A stretch of 64,000 nt of DNA from Bacillus sp. WMMC1349 (GTDB lineage: Bacteria; Bacillota; Bacilli; Bacillales; Bacillaceae): contig NZ_JABJUQ010000007.1 of NCBI RefSeq assembly GCF_013155385.1, positions 684,001 through 748,000 of the forward strand, written 5' to 3'. The notes beneath the pieces are model-generated. The model saw only the letters and a list, made by a program, of their open reading frames with translations. It was not told where the DNA came from and made no database searches. The translations under genes and the position numbers were made by a program. Shown piece after piece: positions 1 to 64,000 of the stretch. Position 1 is the stretch's first letter. The number at the start of each line of letters is the position of its first letter.

Positions 1-94
1 ATGACAATTTCTTCCGATCTAATGATGGAATATTACAGGAGTGTATGGATAAAATAAGCAAATCAAAAATGATATGTAAGGAGCAAAACATACT

Positions 95-685
95 ATGAAA
101 AAAACAACAATCATTGCATGTTTTACAGCGCTGATGCTTACACTTCCGAACCTTGCAAACGCCCAATACTACGTAAAAAAGGGTGATACACTCACAGGCA
201 TCGCCAAAAAACATCATATGCGCTACGCTGATTTAAAAAGCTTAAACCCCCAATTTACAAATCCTAATTTAATTCGTGTTGGAGATTTTGTCGTTGTTCG
301 CTCTAAAAATAAAGCAAAAGACCTTGTGGAATACGCACGCAGTTTACAGGATGTAACCACATATGTTTATGGAGGAAAGAAACCCCCAACAAAAACAGAC
401 TGCAGTGGGTGGGTACAACACGTTTACAAAAAATTCGGAGTGAAATTGCCAAGGACAAGCAGAGACCAAGCCAAAGTAGGTCAGCCAGTCTCCTTTAAAC
501 AATTAAAACTCGGTGACTTAATGTTTTTCAGCACAAGAGCTGACAAAGTCATTACACATGTTGGCATTCACATGGGTAAAGAATATTGGATCTCTAATTT
601 AAGCGCTAAACAAGACGTTGAAATTTTAAGCACTTGGGGCAGTTGGACAAAAAAATACTTTCTTTGGGGACAAAGGGTTTTATAA
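95..685 (+). CDS. LysM - NlpC/P60 cell-wall hydrolase, secreted
   Basis: Probable secreted peptidoglycan D,L-endopeptidase of 196 residues. A Lys-rich start followed by a hydrophobic stretch and an ANA cleavage site near residue 23 reads as a Sec signal peptide. One LysM domain follows (residues 25-70, with the GDTLTGIA and RVGDFVVV blocks), then an NlpC/P60 domain from about residue 75. The catalytic Cys is C103 in TDCSGW. H155 and H159 lie in the THVGIHMG block that carries the family's catalytic His. An AAGGAG box lies about 10 bases before the ATG. The single LysM and short length resemble small Bacillus lytE/cwlS-type enzymes, but the exact orthologue is not clear. Family confidence is high, cellular role inferred. 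Confidence 0.9.
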   Translation: MKKTTIIACFTALMLTLPNLANAQYYVKKGDTLTGIAKKHHMRYADLKSLNPQFTNPNLIRVGDFVVVRSKNKAKDLVEYARSLQDVTTYVYGGKKPPTKTDCSGWVQHVYKKFGVKLPRTSRDQAKVGQPVSFKQLKLGDLMFFSTRADKVITHVGIHMGKEYWISNLSAKQDVEILSTWGSWTKKYFLWGQRVL

Positions 686-709
686 ACGTTTAAAGACTCA
701 GAGTTAAGC

Positions 710-2200
710 CTAATCATGAGGACTAATCAGTGCTAACACTTGATGGTCCTCCCATTTTTCTTTAATTTTAACATTTTTCCGAGCAATTCCTTCTTTATGA
801 AATCCGGCTTTTTCTAACACTCGAATCGATGCCAAGTTGTGAGGTATGACTCCAGCTTCAATGCGATGCAGTTTTAAATCAGAAAATGCAAACGCAGTTA
901 TTAATTTGACAGCTTCTGTCGTATAGCCTTTGCCATTATGTTTTTGGTCTAAAAAATAGCCGATAAAAGCACTTTGTAAAGAGCCGCGGCAAACTTGAAA
1001 AAGATTGATCGTTCCTAGCAGCACATCATTTGCCAACTGGAAAATACCAAATTCATATTGTTCATCATCTTGCCTCATAGTTGAGAACTCTTGAAGTCGT
1101 TTCTTTTGTCCTTCGACTGTATAAAAATCAGAAGACCGTTCCATGGAAAACTGTTCAAAAAAATCACGGTTATCCATCTGCAATTTAAGGCATGCTTCAG
1201 CATCATTTACAGTTAGTGGTCTGATATAAATGGATTTACCTATTTTCATGTCATTCGTCTCCATATTAGCTTTTTTCATTAATTCTTCCAAATACGCAAA
1301 AAACCTCTGTCGATCAACTTGATCAATGACTCTCATGACTCTGCCATCAGGATGTTCTTCTATCGTTCCTTGCCGCGGACTTTCTGTGTGAACAATGGCA
1401 TTGACACTTTTAAAACGGATCAGATCTGTTGCTTCAAGTGACAATGTAGTGAGGACATCCCAAAGATAGTAAGTCGAATTTGTCTCGTTATGTACAAGCG
1501 GCGGACAGATTGCATAACATTGACCGACAAAGTCAATGCCGATATACTTCCGCAAGCTCGCCCAATGCATGCGGATCTCATTTGTTAGGGGCACTTGTCT
1601 TGTACTTTCAAGTGTCATCATATTGATTGGAATATTGTGATCAAACACCGTTTCCACACTAGCTGGATCCCAGAAAGCGTTCCATTCCGCCGTCCCGTCG
1701 TGTCCAGGTTCTTCCACATTCCCTTTTTTAAGAAAAGTACCACCCATCCAGACCAGCTTGTCAATCTGGGTTACAATCGTCGCATCTTTTCTCAGAGCAC
1801 GGGCCAAGTCTGTCAATGGACCAGTAAACAGCAAGGTGACTGGCTTAGCACTCATTTTTAACAGGTTGATCAAATGAAGGTGGGCGGGAAGAACAGAAAT
1901 TGGAGTCCTACCTACACCTTTTTCGTTTAAAATCGGTAGCGCATTAACATAATAGGAGTGCATCCGCCATTCACTTGGGAAAGAGTGCACCCCTCGTGAA
2001 TTGGAAGCGGAAATTTCCAGAGGATAAGAACCGAAGCGGTCAATGATTTTTCTAGTGGCACCTAAAGCTGGCTCCAAGTAACAATCAGCAGGAATCACAG
2101 ATGCTCCAATTAATTTAATGTCTTTCATTTGCAAGATGAGAAATAAGGAGACGAGGTCATCTACCCCTCCGTCATGGTTAAAATAAACAATTTTTTTCAT
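710..2200 (-). CDS. Nucleoside hydrolase - GNAT acetyltransferase fusion
   Basis: A single 496-residue frame joins two enzymes that are normally separate. Residues 1-310 are an inosine-uridine-preferring nucleoside hydrolase, with the N-terminal Ca-binding motif NHDGGVDD (canonical DxDxxxDD-like), the FTGPLTDLA block and a WNAFWDPA segment. Residues from about 318 to the end are a RimJ/YdaF-type GNAT domain: IRPLTVNDAE at the start, a QKHNGKGYTTEA block that fits the acetyl-CoA pyrophosphate loop, and NLASIRVLEKAGF. The GNAT part has an in-frame ATG at its own natural start (base 1249) preceded by GGAG nine bases upstream, so it could also be made separately. Substrates are unknown. The gene stands alone, opposite in direction to both neighbours. 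The fusion could be real or could result from loss of a stop codon between two genes. Confidence 0.85.
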   Translation of the reverse strand: MKKIVYFNHDGGVDDLVSLFLILQMKDIKLIGASVIPADCYLEPALGATRKIIDRFGSYPLEISASNSRGVHSFPSEWRMHSYYVNALPILNEKGVGRTPISVLPAHLHLINLLKMSAKPVTLLFTGPLTDLARALRKDATIVTQIDKLVWMGGTFLKKGNVEEPGHDGTAEWNAFWDPASVETVFDHNIPINMMTLESTRQVPLTNEIRMHWASLRKYIGIDFVGQCYAICPPLVHNETNSTYYLWDVLTTLSLEATDLIRFKSVNAIVHTESPRQGTIEEHPDGRVMRVIDQVDRQRFFAYLEELMKKANMETNDMKIGKSIYIRPLTVNDAEACLKLQMDNRDFFEQFSMERSSDFYTVEGQKKRLQEFSTMRQDDEQYEFGIFQLANDVLLGTINLFQVCRGSLQSAFIGYFLDQKHNGKGYTTEAVKLITAFAFSDLKLHRIEAGVIPHNLASIRVLEKAGFHKEGIARKNVKIKEKWEDHQVLALISPHD

Positions 2201-2373
2201 AACTTCATCCTCCCTTATTGATATTTTACATTATTTACACTTGAAGGTGTTGGCTTTTTGTTCCAGAAAACAGGGGAGAAATATTTTAATGATTTGTTGC
2301 GATTTTTTAAACAACTAGTATAATTAAAGGTTGTTAGTGTGAAAAGATATGGATACTTTAATAGGATGATGAA

Positions 2374-3285
2374 ATGATGAAAAGAGCAAGAATTATTTAT
2401 AACCCGACCTCTGGTCGTGAGTTATTTAAAAAAAACCTTCCAAAAGTCCTGCAAAAATTTGAACAAGCTGGCTATGAAACATCATGCCATGCAACAACAA
2501 GTGAGGGCGATGCTGTTAAGGCAGCAAAAAGTGCTGCCGAGAGACAGTTTGATTTAATTATCGCAGCTGGTGGTGATGGCACTTTAAATGAAGTTGTCAA
2601 TGGTTTAGCTCCTTTGGAAAAGCGCCCGAGGCTTGGAGTAATACCTGTTGGGACGACAAATGACTTTGCCAGAGCAGTCGGCATCCCAAGAGAGGATATT
2701 TTAAAAGCTGTTGACACAATACTAGAGGGTGAAACTCGCTCAATTGATATCGGTCGTGTTAATGAACAATATTTCATTAATATTGCTGGCGGTGGACGTT
2801 TGACTGAACTAACATATGACGTCCCAAGCAAATTAAAAACAATGCTCGGTCAACTTGCTTATTATTTAAAAGGGATGGAAATGCTTCCATCACTTCGACC
2901 AACTGAGGTTGAAATTGAATATGATGGGAAATTGTTTAGTGGAGAAGTTATGCTGTTTTTAGTCATGCTAACTAATTCAGTTGGCGGCTTTGAAAAACTT
3001 GCTCCTGATTCAAGTCTAAATGATGGCATGTTTGATCTCATTATTTTAAAACGGAGTAATCTCGCTGAATTTATCAAAGTTGCCGGGCTCGCGCTTCGTG
3101 GTGAACATATTCATCATGAGCATGTCATTTATACAAAAGCAAACCGTGTCAAAGTGACAGTCAAAGATAAAATGCTGTTAAATCTTGATGGTGAATATGG
3201 CGGACAATTACCGGGAGAATTTGAAAACCTTTATCATCATCTCGATGTCATTATGTCAAAAGAAAAAGCAGAAAAACTGAACTGA
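2374..3285 (+). CDS. dgkB: Diacylglycerol kinase DgkB
   Basis: Soluble lipid kinase of 303 residues, expected to phosphorylate diacylglycerol released by lipoteichoic acid synthesis and return it to phospholipid synthesis. The start IIYNPTSGRE, the nucleotide loop GGDGTLNEVVNG and GTTNDFARA are signatures of the DAGK catalytic domain. The length is that of B. subtilis DgkB (YerQ). The start could be either of two adjacent ATGs (2374 or 2377); an AGGATGATG stretch lies before them. It is followed by a hairpin terminator and then rlmCD, the same neighbour as in B. subtilis. The functional link to ltaS, also in this window, is pathway knowledge and not proximity. Confidence 0.93.
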   Translation: MMKRARIIYNPTSGRELFKKNLPKVLQKFEQAGYETSCHATTSEGDAVKAAKSAAERQFDLIIAAGGDGTLNEVVNGLAPLEKRPRLGVIPVGTTNDFARAVGIPREDILKAVDTILEGETRSIDIGRVNEQYFINIAGGGRLTELTYDVPSKLKTMLGQLAYYLKGMEMLPSLRPTEVEIEYDGKLFSGEVMLFLVMLTNSVGGFEKLAPDSSLNDGMFDLIILKRSNLAEFIKVAGLALRGEHIHHEHVIYTKANRVKVTVKDKMLLNLDGEYGGQLPGEFENLYHHLDVIMSKEKAEKLN

Positions 3286-3289
3286 ACGA

Positions 3290-3320
3290 ACTTGGTCCAA
3301 CATTGACCAAGTTTTTCTTC
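3290..3320 (+). terminator. Hairpin terminator after dgkB
   Basis: Eight-base perfect stem ACTTGGTC (3290-3297) and GACCAAGT (3305-3312) with a seven-base loop, followed by TTTTTCTTC. It separates dgkB from rlmCD. Confidence 0.8.
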
Positions 3321-3335
3321 CCGTAGGTGAAAAAC

Positions 3336-4724
3336 ATGAAACAAAAAATCCCCGTTGAAAAAAATCAATATTATGATGTTGTCTTTGAAGATTTAACACA
3401 TGAAGGTGCAGGAGTTGCTAAAGTTGACGGTTTTCCGATTTTTGTCCCCAATGCGCTCCCTGACGAGTCAGGGCAGATCAAGGTAACTCGGGTCAAAAAA
3501 GGTTTTGCTTTTGGCCGACTAGTTGACTTGAAAGAAAAAAGCGGATACCGCACAAATGCCCCATGCCCAATCTACAAACAATGCGGCGGTTGCCAGCTAC
3601 AGCATATCGATTATAAAGGTCAACTCCTCTATAAACAAAAACAGGTCATAGATGTGCTTGAGCGAATTGGAAAGCTTGATCTGAATCAGATTACCGTCCA
3701 TCCGACACTTGGCATGAAAGACCCATGGCATTATCGGAACAAAGCTCAAGTACCAGTTGCTGAAAGAGAAGGCGGACTTATCGCAGGTTTTTACCAGCAG
3801 AGGAGCCATGACATTATTGATATGAACAAATGCTTCATTCAGCAGACGGAAAATGACCGCGCAGTTCAAGTAATTAAGCAAATATGCAATCGCTATCGAA
3901 TCAAAGCCTATAATGAAGAACGTCACAAAGGCTGGCTCAGGCATATTATGGTCAGGTATGGCGCTGTGAGTGGAGAAATGATGATCGTCTTCATCACAAA
4001 AACAAACGAATTTCCACACAAATCAAACATCGTTGAAGAGATGACCACCGCCTTCCCAAACGTCAAATCGATCGTCCAAAACATCAATCCTAAAAAAACA
4101 AACGTCATCTTTGGTGATCAAACAAGCGTCATTTGGGGAGAAGAATACATCTACGATTTCATCGGTGATGTTAGATTTGCGATTTCTGCTAGATCGTTTT
4201 ACCAAGTCAATCCAGAACAAACAAAAGTTCTTTACGATAAAGCGCTTGAATACGCTGAATTAACTGGCGAAGAAACGGTTATTGATGCCTACTGTGGCAT
4301 TGGTACGATTTCTTTATTTTTGGCAAAACGAGCGAAAAAAGTGTACGGTGTTGAGATCGTACCGGAAGCAATAGAGGACGCAAAGCGGAATGCTGAGTTA
4401 AATGGGGTTGCAAACGTTGAATTTGCAGTGGGTGAAGCGGAAACGGTGATCCCAAAGTGGTATGAGGAAGGTGTTAAAGCCGATACACTAGTGGTTGACC
4501 CACCTCGCAAAGGCTGTGATGAAGCTTTGTTGCAGACGATTATCGAAATGAAACCAAAGCGGGTTGTCTATGTGTCATGTAACCCTGGAACACTAGCGCG
4601 CGATTTGCGGGTGCTTGAGGATGGGGGATATGTAACGCGTGAGGTACAGCCTGTTGACATGTTTCCGCATACGGCACATGTTGAGTGTGTGGTATCGATG
4701 ACCTTAAAAGTTGGGGGCAATTAA
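3336..4724 (+). CDS. rlmCD: 23S rRNA (uracil-5)-methyltransferase RlmCD
   Basis: S-adenosylmethionine-dependent RNA methyltransferase of about 462 residues. An N-terminal TRAM domain lies at about residues 5-60. A four-cysteine Fe-S cluster region follows, containing [14 protein letters not shown] and a later Cys. The C-terminal Rossmann domain has [18 protein letters not shown] and the catalytic [11 protein letters not shown] place the start at ATG 3336 because AGGTG (3325-3329) is well spaced for it. A GTG at 3327 is also in frame but overlaps that box. It is the orthologue of B. subtilis YefA/RlmCD, which modifies U747 and U1939 (family knowledge). A short GC hairpin (4713-4731) covers the stop codon. 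Confidence 0.93.
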
Positions 4725-4750
4725 AGCCCCCATTCATTATGTTTTTTTGT
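4713..4750 (+). terminator. Hairpin terminator after rlmCD
   Basis: GGGGGC (4713-4718) pairs with GCCCCC (4726-4731). The stop codon sits in the loop. A T-rich stretch follows at some distance (ATTCATTATGTTTTTTT), so termination may be only partial. Confidence 0.55.
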
Positions 4751-5068
4751 TATGTGTCTTCATTAACTTCAATTTTACCCCTTCGGTTGGATTTTTCTCG
4801 AATTCACTATGATGAGATCATACGAATAACAGGTGAAGTATGTAAATTATTTAACGATTCATTGTGAAAAAATATAAGATGGGTAGTGAAAAATTGGCCA
4901 TTTGGAATATAGGAGTACAAATGACGATTTCGATTACTGCGTGATGATAGAACTTGAATTTATTAATATATTTGAACATCATCCTTTAGTTGCAAAAGAA
5001 ACAGACTATTGTAGACGGGCTATCTATGAGTAATACAACAATCCATTACAAGTAAGGAGATAGTCACT
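4735..5068. other. Intergenic stretch, nothing recognised
   Basis: About 330 bases between rlmCD and the VanZ-like gene. I found no convincing reading frame, repeat copy or RNA structure. An AAGGAGA box at the right end belongs to the following gene. Confidence 0.5.
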
Positions 5069-5569
5069 ATGAAAATTGTCATAAAAGCAGGACTAATAAT
5101 TGCATTATGCTTTTATTTGTTAGTTCTTTCAAAATTAATTCTGTTCAAACACATTACGATTCCAGATATCATTGCTCACTTTACATTTAGTAGTGACGAA
5201 AGCCAGATCTGGCGCAGTCATAACTATATTCCTTTTAAGACGATCACAAATTATTTATTTGTGGCAAATAATTTACATGTACGGGTTGAAAATCTAGTTG
5301 GGAATATAGTCGGGTTTATACCATTTGGATTTTTTCTTCCGTTATTATCAAGGAAGTTTATTAGTATTAAGAGAGTCACGTTAGCAACATGTTGTTTAAG
5401 TTTAACTTTCGAGCTGCTCCAACTTATTTTTGGTTTTGGAAGTTTTGATGTTGATGATTTAATTTTAAATACACTTGGCGGAATGATAGGGTATATCCCC
5501 ATTAAACTGATTGGGATATACATAAACTATAGACAGGGACAACAAAAGAGTGAAGGATTTAATAGATAG
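5069..5569 (+). CDS. VanZ-like family membrane protein
   Basis: Membrane protein of 166 residues with a hydrophobic N-terminal helix (about residues 5-25) and three further hydrophobic segments. The stretch NLVGNIVGFIPFGF and the C-terminal SFDVDDLILNTLGG are the conserved features of the VanZ-like family, for which teicoplanin resistance has been reported in one member and function is otherwise mostly unknown. An AAGGAG box precedes the ATG. A hairpin follows the gene. A second VanZ-like protein with the same DVDDLILNT motif is encoded at 37242-37823. Standalone gene; role not inferable. Confidence 0.88.
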   Translation: MKIVIKAGLIIALCFYLLVLSKLILFKHITIPDIIAHFTFSSDESQIWRSHNYIPFKTITNYLFVANNLHVRVENLVGNIVGFIPFGFFLPLLSRKFISIKRVTLATCCLSLTFELLQLIFGFGSFDVDDLILNTLGGMIGYIPIKLIGIYINYRQGQQKSEGFNR

Positions 5570-5585
5570 CAATTTATGCATGAGA

Positions 5586-5614
5586 GGGATACTTGATAAT
5601 GGTATCCCATTTTT
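5586..5614 (+). terminator. Hairpin terminator after VanZ-like gene
   Basis: GGGATAC (5586-5592) pairs with GTATCCC (5602-5608), followed by ATTTTTG. About 300 bases of AT-rich sequence without a recognisable gene separate it from the next promoter. Confidence 0.7.
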
Positions 5615-5920
5615 GTGTTTAGTTATTCAGAAATGCCGTCTGTTTTATAGCGGAAAAATATAAATCTTTGTCATGAAGAAAAAGTTCAAATACTTTTATT
5701 TATAAAAACTTCTGATCCTTAAGATGTTTTAGCATCTGAGAATGGTGAAGCGTTTCATAATGATTTTGGGTAGTTGAATATTGTAATAGAAATCAACCAT
5801 TCCCATCTAACATAAACGAACATAAATAAACATACCGTGTATTCTGTTATATTTAAACGTTTTATTTAAATTTACGTAAATTTTTTTAAAACAAATAATG
5901 ATTATAATTGTTCGGTTATG

Positions 5921-5949
5921 TTGACAATTGTTTTGAATGCGTTTACAAT
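5921..5949 (+). promoter_or_regulatory. Sigma-A promoter overlapped by a cre (CcpA) site
   Basis: TTGACA (5921-5926), a 17-base spacer and TACAAT (5944-5949) form a near-consensus vegetative promoter. The sequence TGAATGCGTTTACA (5934-5947) matches the catabolite-response element consensus TGWAANCGNTNWCA with one mismatch and covers the spacer and half of the -10 box. CcpA bound there would block RNA polymerase directly. It lies about 45 bases before the first gene of the galactoside operon. Confidence 0.82.
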
Positions 5950-5981
5950 CTAAGTGATATGAACAAAAAAGTCTGAAATAG

Positions 5982-7394
<1,413 letters not shown>

Positions 7395-7408
7395 TGGGGG
7401 AATGAGCA

Positions 7409-7726
7409 ATGGGTAAAGAAGAATTGCAGATGTTGGGGTTTGAAATTGTTGCATATTCTGGTGATGCAAGGAGCACTTTGTTAAAACTTTTGCGAGAAGT
7501 TAGACAAGGAAATTTTGAAAATATAGAACAGGGGTTAAAAGAAGCTGATGAAAATTTAACATTAGCACACAATGCTCAAACAAAGGTTCTAACAGAAGAA
7601 GCTGGAGGAAAAGACATGGAGCTAGGGTTCATTTTTATCCATGGACAAGATCATTTAATGACAACATTGCTTTTGAGAGATCTCATTCAAGATTTTATTG
7701 AATTATATAAAAAAAATAATGACTAG
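7409..7726 (+). CDS. lacF: PTS lactose-family EIIA component
   Basis: Small cytoplasmic phosphocarrier of 105 residues in the PTS lactose/chitobiose IIA family (helical trimer). The conserved GFEIVAYSGDARS and the phosphorylation motif HGQDHLMTT are present. The phospho-accepting His is expected to be the one in DHLMTT. It receives phosphate from HPr and passes it to the IIB domain of the next gene. It starts 14 bases after the GH1 gene and ends 12 before the IICB gene, indicating one transcript. LacF rather than CelC fits its company with LacG- and LacE-like proteins. Confidence 0.88.
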   Translation: MGKEELQMLGFEIVAYSGDARSTLLKLLREVRQGNFENIEQGLKEADENLTLAHNAQTKVLTEEAGGKDMELGFIFIHGQDHLMTTLLLRDLIQDFIELYKKNND

Positions 7727-7738
7727 GGGCGTAAAGCG

Positions 7739-9397
7739 ATGGAGGCAATCATTAAACAAATCGAAAAAGGGAAACCGCTCTTTGAAAAGATTTCTCGAAA
7801 TATTTATTTAGGTGCTGTTCGCGATGGTTTTTTATCGGCTATGCCTGCTATTTTATTTTCCAGTATCTTTATTTTGATTGCTAGCATTCCTGAAATATTT
7901 GGTATGAAATTACCTGAAGCAGTGTCCTTGTGGTTATGGAAAGTTTATGGTTATTCAATGGGAGTTGTAGGGCTGCTTGTTGCAGCTACAACTGCTCGTT
8001 GTTTGACAGATTCTATGAATCGTAGAATGCCAAAAAACAAATCGATCAATTCTACTTCAGTGATGCTGGCATCGATCGTAAGCTTCTTACTATTAAGTGT
8101 ATCGCAAATTGATGGTGGCTTCTCAACAGATTTTATGGGAACAAAAGGATTATTAGCTTCTTTTATTGCGGCATTTCTTACCGTTAATGTTTATAAATTT
8201 TGTGTGATAAAAGATATTACCATTAAAATGCCTAAAGAGGTACCTGGAACCATTTCGCAAACATTTAGAGATATTTTTCCGTTTTCATTTTCTGTTTTTG
8301 CAGCCGTATTGATTGATTTAGTGATTCGCCACTTTGGCGGAATTTCATTTGCTGAAGCTGTCATTAAATTGCTCCAACCTTTATTCACTGCAGCTGATGG
8401 CTATTTAGGAATTGCGATTATATGGGGAGCGATGGCTTTATTCTGGTTTGTCGGTGTACATGGGCCATCCATTGTAGAACCAGCCATCGCTGCGATCATC
8501 TATGCAAATGTTGAGGCAAATTTACAGCTGTATCATGCAGGTGAACAAGCATCTAAAGTGTTAACTGTAGGGTTGGGGAACTTTGTAGGTACAATGGGGG
8601 GGACTGGTGCAACCTTAATTGTCCCGTTTATTTTTCTATTATTCGCAAAATCGAAGCAATTAAAAGCGGTAGGGAAAGCTTCGGTTGTCCCAGTATGTTT
8701 TGCGGTTAATGAACCATTGCTATTTGCTGCTCCAATCATTTTGAATCCGTATTTCTTTATTCCGTTTCTGATTACACCGATTATCAATGTTTGGGCTTTT
8801 AAATTCTTCGTTGATGTTTTAGGGATGAATAGCTTTATGTATGTATTACCATGGGCTACTCCAGGCCCAGTTGGACTTGTCCTTGGTACCGGAATGGGCT
8901 TATTAGCTTTTATTTTAGCAGCCGTTTTAATTGTGCTAGACTTTGCAATTTATTTACCATTCTGTAAAGCATATGATAAAGTGTTGCTCGAAAAAGAAGC
9001 TGAAAATACTGAGATGGTGAAAGAAGAAACGACTGATTCGACAGTTTCAGCAACACCTGAAGAAAATGTTACCCGTAAGCTTGATAAAGATATTCATGTA
9101 CTTGTATTGTGTGCCGGAGCTGGTACTAGTGCGATGTTAGCGAATGCGCTTAAAGATGGTGCTTCACAATATAATGTTCCAATAAGTGCTTCAGCAGGTG
9201 CCTATGGATCACATTACGACATCATGAAAGATTTTGATATGATCATTCTTGCGCCGCAAGTCAACTCCTATTATAAAGACATTAAAGAAGATACTGATCG
9301 GTTAGGAATTAAACTAGTTGCGACAAAGGGTGTAGAATATATCAATTTGACACGAAATGCTAAAGAAGCCGTTGATTTTGTATCAGGCCAATTTTAA
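7739..9397 (+). CDS. lacE: PTS lactose-family EIICB permease
   Basis: Membrane permease with fused phosphotransfer domain, 552 residues. About ten hydrophobic segments form the IIC domain (residues 25-415, with the GVHGPSIVEP and NEPLLFAAP motifs that contact substrate in this family). A charged linker of about 40 residues follows. The IIB domain (from about 450) carries the phosphorylated Cys in VLVLCAGAGTSAML. This order and length match LacE of lactose/galactoside systems. With LacF it would import and phosphorylate galactobiose or related oligosaccharides released by the galactanase downstream; the substrate is inferred from context. Confidence 0.88.
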   Translation: MEAIIKQIEKGKPLFEKISRNIYLGAVRDGFLSAMPAILFSSIFILIASIPEIFGMKLPEAVSLWLWKVYGYSMGVVGLLVAATTARCLTDSMNRRMPKNKSINSTSVMLASIVSFLLLSVSQIDGGFSTDFMGTKGLLASFIAAFLTVNVYKFCVIKDITIKMPKEVPGTISQTFRDIFPFSFSVFAAVLIDLVIRHFGGISFAEAVIKLLQPLFTAADGYLGIAIIWGAMALFWFVGVHGPSIVEPAIAAIIYANVEANLQLYHAGEQASKVLTVGLGNFVGTMGGTGATLIVPFIFLLFAKSKQLKAVGKASVVPVCFAVNEPLLFAAPIILNPYFFIPFLITPIINVWAFKFFVDVLGMNSFMYVLPWATPGPVGLVLGTGMGLLAFILAAVLIVLDFAIYLPFCKAYDKVLLEKEAENTEMVKEETTDSTVSATPEENVTRKLDKDIHVLVLCAGAGTSAMLANALKDGASQYNVPISASAGAYGSHYDIMKDFDMIILAPQVNSYYKDIKEDTDRLGIKLVATKGVEYINLTRNAKEAVDFVSGQF

Positions 9398-9415
9398 TAA
9401 TATGGAGGGAAGAAG

Positions 9416-10594
9416 TTGGCGAAAAAAAGAATATTGAGCGTATTTCTAGGTACTTTCTTAAGTCTGAGTGTCATTTTTACAGGTCATGTTTATGCTAGTG
9501 ATCATTTTATTAGCGGTGCTGATATATCTACTCTGGCAGACATGGAAAAATCAGGTGCGAATTATTATGTTAATGGTAAAAGGAAAGATCCTCTACAAAT
9601 TTTAAAACAAAGTGGGGTAAATTATATTCGTCTTCGGATATGGAATCATCCTTACGACAGATTGGGCAATCGTTATGGAGCGGGTACAAACGATTTATCG
9701 ACAACGATTAACTTAGCTAAACGAGCTAAAAAATTAGGAATGAAAGTTTTACTGGATTTTCATTATAGTGACTTTTGGGTCGATCCTGGAAAGCAAAACT
9801 TGCCTAAAGCGTGGAAGAATAAGAGTTTTCCACAATTGACAAATGCCCTATATGATTATACTAAAGATGTTTTAAACAACCTGAAGAGACAAAACGCCTA
9901 TCCTGATATGGTTCAAATTGGGAACGAACTAAATAGTGGGATGTTATGGCCGTATGGGAAAAGTTGGGGAGAAGGCGGTGGAGAATTTGATCGATTATCA
10001 ACTTTTCTGAAATCTGGAATTAAAGCAGTAAAAGATACACAAATGTCTCATACTCCTATCATGTTGCATCTGGCTGATGGAGGAAATCATGACGTTTTTA
10101 AATGGTGGTTTGACGAAATCATGAAAAGAAATGTTGATTTTGATGTGATTGGTATTTCTTATTATCCATACTGGCATGGATCATTGCAAAACCTACAACA
10201 TAATATGAATACGATAAGCTCCCGTTATAACAAAGATGTGATTGTCGTTGAAACTGCCTATGGTCATACGACAGGAAATGCAGATCATAAGAAAAATGCA
10301 TTTGGAGAGAAAGAAGCTCAAATTGGCGGATATCCAGCAACTTCTGAAGGGCAAAAGAAATATTTACTTGATTTAATAGCATCAATAAAACAAGTTCCAA
10401 ACGATAAAGGACAAGGTTTTTTCTATTGGGAACCGCTTTGGTATAATGGAAATGTTTCATGGGCTACACAAGCTGGCATGGATTATTTGAATGTCAAGGA
10501 CGAGACTGGAAACGAATGGGATAATCAAGCTTTATTTGATTTTAATGGTCATGCCTTGCCTGGTTTACAGGCCTTTAAAACAGGAAAAAAATGA
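9416..10594 (+). CDS. ganB: Secreted endo-beta-1,4-galactanase (GH53)
   Basis: Extracellular GH53 enzyme of 392 residues expected to cut beta-1,4-galactan side chains of pectin. It starts at TTG 9416, preceded by GGAGGG seven to twelve bases upstream. A signal peptide (basic start, hydrophobic core, YAS cleavage site near residue 28) is clear. The family motifs are GADISTL, LDFHYSDFWVDP, the acid/base E171 in QIGNELNSG and the nucleophile E279 in VVETAYG; the C-terminal WEPLW block is also typical. Its place behind a lactose-type PTS and a 6-phospho-beta-galactosidase, instead of the ABC transporter and LacA-type galactosidase of the B. subtilis gan operon, is unusual and suggests that the oligosaccharides are taken up by the PTS. 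Confidence 0.9.
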   Translation: MAKKRILSVFLGTFLSLSVIFTGHVYASDHFISGADISTLADMEKSGANYYVNGKRKDPLQILKQSGVNYIRLRIWNHPYDRLGNRYGAGTNDLSTTINLAKRAKKLGMKVLLDFHYSDFWVDPGKQNLPKAWKNKSFPQLTNALYDYTKDVLNNLKRQNAYPDMVQIGNELNSGMLWPYGKSWGEGGGEFDRLSTFLKSGIKAVKDTQMSHTPIMLHLADGGNHDVFKWWFDEIMKRNVDFDVIGISYYPYWHGSLQNLQHNMNTISSRYNKDVIVVETAYGHTTGNADHKKNAFGEKEAQIGGYPATSEGQKKYLLDLIASIKQVPNDKGQGFFYWEPLWYNGNVSWATQAGMDYLNVKDETGNEWDNQALFDFNGHALPGLQAFKTGKK

Positions 10595-10661
10595 AGATTT
10601 CTTCTTTGTCAGCAACATGAAGATGGATGATGACAAAGAGATACCAATCAGGAGGTTTCAT

Positions 10662-11069
10662 TTGCGATCAGCGATAACATTTGACAAAGAAGCAGAGTTA
10701 GGATATCTATATGTCTTGCCGCCATCTAGGAAACACAAGATAAAATCTACTGATGAATTAGAAGTTAATGAAGATATTGTGCTTGATATTGACACCGAAG
10801 ATAGAATTGTGGGAATAGAACTATTCGGTTCTTCTGCAATTTCTGCTTCAAGCCTTGCTGGAGTTAAAAGAATTTACTCAAAATCCATCAATAACGGAAG
10901 TCTCATGTATAGCTTTAGGCTATCTGATAAAAAAACAACGAAAACGTTTAGCATTTACGGTATATCCTTTTGTTTCAGTGATGATCATTTTGAAGAATTT
11001 GTTGGATTTGATATTGTTGACATTTCAAAATATGATGAAATATTATTAGACAAAATGACAATCAAATAA
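10662..11069 (+). CDS. DUF2283-type protein
   Basis: Hypothetical cytoplasmic protein of 135 residues. The open frame extends further left into the galactanase gene, but a TTG at 10662 has an ideal AGGAGG box six bases upstream, and the conserved part begins exactly there (ITFDKEAELGYLYV). The pattern of that start, followed by EVNEDIVLDIDTEDRIVGIELFGSSA, is the DUF2283 signature (Asp-rich, beta-strand). The C-terminal half (from about residue 70) is not recognised. It is the last gene before a hairpin terminator and probably shares the galactoside operon transcript. A 9-bp inverted repeat (10603-10611 with 10631-10639) lies just upstream. Function unknown. Confidence 0.72.
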   Translation: MRSAITFDKEAELGYLYVLPPSRKHKIKSTDELEVNEDIVLDIDTEDRIVGIELFGSSAISASSLAGVKRIYSKSINNGSLMYSFRLSDKKTTKTFSIYGISFCFSDDHFEEFVGFDIVDISKYDEILLDKMTIK

Positions 11070-11079
11070 AGTTATGTAA

Positions 11080-11120
11080 GGGACTAGCAGAAGTAATGTC
11101 ATATGTTAGTCTCTTTTTGT
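11080..11120 (+). terminator. Hairpin terminator of the galactoside operon
   Basis: GGGACTAGCA (11080-11089) pairs with TGTTAGTCTC (11104-11113), allowing one G-T pair, and is followed by TTTTTGTTTTTTTT. Confidence 0.75.
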
Positions 11121-11181
11121 TTTTTTTAAGGGTTTTTTGACTTTATGACCTTCCATTTCCGTCCTATCAATTCCTCTTTTA

Positions 11182-11229
11182 TTGACACCATTTCCCCTCC
11201 ATTATATAATAAGTTCAAACTCAATGAGT
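11182..11229 (+). promoter_or_regulatory. Promoter and candidate operator of the tetR operon
   Basis: TTGACA (11182-11187), 17 bases, TATAAT (11205-11210) is a near-perfect sigma-A promoter. The palindrome ACTCAATGAGT (11219-11229) sits around the expected transcription start, fourteen bases before the regulator's ATG, and could be its own operator. The promoter lies inside the longer open frame that begins at 11145 and so decides for the later start. Confidence 0.72.
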
Positions 11230-11243
11230 GGAGAGTCAACGAA

Positions 11244-11837
11244 ATGACACGTTCAAAAAGACAAATACAAAAGAGTCAAACAAGACAGCAAATTATAGAA
11301 GCTGCCATCCATCAATTTGCAAAAGACGGTTTAACTGGTGCGCGAACTTCTGATATTGCATTAAGTGCAAACGTATCACATGGCACGGTGTTTGTGCATT
11401 TTCCGACAAGGGAGTTGCTTTTAGATACTGTTATAGAAGAGTTTGGGTTGCGCTTGGCCAAGCGTTTGCATGAACTGGTTGGCGATCATTGCGATATGAA
11501 GGATGTTCTTTTTGCTCATATTAGAGGAATTCGTGAGTATGAAACGTTTTACACCAGATTGATTTTAGAAGGTCGTTTTTTAAGTGAAAGCTCCCGTCAT
11601 TCCTTCATCATGATTCAGTCCACGATTTCATTTCATATGATCCAAATCGCTGAAAAAGACATGCAGAATAACAAAATATGTTCTCAGCCTGTTGATTTAT
11701 TATTTAACACATGGATTGGTCTCATCCATCATTATTTAATCAATGGTGATTTGTTTGCTCCCAATGGCTCAGTGTTGGAAAAATACGGTGAACAATTGAT
11801 AGACCACTATTTAAACTTAATCAAAGGAGAATACTAA
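11244..11837 (+). CDS. TetR/AcrR family transcriptional regulator
   Basis: DNA-binding regulator of 197 residues. The N-terminal helix-turn-helix is typical of TetR (residues about 15-60: QQIIEAAIHQFAKDGL, TSDIALSANVSHGTVFVHFPTRELL). The ligand-binding C-terminal half has no recognisable signature. I start it at ATG 11244, downstream of the promoter, with GGAGAG as ribosome binding site. One base separates its stop from the next gene, and three small genes follow on the same strand, so it probably controls a four-gene operon including itself. Ligand unknown. Confidence 0.88.
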   Translation: MTRSKRQIQKSQTRQQIIEAAIHQFAKDGLTGARTSDIALSANVSHGTVFVHFPTRELLLDTVIEEFGLRLAKRLHELVGDHCDMKDVLFAHIRGIREYETFYTRLILEGRFLSESSRHSFIMIQSTISFHMIQIAEKDMQNNKICSQPVDLLFNTWIGLIHHYLINGDLFAPNGSVLEKYGEQLIDHYLNLIKGEY

Positions 11838-11838
11838 T

Positions 11839-12078
11839 ATGAAAATCTGTATTGCTTGCGGGATGCCTATGAAAAATCGGGAGGATTTTGCAATGGGAGA
11901 TGAGGAAAAAGATTATTGTGCTTTCTGTGCCCGCTCTGATGGTACGATGCAGTCTTACGAAGAAAAAATAGAATCTATGACAGAGTTCATTGTGAAAACA
12001 CAAGGTTTTGATAACCATGCAGCCCGTCATCTTGCAAAAGGAATGTTAGCAAAACTTCCGGCTTGGAAGAAACAATAG
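11839..12078 (+). CDS. Small zinc-ribbon protein
   Basis: Protein of 79 residues. Two pairs of cysteines, CIACG near the start and CAFCA near residue 33, form a likely zinc ribbon. The C-terminal half is helical and lacks cysteines. AAAGGAG inside the end of tetR serves as ribosome binding site. It resembles the small 'putative zinc ribbon' proteins seen beside TetR and AhpD-like genes. Binding of zinc is inferred from the cysteine spacing; the role is unknown. Confidence 0.78.
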   Translation: MKICIACGMPMKNREDFAMGDEEKDYCAFCARSDGTMQSYEEKIESMTEFIVKTQGFDNHAARHLAKGMLAKLPAWKKQ

Positions 12079-12093
12079 AATGGAGGTCCATAG

Positions 12094-12411
12094 ATGGAAT
12101 TTGTGAGCCATTCGTTTCAGACTTTTTTGAATGAAGCCCCAGAGCATGCGAAAGCTTGGCTGGAAGCTGTTGGCAAGCTTGATCAAGCGAGTAGTCTGGA
12201 TCAAAAAACAGAAGAGATTGCTTATCTTGCCGTAATGGCCACAGTGGGTCTTGAAAGCGGAATCCCATTCCATGTGAAAAGTGCAAAAGCATCCGGTGTG
12301 ACAAGGAAAGAAATAATCAGTGCAATATTACTTGGATTACCGGCTGTTGGAAATCAAGTTGTGAAAGTCCTGCCCATTGCACTCGCAGCTTTTGATGAGG
12401 AATCATCATGA
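12094..12411 (+). CDS. Carboxymuconolactone decarboxylase-like (AhpD fold) protein
   Basis: Protein of 105 residues with the AhpD/CMD fold pattern: KTEEIAYLAVMAT, then ESGIPFHVKSAKASGVTRKEI, then a hydrophobic helix. The active CxxC of AhpD-type peroxidase reductases is absent; there is no cysteine anywhere in the protein, although the nearby His is kept. Peroxidase activity by the usual mechanism is therefore unlikely. GGAGG precedes the ATG, and its stop overlaps the next start by four bases (ATGA), implying translational coupling. Confidence 0.82.
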   Translation: MEFVSHSFQTFLNEAPEHAKAWLEAVGKLDQASSLDQKTEEIAYLAVMATVGLESGIPFHVKSAKASGVTRKEIISAILLGLPAVGNQVVKVLPIALAAFDEESS

Positions 12412-12662
12412 AAAGACTCAGTAAACTTTCTAATATTGGTCATAAACTTGAGAAACGGCTTGCTGCAGTTGGAATTGAAGATGATGAAACTCTCATAAAA
12501 ATGGGTAGCAAAGCAGCTTTTTCTAAACTCTATTTCTATGAAGGAGATACTTGCTTCAACTGTCTTTGCAGTTTAGAAGGTGCCATTCAAGGAGTTAGAT
12601 GGCATTCTTTTGAAAGCCATGTAAAAATGGATTTAAAACAGTATTATGACTCAATCATTTAA
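12408..12662 (+). CDS. TfoX/Sxy C-terminal domain protein
   Basis: Protein of 84 residues consisting of only the TfoX C-terminal domain, a helix-hairpin-helix-like fold: LSKLSNIGHKLEKRLAAVGIEDDETLIKMG. A small cluster CFNCLC lies near the middle. In Gammaproteobacteria TfoX acts in competence, but stand-alone C-terminal domains are common in Firmicutes with no known role. Last gene of the TetR-led operon, followed immediately by a terminator. Confidence 0.8.
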   Translation: MKRLSKLSNIGHKLEKRLAAVGIEDDETLIKMGSKAAFSKLYFYEGDTCFNCLCSLEGAIQGVRWHSFESHVKMDLKQYYDSII

Positions 12663-12663
12663 A

Positions 12664-12690
12664 AGGGGCTTTTAAACAGCCTCTTTTTTT
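12664..12690 (+). terminator. Hairpin terminator of the tetR operon
   Basis: AGGGGCT (12664-12670) pairs with AGCCTCT (12678-12684, one G-T pair), followed by seven T. Confidence 0.8.
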
Positions 12691-12803
12691 AATCAGATCA
12701 GCAGACGGTCCCCACTTATTGACTGTATGTTATTACCACCAATGACAAACTATGTTAACATCGAGGTGTCAGGTGATAGTAGGAAAAAGAAAGGGGGGAT
12801 GTG

Positions 12804-13919
12804 ATGAGCAAGGTCGCTTCTGAGGTTGTGGGTGGTATATTAAATGAATTTCATTTAGCTATTAAAATGCATGACATTGAACAGGCAAAAAGTCTCTTTG
12901 AGCGGGCGAAATCAACATTTGTTGATATGGAAGAAAATCAGGATGTATTGACTTACTTTTCGTTGCTTGAGGAAAGATATCGGATGATGCTTTATGATGC
13001 AAGAGGAGAACGGCCCCCTGACCGATCTTATTTTATTGCGTCGCAAAGCAAGTGTGTTGAAGAGACGAATCAGCTGATTGATTACTATTTTTACTTTTTT
13101 GAAGCCATGTATGAGTCTTATTCGAGGAATTTTGACCGGGCAATTAGTCTTTATAAAATTGCAGAGCAGAAATTAGCTGAAATTCCTGACAAAATTGAGA
13201 AGGCTGAGTTTTTTATTAAATTGGGTTGGCTGTATATGTCTCTTCGGCAAAATCAGGTCTCCCTCAATTATGCAAAAGATGCCATGACCATATTTAAGAG
13301 ACATGAGGGTTATGAAAAGAGGTTGGCGGTATCCCTTGTTGTGATGGGTGCTAATTACATGCATATTGAACGTTTCAAAGAGGCGGAACATTATTTCAAA
13401 GAGTCTCTTAAGATTTCAGAAAAGATTGGGGATCCATTTTTAGAAGCGATGCTTTACCATGATGTTAGTATTTTTTATTCAACTATGAACAGATCAGAGG
13501 AGTGTATACATGCATTACAAAAAGCATTGAGTACTAAAGAATGGTGTGAGTCATGTTACTTTATCAATTCTCTTTATATGTTGACAAGGGAGCTGTTTAA
13601 GATTGGAGAAAAAGTAGCAGCAATGACTTCATATCAAAAAGGACAAGTGGAATTGTCTAAAAATGGTAATAATATTTATGAAAAGAAAATAAATATTATT
13701 TATGAATTGTATCGCTGTGAAACATCGGACAGTATGGCGATCTGCTTGAGAGATCTTCACGATTTAGAAAAACTTAATGATTTAGACGGTGTTCATGACC
13801 TTTGTTTGCTTATATCTGGGTATTATGAAGATAAAGGGCACTATAAGGAAGCGCTTGAATTTGTCAAAATGGCTGTCAAAGCCGAAAATAAAATGAAATC
13901 ATTAGGGAGTGAAGTGTAA
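12804..13919 (+). CDS. Rap family response-regulator aspartate phosphatase / binding protein
   Basis: Rap-type protein of 371 residues: an N-terminal three-helix bundle (to about residue 75, including the YFSLLEERYRMMLYD segment typical of Rap) and a C-terminal array of tetratricopeptide repeats. Such proteins dephosphorylate Spo0F or sequester ComA or DegU and are inhibited by a secreted pentapeptide. Which target it binds cannot be told by eye. ATG 12804 is chosen because AAGGGGGG lies just upstream; a GTG one codon earlier is possible. It overlaps the phr gene by one base. Confidence 0.92.
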   Translation: MSKVASEVVGGILNEFHLAIKMHDIEQAKSLFERAKSTFVDMEENQDVLTYFSLLEERYRMMLYDARGERPPDRSYFIASQSKCVEETNQLIDYYFYFFEAMYESYSRNFDRAISLYKIAEQKLAEIPDKIEKAEFFIKLGWLYMSLRQNQVSLNYAKDAMTIFKRHEGYEKRLAVSLVVMGANYMHIERFKEAEHYFKESLKISEKIGDPFLEAMLYHDVSIFYSTMNRSEECIHALQKALSTKEWCESCYFINSLYMLTRELFKIGEKVAAMTSYQKGQVELSKNGNNIYEKKINIIYELYRCETSDSMAICLRDLHDLEKLNDLDGVHDLCLLISGYYEDKGHYKEALEFVKMAVKAENKMKSLGSEV

Positions 13920-14044
13920 TGAAAAAAATGATGATTTGTTTATCTTTAGTAACGATGGTTTTGGGTGGAGCTGCTTTATCTCAACAGCATAATCATATGG
14001 CATCAGGGGATATGAAAACAGCAGAATTGCCGGTTGGAGGCTAA
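13919..14044 (+). CDS. Phr-type signalling peptide precursor
   Basis: Open frame of 41 residues that starts on the last base of the rap stop codon. It has a basic start (MKKMM), a hydrophobic stretch to about residue 20 and a polar tail ending in AELPVGG. This is the architecture of Phr precursors, which are exported, trimmed and re-imported by Opp. The candidate active pentapeptide is ELPVG or LPVGG; the first resembles the PhrK peptide ERPVG (recalled). A terminator follows at once. The location and signal peptide are strong evidence; the processing site is inference. Confidence 0.85.
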   Translation: MKKMMICLSLVTMVLGGAALSQQHNHMASGDMKTAELPVGG

Positions 14045-14051
14045 TGTTATG

Positions 14052-14083
14052 AAGAAGTCCTTTTATAGGGCTTCTTTTTTTTT
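14052..14083 (+). terminator. Hairpin terminator after rap-phr
   Basis: AAGAAGTCC (14052-14060) pairs with GGGCTTCTT (14068-14076), a seven-base loop between, and the T-run extends to 14083. Confidence 0.85.
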
Positions 14084-14192
14084 GGAAATTTTATTGTTTC
14101 TATCGTAGCAAAAATACAGTTCTTATTGGTCATTGTTGCAAAGGAATTATTTGCTTTATAATAAAATATTAACAAAATATAGGGGGATGCTT

Positions 14193-14375
14193 ATGGGTTC
14201 AACTCTACAAAATATTGATTATGTTTTAACCGTTTTATTGGCTGTTTTTTTCTCATATCAGTTTATTCAGGAAATAAGGAATAAAAAAAGAGTCTCATTT
14301 ATCATAATTTTCTTGATCATTGGCGTCTATTTTATCATAAAATCTTTCTTTGTTTTGAGTGATGTGTTCAGATGA
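14193..14375 (+). CDS. Small two-helix membrane protein
   Basis: Hypothetical membrane protein of 60 residues with two transmembrane segments separated by a basic loop (EIRNKKR). I choose ATG 14193 because AGGGGG (14181-14186) is six bases upstream; ATG 14187 directly abuts that box. No family recognised. Small membrane proteins with this shape occur widely in Bacillus and often lack known function. Confidence 0.6.
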   Translation: MGSTLQNIDYVLTVLLAVFFSYQFIQEIRNKKRVSFIIIFLIIGVYFIIKSFFVLSDVFR

Positions 14376-14392
14376 ATCATTTTAGATGAATT

Positions 14393-14421
14393 AAGGATGC
14401 CTGGGCAACCAGACATCCTTT
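14393..14421. terminator. Shared hairpin between convergent small genes
   Basis: AAGGATG (14393-14399) and CATCCTT (14414-14420) with an inner CTGG/CCAG stem and GCAA loop. It lies between two convergent small genes and could serve both, though the T-tracts are weak. Confidence 0.5.
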
Positions 14422-14460
14422 AAATTACTAAGCCATAAAGACTTCTTCTTTACTATAGTC

Positions 14461-14622
14461 TTACATATGACTACGACATTCTTGAATACATTCTTCTAAA
14501 TCTCTTACAGCATGTTCCATTTTAGGTTTTGCTTGATCATGTACTTTGCGCAAGGCATGATTTAAATGAGTTAATGCACTTTCACATTCTGAAATGCATT
14601 CTTGAAGATCATTTTTATTCAT
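14461..14622 (-). CDS. Twin-CX3C microprotein (53 residues)
   Basis: Open frame of 53 codons with a strong ribosome binding site (AAAGGAG eight bases before the ATG). The sequence is hydrophilic and helical throughout, without a signal peptide. Two matching cysteine motifs frame it: QECISEC at residues 7-13 and EECIQEC at 43-49, giving a likely antiparallel helical hairpin in which the two CX3C pairs can face each other. That suggests metal binding or two disulfides, as in other helical CX3C proteins, but this is inference. I do not recognise the family. The gene is convergent with the two-helix membrane protein. Confidence 0.65.
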   Translation of the reverse strand: MNKNDLQECISECESALTHLNHALRKVHDQAKPKMEHAVRDLEECIQECRSHM

Positions 14623-14803
14623 ATGGCAAGCTCCTTTCACTGAGAATGTTTATTATGTAGTGTTTGCTTGTAGCATTTTTTTATGCAAAAGTTTAAAAAA
14701 GTAATTTACAATGAACTCCAGATGTAACAGTTTTGAAAGTACTTGATTAAAAAGGGGTTGTCTGAAAAGAGTAAAATTGTTAAAACTTATAATTCAAGAT
14801 CGA

Positions 14804-14976
14804 GGCTGTCCTGAAAGTCGTGTGGATGAATAAAAATTGGGGATTTTACTCCCTTTCCGCGAGCCTCCTCGGAGCTGGTTCCTTGCTCCTCTTGGGTCTC
14901 GCCTGACTCGCTGTTTCCGCGGGAGTCTCGCAATTCCCCCTGATTTATGTTGAAAAAGGACTTTTTAGACAGCTCC
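14804..14976 (-). repeat. MITE-like dispersed repeat, copy 1
   Basis: Element of 173 bases bounded by GGCTGTCCTGAAAGTC on the left and GACTTTTTAGACAGCTCC on the right, which are imperfect inverted repeats of each other. The interior has GC-rich blocks (GCGAGCCTCCTCGGAGCT and GGAGTCTCGC). Full-length copy, minus orientation relative to copy 2. Confidence 0.85.
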
Positions 14977-14994
14977 ATTTGTTAAACGTGAAAA

Positions 14995-15033
14995 GGGCGT
15001 CCAGTAGTCAAAAATCAACTTACTGGGCAGCCC
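14995..15033 (-). terminator. Palindromic repeat terminator, copy 1 (after CoA-disulfide reductase)
   Basis: Long imperfect hairpin of the 40-base palindrome family (GGGCGTCCAGTAGT against ACTTACTGGGCAGCCC), read on the minus strand it ends in CCCTTTTC. It lies seven bases beyond the stop codon of the reductase gene at 15041. Homologous copies are at 40548 and 49150. Confidence 0.75.
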
Positions 15034-15040
15034 CTTGTCT

Positions 15041-16687
15041 TTAATGTTTGACAGAAGAATAAGTTTTCCAACCGCCATCCAAATTAATTGCCTGATATTC
15101 ATTGCCATTCAAGATTCGAACGGCAAGATAACCCCTTAGCCCAACTTGGCAGGCGACATAGATTGGCTGATCTTTTGGAATTTCCTCAAGTCGATCGCGG
15201 ATTTCGCTTAATGGAATGTTGAGTGAGCCTTTAATAAAACCTTGTTTTCTCTCATGTGGTTCACGAACATCAATTAAAAATCCGCCATTTTCAACAATTT
15301 CATCAATTTCATGCCACTGAACAGTCTCCAATCCATCTTCAAGCATATTTGCAGCAACATAGCCCGCCATGTTGACAGGATCTTTTGCTGATGAAAATGG
15401 AGGGGCATAGGCAAGTTCAAGTTCTGTTAGGTCAAATACTGAGAGATTGCCTTTGATTGCAGTTGACAGGATGTCAATTCGTTTATCAGCTCCATCTTTC
15501 CCAACTGCTTGTGCACCATAGATTTGTCCGTTGTCAGGGCTGAAGATGATTTTAAGTGCAAGCGGGTGTGCACCTGGATAATAGCCAGCGTGTGAACCAG
15601 GATGAACATGGACAACCTCGTAATCAATGCCAAGCCTTTGTAATGTTTTTTCATTACTGCCTGTCACAGCCGCTGTTAAATCAAAAACTTTAGCAATCGA
15701 TGTTCCCAGTGTACCTTTGTATGCTTCTTTCTTACCGTAAATGTTATTAGCAACAATTCGGCCTTGGCGATTGGCTGGACCAGCTAATGGAATGAAAGCA
15801 GGCTGTTGATGGAGATAATCTGCTGCTTCGATCGCATCACCAATCGCATAAATGTGTTTGTCATTTGTTTGCAGAAACTCATTCACTTGAATGCCTCCAC
15901 GTTTACCGATGTGAAGACCGGCTTCCGCAGCTAATTGATTCTCAGGTGTGACGCCAATTGATAAAATAGTAAAGTCCGTATTGATCATCTTTCCACTTGA
16001 TAAAATCACTTCTTTTCCGTTGTCACGGAAGGCTTGAACACCGTCTTCTAAAATTAAATTGACACCTTTTTCGATAAGGTGTTTGTGAACAATTGCTGCC
16101 ATTTCGTAATCTAGCGGTGCCATCACTTGTTTGGCCATTTCCACAAGTGTTACATTGACACCCCGTTCAACTAAATTTTCTGCCATCTCTAAACCGATAA
16201 ATCCGCCTCCGATCACAACGGCTTCCTTAGGCTGATGATTGTCAACAAAGCCCTTAATCTGATCAGTGTCAGGAATGGTTCTCAACGTAAACACATTGTC
16301 TGCCTCAGTTAACCCGGAAATTTGCGGGATGATTGGTTTTGCTCCGGGTGAAAGGATAAGCACATCATAGCTTTCTTCATAGATACGATTTTCAGGTAAA
16401 TGGTTGACAGTCACCGTCTTGCGGTCACGATTGATTTTAACGACTTCACTAAGGTTTCGAATGTTCAAATTAAACTTTTTGCTCATACCTTCAACAGTTT
16501 GAACAAGTAGCTTTTCACGCTTTTTAATCGTTTCACCAATATAGTAAGGAAGTCCACAATTAGCAAAAGAAATATACTCGCCTCTTTCAAACAGGACGAT
16601 CTGAGATTGTTCATCTAATCTTCTGAGCCGTGCAGCTGCCGATGCACCGCCAGCGACTCCGCCAATAATCACAATTTTTTTGGTCAT
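15041..16687 (-). CDS. CoA-disulfide reductase with C-terminal rhodanese domain
   Basis: Flavoprotein of 548 residues. FAD-binding GGVAGGASAAARLRR opens the protein; the redox Cys is C44 in SFANCGLPYYIG, the hallmark of CoA-disulfide reductases and NADH oxidases/peroxidases. A second Rossmann motif (VIGGGFIGLEMAE) binds NAD(P)H, and AIGDAIE completes the FAD site. From about residue 455 a rhodanese domain follows with its active Cys in VACQVGLRGY. This CoADR-Rhd architecture is known in Bacillus and is tied to CoA redox balance and persulfide metabolism. Single gene with a good GGAG ribosome binding site; a CsoR/CstR-like sequence lies upstream. Confidence 0.93.
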   Translation of the reverse strand: MTKKIVIIGGVAGGASAAARLRRLDEQSQIVLFERGEYISFANCGLPYYIGETIKKREKLLVQTVEGMSKKFNLNIRNLSEVVKINRDRKTVTVNHLPENRIYEESYDVLILSPGAKPIIPQISGLTEADNVFTLRTIPDTDQIKGFVDNHQPKEAVVIGGGFIGLEMAENLVERGVNVTLVEMAKQVMAPLDYEMAAIVHKHLIEKGVNLILEDGVQAFRDNGKEVILSSGKMINTDFTILSIGVTPENQLAAEAGLHIGKRGGIQVNEFLQTNDKHIYAIGDAIEAADYLHQQPAFIPLAGPANRQGRIVANNIYGKKEAYKGTLGTSIAKVFDLTAAVTGSNEKTLQRLGIDYEVVHVHPGSHAGYYPGAHPLALKIIFSPDNGQIYGAQAVGKDGADKRIDILSTAIKGNLSVFDLTELELAYAPPFSSAKDPVNMAGYVAANMLEDGLETVQWHEIDEIVENGGFLIDVREPHERKQGFIKGSLNIPLSEIRDRLEEIPKDQPIYVACQVGLRGYLAVRILNGNEYQAINLDGGWKTYSSVKH

Positions 16688-16717
16688 GTTGTAGTACTCC
16701 TTTCTCTTCTCTAAAAT

Positions 16718-16740
16718 ACATATACCCCTATACCTATAAT
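16718..16740 (-). promoter_or_regulatory. Possible CsoR/CstR-type operator upstream of CoADR-Rhd
   Basis: The sequence ATATACCCCTATACCTATA resembles half-site patterns of CsoR/CstR operators (ATACCC...GGGTAT). It is imperfect: the second arm is not an inverted copy. CstR regulates rhodanese/CoADR-like persulfide genes in staphylococci, which makes the coincidence worth noting, but confidence is low. Confidence 0.3.
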
Positions 16741-16913
16741 AACGAATGTTGATTAAAATTTACATGATAAAAGTTACAGTTTTGTGACAGAAAAAGATGG
16801 AAAAGGTTTTATTGCCTTAATTAAATTTAATTGATTTTTTAACATAAGTATAATAAAAGGTGTGAATAGTAAATGCAACAATCTGAAATAATAGAATAAA
16901 AGAGGGCTCAGTC

Positions 16914-17276
16914 TTGAATAAAAAATTATATAGATGTTTAGTATGCGGGTATAAAGGTTTAACAGATAATCTTTTGTATAGGGGAAAGTATTATAAAACA
17001 TTTGAGATTTGTCGTTGTTGTGGTTTTCAGTTTGGCTACAGTGAAGACCATGACGTGGAATTAGGCTTCATTGTAACACCAAAACATTTAATTGAAGCTA
17101 CATTTCAATTGTATCGTAAGCAATGGATTGAGTCTGGAATGAAAATACCGCTTCACGAAAATTTCCCAAAGGAATATAGAAATGGTGATTGCTTAAAATT
17201 TGAAGTTTTATTGAGACAACTGAAAAGCCTAAAACTTGATTTAGATAATTTTGAGATCAACGGTTTTAATGACTAA
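16914..17276 (+). CDS. CPCC-like cysteine-rich protein
   Basis: Protein of 120 residues with a TTG start (16914) behind an AGAGGG box. Two CxxC motifs, CLVCG near residue 9 and CRCCG near residue 35, flank a variable loop and are followed by GYSEDHD. This arrangement resembles the CPCC family of small zinc-binding proteins, several of which are found in toxin-immunity loci. The C-terminal 70 residues are helical and charged. Single gene; the role is unknown. Confidence 0.68.
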   Translation: MNKKLYRCLVCGYKGLTDNLLYRGKYYKTFEICRCCGFQFGYSEDHDVELGFIVTPKHLIEATFQLYRKQWIESGMKIPLHENFPKEYRNGDCLKFEVLLRQLKSLKLDLDNFEINGFND

Positions 17277-17536
17277 TATTTCATTACTGAACTGGCAACT
17301 GTAGTGAGGCTTGCCAGCAATTTGCTTGTGCAAAACAGCCATCATATTAGAGCTAAAAAGAGGTCTAGCTGAGATGGATTTCTCCTTTAACATGATATAA
17401 GTTTTCTCTACATGTTAAATACATCTCCAAAAAAATGTCGCAATTTCTCTGTTTGAATAACATAAAATCTCATCATCCTGCGTTATAATAGATTTTGTGA
17501 ATAAAAGATTCAATGTTGAAAGAGAGTGGTTACATC

Positions 17537-18256
17537 ATGGGTCGTAAATGGAACAACATAAAAGAAAAGAAAGCGGCAAAGGATGCGAATACAAGTCGGG
17601 TCTATTCTAAGTTTGGACGCGAAATTTATGTTGCGGCGAAACAAGGAGAGCCCGATCCTGAGTCAAATCAGGCATTAAAATTCGTGCTTGAGCGAGCAAA
17701 AACGTATAATGTCCCAAAAGCCATTATCGAACGGGCGATTGAAAAGGCGAAGGGCGGTGCTGAAGAAAGTTATGATGAACTTCGCTATGAAGGATTTGGT
17801 CCGAACGGTTCTATGGTGATCGTTGATGCGCTGACAAACAACGTTAACCGCACAGCGGCTGATGTGCGTTCTACTTTTGGAAAAAACGGCGGTAATATGG
17901 GTGTGAGCGGATCTGTTGCCTATATGTTTGATCCAACGGCAGTCATCGGTTTTGAAGGCAAAACAGCTGATGAAGTGCTCGAATTATTAATGGAAGCCGA
18001 TATTGATGTTCGCGATATTCTTGAAGAAGATGATACAGTCATTGTCTACGCTGAACCTGATCAGTTTCATGCTGTCCAAGAAACACTGCAAAATGTCGGT
18101 ATTACTGAATTTACTGTCGCAGAGCTGACAATGCTTGCGCAAAATGACGTGACACTGCTAGAGGATGAAAAGGATAAATTTGAAAAACTGATTGATGCTC
18201 TCGAAGATTTGGAAGATGTTCAGCAAGTGTATCATAATGTTGATTTAGATGCTTAA
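17537..18256 (+). CDS. yeeN: YebC/PmpR-family protein YeeN
   Basis: Protein of 239 residues of the DUF28/YebC family, which in recent work includes both transcriptional regulators and translation factors for proline stretches; YeeN is one of two paralogues in B. subtilis. The N-terminal [20 protein letters not shown] and the central [14 protein letters not shown] and [19 protein letters not shown] blocks are family signatures. The open frame starts eight codons earlier, but ATG 17537 gives the usual length. Terminator directly downstream. Whether it acts on DNA or the ribosome cannot be read here. Confidence 0.9.
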
Positions 18257-18281
18257 TATTTAAATGCTCTATGTTTTGATT

Positions 18282-18318
18282 AAAGATTTTACCTAATCGT
18301 CGGTAAAATCTTTTTTTA
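18282..18318 (+). terminator. Hairpin terminator after yeeN
   Basis: AAAGATTTTACC (18282-18293) pairs perfectly with GGTAAAATCTTT (18302-18313), followed by more T. Confidence 0.85.
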
Positions 18319-18475
18319 TTAGTAAATTTTAATTTCTTTAAAAAAAGCCGATATAAAAGTTGAATTTTTAATTTTCCTAAAATTGTCCTTGAGCGATTTT
18401 TTTAAATCATTTTCGAGTACGCAGGAATCAAATAAATCTTCGCAAATAATGACCAGAGAATCAGGAGGTTTAAGT

Positions 18476-19324
18476 ATGAGTGGAATAGAACATAAAGAAA
18501 TTCATCCTCTTTTGGACGCATTTGTAAAAGTAGCTCCTTTTTTAAATCAGTTAATTCAAGATGATGTGGCAATTAGCATTTATGATACAGAAAAACTTAT
18601 CATTCATATTCCAGGAAAAACGTTGTCTTTGACTGCGAATCCCGGTAGTCCTTTGCAAGAAGGAGACGTGATCACCGATGCCATCCGGCAAAATCGGCAA
18701 AAAGTTAGTTTAGTGACAAAAGAAAAGTTCGGTATCCCACTTGCTGTAAGAGCGGTTCCACTCCATCATGAAAACGGTCGCGTCATTGGTGGAGTCAGCT
18801 TAAGTACAAACTTTGAAAAAGCAGATCAGCTCCATCAGGTCGCTGAGAGTCTGTCTGCAATCGTTGAACAGACTGCTATTTCTATTCAAGAACTTGCAAA
18901 ATCAGTCAATGGGTTTTCCGGGCAGATGACAGATATTTCGAAACAGGCGAAAGAAGTGAGTGAGAGTGCTGGTGAAATTGAAAAAATTTCAGTCACAGTT
19001 AAGGGCATATCAGATCAAAGTAATCTGCTTGGATTGAATGCAGCAATTGAAGCTGCAAGAGCAGGAGAGTCTGGTAAAGGTTTTTCAGTTGTAGCGGATG
19101 AGATCAGGAAATTGGCGACACACTCGAAAGAAAATGTCGGACAGATCGATGAAATCACCAAAAAAATCCACGCTTTATTGAAAGGTCTTGAACAATCGAT
19201 TCAAGTGATTAATGATACAACAGCTCAAGCAGCTAATGTAGAACAAATTTCGCTGACCATGCAAGAAATGAAGAAAAACGTGCAAAACCTTGCCAAAATG
19301 GCAGAATATCAGGTAGAAGACTAG
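18476..19324 (+). CDS. yfmS: Soluble chemotaxis-type receptor YfmS
   Basis: Cytoplasmic methyl-accepting chemotaxis-like protein of 282 residues without a transmembrane segment. An N-terminal sensory region (about residues 1-140) is followed by a short coiled-coil signalling domain with the highly conserved tip [37 protein letters not shown], which contacts CheA/CheW. Only a short stretch follows the tip. The start at ATG 18476 has AGGAGG seven bases upstream; the frame opens at 18383 with a TTG lacking a good site. Length and placement near yfmR match B. subtilis YfmS. Stimulus unknown. Confidence 0.88.
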
Positions 19325-19397
19325 GGAGAAGCTAAGGCTTCTCTTGTTTCTTTACAGTTTAGAGTTCGCAAAAGTGTTCGCATTATGAATGATTTTA

Positions 19398-19627
19398 CTA
19401 TACCTCAGTCTGTCTTTCTCTAAAGGAAATGCACTCAGGTCTAATGTTTTTACATTTCTGTTTGTAAGCGATCACTTGATCCAGGTTGATTATCTTTATG
19501 TCCCACCCTAATTCTTCAAGAAATCCCCTGTTCAGTGCCAATTTGGAACTTTTCCCCCAATCGTGTCTGGAGTTAAATGTCAGTTGTCTATTTCAAAACT
19601 AATATCTGTATCTTTGAACACATACAT
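19398..19627 (-). pseudogene. Decayed small gene with one frameshift
   Basis: Reading the minus strand from 19627, AAAAGGGG precedes ATGTATGTG, and the frame begins MYVFKDTDISFEIDN, then stops at TGA. Shifting frame by one base at that point opens about 60 further codons, starting TFNSRHDWGKSS and ending in ISFRERQTEV at a TAG (19398). The combined product would be about 75 residues. A promoter-like TTGACT/TACATA with 17-base spacing lies upstream. I do not recognise the protein. A recent single-base change, or a sequencing error, would explain the break. Confidence 0.5.
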
Positions 19628-19749
19628 CCCCTTTTGGTGGATTGTATGTATTTGCTTTTTACTGCTAAGTCAAGGGGAATTAAATGATTGAATGATACTA
19701 GTACCCTTGAAGGTTCCTGCTATATAGAGGTTTTTTCCTGACAAATATA

Positions 19750-20047
19750 ATGGGTCATGTTGGAGTTGAAGAAAACTTTTGTTCTATGATGCCTGTTTTT
19801 CAGAAGTGTTATCAGAAATTCGATTATTATCCTTTTAATGAAATAGGGATAGAAACTTGGAAGGAAATTATAATCATCCTAATCCTTGTTCATTAAAGGA
19901 TGTTTTAGGGTTTCCGTTTGCCTATTCTGAGGCAGAGTTTATGGAAAATACGCATACAAATATCAAGCAGTTGATCTTGATGATAACCGATTTCAATCAT
20001 GGATAGAGGAAAAAAGTTTATCAACTAAGTTCATTTCTGTTTTTTAG
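19750..20047 (+). pseudogene. Decayed small gene with two frameshifts
   Basis: Three consecutive open stretches in different frames read like one protein of about 100 residues. From ATG 19750 the frame runs MGHVGVEENFCSMMPVFQKC to about 19865; then a shift gives NHPNPCSLKDVLGFPFAYSE (from 19872); then a second shift gives QAVDLDDNRFQSWIEEKSLS, ending at TAG 20047. Protein-like composition in each segment and the hand-over at each break suggest gene decay rather than chance. No family recognised. It lies beside another broken gene in an 800-base stretch that otherwise holds nothing. Confidence 0.45.
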
Positions 20048-20122
20048 GAATGTAGTCATCAACAAGGAATTTTCCCCAGACAAATCGAAAGTGATGAAAA
20101 TACTTTCGAAGGGGGTGGGTAT

Positions 20123-21547
20123 ATGAATGTTTATACACCAACAAAATTGACCGGCTTATCATTAGGACCCATCAGTTTTTTGCTGATCTTCGTTTTGATT
20201 CCAGAGACGGAGTTAGCAGACGCTCCTCGGATCGTTCTTGCTGTAACGGCTTGGACAGCTGTTTGGTGGATCACCGAAGCTGTGCCAATTCCGGCTGCAT
20301 CTCTACTTCCGATTATCTTGTTGCCGACATTTGGCGGTTTAGATATGGAGATGACAGCTAAGGCATATGGCGATCCGATTGTGTTTATGTATATGGGGGG
20401 CTTTATCATTGCGATAGCGATTGAAAAATGGGACCTTCATAAACGGATCCCGTTGCATATTTTAAAACTGATTGGCACGGAAAGCCAACGGATTGTGCTT
20501 GGGGTCATGCTGTCGACAGCATGTTTATCAATGTGGATTTCCAATGCTGCTACCGCTTTGATGATGCTTCCCGTTGCACTTGCGGTGATTAAAGAAGTCG
20601 AGGAAAAACGCGTTTTAACAGGGGATTCCTTGCAGAAATTCAGCAAAAGTATTTTGTTGGCTGTCGCTTATGCTGCCTCAATCGGCGGTCTCGCCACTTT
20701 GGTGGGATCTGTACCGAACGCAGTGTTTGCGGCAATGTCCCGAAAGCTACTTCATCACGAAATCTTGTTTTTTGAATGGTTTTTATTCGGTTTTCCGGTT
20801 GCCGTTGTTTTTTTATTGATTCTCTATATTTATTTAACAAAGATTAAATTTAAAGTCAGCGACTTTGCAGAGAAAAAGTCTGGGTTTATCAACCGCGATC
20901 TTAAAGAGCTTGGCACCGCGACAAACGAGGAGAAATGGGTATTCAGCGTTTTTTTGTTGACCGCCTGTTTATGGATGTTCAAATTTTTGCTTCCCTTTCA
21001 CATATCAGATTCATCAATCGCTATTTTAGGAGCTGTTTTGCTGTTCATCACTCCTAGTACAAAAGATGAAAGAATTTTAAACTGGAAAGATCTTGAGAGG
21101 TTGCCATGGGGTTTGCTGCTGTTGTTCGGTGGAGGACTGTCGCTTGCATCCGGATTTGCAGAAACCAACTTAACGGGTTGGATAGCCGGTAAGCTTCAGC
21201 TATTAGAAGGTCATCGATATCTGTTTGTTTTGATTTTCTTAACAGCGGCGATTTTATTTATGACAGAAATCATGTCCAATACAGCTGTCGCCAATATGGT
21301 GATCCCGATGTCTGTCGGCTTGGGGACGGCACTTCACGTAGAACCATCTGGACTGATGGCGGCAGCTGCACTTGCTTCATCTTGCGCATTTATGCTACCC
21401 ATATCTACTCCACCAAACGCCGCCGTTTTCAGCGCTCAATTACTAGAGATGAAGGATATGATCAGGGCAGGTTTTTGGCTGAATATCACGGGAATTTTCA
21501 TGATTGTGACTAGTGTTTATCTTTGGCTCCCTGCTGTTTTACAGTGA
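20123..21547 (+). CDS. DASS (SLC13) family dicarboxylate/sodium symporter
   Basis: Integral membrane transporter of 474 residues with about eleven to twelve hydrophobic segments. The pattern WWITEAVPIPAASLLPIILLP, the first SNA-type motif (WISNAATALMMLPVALAV), the second (SNTAVANMVIPM) and the C-terminal SCAFMLPISTPPNAAVF are SLC13 signatures; the two SN(T/A) motifs bind sodium and the carboxylate. Likely substrates are succinate, malate or fumarate. GGGGG precedes the ATG. In B. subtilis another DASS-type gene, yflS, lies in the corresponding region, but I cannot assert orthology. Confidence 0.88.
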   Translation: MNVYTPTKLTGLSLGPISFLLIFVLIPETELADAPRIVLAVTAWTAVWWITEAVPIPAASLLPIILLPTFGGLDMEMTAKAYGDPIVFMYMGGFIIAIAIEKWDLHKRIPLHILKLIGTESQRIVLGVMLSTACLSMWISNAATALMMLPVALAVIKEVEEKRVLTGDSLQKFSKSILLAVAYAASIGGLATLVGSVPNAVFAAMSRKLLHHEILFFEWFLFGFPVAVVFLLILYIYLTKIKFKVSDFAEKKSGFINRDLKELGTATNEEKWVFSVFLLTACLWMFKFLLPFHISDSSIAILGAVLLFITPSTKDERILNWKDLERLPWGLLLLFGGGLSLASGFAETNLTGWIAGKLQLLEGHRYLFVLIFLTAAILFMTEIMSNTAVANMVIPMSVGLGTALHVEPSGLMAAAALASSCAFMLPISTPPNAAVFSAQLLEMKDMIRAGFWLNITGIFMIVTSVYLWLPAVLQ

Positions 21548-21614
21548 TACTAGTTTTCTTTTCTAAACTGCATTAAAATATAATTATGACATGATGTTAG
21601 GATTGGTAGAATAC

Positions 21615-23504
21615 ATGAGTATTTTTAAAGCAGAAGGTTTATATAAAACATACGGAGAAAAAACATTATTTGATAATATTTCGTTTCATATTGAAGAAAA
21701 CGAGCGAATCGGCTTGATTGGACCAAATGGAACGGGAAAAAGTAGTTTATTAAAAGTGATTGCTGGTTTTGAGTCAATGGAAAAAGGCGAGATCACGAAA
21801 TCAGGCAGTCTGCAAATTGAGTATTTGCCACAAGAGCCGAAGATGGAAGGCTCTGAAACGGTGCTGGAGCATGTTTATTCCGGTGATTCTGTGATGATGC
21901 GAACCATGCGGATGTATGAACAAGCCTTGCAGGAGCTCAATATGTCTCCTGAAGATCCACAAAAACAGGAGAATCTTCTTGCGGCTCAAGGTAAAATGGA
22001 CCAACATGGTGCATGGGATGCCAACACAGCAGCAAAAACGATTTTAACAAAGCTTGGTGTCACTGATCTGACAAAAGAAGTGAGAGCTCTTTCTGGAGGT
22101 CAAAAAAAGCGGGTCGCAATTGCCAAAACTTTGATCCAGCCCGCAGATCTTCTCATATTAGATGAGCCGACAAACCACCTTGATAATGAAACAATTGAAT
22201 GGCTTGAAAGCTATTTAAGCGGATATCCGGGTTCAGTCGTTCTTGTCACACATGACCGTTATTTTCTCAATCGGGTGACAAACCGGATCTATGAACTAAA
22301 TCGCGGACACCTTTATACGTATAAAGGGAATTATGAAGTATTTTTAGAAAAACGGGCTGAAAGGGAAGCACTTGCTGAGCAAAATGAAACAAAGCGGCAG
22401 AACTTATTGAGAAGAGAACTTGCTTGGCTGAGAAGAGGAGCCAGAGCCCGATCTACAAAACAAAAGGCAAGAATTCAGCGAGTCGAAGAGTTGAAAGAGC
22501 AGGATGGACTTGAGATGAATTCATCTCTCGATTTTGCAATTGGCTCACACCGTCTTGGTAAGCAAGTAATTGAGGCAGAAGGTGTTACGATCAGCCGCGG
22601 CGGAAACCAACTTGTCCGTTCGTTTCATGAACTGATTGTTCCGGGAGATCGAATTGGGATGATTGGGGCAAATGGTATTGGAAAAACGACCCTGTTACAT
22701 GCACTGGCTGGACGCCTTGAACCTGAAGCAGGTCAAATCACCATTGGACAGACCGTTAGAATCGGTTATTATACACAGGATCACAGTGAAATGGATGAAA
22801 CCGTGCAACTGATTGAATATATAAAAGAAACAGCGGAAATTGTCAAGACTGTTGATGGACAAGTAATCACCGCTGAACAAATGCTGGAACGGTTTCTGTT
22901 TCCGCGCAAGATGCAGCGCACCTATGTCAGGAAGCTATCCGGTGGTGAGAAAAGACGGCTCTATCTCCTCAAAGTGTTAATGGAAGAACCAAATGTTTTG
23001 TTTCTTGATGAGCCGACAAATGATCTTGATACTGAAACACTTAGTATTTTAGAAGACTATTTGGAGCAGTTTCCAGGTGTTGTCATCACCGTGTCCCATG
23101 ATCGTTATTTCCTTGATCGTGTCATTGACCGTTTGCTGGTGTTTGAAGGAAACGGAATCATTTCACGCTTTCAAGGTTCTTACAGCGAATACATGGAGAA
23201 ACAAAAGGAAATCAATCGCCAGAAACCATCTCAAGGATCGGTCGAAGCCGAACCTATTAAAAAAAAGAAACGAAAGAAACTTTCATATAAAGATCAGTTG
23301 GAATGGGAAGGTATTGAAGACAAAATTGCAGAACTCGAAGAAAAACATAAACAGCTTGAAGAGGAAATTGCAAAAGCGGGCAGTGATTTTGCTAAAATCC
23401 AGACACTAATGGAAGAACAAAATCAAACAGCCGAAAAGCTTGAAGAAGCGATGGAACGCTGGACAGAGCTATCGCTGATGATTGAAGAGCTTGAACAGTC
23501 GTAG
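21615..23504 (+). CDS. yfmR: ABC-F translation factor YfmR
   Basis: Soluble ABC-F ATPase of 629 residues with two nucleotide-binding domains. First domain: Walker A GPNGTGKSS, signature LSGGQKKR, Walker B LLILDEPTNHLD. Second: Walker A GANGIGKTT, signature LSGGEKRR, Walker B LFLDEPTNDLD. No membrane segments. The C-terminus is a long charged coiled coil (from about residue 545). The family Uup/YfmR acts on the ribosomal E site and relieves stalls, overlapping with EF-P in B. subtilis (published for YfmR). I use ATG 21615, which gives the B. subtilis length; an earlier ATG at 21591 is in frame. Confidence 0.92.
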   Translation: MSIFKAEGLYKTYGEKTLFDNISFHIEENERIGLIGPNGTGKSSLLKVIAGFESMEKGEITKSGSLQIEYLPQEPKMEGSETVLEHVYSGDSVMMRTMRMYEQALQELNMSPEDPQKQENLLAAQGKMDQHGAWDANTAAKTILTKLGVTDLTKEVRALSGGQKKRVAIAKTLIQPADLLILDEPTNHLDNETIEWLESYLSGYPGSVVLVTHDRYFLNRVTNRIYELNRGHLYTYKGNYEVFLEKRAEREALAEQNETKRQNLLRRELAWLRRGARARSTKQKARIQRVEELKEQDGLEMNSSLDFAIGSHRLGKQVIEAEGVTISRGGNQLVRSFHELIVPGDRIGMIGANGIGKTTLLHALAGRLEPEAGQITIGQTVRIGYYTQDHSEMDETVQLIEYIKETAEIVKTVDGQVITAEQMLERFLFPRKMQRTYVRKLSGGEKRRLYLLKVLMEEPNVLFLDEPTNDLDTETLSILEDYLEQFPGVVITVSHDRYFLDRVIDRLLVFEGNGIISRFQGSYSEYMEKQKEINRQKPSQGSVEAEPIKKKKRKKLSYKDQLEWEGIEDKIAELEEKHKQLEEEIAKAGSDFAKIQTLMEEQNQTAEKLEEAMERWTELSLMIEELEQS

Positions 23505-23512
23505 ATATCTAG

Positions 23513-23549
23513 GCAAAAGAGAATTTCTTAGTCTCTTTTGTCTTTTTTA
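23513..23549 (+). terminator. Hairpin terminator after yfmR
   Basis: GCAAAAGAGA (23513-23522) pairs with TCTCTTTTGT (23532-23541), nine-base loop, followed by CTTTTTT. Confidence 0.85.
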
Positions 23550-23555
23550 TTTTAA

Positions 23556-23624
23556 TTGACATATTCATGAAAGAATACTAATATTCTATTTGTAATGTTA
23601 ACCTAAAAAATAAATAAGTTAACA
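23556..23624 (+). promoter_or_regulatory. bio operon promoter and BirA operator
   Basis: TTGACA (23556-23561), 17 bases, TAATAT (23579-23584) gives a sigma-A promoter. Just downstream, TGTTAACC (23596-23603) and AGTTAACA (23617-23624) form the two arms of a Firmicutes BirA operator (consensus TGTTAACC...GGTTAACA), one mismatch, 13 bases between the arms. BirA-biotinyl-AMP bound here would block transcription close to its start. The right arm ends one base before the ATG at 23626, leaving no room for a ribosome binding site in front of that codon. Confidence 0.87.
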
Positions 23625-23625
23625 A

Positions 23626-24417
23626 ATGGAGGGTAAGAGTATTAAGGGAGAAAAATATTACAGCGTCAGAATGAGAGCTTCCCAAAATGGATCTCATGAA
23701 GAAGGTGGAAAACATATATCCGGCGGAGAGCGGCTTACAACGTACAGCGGTTTAAAACAGGCCATCAATGCTTTGCTAAATAAAAGCCTTGCACATTCAA
23801 GAGGACAACCGGATTATATGCAAATTCAATTTGAAGCCGTAAATCAACCGATCAAATTACTTCATCCTTTACAAGTAAACACAAATCAAGTGAATTCAGT
23901 AGAAACAGGAAAGAAATTGGCTGTTGAACTTCTTAAATATGCTGGTGTTCCAAGCGCGGCGATTGAAACAGTACATCAACAAATGCCTGAATATTCAGAA
24001 GTAAGAGGTGCTGTTTTAATTGATATTCACTCAGGCAAACGAATTGACGGAAGAAAGGAACAAGGTGTGCGTGTCTCCCGAATCGATTGGTCTGACACTA
24101 ATTTTCAGACGTGGGCTACAAACCACGACATTCCGCTAAAATCTCGAATAAAAGAGGCGCTAGCTCTTGCAACAAAAGTATGTGATCATCCTGCTGTCAT
24201 TGCTGAATTTTGTTTTTCAGATGATCCCGATTACATAACCGGCTATGTCGCAGGCAAAAAACTCGGCTATCAACGGGTCACAAGATTGAAAGAGTATGGA
24301 GATGAAAACGGCTGTCGAATCTTTTTTGTTGATTCATCGAGAGATTTAGAAAACTGCATCAATGATTTGGAAAAACAGCCTGTTATGATTCACTGGGGGG
24401 ATCAAGATGCTAATTGA
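23626..24417 (+). CDS. bioW: 6-carboxyhexanoate-CoA ligase (pimeloyl-CoA synthetase) BioW
   Basis: First enzyme of the pimelate branch of biotin synthesis: pimelate + CoA + ATP to pimeloyl-CoA. Signatures from the B. subtilis protein are [53 protein letters not shown] and the C-terminal [15 protein letters not shown]. The start is uncertain. ATG 23626 has no ribosome binding site because the BirA operator abuts it. The only good box, GGAGGG (23628-23633), lies inside the frame, seven bases before the in-frame ATT at 23641. Starting there gives a protein whose N-terminus matches BioW of B. subtilis in length. Use of AUU is therefore likely. Overlaps bioA by 11 bases. Confidence 0.92.
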
Positions 24418-25733
24418 AAAAAGTAAAAAACATCTTTGGCTGCCATTTACACAAATGAAAGACTATGATAAAGATCCATTAATGATTGAGAGTGGAAACG
24501 GAATTAAGCTAAAAGATATCAATGGCAAGGAGTATTATGACGGTTTTTCATCAGTATGGCTTAATGTCCATGGACATCGGAAAAAGGAATTAGATGAGGC
24601 GATTCAAAAACAACTTGGTAAAATTGCGCATTCAACATTGTTAGGAATGACAAACGTCCCAGCTACAGAATTAGCCGAAACTTTAGTCGATATCAGCCCT
24701 CAGCAGTTGACAAGGGTTTTTTATTCAGACAGTGGGGCAGAGGCAATGGAAATTGCTCTAAAAATGGCATTCCAATATTGGAAAAACAAAGGGAAACCAG
24801 AGAAAGAAAAGTTTATCGCGATGCAAAACGGCTATCATGGCGATACGATCGGAGCGGTCAGTGTTGGTTCAATTGAGCTGTACCACCATGTATATGGTCC
24901 GCTTATGTTTGAAAGTTTCAAAGCGAGGGTTCCTTATGTATATCGCTCTGAAAGTGGTGACGCTGACAAATGTCGTGATGAATGTCTTGCAGAACTCGAA
25001 CAACTGTTAATCAAGCACCACAGTGAGATTGCTGCATTATCAATTGAATCTATGGTTCAAGGAGCATCAGGCATGATCACGATGCCTGAAGGGTTTTTAG
25101 CAGGTGTCCGCCAGCTTTGCACACAATATGATGTGCTCATGATTGTTGATGAAGTGGCAACTGGATTTGGCAGAACCGGGAAAATGTTTGCTTGTGAGCA
25201 TGAAAATGTTCAACCTGATGTAATGGCAGCAGGAAAAGGTCTTACCGGCGGCTATTTGCCAATTGCGATTACATTAACGACAGAGGATATCTATCAAGCA
25301 TTTTATGATGACTATCAAACACTAAAAACATTTTTCCATGGCCATTCATACACGGGAAACCAGCTTGGCTGTGCTGTTGCAATTGAGAATTTACGTTTAT
25401 TTCAATCAGAAAACATCGTTGAACAGGTTGCCGCCAAATCAAAAGTTCTTCATGAACAACTTCATGAGTTAACATCACTCTCACATGTGGGCGATATCCG
25501 TCAACTCGGTTTTATGTGCGGGATCGAGCTTGTTCAGTCAAAGGAAACAAAATTAGCATACCCGTCAGAACAACGAGTTGGCTACCAAGTGTCTTTAAAA
25601 ATGAGAGAACTTGGCATGCTGACAAGGCCGCTCGGTGATGTTGTTGCATTTTTACCGCCACTTTGCAGTACAACAAATGAGCTGGGAGCGATGGTGTCAA
25701 TCATGAAAGAAGCGATTGATGAGGTTACAAGCC

Positions 25734-25744
<11 letters not shown>
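24407..25744 (+). CDS. bioA: Diaminopelargonate aminotransferase BioA/BioK
   Basis: PLP-dependent class III aminotransferase of 445 residues converting 7-keto-8-aminopelargonate to 7,8-diaminopelargonate. Key parts: the start [18 protein letters not shown]-like [13 protein letters not shown], the PLP Asp in [13 protein letters not shown] and the Schiff-base Lys in [12 protein letters not shown]. The B. subtilis enzyme uses lysine instead of S-adenosylmethionine as amino donor (BioK); this protein resembles it throughout, so lysine is the likely donor here, though residues that decide this are not certain by eye. GGGGGG ribosome binding site in the end of bioW. Confidence 0.92.
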
Positions 25745-28566
<2,822 letters not shown>

Positions 28567-28567
28567 G

Positions 28568-29764
28568 ATGACGCCAGATTTAGAGTTGATCAAACCAAGC
28601 ATGCACACCCACGCAAATTTTTGGCAAAACCCATATTCTTTTTACGAAAAATTGCGAGCGATTGCACCAGTTTGGAAGGGAACAATCTTAAAACAATCCG
28701 GTTGGTATGTGACCGGGCATGAAGAAGCGACAATCATTTTAAGTGACAGCAAATTTCAAAATCGCATTCCTCTTCCAATCACATCGACAAAATACGAAGT
28801 CCTTAAAAATATACAACATCATATGCTATTATTTCAAAATCAGACTGATCATCGCCGTATCAGAACGTTAGTAAGTCAAGCATTCACATTAAAACAGGTT
28901 GAATCTCTTCGTCCGACTATTCGTGCAATCGCAGATGAGTTGCTCAATCAACTGGAAACGAAAAAACAAGTCGATATTGTCTCAGAATTTTCCTTTCCTT
29001 TAGCAACTCTTGTGATCGCAAACATATTAGGTGTCCCAAAAGAGGATAGATATCAGTTTAGAGAATGGACGGCAAGCTTAATTGAAACGATCGATTTCAC
29101 CCGCTCAAGAAAAACGTTAATCAATGGCGGTGCTACTGTCATAAAGTTGACGACATATTTCAGATCCCTGATTGAGAAACGAAAAAAAGAACCAAAAGAT
29201 GACCTCATCAGTACATTCGTTCATGGAGATTCTTTAACAGAAGAGGAATTATTGGCAACATGTATTTTGCTGATCATTGCCGGACATGAAACGACAGTAA
29301 ATTTAATCAGTAATGGATTATATTGTTTGATGAACCATCCCAGTCAGCTGATTGCTTTAAGAAAAAATCCAGCCCTGATTGAATCAGCTGTTGAAGAATG
29401 TTTGCGTTTTGAGAGTCCCACACAGCTAACAGCTCGAATCGTTTCTGAAGAATATCAGTTGAACGGCAACACCATGAAAAAAGGGGAACAGGTCTACATT
29501 CTTTTAGGAGCAGTCAATCGTGATCCGAAAACATTTACAAAACCTCATCTTTTCGACATGACGAGAAAACCGAATCCACATTTAGCTTTTGGTTATGGTT
29601 CTCACTTTTGTTTAGGTTCAACATTGGCACGTATTGAAGCACAAGTTGCTCTTTTGACATTAGTAGAACGTTTTCCTGAAATGCGGCTTGTGCAAACAGA
29701 TATTTCCTACCGTAAGCTATTTGGCTTTAGATCACTTGTAAAACTGCCTGTCACCATCACTTGA
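28568..29764 (+). CDS. bioI: Cytochrome P450 BioI (pimeloyl-ACP-forming)
   Basis: P450 (CYP107H-like) of 398 residues that in B. subtilis cleaves fatty acyl-ACP to pimeloyl-ACP, feeding biotin synthesis. The I-helix AGHETT, the K-helix ExxR (EECLRFE), and the heme motif FGYGSHFCLGS with the thiolate Cys near residue 346 are all present. ATG 28568 follows AGGAGG and is one base past the bioB stop; the frame extends further upstream inside bioB. With BioW, the cell has two entries to the pimelate moiety. A strong terminator ends the operon. Confidence 0.93.
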   Translation: MTPDLELIKPSMHTHANFWQNPYSFYEKLRAIAPVWKGTILKQSGWYVTGHEEATIILSDSKFQNRIPLPITSTKYEVLKNIQHHMLLFQNQTDHRRIRTLVSQAFTLKQVESLRPTIRAIADELLNQLETKKQVDIVSEFSFPLATLVIANILGVPKEDRYQFREWTASLIETIDFTRSRKTLINGGATVIKLTTYFRSLIEKRKKEPKDDLISTFVHGDSLTEEELLATCILLIIAGHETTVNLISNGLYCLMNHPSQLIALRKNPALIESAVEECLRFESPTQLTARIVSEEYQLNGNTMKKGEQVYILLGAVNRDPKTFTKPHLFDMTRKPNPHLAFGYGSHFCLGSTLARIEAQVALLTLVERFPEMRLVQTDISYRKLFGFRSLVKLPVTIT

Positions 29765-29765
29765 G

Positions 29766-29800
29766 AAGGGCTTGGTTGAATATAACCGAGCCCTTTTTTC
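29766..29800 (+). terminator. Hairpin terminator of the bio operon
   Basis: AAGGGCTTGGTT (29766-29777) pairs with AACCGAGCCCTT (29784-29795, one G-A mismatch-like position in the arm), six-base loop, followed by TTTTC. Confidence 0.9.
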
Positions 29801-29820
29801 ATTTCCCGAGAAATTTTTCG

Positions 29821-29851
29821 TTAACGTTTACGTAAACATTCATTATATAAT
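29821..29851 (+). promoter_or_regulatory. MerR-type promoter with 19-base spacer and palindrome
   Basis: TTAACG (29821-29826) and TATAAT (29846-29851) are separated by 19 bases, the over-long spacing that MerR activators correct by twisting DNA. The palindrome GTTTACGTAAAC (29826-29837) spans the spacer. It lies 31 bases before the merR gene, so autoregulation is likely. Confidence 0.8.
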
Positions 29852-29882
29852 AGATGTAGAAAAAGACATGGGAGGTAAGTCC

Positions 29883-30305
29883 ATGAACTGGATGAAAATT
29901 GACCAAGTGGCGAAACGAAGCGGTTTGACAAAAAGAACGATTCGTTTTTATGAAGAAATCGGTCTGCTTTCTGCACCAAAGCGTACTGATGGCGGAGTCC
30001 GTCTATATTCTGAAGACGATTTAGAAGAGCTTCAGAAAGTGGTTATGACAAAAGAGGTACTAGGATTTTCTTTGCAAGAACTGCAACAATTTATCGAAAC
30101 AAGCAAACAACTTGAGATGAATAAAGAAGGATATTTATTATCTTTAGATAAGAGAGAAAGAAAAGCAAAACTCGAGGAAATTCAAGATATGCTAAGAGAA
30201 CAAATGTGTATGATTAATAAAAAACTGGAAAACATTCATACATTTAAGCAGCGTCTTGAAGACATGGAAATGAAAGTCGAGAATGCGCTTAAACCGCTTG
30301 AGTGA
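29883..30305 (+). CDS. yfmP: MerR family regulator YfmP
   Basis: MerR-type regulator of 140 residues: winged helix (MKIDQVAKRSGLTKRTIRFYEEIGLL), the conserved RTDGGVRLYSEDDLEEL, then a dimerisation coiled coil with many Lys/Glu. One Cys (in QMCMIN) is not in a metal-site pattern. ATG 29883 has GGAGG seven bases upstream. It resembles B. subtilis YfmP, which controls the adjacent efflux gene yfmO. Here no efflux gene follows: a MITE copy begins ten bases after the stop, and then the convergent yfmM. The regulator thus seems to have lost its neighbour. Confidence 0.87.
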   Translation: MNWMKIDQVAKRSGLTKRTIRFYEEIGLLSAPKRTDGGVRLYSEDDLEELQKVVMTKEVLGFSLQELQQFIETSKQLEMNKEGYLLSLDKRERKAKLEEIQDMLREQMCMINKKLENIHTFKQRLEDMEMKVENALKPLE

Positions 30306-30314
30306 AGAACAAAT

Positions 30315-30488
30315 GGAGCTGTCTAAAAAGTCCTTTTTCAACATAAATCAGGGGGAATTGCGAGACTCCTGCGGAAACAGCGAGCCAGGCGAGATCCAAG
30401 AGGAGCAAGGAACGAGCTCCGAGGAGGCTCGCGGATTGCCCGCGGAAAGCGAGCAAATTCCCCAATTTTTAGGACTTTCAGGACAGCC
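30315..30488 (+). repeat. MITE-like dispersed repeat, copy 2
   Basis: Starts GGAGCTGTCTAAAAAGTCC and ends GACTTTCAGGACAGCC; 174 bases, nearly full-length with the ATTCATCCA block deleted near the right end. It fills the gap between the stop codons of yfmP and yfmM. Confidence 0.85.
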
Positions 30489-30499
30489 TTATTGTTCAA

Positions 30500-32056
30500 C
30501 TATAAAACTTTTGTTGTCCATGATTCACAGTTCCATGTCTCGGTTGCGATATCCATGTAAAACTCCGGTTCATGAGAAATGAGCAAAATCGAGCCTTTAT
30601 ATTCTTTTAGGGCTCTCTTTAATTCGTTTTTCGCCTCAACATCAAGATGATTTGTCGGTTCATCGAGAACGAGCAGATTTGTTTCTGAATTGATAAGCTT
30701 ACAAAGTCTGACTTTTGCTTTTTCTCCTCCGCTTAATACAGAAATTTTACTTTCAATATGGTTTGTGGTCAGTCCACATTTTGCTAGAGCTGCACGAATT
30801 TCATATTGTGTAAACGACGGGAACTCATTCCAGACTTCTTCAATACAAGTATTGTTATTGGTTTGTTTAACTTCTTGTTCAAAATAACCGATATGAAGAT
30901 ACTCACCGCGCTCAACTTCACCTGAAAGTGGAGAAATTTCACCGAGCAGGCTCCTTAGTAAAGTTGTTTTCCCAATTCCATTTGCACCATATAAGGCAAT
31001 TTTTTGGCCGCGTTCCATTTTCAAGTTTAATGGGCGGGATAGTGGTTCATCATAACCGATGACAAGGTTTTTTGTTTCAAAGATCAGTTTGCCTGATGTT
31101 CTTGCTTGTTTAAAGTGAAACTCCGGTTTTGGCTTTTCAGACGGCAGTTCGATCTTCTCCATCTTATCAAGCTTTTTTTGCCTGGACATTGCCATATTGC
31201 GCGTACTGACACGGGCTTTATTACGAGCCACGAAATCTTTTAGCTCAGAAATCTCTTGCTGTTGTTTTTTATAAGCTGCTTCAAGCTGTTGTTTTTTCAC
31301 TTCATAGACTTCGCGGAATTGATCATAATCACCGACATAACGGGTAAGTTCCTGATTTTCAACATGATAAATTAAATTGATCACACTGTTAAGAAACGGG
31401 ATATCATGAGAAATCAGAATAAACGCATTTTCATATTCTTGCAAATAGCGCTTCAGCCATTCGATATGCTGCTCATCCAAGTAGTTTGTTGGCTCATCAA
31501 GCAGAAGGATGTCAGGTTTTTCAAGAAGCAATTTTGCAAGCAGTACTTTTGTCCGCTGACCGCCGCTTAAATCTGTCACATCTCTGTCAAGACCAAGTTC
31601 TTGAAGTCCCAGACCACGGGCAATTTCTTCAACCTTTGCATCAATCGCATAAAAATCATTGTTTGTTAAAGCATCCTGAATGATCCCGACTTCCTCAAGC
31701 AATTTTTCGAGTTCATCTGCATCGACCTCACCCATTTTTCCGTAAATCGTGTTCATTTCTTCTTCCATCTTAAACAAATAATCAAAAGCATCCCTCAACA
31801 CATCACGGATCGACCGTCCACGTTCAAGTACTGTATGCTGGTCAAGATAGCCAATACGGACTTTTTTTGACCATGCTACTTTCCCTTCATCAGGTTCTAG
31901 TTTTCCTGTAATAATATTCATGAAGGTAGATTTTCCTTCACCATTTGCTCCGATCAAACCGACATGTTCTCCTTTTAGCAGTCGAAAGGAAATATCATGA
32001 AAGATCGCCCGGTCACCAAAACCGTGACTTAACTTTGTTACCGATAATAAACTCAT
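30500..32056 (-). CDS. yfmM: ABC-F ATPase YfmM
   Basis: Soluble ABC-F protein of 518 residues with two ATPase domains. Walker A sites are GANGEGKST and GANGIGKTT, signatures LSGGQRTK and LSGGEKAK, Walker B LLLDEPTNYLD and LVLDEPTNHLD. No membrane segments; belongs to the Ybit/YfmM branch thought to act on ribosomes. The longer frame has an extra nine codons; ATG 32056 with AGAGGTG six bases upstream gives the B. subtilis length. Convergent with yfmP across a MITE; divergent from yfmL. Confidence 0.92.
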   Translation of the reverse strand: MSLLSVTKLSHGFGDRAIFHDISFRLLKGEHVGLIGANGEGKSTFMNIITGKLEPDEGKVAWSKKVRIGYLDQHTVLERGRSIRDVLRDAFDYLFKMEEEMNTIYGKMGEVDADELEKLLEEVGIIQDALTNNDFYAIDAKVEEIARGLGLQELGLDRDVTDLSGGQRTKVLLAKLLLEKPDILLLDEPTNYLDEQHIEWLKRYLQEYENAFILISHDIPFLNSVINLIYHVENQELTRYVGDYDQFREVYEVKKQQLEAAYKKQQQEISELKDFVARNKARVSTRNMAMSRQKKLDKMEKIELPSEKPKPEFHFKQARTSGKLIFETKNLVIGYDEPLSRPLNLKMERGQKIALYGANGIGKTTLLRSLLGEISPLSGEVERGEYLHIGYFEQEVKQTNNNTCIEEVWNEFPSFTQYEIRAALAKCGLTTNHIESKISVLSGGEKAKVRLCKLINSETNLLVLDEPTNHLDVEAKNELKRALKEYKGSILLISHEPEFYMDIATETWNCESWTTKVL

Positions 32057-32192
32057 GTTTTGCACCTCTAATGTTTTTTGCATTCTCTAAGATTATATCG
32101 AACAGTTGGGGGACAATAAAAGAAAAATTGCGCTGCAGCTTTTGTTTTGAGATACTAAGAGCAGAAACAACCTGAGAATAAAGGAGAAAAAC

Positions 32193-33323
32193 ATGACAGA
32201 CAATTGGCCATTTTTAAATAAAGTCCAACCATTTATTAAAACAAATTGGGAAGCAGCAGGTTTTCAGCAACCGACTTCTGTTCAACATCACACAGCCGAG
32301 TCGATTTTAAAAGGGTGTGATATCATTGCTGAGTCACCGACCGGAACAGGTAAAACACTTGCCTATGTTTTACCTTTATTGGAAAAGATCAAACCGGATC
32401 AAAAACATGTTCAAGCCGTAATCATTGCACCCTCCAGAGAGCTTGTCATGCAAATATTCGATGTGATTGTTGAATGGAAAAAAGGATCTGATCTTAGAGC
32501 AGCTTCTTTAATCGGTGGAGCCAACATCAAAAAACAGCAAGAAAAGCTAAAAAAACACCCTCATATTATTGTTGGTACACCTGGGCGTGTATCTGAACTG
32601 ATCAAAATAAAAAAGCTGAAGATGCATGAAGTCAAAACGATTGTTCTTGATGAGACAGATCACCTACTGACTCCAGAGCATCGCGGTACGATTCAAGGAA
32701 TTATCAAATCAACCCTCAGAGATCGGCAGCTCCTCTGTTTTTCAGCTACATTAAGGAAAGAAGTCGAACAAGAGCTTAATGATCTGACAAATGAAGCAGA
32801 GCTTGTGCGAATAAAACGCACGAATGAAGAATCAACAAAAGTAAAACATCAATTTCTCGTCTGTGATCAGCGTGATAAAATTAAAATTTTGCAAAAGTTC
32901 GCCAGGCTAGAGGGCATGCATGCACTCGTCTTTGTCAAAGATATTGGCAATTTAACGGTGTACGCTGAAAAACTCAACTATCATCATGTTAATGTCGGTG
33001 TCCTTCATAGCGAAGCCAAAAAAATGGAGCGAGCGAAGATCTTACAAGCATTTGAAGCAGGAGAATTCCCGCTTTTATTGGCAACAGATATTGCAGCACG
33101 CGGCATCGACATTCAAGATTTACCATATGTCATCCATGCTGATTTACCAAATGAAGCAGGCTATATTCACCGCTCTGGACGAACAGGGAGAGCTGGAAAT
33201 GAAGGAATCGTGATTAGCCTTGTCAACCGTGGTGAAGCAGAAAGATTAACAAAACTAGCTAAGAAATTAGATATCAATCTGCAACCGATTGTTTATGAAA
33301 GAGGAAAAATGATTGAGAAATAG
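32193..33323 (+). CDS. yfmL: DEAD-box RNA helicase YfmL
   Basis: ATP-dependent RNA helicase core of 376 residues. Motif I ASPTGTGKT-like ESPTGTGKTLAY, Ia APSRELVMQ, GTPGRV, motif II as DETD (a natural variant of DEAD), III SATLR, V ATDIAARGIDI, VI HRSGRTGRAG. No extra RNA-binding domain at either end, as in B. subtilis YfmL, which takes part in ribosome assembly. ATG 32193 with AAAGGAG. Divergent from yfmM. The DETD variant is worth noting but common to this group. Confidence 0.9.
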   Translation: MTDNWPFLNKVQPFIKTNWEAAGFQQPTSVQHHTAESILKGCDIIAESPTGTGKTLAYVLPLLEKIKPDQKHVQAVIIAPSRELVMQIFDVIVEWKKGSDLRAASLIGGANIKKQQEKLKKHPHIIVGTPGRVSELIKIKKLKMHEVKTIVLDETDHLLTPEHRGTIQGIIKSTLRDRQLLCFSATLRKEVEQELNDLTNEAELVRIKRTNEESTKVKHQFLVCDQRDKIKILQKFARLEGMHALVFVKDIGNLTVYAEKLNYHHVNVGVLHSEAKKMERAKILQAFEAGEFPLLLATDIAARGIDIQDLPYVIHADLPNEAGYIHRSGRTGRAGNEGIVISLVNRGEAERLTKLAKKLDINLQPIVYERGKMIEK

Positions 33324-33327
33324 AAGG

Positions 33328-33356
33328 CTGCTCCTTAAATAGGGGCAGTTTTTTTG
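33328..33356 (+). terminator. Hairpin terminator after yfmL
   Basis: CTGCTCC (33328-33334) pairs with GGGGCAG (33342-33348), loop of seven, then eight-base T tract. Confidence 0.85.
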
Positions 33357-33549
33357 TCATCATTTAGATTGATTTAATCCGATTAATAAGTGGTATTTTA
33401 TGTTAATGTATAATATGAAAGGAGTTGTTAGAATTTTATGGGATGATATCAAGAGATTGTTAGTTGCTTTTTTCAGTGGCTGAAGCAGTCCATTCTAGTA
33501 TGGTAAAATTTTATAAATTCATCTGAATCAAAAGAAGGAAGGGATCGTA

Positions 33550-33972
33550 TTGAAAAATAAAAAAAGGACGATCATGGTTTCTACTTTGATTTTAGGTCTT
33601 ATTTTGAGCTTCAGTACGATTGGTCTCGCATATAGCAAGGGTTACTCCTTTGATCTGGGCTCTGCAATCGCGACAAGGACAGGTTACAATTATAATTTAG
33701 ACAACAAGTACACGACAATCACAGCTAAAGCAGATTCCTTTAATGTGCGTACTGGTCAACCATCAGCAAACGAACAGCAGTATGCGGTTTATATTGCGAA
33801 AAAATGGTCTTTTGAGACTCATAACACTGGTATATTAACAACTGGAAGAAGATACACAAAAAATGTAGGTGGAGTCAGTAGTGGGGACTATAGAGTGCAA
33901 GTGGTTAAAAAACTCCCAGCCCCCGATATTCCTGATGTCCATATAATAGGCGGAGGAAATGTTATACAATAA
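33550..33972 (+). CDS. Secreted hypothetical protein, possible bacteriocin-like
   Basis: Protein of 140 residues starting with TTG (33550) behind AAGGAAGGGA. A clear Sec signal peptide (KNKKRTIM, hydrophobic core, cut near residue 28, GLAYS) is followed by a mature part of about 110 residues rich in Thr, Tyr, Gly and Asn with alternating polar/hydrophobic strands, so a beta-sandwich is likely. No cysteine in the mature part. I do not recognise the family. The immediate association with an ABC ATPase and a large permease resembles lactococcin 972-type loci, where a Sec-exported beta-sandwich bacteriocin is followed by an ABC immunity system. That is analogy only. Confidence 0.7.
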   Translation: MKNKKRTIMVSTLILGLILSFSTIGLAYSKGYSFDLGSAIATRTGYNYNLDNKYTTITAKADSFNVRTGQPSANEQQYAVYIAKKWSFETHNTGILTTGRRYTKNVGGVSSGDYRVQVVKKLPAPDIPDVHIIGGGNVIQ

Positions 33973-33990
33973 GGTTAATGGAGAGATCAT

Positions 33991-34662
33991 ATGAGCGTTA
34001 TTCTATCAACAAATCAAATAGCCAAGTCTTTTGGTGAGGGTGCTTCGCTATTCTATGCGGTGCACCCTGCTTCAATTGCTATTGAGAATGGGTCTATTAA
34101 TGTGATCATGGGAAAGAGCGGCTCAGGAAAGTCTACTTTATTGAGTATGCTTGGAGGAATGGAACAACCTACTAAAGGTCAATTATTATTTCAGCAGCAA
34201 AGCTTTTATCAACTCCATGATGCGGCCCAAGCTGAAATTAGGGGTCATCATTTTGGTTTTGTCTTTCAAGCTTATCACTTAATTCCTGAACTTTCGGTAT
34301 TTGATAATCTCATATTGCCACTGATGATGAATAAGAAAAAATTCAATATGTCATATATTCGGGAACTTGCAGAACATTTAGGAATCGAACAAAAACTAAC
34401 TGCGTTTCCTTATCAGCTATCTGGTGGACAGCAACAAAGAACAGCAATCGCCAGAGCAATGGCAAACGACCCGGAGATCATTTTTGCAGATGAACCAACT
34501 GGAAATTTAGATACAAAAAACAGTCAACATGTCATTGATCTGTTGGTGAAGTTATGTAAAGAAAAACATAGAACTTTAGTGGTTGTTACACATGACGAAC
34601 ATTTAGTAGAAGAACCAGATCAGCTGTTTTTAATTGAAGATGGTGTACTAAAAACAAGATGA
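33991..34662 (+). CDS. ABC transporter ATPase, MacB/LolD type
   Basis: ATPase of 223 residues. Walker A GKSGSGKST, Q-loop in FVFQAYHLIPELSVFDNL, signature LSGGQQQR, Walker B IIFADEPTGNLD, H-loop VVTHDEH. The DEPTGNLD and FVFQxyhLip pattern puts it with the MacB/LolD/BceA subgroup that partners FtsX-type permeases and commonly serves peptide resistance or lipoprotein handling. Nineteen bases after the secreted protein and twelve before the permease: one transcription unit. Confidence 0.88.
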   Translation: MSVILSTNQIAKSFGEGASLFYAVHPASIAIENGSINVIMGKSGSGKSTLLSMLGGMEQPTKGQLLFQQQSFYQLHDAAQAEIRGHHFGFVFQAYHLIPELSVFDNLILPLMMNKKKFNMSYIRELAEHLGIEQKLTAFPYQLSGGQQQRTAIARAMANDPEIIFADEPTGNLDTKNSQHVIDLLVKLCKEKHRTLVVVTHDEHLVEEPDQLFLIEDGVLKTR

Positions 34663-34674
34663 AGGTGTTGTCTT

Positions 34675-37221
34675 ATGTTTTGGATGAAATTTGCCTTTCA
34701 ATCATTATTTCAGAGAAAAAAGCTGTTTTTTGTCATACTGCTTGTCATTGCCATTTCGATGATCTTTTTGATTATGGTAAACAGTGCAACAAATGATATA
34801 GTGACATTCACAAAAGAAAAGTCCTATGAAAAATACGGAGAACATCATGGGGTCATGAATGGTTTAACTGATAAACAGTTGAACAAGCTGAAGAACAATT
34901 CAAGTATAAAGAAAGCTGGGAGTATCTCTTTAGTTGGATATACAAAACAGGTTCATAACTCAAATTTGGGAGCAACGATAGGCTGGATGGATCAGGCTGC
35001 TCTTCAATTGGGACATATCGGTCTTTTAAAAGGAAGAATGCCTAAAGATCAACACGAATTAGCGATAGAGTCATATTTACAACAAGCTTTCAATGGAGAA
35101 AATCCACTTGGCAAAACAGTTAAACTAAAGATTGAAGGTATAGAAGAATCATTTAAAATAGTCGGCATCATTGAAAATTATTCAGCCAATTGGTCAGCTC
35201 CAGCTGATATTCAAAATGGTTATAATACCTACCCAAATATTTTTGTAAACCCAAAAAGTGTTCAAGCGAAATCTAATATACAAAAAAGCCTCATTTTTTC
35301 AGTCAAACAACACAAGGTGGAAGAAATCGAGAATAGCTTATATGAAAACTTTGCAAGTCATTTATCAAATATTGAACAGTTATATGCAAATGAAAACCTT
35401 TTTGAAGAAGGGTTAAAGAGATCTGAATTAATCGCAATGTTTTGCTTGCTGTTTTCAATCGTCTTAATATTAGGATCGATGCTTTGCTGCTATCAATTGT
35501 TTGAAGTGTTTTATCGTGATTATCGCAAAAAAATCGCAATATTAAGAGCTTACGGTGCAAGAAGATATCATTCCTTTCTGCTCATCTTTTATCAAAGTCT
35601 TATCATCATACTCATTAGCTTTTTAGTAGCATTTCCAATCGGCATACTTTTCAAGGGACAACTCCATTCTCAAAGATTGACTGATCTAAACGTTTTTTCT
35701 TCGATGGCAGAATCAATTCCAATTGTTATCATATGGACGGGCCTTTTATTTTGCTCATTATGTTTTACAGGATGGATGATCATGAGAAAAATAAATCAAC
35801 ATTCGATTGCCCACCATCTGAAAGGAAATCAGTTAACACCTAGAGGTTCTCGTCTATATCAGAAAATCGCCAATTTACCATTCAAATTAAAATCTTTAAT
35901 GATTCAATTGTTGTTTCATTGGAAATCAACTGTCCTTTTGACGGCAGTTTTGGCAAGTTCAATTTTGATGTTCTTTTTTACACAGTTAATTGCTGGTGAA
36001 ACACTTGGTCAACATGATAATCAAAAAACGCTTCATTATACCCTTGCTTCAAAACAAATGACGATTCAAGAGCAAGTAAACGGATTTATGATTGAAACGA
36101 ATCAATCTGTTTCCTTTCATTATCAAACAGCAGATGAACTCCTTCATTTTCCTGGTGTTCTGTATGTTGACAAATACCCGAATACACTTGAAACTACATT
36201 GTTGTTAACGAAACAACAGCTTTCACCTTATTTTGTATCTTGGATCAATGACAATAAACAGGATAATACAGACGGCGAAATTTCGGAAATTATGGTAGAC
36301 AATTTAAATATCCCTAAAAACCTTACCCCCATACCAAAGGTTCAGTTTGTTTTAGTCAATGATCGGGAACTTAGTGATCTTAAAAGTAGCTATCACATTG
36401 AAAAAAATGCAGTGGAGAAATTTAAAAAATCGAACACGGCATTCCTATTTCTTCCGAAAGCAGCTTTGAAAAATAGAATTTCCTCGCAAGATAATGTAAA
36501 AATCGGCAGAGTTGAGCAGACCAAAAAAAATGAGGAGCTTACATTTAAACATTGGGATTTTAAGGTTGGGAAGGTCATCAACGTACCCTTTCAAATCAAA
36601 ATGAATCAAGTTCCGATAGAACGCGACGGAATTACAGTTGCCATTTCTGAACGGGTTGCACACAAGCATCACATTTTTTCTGGATATAAACAATTGGTAA
36701 TTTATGCAGATCTTCATATGTCTAAAGAGAATAAGAAAGCACTTGCGAAAAAAGCGAAACAAATTGTGGCTTCTATTCCTGGTAGCATGTACGATTCAGA
36801 TGAAGAGCACACCAAAAAATATGAGGTCATTACGAACTTTCTTTCAATTCTTGGAATGATCTTATTTTTGACGACAACACTTTATGCGGCTTTATCATTG
36901 GCAGCTGTTATGTATTCGAAAGCCATACAAAGACAGACTGAATATGCAGTATATCGAGCGGTTGGTAAGAGTGTCACATCCATTTTGAAAGATTTGCTAA
37001 TAGAATTACTTGTTTATTTAATCATCGCGTTTCTCGTCAGCGGTCTGATCATTTGGATGATGATGTTGATAAGTCCTCCTGCTTCTGGTGTTTCTCATTA
37101 TTTGAGGTACTATTGGTATGCGGTTTTAAGTATTACTAGTTTTGCCGTGCTTGCGCTTCTTGTTCCATACTATAAAATAAAAAGAATGAGTATTTCTAAC
37201 TCGTTAAAAATTGATGAATAA
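34675..37221 (+). CDS. FtsX-type ABC permease with large extracytoplasmic domains
   Basis: Permease of 848 residues. The N-terminal helix (residues about 18-38) is followed by an extracytoplasmic MacB-like domain (to about 240), then three FtsX-type helices (about 250-365), a cytoplasmic stretch, a further helix near 415, a second extracytoplasmic region (about 440-710) and three C-terminal helices. This two-unit architecture equals LolCE/BceB-like permeases that act mechanically on substrates at the membrane surface. With the neighbouring ATPase it forms a complete transporter. It may confer immunity to the small secreted product upstream or export it, but the N-terminal signal peptide of that product argues against direct export. 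Confidence 0.85.
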   Translation: MFWMKFAFQSLFQRKKLFFVILLVIAISMIFLIMVNSATNDIVTFTKEKSYEKYGEHHGVMNGLTDKQLNKLKNNSSIKKAGSISLVGYTKQVHNSNLGATIGWMDQAALQLGHIGLLKGRMPKDQHELAIESYLQQAFNGENPLGKTVKLKIEGIEESFKIVGIIENYSANWSAPADIQNGYNTYPNIFVNPKSVQAKSNIQKSLIFSVKQHKVEEIENSLYENFASHLSNIEQLYANENLFEEGLKRSELIAMFCLLFSIVLILGSMLCCYQLFEVFYRDYRKKIAILRAYGARRYHSFLLIFYQSLIIILISFLVAFPIGILFKGQLHSQRLTDLNVFSSMAESIPIVIIWTGLLFCSLCFTGWMIMRKINQHSIAHHLKGNQLTPRGSRLYQKIANLPFKLKSLMIQLLFHWKSTVLLTAVLASSILMFFFTQLIAGETLGQHDNQKTLHYTLASKQMTIQEQVNGFMIETNQSVSFHYQTADELLHFPGVLYVDKYPNTLETTLLLTKQQLSPYFVSWINDNKQDNTDGEISEIMVDNLNIPKNLTPIPKVQFVLVNDRELSDLKSSYHIEKNAVEKFKKSNTAFLFLPKAALKNRISSQDNVKIGRVEQTKKNEELTFKHWDFKVGKVINVPFQIKMNQVPIERDGITVAISERVAHKHHIFSGYKQLVIYADLHMSKENKKALAKKAKQIVASIPGSMYDSDEEHTKKYEVITNFLSILGMILFLTTTLYAALSLAAVMYSKAIQRQTEYAVYRAVGKSVTSILKDLLIELLVYLIIAFLVSGLIIWMMMLISPPASGVSHYLRYYWYAVLSITSFAVLALLVPYYKIKRMSISNSLKIDE

Positions 37222-37241
37222 TACAAAAAGGTGTGAATGGT

Positions 37242-37823
37242 GTGGCTTCAATGATTAATTTAGGGAAGGTCGGTTTTGTATTTGTCTTGCTTTATTTTGT
37301 ATATGATTTGATTAAACATCGAAAACAGACAAGCTTTATTAGAAAAGTCTTTTTTGCGAGCTTTTTGATTTTTATTTGTGGTGTTTTTCATTACACAATC
37401 GGTGGCATTTATTTTCCTCGGCAGAAAGAATTTGCACAATTCATTGTGCAGTTGATTCCTTTTTATTTTGTGAGTGACTGGGTCAAGATGTATCAGCAAG
37501 GGGGAGTTGATTTCTTTTTTTGGAACGCTGTTAAACTTACAGCACTCAATGTTTTGCTGCTTTTTCCATTAGGAGTTTATCTTCGAATTCTCTGGAAAGA
37601 AATAACTTTTAAAAAAGCGCTACTACTGTCTTTTCTGATGAGTTTGATCATTGAAAGCTTACAGCTTGGACTCTCCGCATTAGGTTTTATTGAGGGAAGA
37701 TCTTTTGATGTTGATGATTTGATTTTAAATACAATTGGCAGTATGTTTGGCTTTAGCCTTTGCCGTTATGTGCTAAGTTTATTGCCAAAAAAACGTTCTT
37801 ATCATACGTCTTCACGCTGGTAA
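37242..37823 (+). CDS. VanZ-like family membrane protein, second copy
   Basis: Membrane protein of about 193 residues with five hydrophobic stretches and the VanZ C-terminal block SFDVDDLILNTIGS. It begins eleven to twenty bases after the FtsX permease. GTG 37242 is chosen because AAGGTG lies six bases upstream; GTG 37233 and ATG 37251 are also in frame. Other VanZ-like proteins have been implicated in glycopeptide or lipoglycopeptide resistance. Its place in a putative peptide operon suggests accessory immunity. Compare the solitary paralogue at 5069-5569. Confidence 0.82.
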   Translation: MASMINLGKVGFVFVLLYFVYDLIKHRKQTSFIRKVFFASFLIFICGVFHYTIGGIYFPRQKEFAQFIVQLIPFYFVSDWVKMYQQGGVDFFFWNAVKLTALNVLLLFPLGVYLRILWKEITFKKALLLSFLMSLIIESLQLGLSALGFIEGRSFDVDDLILNTIGSMFGFSLCRYVLSLLPKKRSYHTSSRW

Positions 37824-37906
37824 AAACTAAAACTGTGTTTTAGCTCATAATGATTTGGCAATAGATCAAAACTAACCGTACCTATTTGAAAATGGCGGTG
37901 AAAAAA

Positions 37907-38689
37907 ATGAAGATGATGCCTTTAACATCTGTCAAAAGCGGGGTTATGGAAGAGTATGCAAACGATGTTTACGGATTAACGGTTCAAATTGTCAATGTTT
38001 ATTTTATTTTTAATCGTGATTCACGAGAAGTGGTGTTAATCGATGCGGGAATGCCAAAGTCTGCATCTTCCATACTTGAAGAAGCAGAAAGACAGTTTGG
38101 TGATTTCAAGCTGAAAGCGATTGTTCTGACACATGGACACTTTGACCATGTCGGGGCTTTGAAAGAGTTGTTGGATATATCGTCTGTTCCTGTATTCGCC
38201 CATCCGAAAGAGTTACCTTATTTAACTAAGAAAGCCGATTATCCGCCAGCAAAACCACAAATAAAAGATGGTCTTGTTGCCAAACTTTCACCATTATTTC
38301 CACGACATTCAATCGATATTTCAGCCAATGTTAAGCCTCTGCCTGAAGATGGATCTGTTCCGTTTCTTAATGGATGGAAATGGTTAGGGACACCTGGTCA
38401 TACACCAGGCCATATCTCGCTGTTTAGACAGTCAGACAGAACGTTAATCGCAGGAGATGCTGTGACAACAGTTGAACAAGAATCTCTCTTTGAAGTGGCT
38501 ATTCAAAAGCAAGAACTCAACGGTCCACCAGCCTATTTCACCATGGATTTCATGGAAGCAGCAGATTCAATCAGAAAGCTTGCCGAGTTACAACCCGCAT
38601 CTTTATTAACAGGCCATGGTGTCCCAATGACAGGCGACAACTTTTCACAGGAATTGTTCGATCTTTCAAATCGGCTTCCTGTTTCATAG
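37907..38689 (+). CDS. yflN: Metallo-beta-lactamase fold hydrolase YflN
   Basis: Zinc-dependent hydrolase of about 260 residues. The zinc motif LTHGHFDHVG (HxHxDH), the later GTPGHTPGH and AGDAV supply the remaining ligands, and LTGHG the last. Substrate unknown. ATG 37907 has GGCGGTG six bases upstream; a TTG at 37886 is in frame. In B. subtilis yflN neighbours nos (yflM), as here, although a MITE copy separates the two. A strong terminator follows. Confidence 0.87.
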   Translation: MKMMPLTSVKSGVMEEYANDVYGLTVQIVNVYFIFNRDSREVVLIDAGMPKSASSILEEAERQFGDFKLKAIVLTHGHFDHVGALKELLDISSVPVFAHPKELPYLTKKADYPPAKPQIKDGLVAKLSPLFPRHSIDISANVKPLPEDGSVPFLNGWKWLGTPGHTPGHISLFRQSDRTLIAGDAVTTVEQESLFEVAIQKQELNGPPAYFTMDFMEAADSIRKLAELQPASLLTGHGVPMTGDNFSQELFDLSNRLPVS

Positions 38690-38693
38690 TCTA

Positions 38694-38720
38694 AAACATT
38701 CAGTCTGCTGAATGTTTTTT
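38694..38720 (+). terminator. Hairpin terminator after yflN
   Basis: AAACATTCAG (38694-38703), TCTG loop, CTGAATGTTT (38708-38717), then TTT. Confidence 0.88.
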
Positions 38721-38782
38721 TAATCTGCAGAGTGATTGATTCGTGCCAAAATGTCAAAAGTGCAAAATTGGTTTATCAGGTA

Positions 38783-38950
38783 GTGTGGATAAATAAAAAT
38801 TTGGGAATTTGTTCGCTTTCCGCGGGCGATTGGCGAGCCTCCTCAGAGCTCGTTCCTTGCTCCTGTGGGGTCTTGCCGGGCTTGCTGTTCCCGCAGGAGT
38901 CTCGCAATTCCTCCTGATTTATGTTGAAAAAGGATTTTTTAGACAGCTCC
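38783..38950 (-). repeat. MITE-like dispersed repeat, copy 3
   Basis: From GTGTGGATAAATAAAAAT to AGACAGCTCC. The left terminal inverted repeat (GGCTGTCCTGAAAGTC) is missing, so this copy is truncated at one end. It lies between yflN and nos. Confidence 0.8.
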
Positions 38951-39122
38951 CTAGTTGAAAGGCGTAAGACAAAGTTTAGGGAATCTGAAGACCGACCCGT
39001 CAACAGCCGGAGTTAAACCTGAATCTGTAGATCTAAATCTTAAAAATGAAACTTTTTATTGTTATTTTTAGGTTTTAAAATAAGCTTGAGATAGATACAA
39101 TGATACAGCGGAAGGAGAGATT

Positions 39123-40184
39123 GTGGTGGATGAACAGCAAAAAGTTTGGAATGAAGCCAGTACCTTTATTGAAGCATACTGCGGGGAACTGAATAAATCT
39201 GCTGAGGAGAAGCAAGCGCGATTACAGAATGTTAAAAACGAAATCATCGAAACCGGTAGTTACACCCATACGAAAGAAGAGTTAGAGCATGGAGCGAGAA
39301 TGGCTTGGAGAAACAGTAGCCGCTGTATTGGCCGGTTGTTTTGGAACTGTCTTTCAGTCATTGACAAACGGGATGTTCTGACAGAAGAAGATGTGCGCGA
39401 GGCGTTATTTTACCATATTCAAGTTGCGACAAATGGCGGAAAAATTAAGCCATTTATTACGATTTTCCCCCCTAACAAGGTGAAGATTTGGAACCAACAG
39501 TTGATTAAATATGCTGGATATGAGACAGAAAATGGTGTAATTGGTGACCCAGCTACAATTGAGTTGACAAAGATGTGTGAGGCGCTTGGTTGGAGAGGGG
39601 AAAAAACGCCTTTTGATCTGCTTCCACTTGTTTTTCAAGTTGATGGTAACGGTCCTGTTTTGTATGAATTGCCAAGGTCGATCGTCCAAGAGGTTCACAT
39701 TACACATCCTGAAATCGCTGCTTTTCAATGTTTAGAGCTGAAATGGTATGCTGTGCCAATCATTGCTGATATGAAGCTAGAAATCGGGGGGATACAATAT
39801 CAAACTGCTCCCTTTAACGGCTGGTATATGGCAACAGAAATTGGTGCGCGTAATTTTGCAGATACAGATCGATATAATATGCTCGAAAAAGTGGCGGCAA
39901 TCATGGGGCTTGATACAACACAAACCACTTCATTATGGAAAGACAGGGCTCTTGTTGAATTAAACAGGGCTGTTCTTTATTCATACAAAAAAGCAGGTGT
40001 TAGTATTGTTGATCACCATACAGCAGCAAGTCAATTTAAGCGGTTTGAAGAGCAAGAAGCGGAAGCGGGCCGTGAGTTAGCTGCCAGCTGGACTTGGCTG
40101 ATTCCTCCGTTATCACCGGCAGCAACGCATATTTTTCATCAATATTATCAAAATAAGATTCTCAAACCTAATTTTTTTAAATAG
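39123..40184 (+). CDS. nos: Nitric oxide synthase oxygenase
   Basis: Bacterial NOS of 353 residues, heme- and pterin-containing, making NO from arginine without its own reductase domain. The heme-thiolate Cys is C68 in [13 protein letters not shown]; the substrate/pterin parts [15 protein letters not shown] and [11 protein letters not shown] are conserved. GTG 39123 with AAGGAGAG upstream. In Bacillus NO protects against oxidants and antibiotics (known). Located between yflN and yflL as in B. subtilis, with an SdpIR insertion on its right. Confidence 0.95.
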
Positions 40185-40341
40185 AATGATCAAAATGTTT
40201 TCTAATAGAAGTGGGGATGAGGACTGTTCTGCAGCTGGAAAGCCAAAAGCCGTTTTAATGTGTTGATTCCTTTTTTTTTTTGAGCCATTTTTGCATTTTT
40301 ACTTGAAGTGCATCAGGCATATTTACTTCCTCAACCGCAAT

Positions 40342-40456
40342 GGGGCTGTCCTGAAAGTCGTGTGGATGAATAAAAATTGGGGAATTTGCTCGCTTTCCGC
40401 AGGAGTCTCGCCCTTCCCCCTGATTTATGTTGAAAAAGGACTTTTTAGACAGCTCC
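40342..40456 (-). repeat. MITE-like dispersed repeat, copy 4 (internal deletion)
   Basis: Both ends intact (GGGGCTGTCCTGAAAGTCG and GACTTTTTAGACAGCTCC) but only 115 bases long: the central GC-rich blocks are deleted. Confidence 0.85.
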
Positions 40457-40547
40457 TTGATAGGCAACTTCTAAATAATCTAGAGCAAAATTGATAAAAT
40501 TAATCATTCAAGATTGCTAATATATCAGTGTTTATTAACGTGAAAAA

Positions 40548-40584
40548 GGTGCCCAATAGTCAAAAATGGACTTACTGGACAGCC
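40548..40584 (-). terminator. Palindromic repeat terminator, copy 2 (after sdpI)
   Basis: GGCTGTCCAGTAAGTCC paired with GACTATTGGGCACC when read on the minus strand, ending in CCTTTTTCA. It begins six bases beyond the stop codon of sdpI. Confidence 0.75.
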
Positions 40585-40589
40585 TTTGT

Positions 40590-41240
40590 TTACTTTTTAT
40601 GAAAACCCATTTCTTGTCGATATAAAACATAAGAATAAACATAAGGAGCAAAAACGGTTATTAAAATTAAAGCCACTATGGCTATATTTGCATTTTCACC
40701 AATTGGGAACAAACCGTTTATTGCAATGAGAATTCCTGCAATTGTAAACATCTTTGAAGCAAATCTGTGGGTTTTTTTCCAAACTGTATCACTGCTTAAT
40801 GTCCAAGGATTTTTAATACCGACAAAGAAATTGGAACGCACTCTTGGGAGGTAATTTCCAATGACGATCAAAATCGCTCCTACCAGTACTGGGACAAAGC
40901 TTCTCATTGGAACATGATATCCAAGTCCAGTCAGGACGAGCAACAAATTGAGTACAGAAAATAACAGCAGCATGGCATTTACGATAATGTGATATGTTTT
41001 TGAAAAGAGTGCTAAATTTTTTTTGCGTGGTTCTAATTTAGGCGTTAAAATCATCACCGCATATACAAATATAAGCAATCCCAACATTAATAACATCGCT
41101 TCTGCTTTTGTCGCATATTGATCAACCTCACCTGAGAATGACCAATGGATCGGAATATGGTTAGAAAGATAAGGGTATGAAAATCCCCACAATAGTATAT
41201 TCATGAAAATAATTAATAGTGAAACGATATGCTTTTTCAT
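40590..41240 (-). CDS. sdpI: SdpI-type immunity membrane protein
   Basis: Six-helix membrane protein of 216 residues. The N-terminal LSNHIPIHWSFSGEVDQYATK is the DUF1648 motif and the C-terminal part (VRSNFFVGIKNPWTLSSDTVWKKTHRFASKM) is the SdpI domain. In B. subtilis SdpI protects against the SdpC cannibalism toxin and sequesters SdpR at the membrane. Here it overlaps the sdpR-like gene by four bases, but no sdpABC genes are in the window, so the pair probably defends against toxin from others or acts as a stress sensor. Confidence 0.92.
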   Translation of the reverse strand: MKKHIVSLLIIFMNILLWGFSYPYLSNHIPIHWSFSGEVDQYATKAEAMLLMLGLLIFVYAVMILTPKLEPRKKNLALFSKTYHIIVNAMLLLFSVLNLLLVLTGLGYHVPMRSFVPVLVGAILIVIGNYLPRVRSNFFVGIKNPWTLSSDTVWKKTHRFASKMFTIAGILIAINGLFPIGENANIAIVALILITVFAPYVYSYVLYRQEMGFHKK

Positions 41241-41521
41241 TTTTGCTCCCCCGCATCTTGATTGTTTTGTTCAGTAAAACTCAATGCCCAGCCCATGATC
41301 TCTTGAAACATTGTTGTATTCAGTGAGTAAATGATGTATTGTCCCTTTTTTTCATCTTGAATGAGTTCAGCTAATTTTAAAATTTTCAAATGTTGAGAGA
41401 TACTTGGCTTTGACATTTGAAAATGTGCTGAAATCTCACCAGCGGTCAAATCTTTGTCTTTCAGGAGTTTTAATATCTTTCTCCTTGTTGGATCAGCTAA
41501 TGCTTTAAATGTCTGGTTCAT
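41237..41521 (-). CDS. sdpR: ArsR family repressor SdpR
   Basis: Winged-helix regulator of 94 residues. The pattern FKALADPTRRKILKLLKDKDLTAGEI and FQMSKPSISQHLKILK is ArsR-like without metal-binding cysteines, close to B. subtilis SdpR as remembered. It probably represses its own operon via the 11-bp inverted repeat upstream. The start is ATG 41521 with AAGGA eight bases before; ATG 41530 overlaps the box. Four-base overlap with sdpI. Confidence 0.9.
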   Translation of the reverse strand: MNQTFKALADPTRRKILKLLKDKDLTAGEISAHFQMSKPSISQHLKILKLAELIQDEKKGQYIIYSLNTTMFQEIMGWALSFTEQNNQDAGEQK

Positions 41522-41542
41522 TGTCAACATCCTTAACTTAAG

Positions 41543-41572
41543 TATTTAGTTAATTAGTTATTTAACTAAATA
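41543..41572 (-). promoter_or_regulatory. Inverted repeat, candidate SdpR operator
   Basis: TATTTAGTTAA (41543-41553) and TTAACTAAATA (41562-41572) are perfect 11-base arms separated by eight bases, 22 bases before the sdpR start. This is a strong candidate for autorepressor binding. Confidence 0.78.
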
Positions 41573-41605
41573 CTATCCTGAAAAAGATAATATGTCAAGA
41601 GCGTT

Positions 41606-41634
41606 AAAAACCGCCATTGTTGGCGGCGGTCTTT
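41606..41634 (-). terminator. Hairpin terminator after acylphosphatase gene
   Basis: On the minus strand ACCGCC pairs with GGCGGT across a nine-base loop, followed by TTTTTAAC. It overlaps the yflL stop codon. Confidence 0.8.
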
Positions 41635-41902
41635 AATAGCTGATCTTAAATTTTTGGTATCCCTCTGCTTGTTTTGTCTCGACTTGAATATTTGTTACAT
41701 TTGAAAATGGGTTGCCTTGTTTCACTGTTTTTAGAAAAGATTTTAAGCTTTCTTCAGGTCCTTCTGCACAGATTTCAACGGTGCCGTTATCATGATTTCG
41801 AACCCAGCCTGTTAATTTGTGTTTATCTGCTTCCATTTGCACGAAATAGCGGAAGCCGACACCTTGGACGCGTCCATCAACAATCATTCGATATTGAAGC
41901 AT
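41633..41902 (-). CDS. yflL: Acylphosphatase
   Basis: Small cytoplasmic enzyme of 89 residues hydrolysing acyl phosphates. The signature VDGRVQGVGFRYFVQ with the catalytic Arg and later GWVRNHDNGTVEI with the catalytic Asn are intact. ATG 41902 with AAGGGGTG six bases upstream; an earlier ATG at 41911 is in frame but lies across that box. Orthologue of B. subtilis YflL (AcyP) by position and sequence. Confidence 0.93.
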   Translation of the reverse strand: MLQYRMIVDGRVQGVGFRYFVQMEADKHKLTGWVRNHDNGTVEICAEGPEESLKSFLKTVKQGNPFSNVTNIQVETKQAEGYQKFKISY

Positions 41903-42029
41903 AGAGAACACCCCTTTTCCTCTATGCTATCATATTTCCCATTTTAATCGCACGGTCTAGACATGAAGAGTTGAAAAACGTCGGCACAAACAAGAATGCC
42001 GAATTGAAGACAAGGCGGGTTTCGGAGGA

Positions 42030-42125
42030 GGAGCTGACTAAAGAGTCCTTGTTCACATGAATCAGGGGGAAGGGCGAGACTCCTGCGGAAAGCGAGCAAA
42101 TTTCCCGATTTTTATTCATCCACAA
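42030..42125 (+). repeat. MITE-like dispersed repeat, copy 5 (degenerate)
   Basis: From GGAGCTGACTAAAGAGTCC to TTCATCCACAAAACACCCC. About 96 bases; the right terminal repeat is degraded and the middle deleted. Confidence 0.7.
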
Positions 42126-42247
42126 AACACCCCTGTCTGGCTTCAGAAGTGTGTCGTTTATCTCCGAGAAGAGTATTGCAACCTTATTTCATTGGTAAGA
42201 TCGATACCTTATCAGCTGGTTGAAGAGCTTGGTAAGTGCCTAAAAAA

Positions 42248-42270
42248 GCCGTGCCTGTCATCGGCACGGC
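42248..42270 (-). terminator. Hairpin terminator after yflJ
   Basis: GCCGTGCC (42248-42255) and GGCACGGC (42263-42270), perfect arms; on the minus strand TTTTTTA follows. Confidence 0.88.
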
Positions 42271-42277
42271 GAAATCA

Positions 42278-42409
42278 TTATTTTTTTACACTGTTCAATA
42301 AGTTAGCTAAAAAATGTGTTTTATAGCTTTGAAGCTTTCTTCCTTCATACTTCGTCATCCCAAGCTTTTTCAGTTCTTCCACATACCAGCCTTTGCTTCC
42401 GTAATGCAT
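42278..42409 (-). CDS. yflJ: Small protein YflJ (DUF2639)
   Basis: Open frame of 43 residues: MHYGSKGWYVEELKKLGM, then KYEGRKLQSYKTHFLANLL. The GSKGWYVEELKK and SYKTH blocks match DUF2639 proteins such as B. subtilis YflJ, and the position between yflL and mapB is the same. AAAGGGG lies upstream of the ATG. A perfect terminator follows. Function unknown. Confidence 0.82.
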   Translation of the reverse strand: MHYGSKGWYVEELKKLGMTKYEGRKLQSYKTHFLANLLNSVKK

Positions 42410-42562
42410 GTCAGAAAACCCCTTTCTATTACTCATTTGTAAGGGCATTCTAACATCAATCGAATAGGGTTAAAAGAGGAAATCAGACATTTGTTAAAAC
42501 TGAGTCTTTAGTCTCTTCTTCAGCTATGTCATATGAATGATTTTAGTCCGATGACTTTCCGT

Positions 42563-43312
42563 TTACAGCTGTGTTAAAATAATTGGTTTATCTTTTGTAA
42601 TGACTATCGTATGTTCAATCTGTGCGACAAAGCTTCCATCAGGTGTTTTGAACGTCCATCCGTCTCCAGCTTCTATAATATGTTCGGCTTTTGTTGAAAT
42701 GAACGGTTCCAAGGCAATCACAGTTCCGTTCTTAAAAAGTGCATCATCAAATGGGTCATAGTAATTTAAAATATGATTTGGTGCTTCATGAAGGCTTTTT
42801 CCGATGCCATGACCGGTTAAGTTTTTAATAACAGTAAATCCGTTTGCTTTTGCTTCATTGAAAACAGCTCTACCAATTTGATTTTGTTTTTTTCCAGCGC
42901 GTGCCTGTAATAGCCCTTTTTGAAATGCGCTTTCTGCAGATTGACAGAGTTTGTGCAAGGTGTCATCACCTTGACCAACAATAAATGAAATACCCGTATC
43001 TGAATAAAAGCCACCCAATTCGGCAGAAATATCAATGTTAATGAGGTCTCCTTCATGTAATATTGAGGAATTGCTGGGGATTCCATGAGCTACTTCTTCA
43101 TTAACACTGATGCATGTTGTTCCAGGGAAGTCATATTCTTTTTCTGGAGCTGATGTAGCCCCATGAGATTCGAGTACCTGTTTTCCTATCAAATCAAGCT
43201 CTTTTGTACTCATGCCTGGAGTTGCTTGTTTTTTCATTTCCTCCCTTGCCAAAGCAACAATTCTGCCGATAGTTTTGAGCCCCTCAAGCTCTTGATCATT
43301 TGTTACAATCAC
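42563..43312 (-). CDS. mapB: Methionine aminopeptidase, type I (MapB/YflG)
   Basis: Metalloprotease of 249 residues removing initiator Met. Metal ligands and motifs: VAHGIPS, INIDISAELGGFYSDTG (Asp ligands), TGHGIG, ALEPF, and the last ligand in AQIEHT. No zinc-finger extension, as in bacterial enzymes. A second Map is normally encoded in the ribosomal protein cluster; this one corresponds to the non-essential but more active B. subtilis YflG. Same position as there. Confidence 0.92.
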   Translation of the reverse strand: MIVTNDQELEGLKTIGRIVALAREEMKKQATPGMSTKELDLIGKQVLESHGATSAPEKEYDFPGTTCISVNEEVAHGIPSNSSILHEGDLINIDISAELGGFYSDTGISFIVGQGDDTLHKLCQSAESAFQKGLLQARAGKKQNQIGRAVFNEAKANGFTVIKNLTGHGIGKSLHEAPNHILNYYDPFDDALFKNGTVIALEPFISTKAEHIIEAGDGWTFKTPDGSFVAQIEHTIVITKDKPIILTQL

Positions 43313-43374
43313 GATGCATTCCCGCTTTCTTTTTTATATTCCAAAATAAGCTTACCATATCTAATCCTAAAAAA

Positions 43375-43417
43375 GGAACAGCACCCGCATTTCCAAATGG
43401 AGAGCGGGTGCTGTTCC
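43375..43417. terminator. Hairpin terminator between ltaS and mapB
   Basis: GGAACAGCACCCGC (43375-43388) pairs with GCGGGTGCTGTTCC (43404-43417), 14 perfect pairs, T-rich on both flanks. It mainly serves ltaS (minus strand). Confidence 0.9.
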
Positions 43418-43429
43418 TTTTATCTTTTA

Positions 43430-45388
43430 TTATTCAGAGTCAGAATTCTTTGGTGATGTAGTATGTGATTCTGACGTTTTTGGATGATGATTTGTGTAGT
43501 CATAGTCGCTCGGATTGATCGCTTTAAATCCTTTCGGTTTATAGAAGCGAAGCAAATCGCCATCGACAATTTTATCTGACATTTCTAGTTCTTTCTTAAC
43601 TGATTCTTCTACATTTGGATCAACGCTTTTTTCCTCAAGAAGCGTTCCTGTTCTCATATCATAGTAGTTTCCATTCGCTTTCATGAACTTCGGTGAAACG
43701 AAGTCGCCATTTCGGAATGGAATAACTTCACGGTGTTCAGGAGAAAGAAGGTCAGATCCGCTCATCAAGTAGTCTTTTGTGTTCACACCCATCAAATGGA
43801 GGAGAGTAGGCATAACATCGACATCGCCGCCATATTTATGCGATTTTTCTCCGTTCACTCCAGGAACGTGGATGAACAGAGGAACACGTTGTAATTTTGC
43901 ATTTTCATGCGGTGTTACCTCTTTGCCAATCACTTTGGCCATTGCATCATTATGATTTTCTGAAATTCCATAGTGATCACCGTACATAACAATAATCGTA
44001 TCGTCATATAAACCGGCTTTTTTCAGATCGTTGAAAAACTGTTCAAGCGATTGATCCATATAGTTAGCCGATTGGAAATAATGGTCGACAACACTGTCGC
44101 CAGTTTCACCGGCTGGAAAGTCTGTATCGCCTTCATCCATTTCAAATGGAAAATGGTTTGAGAGCGTAATGAATTTCGTATAGAACGGCTGTTTCAAACT
44201 TTTTAACAGCGGCATTGATTCCTCAAAAAACGGCTTATCTTTTAGACCGTAGTTTTTCGTTTTTTCTTCGCTCATATCGTAATACGTAGCATCGAAGAAC
44301 TTATCGTATCCGATGGCTTTATACATTTCATTGCGATTCCAGAATGTTTTATAGTTGCCGTGGAAAGCGGCTGAGGTATAGCCTTGGGATTTCAATATTG
44401 CTGGTGCTGACTGCAGTGTGTTTTGTGCTTTATTAATGAACACTGATCCTTGTGCTAAAGGATAAAGCGAGTTGTCCATCATAAATTCGGCATCAGATGT
44501 TTTACCTTGTCCAGTTTGGTGGAAAAAGTTGTCGAAATAAAATGTTTGATTATCATGAGCCAGTGAGTTTAAGAATGGTGTGACTTCTTTACCATTTAGT
44601 TTATAGTCAATTGCGAACGTCTGTAGTGATTCAAGTGAAATGTAAATCACGTTCTTGCCCTTCGCTTTTCCGAAGTATTTGGCATTTGGTTTATCATGAT
44701 TGGCTTTGATATAGTTTTCAACTTCCGTTACATCGCTGGAACTTGCAAGAGCACGCTGGCTGTTTGTTTTAATATTTTGAACGGCATCATAAATTGTGAA
44801 GTTATAAGCTCCTAAATATTTCACAAGATAGTTGCGGTCAAATGAACGGGTAAGCAATTCCGGACGATCAATCTCCGCAACCGCAAGATTCGCGAGAAAG
44901 ACGAGGATACTTGCCCCCATTACGATTTTAAACGGACGTTTTGTAGTTGTTTCTGCTGGTCTGTTATAAAAAATCGCAAGTGCAATCAAAATGATTGTAT
45001 CGATAAAGTAAAAAATGTCGAGGGGATTAATTAATGAAAGAGCGCTGTCACCAAGCTGTCCCCCGTTTGTTTTTGCCTGCATAATGGTAGGAAGTGTGAT
45101 AAAATCACTAAAAAATCTGTAGTATACGATATTTGCATAAAGTAAAAAAGACATTAAAAAATGAATCACTATAATTGCTGTCTGCTGTATTTTTTTCTTG
45201 AAAAGCAATCCTATTCCAAGAAAGAACAAGCTAGAGCTAATCGGATTCACAAAAAGCAAAATCTGTTGAACTGTGTTGTTTATTCCTAAATTAAATTCAA
45301 TGACATAAGCAGCATAAGTTTTAAGCCATAATAGTACAGCGGCTATGAGAAAAAAGGCAAGACCTTTTTCTTTAATAAATCTTTTCAA
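43430..45388 (-). CDS. ltaS: Lipoteichoic acid synthase LtaS
   Basis: Membrane enzyme of 652 residues polymerising glycerol phosphate from phosphatidylglycerol onto the LTA anchor. Five transmembrane helices occupy about residues 10-170. The extracellular sulfatase-like domain follows, with ISLESLQTFAIDYKL (Glu metal ligand), the catalytic Thr in GQGKTSDAEFMMDN near residue 300, and YGDHYGIS (Asp/His ligands). Length equals B. subtilis YflE/LtaS. Diacylglycerol made here is the substrate of DgkB. Signal-peptidase cleavage between domains (AxA) is expected from the family. Confidence 0.93.
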   Translation of the reverse strand: MKRFIKEKGLAFFLIAAVLLWLKTYAAYVIEFNLGINNTVQQILLFVNPISSSLFFLGIGLLFKKKIQQTAIIVIHFLMSFLLYANIVYYRFFSDFITLPTIMQAKTNGGQLGDSALSLINPLDIFYFIDTIILIALAIFYNRPAETTTKRPFKIVMGASILVFLANLAVAEIDRPELLTRSFDRNYLVKYLGAYNFTIYDAVQNIKTNSQRALASSSDVTEVENYIKANHDKPNAKYFGKAKGKNVIYISLESLQTFAIDYKLNGKEVTPFLNSLAHDNQTFYFDNFFHQTGQGKTSDAEFMMDNSLYPLAQGSVFINKAQNTLQSAPAILKSQGYTSAAFHGNYKTFWNRNEMYKAIGYDKFFDATYYDMSEEKTKNYGLKDKPFFEESMPLLKSLKQPFYTKFITLSNHFPFEMDEGDTDFPAGETGDSVVDHYFQSANYMDQSLEQFFNDLKKAGLYDDTIIVMYGDHYGISENHNDAMAKVIGKEVTPHENAKLQRVPLFIHVPGVNGEKSHKYGGDVDVMPTLLHLMGVNTKDYLMSGSDLLSPEHREVIPFRNGDFVSPKFMKANGNYYDMRTGTLLEEKSVDPNVEESVKKELEMSDKIVDGDLLRFYKPKGFKAINPSDYDYTNHHPKTSESHTTSPKNSDSE

Positions 45389-45576
45389 TTGTTACACTCC
45401 TTTTTTCCGGATCAGCATAAAACCATCGGAACGAAAGAAAAACGAATGTATAAAATATACCATGAAATAATGAATTAGAAAAGTAGAAACTATAATTGGT
45501 AAAAAAATTGGTTAGCTGCTGATTATGATTGATGTCAAACTAATTATATCATATGAAAGAAAAGGTGAATAAGACC

Positions 45577-45957
45577 ATGGATATCTTTAATTTAATCGCC
45601 GAGGATAAGATCAAAAGAGCAATCAAAGAGGGAGAATTTGCTGGACTTCCTGGAATGGGCAAACCACTCAAAAAAGATGAAGCAGCTCACATTCCAGAAC
45701 AGCTTCGGATGGCATATCGAGTCATGAAGAATGCGGGGCTGGCTGGAGATGAAGAGGCATTAAAAAAAGAACGAATGACCATTGAAGACTTAATTTCCCA
45801 GTGCACTGATGAACATGAACGTGAACAGCTTTTGCTGCGAAAAACAGAAAATGAGCTAAGACTTGATAAGCTTGTAAGTAAGAAAGGAATGTTTTCAAAA
45901 CCGGCATCTGCATTTTATAAAGAAAGAGTATATGAACGGTTGGGACGCAAGCGGTGA
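45577..45957 (+). CDS. yflB: DUF1992 (DnaJC28-like) protein YflB
   Basis: Cytoplasmic protein of 126 residues: DIFNLIAEDKIKRAIKEGEFAGLPGMGKPL is the DUF1992 (DnaJ homologue subfamily C28) signature, followed by a helical segment that ends FSKPASAFYKERVYERLGRKR. No J-domain. Function unknown. Start ATG 45577 with AAAGGTG; the frame also has an ATG at 45553. Divergent from ltaS. Confidence 0.88.
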   Translation: MDIFNLIAEDKIKRAIKEGEFAGLPGMGKPLKKDEAAHIPEQLRMAYRVMKNAGLAGDEEALKKERMTIEDLISQCTDEHEREQLLLRKTENELRLDKLVSKKGMFSKPASAFYKERVYERLGRKR

Positions 45958-46111
45958 GCTGGAAAATTGGCAGTTGTAGGATTTTCGCTGGAAACACTGT
46001 AAAATAAGTGGTATAATAGTCATAATTATTCAAAAAGTCCAAAAAATGATTTAGAGGTTTAAGTATTGCTTATGGGTGGTAAAGTTTCAAAAAACAAAAA
46101 AGGGTGATGAG

Positions 46112-47518
46112 ATGCAACATTTACTAGACTGGGTAAAATTGATTTCTGATTGGCTCTGGGGACCGCCTTTGATTATTTTACTAACAGGAACAGGGATATA
46201 TTTTACGGTCCTGCTAAAATTCTTTCAGTTTCGATATCCTCTATATATTTTTAAACAGACGATAGGCAGCGTGAGAAAAAAGCCGAAGGGAGAAGGGACA
46301 CTCACTCCACTGCAGGCATTGACATCAGCGCTTAGCTCGACAGTCGGAGCAGCTAATATCGTCGGTGTACCGGCAGCAATTATGTTTGGCGGTCCTGGAG
46401 CAGTTTTTTGGATGTGGTTGATCGCATTGTTTGCAATGGCGATTAAGTTTGCTGAAAGCGTGCTAGCTGTTCATTATAGGGAAAAAAATGACCAAGGTGA
46501 ATATGTCGGGGGACCGATGTATTACATGACAAAAGGATTGCGGATGAAATGGCTTGGCGTTCTTTTTTCTATTGCGTTGATTATTGAGCTTGTCCCAAGT
46601 ATTATGGTCCAAGGGAATGCAGCATCTGTCTCATTAGCACAAACTTTTTCTTTTAATGAAGTTTATGCTGGAATTGGTATTGCAATTTTAATTGGTTTAG
46701 TTGTCATTGGAGGAATTAAGCGGATTGGAAAAGTGACGGAGTTGGTTGTACCGCTTATGGCGGGAGCATATGTGGGAGCTGGTCTTCTCATTATGTTGAT
46801 GAACCTTCCAGCAGTTCCAGAATTTTTCTCTCTCATCTTTTCGAATGCGTTTACCTCATCTTCAGCTACTGGCGGGTTTGCAGGGGCTGTTTTTGCCGAA
46901 ACGATCCGCTGGGGATTTGCGCGAGGACTCTATTCCAATGAAGCAGGAATGGGAACGGCACCGATCGCACATGCAGCCGCAATGACTGATCACCCGGTAA
47001 GGCAAGGGTTTTGGGCTGTCATTGGAATTGTCGTTGATACGCTGATCATCTGTACTACCACAGCTTTTGTCGTTCTCTCCTCAGGTGTCTGGACAGCTGA
47101 AAATGCTCTTAAAGATCCTGCAGCACTAAGTGCAAAAGCGTTTAGCAGTTATTTTGGAAATGCAGGAGGATATTTCGTATCGATCTCACTAGCGTTCTTC
47201 GTCGTCTCAACGATAACAGTTGTTATCTTTTATGGCGTGAAACAAGCTGAATTTCTGTTTGGACAAATGTCTGGGCATGTCTTAAAAGTAGTCTATTTAG
47301 TGGCGATAATCATCGGAGCTGCAGGCGGAGCGAAAGTGATTTGGGGTTTCTTAGACTTAGCACTGTCGTTTATCCTCATCCCGAATATTGTTGCATTAAT
47401 ATTATTAAGTAAAAAGGTAAAAGCGTTATACAACGAATTCTTTACCTCTGAAAAGTATTATTTAAAAGATGTTGAACAGGAAAACCATGGTAATGATAAA
47501 AAAGTAAAGAACTTTTGA
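46112..47518 (+). CDS. yflA: Sodium/alanine (glycine) symporter YflA
   Basis: AgcS family transporter of 468 residues with about eleven helices. Signatures: WGPPLIILLTGTGIYFT, LSSTVGAANIVGVPAAIMFGGPGAVFWMW and WGFARGLYSNEAGMGTAPIAHAAA. Sodium-driven uptake of alanine or glycine is the expected role. ATG 46112 has AAGGGTGATGAG upstream; an earlier ATG at 46076 adds twelve unmatched residues. Position between yflB and the tre operon matches B. subtilis. Confidence 0.92.
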   Translation: MQHLLDWVKLISDWLWGPPLIILLTGTGIYFTVLLKFFQFRYPLYIFKQTIGSVRKKPKGEGTLTPLQALTSALSSTVGAANIVGVPAAIMFGGPGAVFWMWLIALFAMAIKFAESVLAVHYREKNDQGEYVGGPMYYMTKGLRMKWLGVLFSIALIIELVPSIMVQGNAASVSLAQTFSFNEVYAGIGIAILIGLVVIGGIKRIGKVTELVVPLMAGAYVGAGLLIMLMNLPAVPEFFSLIFSNAFTSSSATGGFAGAVFAETIRWGFARGLYSNEAGMGTAPIAHAAAMTDHPVRQGFWAVIGIVVDTLIICTTTAFVVLSSGVWTAENALKDPAALSAKAFSSYFGNAGGYFVSISLAFFVVSTITVVIFYGVKQAEFLFGQMSGHVLKVVYLVAIIIGAAGGAKVIWGFLDLALSFILIPNIVALILLSKKVKALYNEFFTSEKYYLKDVEQENHGNDKKVKNF

Positions 47519-47568
47519 TTGGAATCGTGTATACACAATGATTTAATGTAAGGAGAGTTTGTTAGATC

Positions 47569-47847
47569 ATGAGAATAACATATAGACATTTTCATTTTGC
47601 CTATATTTACCTTGTTATAACGCTTATCCTTTTTTCAACTGCTTTTTTATCTCATGAACACGCCGTATTTGTAACCATTACATTTTTACTATTCGTTAAC
47701 ATGACTTGTTTTTCTAACGAGTACGTAGTCATTCGCTATTATCAACAAAACAAACAAAAAAATCATAACAAAGGGTATGCCTTATTCGTTATGATTCAAG
47801 TACTATTTACTTTGTTCATATTCTTTCTTTTTAAGCTGCATTTTTAA
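47569..47847 (+). CDS. Small membrane protein, unknown
   Basis: Protein of 92 residues with three hydrophobic helices and a basic loop (QQNKQKNHNK). AAGGAGAG lies upstream at a longish distance. No family recognised. Fifty bases after yflA, possibly on the same transcript. MITE copy 6 begins about 70 bases after its stop. Confidence 0.55.
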   Translation: MRITYRHFHFAYIYLVITLILFSTAFLSHEHAVFVTITFLLFVNMTCFSNEYVVIRYYQQNKQKNHNKGYALFVMIQVLFTLFIFFLFKLHF

Positions 47848-47918
47848 TTGAGTACCTTGTATATGCAAAGTTCAGCTTGTAAAGAATTCTATTTTATAAA
47901 ATGATTTGTTAGTTTACA

Positions 47919-48069
47919 GAGCTGTCTAAAAAGTCCTTTTTCAACATAAATCAGGGGAATTGCGAGACTCCTGCGGAAACAGCGAGCCAGGCGAGACCCC
48001 GCGGATCGCCCGCGGAAAGCGAGCAAATTCCCCAATTTTTATTCATCCATAAGACTTTTAGGACAGCCC
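47919..48069 (+). repeat. MITE-like dispersed repeat, copy 6
   Basis: Starts GAGCTGTCTAAAAAGTCC and ends GACTTTTAGGACAGCCCC; 151 bases, good terminal repeats, some middle sequence lost. Confidence 0.85.
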
Positions 48070-48518
48070 CGTAGCAATACCTTCCATATTATAACGAGCA
48101 GCTGTGAGAGAACTTGTTCTTCCACAGTTTGCTTACCTCTCAACAGATCAAAATCACAGTATCTCAGTAGTCACTTAGGAAGTATGAATAAAACCAAACT
48201 ATTTTGGCTTATTGTCAAATCCACATGAGAGTACGGATTAACCCGATAATTTTTGCTTATTTGGCACTTTATTGCCGTCCTTTGTGATGGAATATTCGGG
48301 TGCTGGATGACCTTCATTCACTTGTTTTTCCTCTATTTTTTGTCCAAGAGCTTAAGAGCTGACCAAATTCTATTAAACCATTTGTGACTTCTTTATTTTT
48401 TCATTATAAATTTCTTATTAAGCCTCAAGAATAAAATCTTAAAGTATATTTCTTGAATTTTATGTAATAAATATAAAGAACAAAAACAAGTATACAGCAT
48501 AAAGGAGGTATAAACATC
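48070..48518. other. Intergenic stretch with one possible gene remnant
   Basis: About 450 bases. On the minus strand from 48356 to 48238 an open stretch of about 38 codons reads GQKIEEKQVNEGHPAPEYS then ITKDGNKVPNKQKLSG and a stop. It has protein-like composition but no start or ribosome binding site and may be the tail of a lost gene. Nothing else recognised. Confidence 0.35.
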
Positions 48519-49073
48519 ATGAAAAAAGCTCATTTATTATTATTTTCTGTACTCACTCTAGTGGTGATTGTTGGTTGTGGACAAGATGAAGCTAACAATT
48601 CCGATACTGATAGTGAAAACAAAAAGGCAGTCACTGAAAATAATTCAAAGGAATCAAAAGATGTTTATTTTAAAGAGAACAAAGCAAAATTGAATGACTT
48701 AAAAATTGAAATTACTAAAACAAAAGTTATTCCTGCTGGAAAAACGGGAAATGAGCATGGTGAAAAACCAATATTTGCGATTTGGTATAAAGCAACTAAT
48801 TTAAGTGAAAAAGATATTGACCCGACAACTGCATGGATGGCAGTATTTGAAGCAGTACAAGACAATAATCCAAATTCAGTTAATAAGCTTGAAGTTGCTG
48901 GACTCCCCGATGATCGATTTCTTGATTCTCAATTAGAAACAATAAAGCAAAATGGGACAGTAGAAAATGCAGTAGCCTATGAATTGGACGATTTAAAAAC
49001 ACCGGTAACATTAATTGCAACACAAGGTGTTGGTGGAGATAAGTTAGGTGAACAAAGTTATCATATTAAATAA
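48519..49073 (+). CDS. DUF5067-type lipoprotein
   Basis: Secreted lipoprotein of 184 residues. The lipobox VVIVGCG with Cys at residue 20 follows a basic/hydrophobic signal. A Ser/Asn/Glu-rich linker leads to a beta-rich domain (KLNDLKIEITKTKVIPAGK, FAIWYKATNLSEKDIDPTTAW) of the DUF5067/immunoglobulin-like type found in Gram-positive lipoproteins. AAAGGAGGT is a strong ribosome binding site. A copy of the palindromic repeat acts as terminator 77 bases downstream. Function unknown. Confidence 0.82.
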   Translation: MKKAHLLLFSVLTLVVIVGCGQDEANNSDTDSENKKAVTENNSKESKDVYFKENKAKLNDLKIEITKTKVIPAGKTGNEHGEKPIFAIWYKATNLSEKDIDPTTAWMAVFEAVQDNNPNSVNKLEVAGLPDDRFLDSQLETIKQNGTVENAVAYELDDLKTPVTLIATQGVGGDKLGEQSYHIK

Positions 49074-49149
49074 ATTGTTTCTACTACAGCAAAAAATTAA
49101 TGATTTTGAAAATAAAAGTAAGAAAATTATATAACTTTCCAAGTGTAAA

Positions 49150-49198
49150 AGGCTGTCCAATAGTCATAAATTGACTTACTGGATAGCCTCTTTTTTTT
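49150..49198 (+). terminator. Palindromic repeat terminator, copy 3 (after DUF5067 gene)
   Basis: AGGCTGTCCAATAGTCA pairs with TGACTTACTGGATAGCCT around TAAAT, followed by CTTTTTTTT. It is the best terminator of the three family members. Confidence 0.85.
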
Positions 49199-49205
49199 AA
49201 AATAA

Positions 49206-49297
49206 TGTAAACGCTAAAAAAACATTGACTACATGTATATACATGATTACAATATACCTATAACATGTATATACACGTTTAAATGAAAGCGTTTCCT
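49206..49297 (+). promoter_or_regulatory. tre promoter with two TreR operators and two cre sites
   Basis: TTGACT (49225-49230), 17 bases, TACAAT (49248-49253). Within the spacer is the palindrome CATGTATATACATG (49232-49245), and CATGTATATACACG (49264-49277) repeats it downstream of the start; both fit TreR operators. A cre-like TGTAAACGCTAAAA (49206-49219) lies upstream and TGAAAGCGTTTCCT (49284-49297) in the leader, giving glucose repression by CcpA as in B. subtilis. Confidence 0.87.
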
Positions 49298-49311
49298 TGG
49301 GAGGGAATAAC

Positions 49312-50727
49312 ATGGAGGATTTCAAACAATCTGCAGAACGAATTCTTCAGGCAATCGGCGGCAAAGAAAATATCGTATCGGCAACACATTGTGTGACCCG
49401 TTTGCGGCTGGTCTTAGTCGATGAGAAAGAAGTAGATAAAGAAGTACTCGAAAACATTGATGTTGTCAAAGGGTCATTTTCAGTAAATGGTCAGTTTCAA
49501 GTCATTATTGGTCAGGGGCTTGTTGAAAAAGTATTTAAACAGTTCACAGCGTTAGCCGGTGTAGCTGAATCTTCAAAAGAAGCTACAAAAGAGGTAGCTG
49601 CCAAAAAACTGCATCCTCTTCAGCGTGCTGTGAAAACGCTTGCTGATATATTTATTCCGATTTTGCCAGCTATCGTCACCGCTGGTTTATTAATGGGGAT
49701 CAACAACATCATGACCGCACAAAATATTTTTTACACTGGCAAATCATTTATTGATGTACACCAGAATTGGGCTGATTTAGCAAGTATCATTAATTTGATC
49801 GCAAACACAGCCTTCGTATTTCTGCCAGGGTTAATCGGCTGGAGTGCCGTGAACCGTTTCGGTGGAAGTCCATTATTAGGAATTGTTTTGGGGCTAATGC
49901 TAGTCCATCCTGATCTGTTAAATGCATGGGGATATGGAAACGCTCAGCAGGAAGGCGCAATACCAACTTGGCATCTATTCGGTTTGGACATTGAAAAAGT
50001 GGGCTACCAAGGACAGGTTTTACCGGTTCTTGCTGCATCATATTTGTTGGCACAGATTGAAATGTTTTTAAAAAAGCGAATTCCCGATGCTTTTCAGCTG
50101 TTAACGGTAGCACCAATTGCTTTGCTAGTGACTGGATTTATCTCATTTATTATCATTGGACCTATTACATTTATGATCGGAAACTGGATCACAGATGGAG
50201 TTGTCGGGATTTTTAAAGCTGTTCCTGCATTAGGAGGTCTCATTTATGGTGGTGTATACGGTCCACTTGTTATTACCGGAATGCACCATACATTCCTTGC
50301 CGTTGATTTACAGTTGATCGGTTCTACCGGAACAACTTTCCTATGGCCGATGCTTGCACTCTCTAATATTGCCCAAGGATCAGCAGCGTTTGCCATGATG
50401 TTTATAAATAGAAGAGATGAAAAGTTAAAAGGTTTGGCATTGACAACTTCAATTTCTGCTTGGCTTGGCATTACAGAGCCAGCAATGTTCGGAGTCAACT
50501 TGCGTTATAAATATCCGTTTATCTCAGCCATTATCGGTTCAAGCATCGCTGGGATGTTCATTACGATAAACAAGGTAAAAGCGCTGTCAGTTGGGGTGGG
50601 GGGACTACCTGCTTTTTTCTCGATTGTGACAGAAAATTGGGGTCCTTTCTTTATTGGAGTGGCGATAGCACTTATGATTCCGTTTGTGCTGACGCTAATA
50701 TTTGCTAAATTTAAACGTCAAGCTTAA
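49312..50727 (+). CDS. treP: PTS trehalose-specific EIIBC
   Basis: PTS permease of 471 residues importing trehalose as trehalose-6-phosphate. The IIB domain comes first, with the phospho-Cys in ATHCVTRLR near residue 27, then a IIC domain with about ten helices (GGVYGPLVITGMHH, SAWLGITEPAMFGVN). No IIA domain: the glucose IIA is used in B. subtilis. ATG 49312 follows GGGAGGG. First gene of treP-treA-treR. Confidence 0.94.
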   Translation: MEDFKQSAERILQAIGGKENIVSATHCVTRLRLVLVDEKEVDKEVLENIDVVKGSFSVNGQFQVIIGQGLVEKVFKQFTALAGVAESSKEATKEVAAKKLHPLQRAVKTLADIFIPILPAIVTAGLLMGINNIMTAQNIFYTGKSFIDVHQNWADLASIINLIANTAFVFLPGLIGWSAVNRFGGSPLLGIVLGLMLVHPDLLNAWGYGNAQQEGAIPTWHLFGLDIEKVGYQGQVLPVLAASYLLAQIEMFLKKRIPDAFQLLTVAPIALLVTGFISFIIIGPITFMIGNWITDGVVGIFKAVPALGGLIYGGVYGPLVITGMHHTFLAVDLQLIGSTGTTFLWPMLALSNIAQGSAAFAMMFINRRDEKLKGLALTTSISAWLGITEPAMFGVNLRYKYPFISAIIGSSIAGMFITINKVKALSVGVGGLPAFFSIVTENWGPFFIGVAIALMIPFVLTLIFAKFKRQA

Positions 50728-50790
50728 AGACGTACTCATCAATATCCACGGTATCTATTAGAAAATCGAAAAAGCAGGTGTGATTGAAGA

Positions 50791-52470
50791 ATGAAACAAC
50801 CTTGGTGGAAAAAAGCAACAGTGTATCAAATTTATCCGAAAAGCTTTAAAGATACAACAGGAAGCGGTGTTGGTGATATTCAAGGCATTATCGAAAAACT
50901 TGATTATATAAAAGAACTGGCCTGTGATGTCATTTGGTTGACACCAATTTATCAATCTCCGCAAAATGATAACGGCTATGATATTAGTGATTATTATCAG
51001 ATTCATGAAGATTATGGAACTTTAGCTGATTTTGAACGTCTGTTACAGGAAGCACACAAACGCGGTTTAAAGGTGATCATGGATCTTGTTGTCAACCATA
51101 CTTCAACAGAGCATCGCTGGTTTAAGGAAGCAGTGTCTGGTAAAAACAATCCTTACCGCAATTTTTACATTTGGAAGGACGGGAAACGAGATGGTTCTCG
51201 ACCAACGAACTGGGAGTCTAAATTCGGGGGTTCTGCTTGGCGGTTCGATAACAAAACCGGTCAGTATTATCTACATCTTTATGATGTGACACAGGCTGAT
51301 TTGAACTGGGAAAATGAAAAGGTCAGACAAAATGTTTATGAGATGATGCATTATTGGTTTGATAAGGGTATTGACGGATTTAGACTTGATGTTATTAATG
51401 TCATTTCCAAAGATCAGCGTTTTCTTGACGACCATGAGGGAGACGGGCGAAGATTTTATACAGACGGTCCAAGGGTTCACGAGTATTTACAAGAAATGAA
51501 CAGGGAAGTCTTTTCAAAATATGACAGCATGACAGTCGGTGAAATGTCGTCAACTACCATTGCAGATTGTATTCAATATACAAATCCCGAAAACAAAGAG
51601 CTTGACATGGTCTTTAATTTTCATCACTTAAAAACTGATTATGCAAATGGTGAAAAATGGACAGTTAGCAAATTTGATTTTCTTGAATTAAAAAAAATCC
51701 TTTCTGACTGGCAGGTTAAGATGTATAATGGCGGCGGTTGGAACGCACTGTTTTGGTGTAACCACGATCAGCCTAGAATCGTTTCACGCTATGGTGATGA
51801 CGGAAAGTATCGAAAAAAGTCTGCTAAAATGTTGGCTACTGCCATTCATATGTTGCAGGGAACGCCGTTTATTTATCAAGGTGAAGAATTCGGAATGATC
51901 AACCCGAAGTTTCATGATATTTCCTTTTATCGGGATGTTGAATCATTAAATATGTATGAACTCATGAAAGAAAAAGGAATTCCGGAAAAAGAAATCATTG
52001 AGATTCTAAAAGAGAAATCCCGTGATAATTCGCGGACACCTGTCCAATGGAATCAAGAGAAAAACGCTGGCTTTACAACGGGGACACCGTGGATTCCAGT
52101 GCCTGATCATTATAAAAATATGAATGCTGAAGAAGCACTGCAGGACTCTGATTCGATTTTTTATCACTATAAAAAATTGAATCAGTTACGAAAACAATAC
52201 GATCTCATAACGACTGGCAATTATCAACTTATTCTTGAGGAACATCCACAGCTGTATGCATATTTGCGAAACGGGATAAATGAAAAACTGTTGGTTATCA
52301 ACAACTTTTATGGTAGAGAAACCGAGTTTCATTTGCCTGAGAATGTCAAGTATGAAGGCTATACTGCCAAGGTTCTCATTGCCAATGATGATGAAATTCC
52401 AGAGAATTTTACAAACTTTAAGGTAAGACCTTACCAATCAATAGTTTATCATCTTGCCAAACCGTGCTAA
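50791..52470 (+). CDS. treA: Trehalose-6-phosphate hydrolase TreA
   Basis: GH13 phospho-alpha-glucosidase of 559 residues splitting trehalose-6-phosphate into glucose and glucose-6-phosphate. Motifs: WWKKATVYQIYPKSF, DLVVNHTS, GFRLDVIN (nucleophile Asp), VGEMSS (acid/base Glu) and CNHDQPR. The usual length of the family. Begins 63 bases after treP. Confidence 0.95.
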   Translation: MKQPWWKKATVYQIYPKSFKDTTGSGVGDIQGIIEKLDYIKELACDVIWLTPIYQSPQNDNGYDISDYYQIHEDYGTLADFERLLQEAHKRGLKVIMDLVVNHTSTEHRWFKEAVSGKNNPYRNFYIWKDGKRDGSRPTNWESKFGGSAWRFDNKTGQYYLHLYDVTQADLNWENEKVRQNVYEMMHYWFDKGIDGFRLDVINVISKDQRFLDDHEGDGRRFYTDGPRVHEYLQEMNREVFSKYDSMTVGEMSSTTIADCIQYTNPENKELDMVFNFHHLKTDYANGEKWTVSKFDFLELKKILSDWQVKMYNGGGWNALFWCNHDQPRIVSRYGDDGKYRKKSAKMLATAIHMLQGTPFIYQGEEFGMINPKFHDISFYRDVESLNMYELMKEKGIPEKEIIEILKEKSRDNSRTPVQWNQEKNAGFTTGTPWIPVPDHYKNMNAEEALQDSDSIFYHYKKLNQLRKQYDLITTGNYQLILEEHPQLYAYLRNGINEKLLVINNFYGRETEFHLPENVKYEGYTAKVLIANDDEIPENFTNFKVRPYQSIVYHLAKPC

Positions 52471-52490
52471 ACTAAGCAGGGTGGTAAAAA

Positions 52491-53207
52491 ATGAAAGTGA
52501 ATAAATATGTTTGGATTTACAAAGAAATTGCAGAACAAATCGATCAACGGATACTGAACGAAGGTGATATCATCTCATCGGAAAATGACTTAACGATTCA
52601 GTATGAAACATCAAGAGAAACTGTCCGAAAAGCGTTAAATATGCTCGCGCAAAACGGCTATATTCAAAAAATTAAAGGAAAAGGGTCGGTTGTGTTAAAC
52701 AGGGAAAAAATGAGGTTCCCGGTTTCTGGTTTGGTCAGTTTTAAAGAGTTATTTGAGATGATAGGTAAAGAGACAAGCACGACAGTACATGAGTTCGGCT
52801 TAGTCAGTCCGAGCGATTTTATCCAAAAGCAGCTTCGAATCACTGAAGATGAAGACGTATGGAGGGTTGTCCGTTCCCGAAAAATTGATGGGGAGCATGT
52901 CATTTTGGACAAAGATTATTTTATTCATCGACATGTATCACGGTTGACAAAAGAAATATGCGAGGATTCGATTTATCAATATATTGAGGGAGAACTTGGG
53001 CTTGGTATCAGTTATGCTCATAAGGAAATCGTTGTTGAACCGTGTACAGAAATGGATCAAAAATATTTGGATTTAAACGGTTATGAGCACATCGTTGTTG
53101 TTAAAAACTTTGTCTTTTTAGATGATACATCATTGTTTCAATATACGGAAAGCAGACATCGACTGGATAAATTCCGGTTTGTCGATTTTGCTAGAAGAGT
53201 GAAGTAG
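52491..53207 (+). CDS. treR: GntR-type trehalose repressor TreR
   Basis: Repressor of 238 residues. N-terminal GntR winged helix (KEIAEQIDQRILNEGDIISSENDLTIQYETSRETVRKALNML) and C-terminal UTRA ligand domain, which binds trehalose-6-phosphate. It should bind the CATGTATATACATG-type sites upstream of treP. GGTGG precedes the ATG; a terminator follows at once. Confidence 0.94.
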   Translation: MKVNKYVWIYKEIAEQIDQRILNEGDIISSENDLTIQYETSRETVRKALNMLAQNGYIQKIKGKGSVVLNREKMRFPVSGLVSFKELFEMIGKETSTTVHEFGLVSPSDFIQKQLRITEDEDVWRVVRSRKIDGEHVILDKDYFIHRHVSRLTKEICEDSIYQYIEGELGLGISYAHKEIVVEPCTEMDQKYLDLNGYEHIVVVKNFVFLDDTSLFQYTESRHRLDKFRFVDFARRVK

Positions 53208-53241
53208 CACGGTCCGCTTGGGTAGCGACCGTGTTTTTTTT
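53208..53241 (+). terminator. Hairpin terminator of the tre operon
   Basis: CACGGTC (53208-53214) pairs with GACCGTG (53227-53233), then eight T. Confidence 0.87.
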
Positions 53242-53260
53242 GTGGAAAAGAAATTCAGCC

Positions 53261-53371
53261 GCAGAGAAAAAAAGCTTCCTTCTCAACATGCATCAGAGGG
53301 AATTGTGAAACTCCTGCAGAAAGTGAGCAAATTTCTCAATTTTTATTCATCCATACTTTTAGGACACTCCC
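53261..53371 (+). repeat. MITE-like dispersed repeat, copy 7 (degenerate)
   Basis: Recognisable inner parts (CTCAACATGCATCAGAGGGAATT and AATTTTTATTCATCCA) and a right end AGGACACTCCC. The left terminal repeat is not recognisable. The oldest-looking copy. Confidence 0.6.
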
Positions 53372-53438
53372 GATTATTTATCATTTCTTTTTTGGATTGA
53401 ATATGATGAAGGAGGAAAAAGATTGGAGGCTTTAATAA

Positions 53439-54131
53439 ATGGTTCATGAAACTGTAAAACTAGGCAAAAATGTCAGATTAGGAGACTATGTGGTGATCGA
53501 AGAACATGTCACAATTGGTGATGATTCAGAGATAGGTCATCATACTATCATTAAAAAAAATACACAGATTGGAAACAGAGTGAAGATTGGTGACCTAACT
53601 GTTCTTGGAAAAGGAACAGCTTCCAATAAAAAAATGGCGCGCGAACCGGGAAAGGGCGGTAGTCCTTTAATCATTGAAGATGACGTAGTGATCGGTTCAG
53701 GAGTCGTAATGTATTGGGATGTTCAATTGAAAACAGGTGTGTTTGTAGGGGATCTTGCAAGCATTCGCGAAAATGTAACGGTTGGAAGAGATAGTATTAT
53801 AGGGCGTAACGCTATGGTTGAAAATCATACAAACATTGGTAGTCGTGTAACAATTCAAACGGGGTGTTATATTACGGCTGATATGGAAATAGAAGATGAC
53901 GTGTTTATCGGTCCTTGCTGTTCAACATCAAATGATAAATATATGGGAATGGGTCATGGAGAATATCAAGGTCCAATGATAAAAAAAGGGGCGAAAATTG
54001 GCAATAATGCAACTTTATTGCCAGCGGTTGTTATCGGTCAACATGCGATCATTGGTGCGGGAGCTGTTATTACGAAGGATGTTCCTGCTGGGAAAACAGT
54101 TGTGGGGAATCCGGGGCGGGTGATGAAGTGA
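53439..54131 (+). CDS. Hexapeptide-repeat acyltransferase
   Basis: Left-handed beta-helix acyltransferase of 230 residues with at least ten hexapeptide turns (VRLGDYVVIEEHVTIGDDSEIG, IIGRNAMVENHTNIGSRV, AVVIGQHAIIGAGAVITKDVPAGKTVVGNPGRV). Such enzymes acetylate or formylate sugars, often for glycans. Placed directly before two collagen-like genes and near glycosyltransferases, it may act on the sugar of the spore-surface glycoprotein. This role is inference. GGAGG lies about ten bases before the ATG. Confidence 0.82.
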   Translation: MVHETVKLGKNVRLGDYVVIEEHVTIGDDSEIGHHTIIKKNTQIGNRVKIGDLTVLGKGTASNKKMAREPGKGGSPLIIEDDVVIGSGVVMYWDVQLKTGVFVGDLASIRENVTVGRDSIIGRNAMVENHTNIGSRVTIQTGCYITADMEIEDDVFIGPCCSTSNDKYMGMGHGEYQGPMIKKGAKIGNNATLLPAVVIGQHAIIGAGAVITKDVPAGKTVVGNPGRVMK

Positions 54132-54160
54132 AATGCAAAAGGGAAAATAGGGAGTCTATT

Positions 54161-54205
54161 CCAAGTTAAATAACGTGGCTAGTTCAAAAAGACAAACATA
54201 TGATA
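54161..54205 (+). promoter_or_regulatory. Possible sigma-K promoter with shared upstream motif, collagen gene 1
   Basis: CATATGATA (54197-54205) matches the sigma-K -10 consensus CATANNNTA. The upstream GTTAAATAACGTG (54165-54177) is identical to a sequence at the same distance (19-22 bases) before the -10 of the second collagen gene. The -35 AC is weak (GC). Confidence 0.6.
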
Positions 54206-54268
54206 ATGAGCATCACCTGAAACAAAGTGAAGCTTATACCATAATATGATCGGAGGTTAAATGGAAAA

Positions 54269-55855
<1,587 letters not shown>

Positions 55856-56023
55856 TTTTTATAAGAAGTAAGCTTATGAAAACATTTGAAAAGTCTATTT
55901 GATTCCGAAAGTGATATCCTCTTTTCCAATTTTAAGTGGTCTCTATTGGAAAGGGGGATTTTATTACTTGCAAGTACCAAACTATTAAAAGGATTTTGTT
56001 CATACATGTGTTAAATAACGTGA

Positions 56024-56066
56024 CCGTCCCAGTTTATTAAACATAATATATGTTAGCTTCTATAGA
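56024..56066 (+). promoter_or_regulatory. Possible sigma-K promoter, collagen gene 2
   Basis: GTTAAATAACGTG is followed 22 bases on by CATAATATA, a perfect sigma-K -10; an AC occurs 17 bases before it, as the -35 consensus requires. Same layout as before the first collagen gene. Confidence 0.65.
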
Positions 56067-56109
56067 GTAGAGAAGCTATTTCGAAGAAAAAGGAGGTTTA
56101 AATCTCTAG

Positions 56110-57750
56110 ATGTCAATACGTAATGTAGTAGTTAATGGTAGTTTTGAAACAGGGACACTAGCACCTTGGGTTGGTCAGAATGCAATTGCTACAACTCAAT
56201 TTTCCCACTCAGGTTTTTGGTCGGCTAGGTTATTAGGGGGCAATGTAGTTTCATTTATAGCCCAATTTGTTCCTGTAGATGAGGGAGAACAATTTGAGTT
56301 CCTTGTTTCATTGGCGAAATCAGGATTTTTACCATCACCTCATGTGCACATTCAAGTTTCTTATTTTGATAGCATGTTTAATCATTTAGGGCAAGGACTC
56401 TTTGTTGATATTCCATTTAATAGATTACCAGTTGTGGAAAATAACACTTGGCTTGAAGTCTATCGAACGACTGAAGCGGCTCCAGCAGGCGCTACAATGG
56501 CATTTATTTTAATTAATACTTTACCGCAACTGGGAACAGCGAACGTTATAGTAGATGATGTTGCTCTATTAGATATTGAGGTTAGTGCTCCAACAGGAGC
56601 AACGGGACCAACGGGGCCAACAGGACCAACAGGACCAACGGGACCGACGGGAGCAACAGGACCGACCGGACCAACGGGACCAACGGGACCAACCGGACCG
56701 ACCGGACCAACGGGACCAACGGGACCAACGGGACCAACAGGACCAACGGGACCGACCGGACCAACGGGACCAACAGGACCGACCGGACCAACGGGACCAA
56801 CAGGACCGACCGGACCAACGGGATCAACAGGACCGACCGGACCAACGGGACCAACAGGACCGACCGGACCAACGGGACCAACCGGACCAACGGGGCCAAC
56901 GGGGCCAACAGGACCAACGGGACCAACCGGACCGACCGGACCGACGGGACCAACAGGACCAACGGGACCAACCGGACCGACCGGACCGACGGGACCAACG
57001 GGACCAACAGGACCAACCGGACCGACGGGACCAACGGGGCCAACAGGACCAACGGGACCAACCGGACCAACCGGACCGACCGGACCAACCGGACCGACGG
57101 GACCAACGGGGCCAACAGGACCAACAGGACCAACAGGACCGACCGGACCAACGGGACCAACAGGACCAACGGGACCGACCGGACCAACGGGAGCAACAGG
57201 ACCAACCGGACCAACGGGGCCAACGGGGCCAACAGGACCAACGGGACCAACAGGACCGACCGGACCGACGGGACCAACAGGACCAACGGGACCAACAGGA
57301 CCGACCGGACCGACGGGACCAACGGGACCAACAGGACCAACCGGACCGACGGGACCAACGGGGCCAACAGGACCAACGGGACCAACAGGACCAACCGGAC
57401 CGACCGGACCAACCGGACCGACGGGACCAACGGGGCCAACAGGACCAACAGGACCAACCGGACCGACCGGACCAACGGGACCAACAGGACCGACCGGACC
57501 GACCGGACCAACGGGACCAACGGGACCAACAGGACCAACGGGACCGACCGGACCAACGGGACCAACAGGACCGACCGGACCAACCGGACCAACGGGGCCA
57601 ACGGGGCCAACAGGACCAACAGGGCCAACAGGACCAACAGGACCGACGGGACCAACGGGACCAACGGGACCAACGGGACCGACCGGACCAACCGGACCAA
57701 CCGCAGGGGCCGGAGGATTGGTTCAACTACGCCAGTTTCTTAACCAATAG
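56110..57750 (+). CDS. Collagen-like protein with about 123 nearly uniform GPT triplets
   Basis: Protein of 546 residues. The N-terminal 160 residues are a paralogue of the preceding protein's N-domain ([28 protein letters not shown]). Then follow about 123 Gly-X-Thr triplets, almost all GPT with only three or four GAT/GST. It ends with [15 protein letters not shown]; there is no globular C-domain, so trimer nucleation would have to come from the N-domain or from the other protein. AGGAGG stands 13 bases before the ATG. The nine-base DNA repeats invite slippage. Confidence 0.87.
56593..57705. repeat. Nine-base tandem repeat tract (GGA CCA ACN)
   Basis: About 123 tandem nine-base units coding Gly-Pro-Thr, with third-base variants (GGA/GGG, CCA, ACA/ACC/ACG). 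Larger super-repeats are visible where the same order of variants recurs. Both strands are open in several frames because the repeat contains no stop. Confidence 0.95.
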
Positions 57751-57900
57751 ATCTCTATTAATATGATTAACTTCTAATGAAGTGGGAAGGGGTGCATGAA
57801 GTTCGCTTTTTTCATGTACCTCCTTTTAAAAAAGATAAAGGGACTGTTGATAAGCCTGAGCTTAGAACAGTCCCTTCTTTATTTATGACATCAATCTTCT

Positions 57901-60165
57901 TTAGTTTAACACTTGGTTTAATTCTTCTTTTATGTGATTGATACTATTCAAATAAGTTTCTCCTCCGGATGTGAGACTTAGATTAAAATAGTATTGCATT
58001 TTTTCAATCAGAGGCTGAACACACTTTTTTTTCGCTTCTTGATCAAGGTGGCGTGTAAAGCCGTTATCTTGATACTCTATTGCAGTATCTGAATAAACTT
58101 TTCCAATGATAAAATATTTTAATGCTTTTTGTTGGGTTTCTTTCAGTTCGTTCCATTTAATATAAGGTAAATAAACTTCTTCCCTGAAATGCTCAATAAT
58201 ATACTCCATCACATAAATGATTGAAGGAATCCTCTTGTCAATGTCATAAGTAAAACTATTTTGATGACGGCGATAACAATAAACCGGTTTGTTTAAATAA
58301 TGAATATTCCAACCTCTTTTAATATTAACAATACTGTTCAATGTATCTCCAGCATAGAGATTTTTAGAATCGGCTATCCAGGAATAGTTATGATTGCGGT
58401 AAAATGACAATTTGAACAATCCGACCATTGGAAAAACACCTGAACCTTTTCTTTCAAATATGCGACAGATCACCTCATCTTCTGTATAAGATTTATATGT
58501 CCATTTGCCAATTGTTTTTCCATCAGAGTTAACTAATAAAAAATCACCGTAAACATAATCTAAATCTTCTTGATCGACAAAACACTCCATAAAATCATAG
58601 AGCACGCTGTCGTGTGCCAAAAAATCATCAGCACTTACTGGTAAAACATATTCCCCGCTCGCTTTTTCAAAAATTTCGGCAAAGGCTGCATCTGCCATAC
58701 CGCTATTTTTTTGATGATATATCGCTTTTATATGTGGGTAATTTTCCTGATATGCTTCGATTTTTTTGATGGAGTCATCTGAAGAGTGATCATCAACAAT
58801 GATAATTTCAATATTTGGATAAGCTTGATTCAAAACAGATTGAAGGCATTGGTCTAAAAAGCGACCGTAATTATAATTAACAATTCCAACTGTAATTTTA
58901 GGAAGACTTAAATTATTTTTCTTTTTAGTCGTTTTAATAAAGTACTGAACGAGATGATTTATTTTCTCCATCTGCTTTTTATATGAATAATGTTCATCAA
59001 TAAAATTGCGGTACTGTTTGGATGAATAATGATTTTCAGTGATCATGTCGACCAGTTCATCAATGGTGTTCCATACAAACGCATGATTATAAATTTTCTT
59101 CGCTCCATAAAAATTATGAATCAGGGGCTTAATTCCTTTTGCCATTGCTTCCATGATTGACATTTGCTGGCTTTCTAACAGACTCGTTGAAATGAGATAG
59201 TCTTTATCTTCTAAGTATTGGTTCATATCATTTTGCCAGCCATCCAAATAGACGTTTTCTGTTATATTTAGCTCTTCGATCATTTGTTTAAAATATAATT
59301 GATAGCGTATATCTTGATAGCGGCCGGCAATAAAAAGTTTATATCTAGGATCTCTGTCATAAATGGTCTTGAATGCTTGTAGTAAAAGCATGGGGCCCTT
59401 TTTATAATTAATATAACCGACATAAGCGATATGGAATCCCTTTTCGCGCTGTCTAAATGTATACTGATCTAAATCAACGCCATTAGCAATTGTGATCGTT
59501 TGTTCTTCCTGAAGGCTTTTAACCTGATCTAATACATATTCTTTTATATGTTCTCCATCAAAAATGAGTTTGTCTACACAATTCCACTGAACATGATATA
59601 TATATGAAGTAAAAGCTTCATAGCTATGAAGTTTGCAAATAATAGTTTTTTTATCGGAAAATGGCAACTTACTTCCGTAAATCAGAAGATTATCACACCA
59701 TTCAAACCAGCAAATATCTGCCCACTTCATTCCATCGTCAATTTGCTTCAAGTCTGTAATGATTAATTTCAACGTTCTGCAGGAGTTTGAAAAATATTCT
59801 ATGACTGGATTTAAAAATGTATCCAAATTTGGTTTTACAAAAAAAACAATTTTGGGACGAGTTTCTGTGTATGTTTCGAAAAGGTGGTGTTTTTCGCGAA
59901 TCAGTTTTTCTTTTTGTAAGAGATTCATAAACAATGTAGCGTCATCATATGCTTCACAAGCTTTTTGAAATAATTTCTTTTTTTCGTATATATAACCTAA
60001 ACTGATGAGTATGGCGGGTTCAAAAGGGGAAGTAACCCGTTTGATCTGAAGCAGCTGTTCAGCTTCTCCCAAATTCTCTTCAGAAATAAACTGAATCCAT
60101 TCATCTTCATTCCATTCTAATTCCAAGATCATAAACAAAGACTCCAATTCTTGTTTGGGGCTCAT
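57901..60165 (-). CDS. Two-domain glycosyltransferase (GT4 + GT2)
   Basis: Protein of 754 residues. An N-terminal helical, TPR-like stretch (to about 100) is followed by a GT-B domain of family GT4 (residues about 105-405: IAYVGYINYKKGPMLLLQAF, LFIAGRYQDIRYQ, DYLISTSLLESQQMSIMEAMAKG with the EX7E-type motif). Next comes a GT-A domain of family GT2 (from about 425: ITVGIVNYNYGRFLDQCLQSVLNQ, IIVDDHSSDDS, VSADDF as the DXD-type site). Two enzymes on one chain can add two sugars in turn. Beside collagen-like genes this suggests assembly of the Thr-linked glycan. Inference only. Confidence 0.87.
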   Translation of the reverse strand: MSPKQELESLFMILELEWNEDEWIQFISEENLGEAEQLLQIKRVTSPFEPAILISLGYIYEKKKLFQKACEAYDDATLFMNLLQKEKLIREKHHLFETYTETRPKIVFFVKPNLDTFLNPVIEYFSNSCRTLKLIITDLKQIDDGMKWADICWFEWCDNLLIYGSKLPFSDKKTIICKLHSYEAFTSYIYHVQWNCVDKLIFDGEHIKEYVLDQVKSLQEEQTITIANGVDLDQYTFRQREKGFHIAYVGYINYKKGPMLLLQAFKTIYDRDPRYKLFIAGRYQDIRYQLYFKQMIEELNITENVYLDGWQNDMNQYLEDKDYLISTSLLESQQMSIMEAMAKGIKPLIHNFYGAKKIYNHAFVWNTIDELVDMITENHYSSKQYRNFIDEHYSYKKQMEKINHLVQYFIKTTKKKNNLSLPKITVGIVNYNYGRFLDQCLQSVLNQAYPNIEIIIVDDHSSDDSIKKIEAYQENYPHIKAIYHQKNSGMADAAFAEIFEKASGEYVLPVSADDFLAHDSVLYDFMECFVDQEDLDYVYGDFLLVNSDGKTIGKWTYKSYTEDEVICRIFERKGSGVFPMVGLFKLSFYRNHNYSWIADSKNLYAGDTLNSIVNIKRGWNIHYLNKPVYCYRRHQNSFTYDIDKRIPSIIYVMEYIIEHFREEVYLPYIKWNELKETQQKALKYFIIGKVYSDTAIEYQDNGFTRHLDQEAKKKCVQPLIEKMQYYFNLSLTSGGETYLNSINHIKEELNQVLN

Positions 60166-60257
60166 GAAAATCCTCCTGTCACGTAAAAGTTACTGTTCAT
60201 ATTTATATTCAGTATAGAGGGGGAAGTTTACTCATAGGATTTAAGTCAGAGGCACAA

Positions 60258-60285
60258 ACAAGAAGGACGATTCACTCATAATCTA
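60258..60285 (+). promoter_or_regulatory. Possible sigma-K promoter before SunS-like glycosyltransferase
   Basis: AC (60258-60259), 17 bases, CATAATCTA (60277-60285), a full match to AC-N17-CATANNNTA. It also shows that the frame's first ATG at 60286 cannot be the start. Confidence 0.6.
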
Positions 60286-60330
60286 ATGTTAGCACTAATC
60301 ATTTATTTGAGAAAACGGGGAGTGAACGAA

Positions 60331-61449
60331 TTGGTCACGATCAGTCTTTGCATGATTGTTAAAAATGAAGAAGAAGTATTAGCAAGATGTCTTGATACTG
60401 TAAAGGATATTGTAGATGAAATTAATATCGTTGATACAGGCTCTACTGATAAAACGGTGGAAATTGCCAAACAATACACAGATCGTGTTTTTTTCTTTGA
60501 ATGGATCGGCAATTTTGCGGCAGCCAGAAATGAGTCGTTTAAGCATGCTACTAAAGACTATATTCTTTATTTAGATGCAGATGATGTTTTACGTGAAGAA
60601 GATCAAGAAAAGTTAAAAAAATTAAAAGAAACACTTGATCCAGCAGTTGATTCAGTCTCAATGTACTATGATGCTGGAACAGATGAATATGAAAATGTAA
60701 CGTTAAGATATCGCCGCAACCGCTTAGTGAAAAGGGAGAAAAACTTTAAATGGAAAGGTGATTGTCATCAATACTTGGATGTTCACGGTCATATTATCAA
60801 TGCTGATATTTCAGTGACACATAAAAAAATCCGCCACTCTGTGGGGCGGAATCTCAATATTTATCAACAAAAAATTGATCGTGGTGATGCTTTTTCTCCA
60901 AGGGACTATTTTTATTATGGAAATGAATTAAGAGAGAACAGACATTATGACAAAGCAATAGAAAACTACAATAAGAATATTGAAATGAAAGAAGGATGGA
61001 TTGAAGATAAACTATATGCATGTATTTATAAGGCGGATTGTTATCGTTATCTCGATGATCCTGAAAACGAATTGAAAGCGCTGTTCCAATCATTCGAGTT
61101 TTCAAAAATACCGCGTGCCGAAACATGTAGTAGAATTGGTTACCATTTTCAACGTAAGCGGGAATATCATCCAGCCATCTATTGGTATGACCAAGCGACA
61201 AAGCTTGTTCCAGATCAGAACAAATGGAGTTTTAGTTATCCTGCTTATTACACTTGGTATCCGCACTTGCAAATGTGTGTCTGTTACTATAATTTAGGTG
61301 AATTTGAGAAATCCTATCAACATAATGAAAAGGCTCGGGAATATCGTCCAAAAGATCAATCCGTTGTTTATAATAAACAGTTATTAGAGAAGAAGTTGGG
61401 GATTAATCAGTATTCAGAAACTGGGGAAAAAGGAGAAGAAGTCAAGTAA
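60331..61449 (+). CDS. SunS-like GT2 glycosyltransferase with TPR tail
   Basis: Protein of 372 residues. The GT2 domain begins at once (TISLCMIVKNEEEVLARCLD, NIVDTGSTDKTVEI, FAAARNESFKHATKDYILYLDADD, the last as DXD site) and is followed from about residue 205 by tetratricopeptide-like repeats. This layout is that of SunS/YdcZ-type transferases: SunS glycosylates a Cys of sublancin, others Ser/Thr of surface proteins. Here the collagen-like Thr residues are the nearest candidates. TTG 60331 has GGGGAG eight bases upstream and lies after the sigma-K-like promoter. Confidence 0.85.
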   Translation: MVTISLCMIVKNEEEVLARCLDTVKDIVDEINIVDTGSTDKTVEIAKQYTDRVFFFEWIGNFAAARNESFKHATKDYILYLDADDVLREEDQEKLKKLKETLDPAVDSVSMYYDAGTDEYENVTLRYRRNRLVKREKNFKWKGDCHQYLDVHGHIINADISVTHKKIRHSVGRNLNIYQQKIDRGDAFSPRDYFYYGNELRENRHYDKAIENYNKNIEMKEGWIEDKLYACIYKADCYRYLDDPENELKALFQSFEFSKIPRAETCSRIGYHFQRKREYHPAIYWYDQATKLVPDQNKWSFSYPAYYTWYPHLQMCVCYYNLGEFEKSYQHNEKAREYRPKDQSVVYNKQLLEKKLGINQYSETGEKGEEVK

Positions 61450-61453
61450 GCAG

Positions 61454-62323
61454 TTATTTCTTTTTATGATGATGTCGTACTGCATAAAAAATAGCAATCC
61501 CCCAACCAATTAATAGAATAATAAAAACATTTACAGTCCATATGTTGTTAATAGACCAAGGAAGAAACAGTGTCCGAACATTTGTTAAGATAATAATTCC
61601 TCCGACAAGAACACCAAGTAAATAAGCAGGCAGTATCCGGACCAGCCATGCAGCAATTGGTGCGGCAACAACTCCTCCCAACATGAGAGTAATCGCCCAA
61701 GTCCAGTTCACTTCTTCTGGTCCCAATGAAATTAAGAATCCAGCACTGGCAGAGACTGCGATAGCAAATTCACTTGTATCCACTGTCCCGATAATCTTTC
61801 TGACTGATGCTCCTTTCCTAGTTAACAAAACCGGGGTCGTTATTGGCCCCCATCCTCCTCCACCAGTTGAGTCAGCAAATCCGGAAATAAACCCCAATAA
61901 AATGGACTTTTTTCTAGATAAATCAATCGATTTTTTCTGATTATCAGGATTGAAGTTGAATAAAAATCGAAATAACACATAGATTCCTAAACACAATAAA
62001 AATATTGAAATAATAGGCTTGATCACATCACCTGGAAGCTGGCTCAAAAAACATGCTCCTGTAAAAGCTCCAATAGATCCAGGGATGACTAATTTATATA
62101 ATGTTGGCCGATCAACATTACCAAACTTCATATGGGAAACTCCTGATGCGGCAGTTGTCACAATTTCTGAAAGATGAATGGTTGCTGAAACAGCTGCCGG
62201 AGCAATTCCAAATGTTAATAAAAGTGATGATGAAGTGACACCATAAGCCATTCCTAATGCCCCGTCAATCAGTTGAGCAAAAAAACCTATAAAAGCAAAA
62301 ATAACCAGTTTTCTCATAGCCAT
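61454..62323 (-). CDS. TSUP (TauE/SafE) family permease
   Basis: Membrane protein of 289 residues with eight to nine hydrophobic segments. GFFAQLIDGALGMAYGVTSS at the start and GFADSTGGGGWGPITTPVLL in the middle are the two half-repeat signatures of the TSUP family, which exports sulfite, sulfonates or other organosulfur compounds. Convergent with the SunS-like gene, two bases apart. No sulfur genes nearby, so the substrate is open. Confidence 0.87.
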   Translation of the reverse strand: MAMRKLVIFAFIGFFAQLIDGALGMAYGVTSSSLLLTFGIAPAAVSATIHLSEIVTTAASGVSHMKFGNVDRPTLYKLVIPGSIGAFTGACFLSQLPGDVIKPIISIFLLCLGIYVLFRFLFNFNPDNQKKSIDLSRKKSILLGFISGFADSTGGGGWGPITTPVLLTRKGASVRKIIGTVDTSEFAIAVSASAGFLISLGPEEVNWTWAITLMLGGVVAAPIAAWLVRILPAYLLGVLVGGIIILTNVRTLFLPWSINNIWTVNVFIILLIGWGIAIFYAVRHHHKKK

Positions 62324-62466
62324 CCCCCTAGTAAAAAACTTCGCTTTTTATTTCTTTCTTGAAGTGCAAAACTATTTTTAAGATATTCTATGTTTTAGAA
62401 AGTTCTTCTGTATAGTGAAACAGTACGGTTTTCAGTTCATTTAATAAAGCTGACGGGGTGATGTAT

Positions 62467-62495
62467 ACTCAAAAAATAAGCTGAAGCATAAGATG
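62467..62495 (+). promoter_or_regulatory. Weak sigma-K-like promoter before LamG-GT4 gene
   Basis: CATAAGATG (62487-62495) matches CATANNNTA in eight of nine bases; AC lies 18 bases upstream (62467-62468). Confidence 0.4.
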
Positions 62496-62525
62496 TTAGA
62501 AAGAATGCTGGGAGGGATCTTTCTA

Positions 62526-64000
62526 ATGCTACATTATGATTTTCTTAGTTTTCGTGAGAATAGCAAAATGATTATAAAACAGCAGTTCAATGAAATGAAA
62601 AATACATTTACAATCGAATTTTGGGCAAAACCGGATGTTGAAGTAAAAGAGCGGCGATATGTGATTACCCCTGCTTCAAGTGAAAAAATGGATTCTTCTC
62701 AGGCAAGTGTTGGTGTATCTCTTGGAAAAAATAACATCACAGTTTATGAACATGATGTCCCACTGCCAATCGCTTTAACATTTAACTTTCCTTCGCCTTT
62801 ACATGAATGGACCCATATCGCGATCGTTTACCTAGAAAGACGACCATTGCTGTATATCAATGGACAGTTAGTTGCAAAAGGAGAGGTCGGGTTAGCTCAG
62901 ACGGTTGTTCCTTCAGGAATTTTTGGGGGAGATGGTTCAAATAGTTATGTTGGAAAGCTTGCAGACATTAGGATTTGGAATGTAGCAAAAACACAATCAG
63001 AAATATGTGAACAGATAAACTGTAAACTGACAGGGAATGAACCTGACCTGTTTGGTTATTGGAAATTAAATGAGGGTACTGGCATGGTTGCCTACGATCT
63101 TACGAAAAATAAGCATGATGGAGTGATTGATGGAGCCATCTGGGATAAAAAACGTTTGAATATCCTCTTTACTTTTTTTGTCCCAAGTGGAGGAGTGGAA
63201 ACATTAAACAGGCAGCGTTTGTACGCACTTAAACAATCTGGGGTGAAATGCGATTTTTTATATTTGCAAGAAGGAACAGGCTTACAAAATAAAGTTGATA
63301 CTTCAATTTATGTGACAAATGACATAGAGGAAATCCAAAAAATAATCTCATTCCAAAACTACGATGCCATTGTGATCAGTTCAGATCTGTTGCTGATGAA
63401 AACAATTAAAGAATTTGGATATGAAGGCCTCTTAATCTATGAAGTTCAAGGATTGGGGAATAACAAACAATATGTTGATGAATTTTTAAAAGTACATGCA
63501 TATTCTATTATCAATCAATATTGTGATGCGATTTTATATCCACAAACGCCCCATTTACAGCAAGCATTTAAAAAGTATTTTCCTACAAAGAAACAATTTT
63601 GTTTTCATAATTGTTTTAATACAAAAAACTTTAAATATCGAGCACTTCCTAAACAGAAACAAACGATTATTGGCTGGGTTGGAAGACTTGAAGAAAATAA
63701 AAATTGGAGAGATTTTTTATCTATAGGGGCAAAATTAATTGAAGAAAATCCTTCCGTCCGCCTGTGGATGTTTGAAGATAGTACATTAGCGAAGGAATCA
63801 GAAAGAAACGCTTTTGAAGAAAAAATAGCTAAACTAAATATAAGACCGTATTTAACGGTATATGCCAATCAACCACATCAAAAAATGGCTGACTTTTTTT
63901 CAATGATTGGTGATTCAGGTGGTTTTTTATGTTCAACATCGAAGGTAGAAGGGTTTGGATATGCAGTACTTGAGGCAATGGCATGTAAATGCCCAGTCCT
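62526..64000 (+). CDS. LamG - GT4 glycosyltransferase fusion (partial, runs off window)
   Basis: Open from ATG 62526 (GGGAGGG upstream) to the window end, at least 491 residues. The first 215 or so form a concanavalin A-like LamG domain: FTIEFWAKPD, EWTHIAIVY, LLYINGQLVAKG, ADIRIWNVAKTQSEI and the closing YWKLNEGTG. Then comes a GT-B glycosyltransferase of family GT4 (FFVPSGGVETLNRQRLYALK, IIGWVGRLEENKNWRDFL, VEGFGYAVLEAMAC with the EX7E motif). A sugar-binding module before a GT4 enzyme is uncommon and may hold the glycan or the collagen. The gene is not complete here. Confidence 0.85.
   Translation, partial: MLHYDFLSFRENSKMIIKQQFNEMKNTFTIEFWAKPDVEVKERRYVITPASSEKMDSSQASVGVSLGKNNITVYEHDVPLPIALTFNFPSPLHEWTHIAIVYLERRPLLYINGQLVAKGEVGLAQTVVPSGIFGGDGSNSYVGKLADIRIWNVAKTQSEICEQINCKLTGNEPDLFGYWKLNEGTGMVAYDLTKNKHDGVIDGAIWDKKRLNILFTFFVPSGGVETLNRQRLYALKQSGVKCDFLYLQEGTGLQNKVDTSIYVTNDIEEIQKIISFQNYDAIVISSDLLLMKTIKEFGYEGLLIYEVQGLGNNKQYVDEFLKVHAYSIINQYCDAILYPQTPHLQQAFKKYFPTKKQFCFHNCFNTKNFKYRALPKQKQTIIGWVGRLEENKNWRDFLSIGAKLIEENPSVRLWMFEDSTLAKESERNAFEEKIAKLNIRPYLTVYANQPHQKMADFFSMIGDSGGFLCSTSKVEGFGYAVLEAMACKCPV

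Follow-up and report, generated by a model that had tools for sequence, protein, structure and literature searches.

Gene content of the locus

The window analysed here is a stretch of 64,000 nucleotides from the 4.51-Mb genome of Bacillus sp. WMMC1349, and the nearest named match to it is Bacillus changyiensis (L008). All four open reading frames (ORFs) that a sequence-only reading had placed at 33550..37823 are present there on the forward strand, with 11–18 bases between successive ORFs. The first (33550..33972, 140 aa, TTG start) encodes a small protein characterized by profile searches and hydropathy; the second (33991..34662, 223 aa) encodes an ABC ATPase of a LolD/MacB/L_ocin_972-like type, recognized by Pfam and NCBIfam; the third (34675..37221, 848 aa) encodes a double FtsX permease; and the fourth (37233..37823, 196 aa, GTG start) encodes a VanZ protein. 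The Pfam matches are ABC_tran for gene 2, FtsX for gene 3, and VanZ for gene 4. Outside this cassette, Pfam identifies a DEAD-box helicase to the left (32193..33323, forward strand), which we take to be yfmL, and a metallo-beta-lactamase-fold protein to the right (37886..38689, forward strand), presumably yflN. The helicase gene adjoins the cassette in a second genome, G013, and lies several genes away in G018 and G027; the metallo-beta-lactamase-fold gene follows directly on the right side in both G013 and G018, whereas G027 has one extra ORF between it and the cassette. Because the same set is found in other genomes with different neighbours, the tight linkage proposed for the four genes reflects more than chance.

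Rfam returned 0 matches at gathering score in window positions 29000–41000, and a promoter/terminator scan stayed near chance (24 found versus 18.3 expected, sd 3.8). Alignment of the upstream regions yielded no nameable motif, and no regulator or quorum-type element was recognized at the cassette. Elsewhere in the window, an intergenic repeat of roughly 60–200 nt occurs in both orientations (14787–14983, 30315–30471, 38794–38950, 40338–40456, 42029–42124, 47919–48049, and 53269–53366); its matched pieces are 71–95% alike, it is present in L051 too, and it resembles a small element of mobile or palindromic type. Tandem collagen-like GXT-repeat proteins are encoded at 54269–55855 and 56110–57750, the second with a very long, nearly perfect GPT repeat.

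The small protein has a single hydrophobic segment by hydropathy (residues 8–26), and its mature part, taken to begin after ..GLA, would comprise 113 residues. This part contains no cysteine and its commonest residues are Gly (12), Thr (11), and Tyr (9), in line with the secreted, cysteine-free, Thr/Tyr/Gly-rich product first described. Across 10 aligned rows (G013 is represented twice, and the Paenibacillus cellulosilyticus copy introduced below is left out), every sequence is Cys-free and basic (pI 8.1–10.1), 14 columns are invariant, and the C-terminal residue is always Gln (..GxGx[ILV]xQ), as it also is in the P. cellulosilyticus copy. The window protein matched nothing significant in Pfam (best E 0.25) and nothing in NCBIfam at E ≤ 1 or at E ≤ 10; the best Pfam value over all rows (E 0.0065) was likewise not significant. 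The 10 rows together matched seven NCBIfam families at E ≤ 10, with a best E of 0.0022 in one row of 10 and none significant, and separate searches of PDB sequences gave E 5.7, no match, and E 4.1, none of them significant. Pfam, NCBIfam, and profile comparison revealed no significant similarity to known bacteriocins. Judged by these searches, the family appears so far unnamed and distinct from known ones, which agrees with the initial suspicion of an undescribed secreted family. Two AlphaFold2 models, for which three sequences were used, show only beta structure beyond the signal, with mean pLDDT values of 49.6 and 50.9; a Foldseek search of the PDB with the first of these low-confidence models returned 0 hits at E ≤ 0.001.

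The window ATPase scores best with the NCBIfam model LolD (210 bits), consistent with its earlier assignment to the LolD/MacB type, and next with L_ocin_972_ABC (187 bits). Both scores lie below the NCBI cut-offs, and the ATPase is below the cut-off of all 25 NCBIfam models among the matches listed. The permease matches PF02687 (FtsX) in two stretches, with 56.8 bits versus a gathering score of 25.5. It has 8 hydrophobic segments and two long gaps between them, at residues 36–251 and 440–717; on hydropathy, these gaps would correspond to the two large outer domains attributed to this protein. Profile comparison matched it to YtrF (9o9x, E 1.1e-4), YbbP (9ge6, E 7e-4), and MacB (5gko, E 1e-3). 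PADLOC gave no match for the small protein, the permease, or VanZ, and its matches of the ATPase look like generic ATPase similarity.

The fourth gene proved VanZ-like, as proposed, with a PF04892 match at E 2.4e-22 and 80.3 bits versus a gathering score of 30.1. Its product carries the ExxQ and DxDDxxxN motifs; in the available part of PMC12419801, ExxQ and [DN]xDDxxxN are described as proposed active-site residues of VanZ-1 and related families. Both motifs are kept in 8 of 8 complete cassette copies, and the pattern around the helix-2 Asn is kept in 7, the P. cellulosilyticus copy being unmatched. A second VanZ-like gene in the window (5069–5569) is 27% identical to the cassette VanZ and has no adjoining ABC gene among ORFs of at least 120 aa.

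Recurrence, joint transfer, and loss

A single-sequence search found the small protein in 5 of 100 relatives and in 4 of 44 genus genomes, counting the window's own. Profile searches found it in 5 of 80 family genomes, in 4 of 398 genomes of a class sample (E ≤ 0.001), and in 5 of 397 genomes of an order sample (E ≤ 0.01); the family, class, and order samples overlap, and each includes the window genome. Searching by tblastn with the small proteins of two relatives revealed one further copy, in P. cellulosilyticus NZ_CP054613.1, a 2.7-Mb replicon filed as a plasmid, which the window permease also matches. A plasmid search with the window small protein gave no match, the P. cellulosilyticus record included. 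Ten loci are intact: those of the window, G013, G018, G027, G055, G396, G150, G515, G551, and P. cellulosilyticus. Excluded were G503 and G649, whose small genes are damaged (see below), and G383, because its match is weak (20.5 bits) and partial and the genome has no permease match; it is the sole small-protein match lacking a permease.

The ATPase and permease genes are clustered with the small gene in all 10 intact loci, and a VanZ gene accompanies them in 9, running off the contig end in G515. The exception is G150, where a 429-aa multi-TM protein takes the place of VanZ and no VanZ lies in the 13.65-kb stretch examined. The expectation that VanZ would be unusual in such an operon is not borne out in this family, given this count, and is weakened by a published case, ysaA-ysaDCB (PMC7438565, as far as the source is available). 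The genes follow one another as small-ABC-FtsX-VanZ in the window, G013, G018, and G027, and as small-VanZ-ABC-FtsX in P. cellulosilyticus, with VanZ/ABC and ABC/FtsX overlapping. In G055, G396, and G515, small-VanZ is divergent from ABC-FtsX; in G551, the small gene is divergent from ABC-FtsX-VanZ; and in G150 the order is small gene, 429-aa gene, ABC, FtsX. Gene order is thus varied while content is nearly constant, as expected of a functional unit.

The four cassette genes moved together between the relatives G018 and G027, in which the cassette occupies the same place. DNA identity between the two is 90.6% over the cassette (3999/4414 aligned bases) versus 78.2% over the counted flanking blocks (7275/9302), and the best-scoring high-identity segment starts 51 bases into the small gene and ends with the final base of the vanZ stop codon. 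The synonymous divergence (dS), calculated with our own Nei-Gojobori script, is 0.33 for the small gene, 0.25 for ABC, 0.31 for FtsX, and 0.29 for VanZ, versus 1.10–1.71 for seven flank genes. Because cassette dS is low compared to the flanks and the segment ends at the vanZ stop, VanZ is part of the transferred unit; the claim that this is accessory, transferred DNA is supported. The more closely related window/G013 pair displays no divergence jump at the cassette edges, either in the identity profile or in dS (0.09–0.25 in the cassette, 0.19–0.30 in three flank genes). In the two pairs tested, cassette dN/dS is 0.10–0.22 (0.05–0.10 in the tested flank genes), and therefore all four genes are under purifying selection. 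Distances among the four genes are correlated (Mantel r 0.74–0.96), as common descent alone would also produce. The small gene is doubled in G013, with copies 64% identical at the protein level and an ATPase-start remnant after the first copy; since the ATPase beside them is 96% identical to that of the window, the small gene was duplicated or swapped.

Further signs of mobility come from two loci. The G055 cassette has a full NamZ/YbbC-like gene (by eye) on one side and a second copy of that gene's 3′ part on the other (L012 5116–6351 and 10794–11324), as an insertion that duplicated roughly 0.5 kb of target might leave. The P. cellulosilyticus cassette is found near reverse-transcriptase and transposase-like ORFs (by eye). 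A phage origin was considered and rejected, given no match in phages or viral contigs and only weak, scattered PHROGs matches (best E 0.0015, in one of 10 rows).

Permease searches used a different alignment and threshold (E ≤ 1e-20) from the small-protein searches. The permease is present in 5 of 80 family genomes, the very five with the small protein; in 6 of 397 order-sample genomes, namely all five with a small-protein match (one broken) and G649; and in 5 of 398 class-sample genomes (own, G396, G150, G465, and G256), three of which have the small protein. The sequence-only reading had named wide occurrence of the ABC genes without the small protein as grounds for abandoning the proposed system; instead, the small protein accompanies the permease in 5/5, 5/6 (one broken), and 3/5 cases, respectively.

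In the few genomes where the genes separate, it is the small gene that is missing, truncated, or disrupted, while the permease is usually retained; no clear reverse case was seen. The permease is open in G503, whose small gene is in three pieces, in G649, which retains a truncated remnant, and in G465, where a profile search of the genome found no small gene; a profile search of G256 also found none, and there the permease itself is split. In all, 10 loci are intact, whereas three open permeases (those of G503, G649, and G465) lack an intact small gene beside them. VanZ proteins with a long C-terminal extension are carried by G465 and G256 (the latter by eye), and no VanZ was seen by eye in G503 or G649. 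Upstream of ABC-FtsX-VanZ in G465 (L028 6030–7456), an ECF-type sigma factor and a membrane partner are recognizable by eye, a possible stress regulator of this version that lacks the small gene. One-sided loss fits a toxin with its immunity functions, and also fits a resistance module with an accessory protein.

Relation to lactococcin 972 loci

The organization of the cassette, with a small protein bearing a Sec-type signal (by hydropathy), a clustered ABC ATPase, and a membrane protein with an FtsX-like part, is that of lactococcin 972 (Lcn972) loci. Lcn972 binds lipid II, and two further genes of its cluster are taken as immunity genes, according to the portion available of PMC4055356; that of PMC11796350 likewise gives lipid II binding and a presumed immunity role of the partner genes for loci of this type. 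The small protein might accordingly be a genuine lactococcin 972 family member that has diverged strongly, and the 187 bits of the window ATPase with L_ocin_972_ABC could be cited for such a relationship, which we nevertheless regard as highly improbable. PF09683 matched none of the 10 small-protein rows (six searched at E ≤ 1, then the other four), and an hhalign comparison of A7 with two real Lcn972 members gave a probability of 1.7% over one aligned column, with a target alignment of two rows only. We compared the partner genes with those of real PF09683 loci, found elsewhere in the window's own genome and in G151 and G206, two of whose proteins formed the hhalign target. The best family of the real partners is L_ocin_972_ABC or bact_immun_7tm, whereas the window ATPase is nearer LolD and the permease reaches 32 bits with bact_immun_7tm. 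Both window partners fall below the family cut-offs (187 against 254.85 bits for TIGR03608, 32 against 189.35 bits for TIGR01654), which are not sharp: two of four partners of real Lcn972 genes are also below them (the G151 ATPase, 247.9 versus 254.85, and the G206 membrane protein, 133 versus 189.35), the other two being above. Membership was thus rejected on the small-protein profile searches, the profile-profile comparison, and the partner families, the partner cut-offs alone being insufficient. The resemblance without clear match that had been noted from the sequence is one of organization only.

A true lactococcin 972 gene is present elsewhere in the window genome (G000:C7:2825694-2825864; L048 1342–1719; L051 6536–6913). 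It encodes 125 aa and matches PF09683 with 43.2 bits; downstream of it lie an ABC ATPase gene and an ORF of 657 aa. The contamination rating of this assembly is 5.56%.

Function of the cassette and comparison with known systems

VanZ lowers teicoplanin binding but not vancomycin binding, by a mechanism called unknown in the available part of PMC7146870. VanZ action on lipid II-type head groups has been proposed without experiment (PMC12419801, in part). In view of these findings, those on Lcn972-type proteins, and the kept VanZ motifs, the cassette is best read as encoding a bacteriocin-like protein that targets lipid-linked wall precursors, while ABC-FtsX and VanZ provide self-protection; we put the probability of this reading at roughly 0.45. 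The locus would then be a horizontally transferred weapon-and-self-protection cassette, working like a lactococcin 972 locus without being one. It is favoured by the recurrence of the gene set, the co-occurrence of small protein and permease, the joint transfer, the one-sided decay of the small gene, the diversified tandem copy in G013, and the Cys-free, basic character of all 10 rows. In this scheme, the small gene gives rise to a cationic, cysteine-free protein, probably all-beta if the models are correct, whose signal-like segment suggests secretion through Sec with cleavage by signal peptidase I. The protein would probably bind a lipid-linked wall precursor, of the lipid II or undecaprenyl-phosphate type, on the surface of neighbours. 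Because it has a Sec-type signal of its own, the transporter is more likely to serve protection or regulation than export, and the ABC ATPase and double FtsX permease would more likely pull the small protein off the producer membrane than export it. VanZ may act on the lipid carrier itself and so make the producer less sensitive. Against a weapon stand the lack of significant similarity to known bacteriocins, the lack of a recognized regulator, the weak G383 match in a genome with no permease match, the lack of VanZ in the G150 stretch examined, the split permease of G256, and the missing divergence jump in the window/G013 pair. In addition, the median pairwise identity is 40% for the small protein and 30% for both the permease and VanZ, so that, by this measure, the small protein appears to evolve no faster than its partners.

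The same steady conservation speaks for a resistance, or detoxification, module, in which ABC-FtsX and VanZ protect against foreign envelope-active peptides and the secreted protein serves as an accessory sensor, carrier, or decoy. This is the strongest rival, because the Ysa locus of Lactococcus lactis joins a small secreted YxeA-family protein, an ABC transporter, and a VanZ-domain membrane protein (PMC7438565, in part); the small protein might act here, by analogy, as YsaD might in YsaDCB/TCS-G with YsaA. The available part of that source connects the Ysa system with bacitracin and Lcn972 and, citing earlier work, with nisin. Retention of the permease where the small gene decays (G503 and G649) points in the same direction. 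We nonetheless consider detoxification appreciably less probable than self-protection. The small gene is normally kept, and the YxeA model TIGR01655 is absent among the seven families matched at E ≤ 10 by the 10 small-protein rows, on which ground YxeA family membership was rejected. In addition, no two-component genes were recognized by eye among the ORFs next to the cassette in the stretches read. BceB-type permeases have a single outer domain, whereas the cassette permease combines two long outer gaps with 8 hydrophobic segments.

Permeases of the FtsX/MacB type are capable of transmembrane mechanical work, and the cassette could accordingly encode an envelope-maintenance or signalling machine, in which the FtsX outer domains drive a secreted accessory factor for wall or teichoic-acid work and VanZ acts on the lipid carrier. 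The invariant last Gln, present in 10 of 10 rows and in P. cellulosilyticus, suggests a fixed docking end, and the available part of PMC12419801 links VanZ families with genes for peptidoglycan and exopolysaccharide. Such a machine seems unlikely, however, as patchy presence (only four genus genomes) and interspecies transfer are ill-suited to housekeeping. Somewhat less doubtful, though still improbable, is a more specific form of the self-protection reading. Here, the small protein would be a secreted, unmodified wall-precursor binder of a new class, VanZ a dedicated self-immunity enzyme that trims or alters the head group of the bound lipid carrier, and the FtsX transporter the means of clearing the remainder; in that case, glycopeptide clusters would have borrowed their VanZ from the immunity genes of such cassettes.

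VanZ is widespread and its mechanism is given as unknown in the available parts of PMC7146870 and PMC12419801; here, a mobile unit pairs it with one secreted protein and one transporter, and so offers a candidate natural ligand for testing VanZ. If the secreted protein is a weapon, it represents a new family that search tools based on known bacteriocins would miss; should it instead be a resistance component, the cassette is a second case, with unrelated parts, of a secreted protein combined with an ABC transporter and VanZ. Among the matches listed, open-access titles and abstract openings do not describe the combination of a small secreted protein, ABC-FtsX, and VanZ, save for the Ysa precedent (PMC7438565), and it is not mentioned in the available part of PMC12419801.

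In architecture the cassette recalls Ysa-type and lactococcin 972 loci; its secreted protein and its permease, as far as sequence comparison can tell, appear to form distinct families. With lcn972-orf2-orf3 and the streptococcin B locus scbABC, the cassette shares a small secreted protein (all-beta here in low-confidence models), an ABC ATPase, and a membrane protein, and also the persistence of partners without the small gene, scbBC alone being found in 157 of 571 pneumococcal genomes (PMC11796350, in part). It differs from both in that the small proteins have no detectable relation, the ATPase is nearer LolD, the permease is a double FtsX protein, and VanZ is added. The L. lactis YsaDCB/TCS-G system with YsaA likewise brings a small secreted protein, an ABC transporter, and a VanZ-domain protein together in one locus (PMC7438565, in part), but Ysa has a YxeA-family protein, a Bce-like transporter, and a two-component system, and the cassette lacks a YxeA match; the contrast extends to YxdLM-YxeA of B. 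subtilis. A LolD/MacB-like ATPase and FtsX domains are held in common with MacB, LolCDE, YtrF, and YbbP-type transporters, although these matches are weak and the permease appears to form a distinct family that co-occurs with the secreted protein. Finally, the cassette VanZ resembles the VanZ-1 branch of the lipocone superfamily in its PF04892 score above the cut-off and in its ExxQ and DxDDxxxN-type motifs, and differs from it in residing within a transferred unit together with a secreted protein and an ABC-FtsX transporter.
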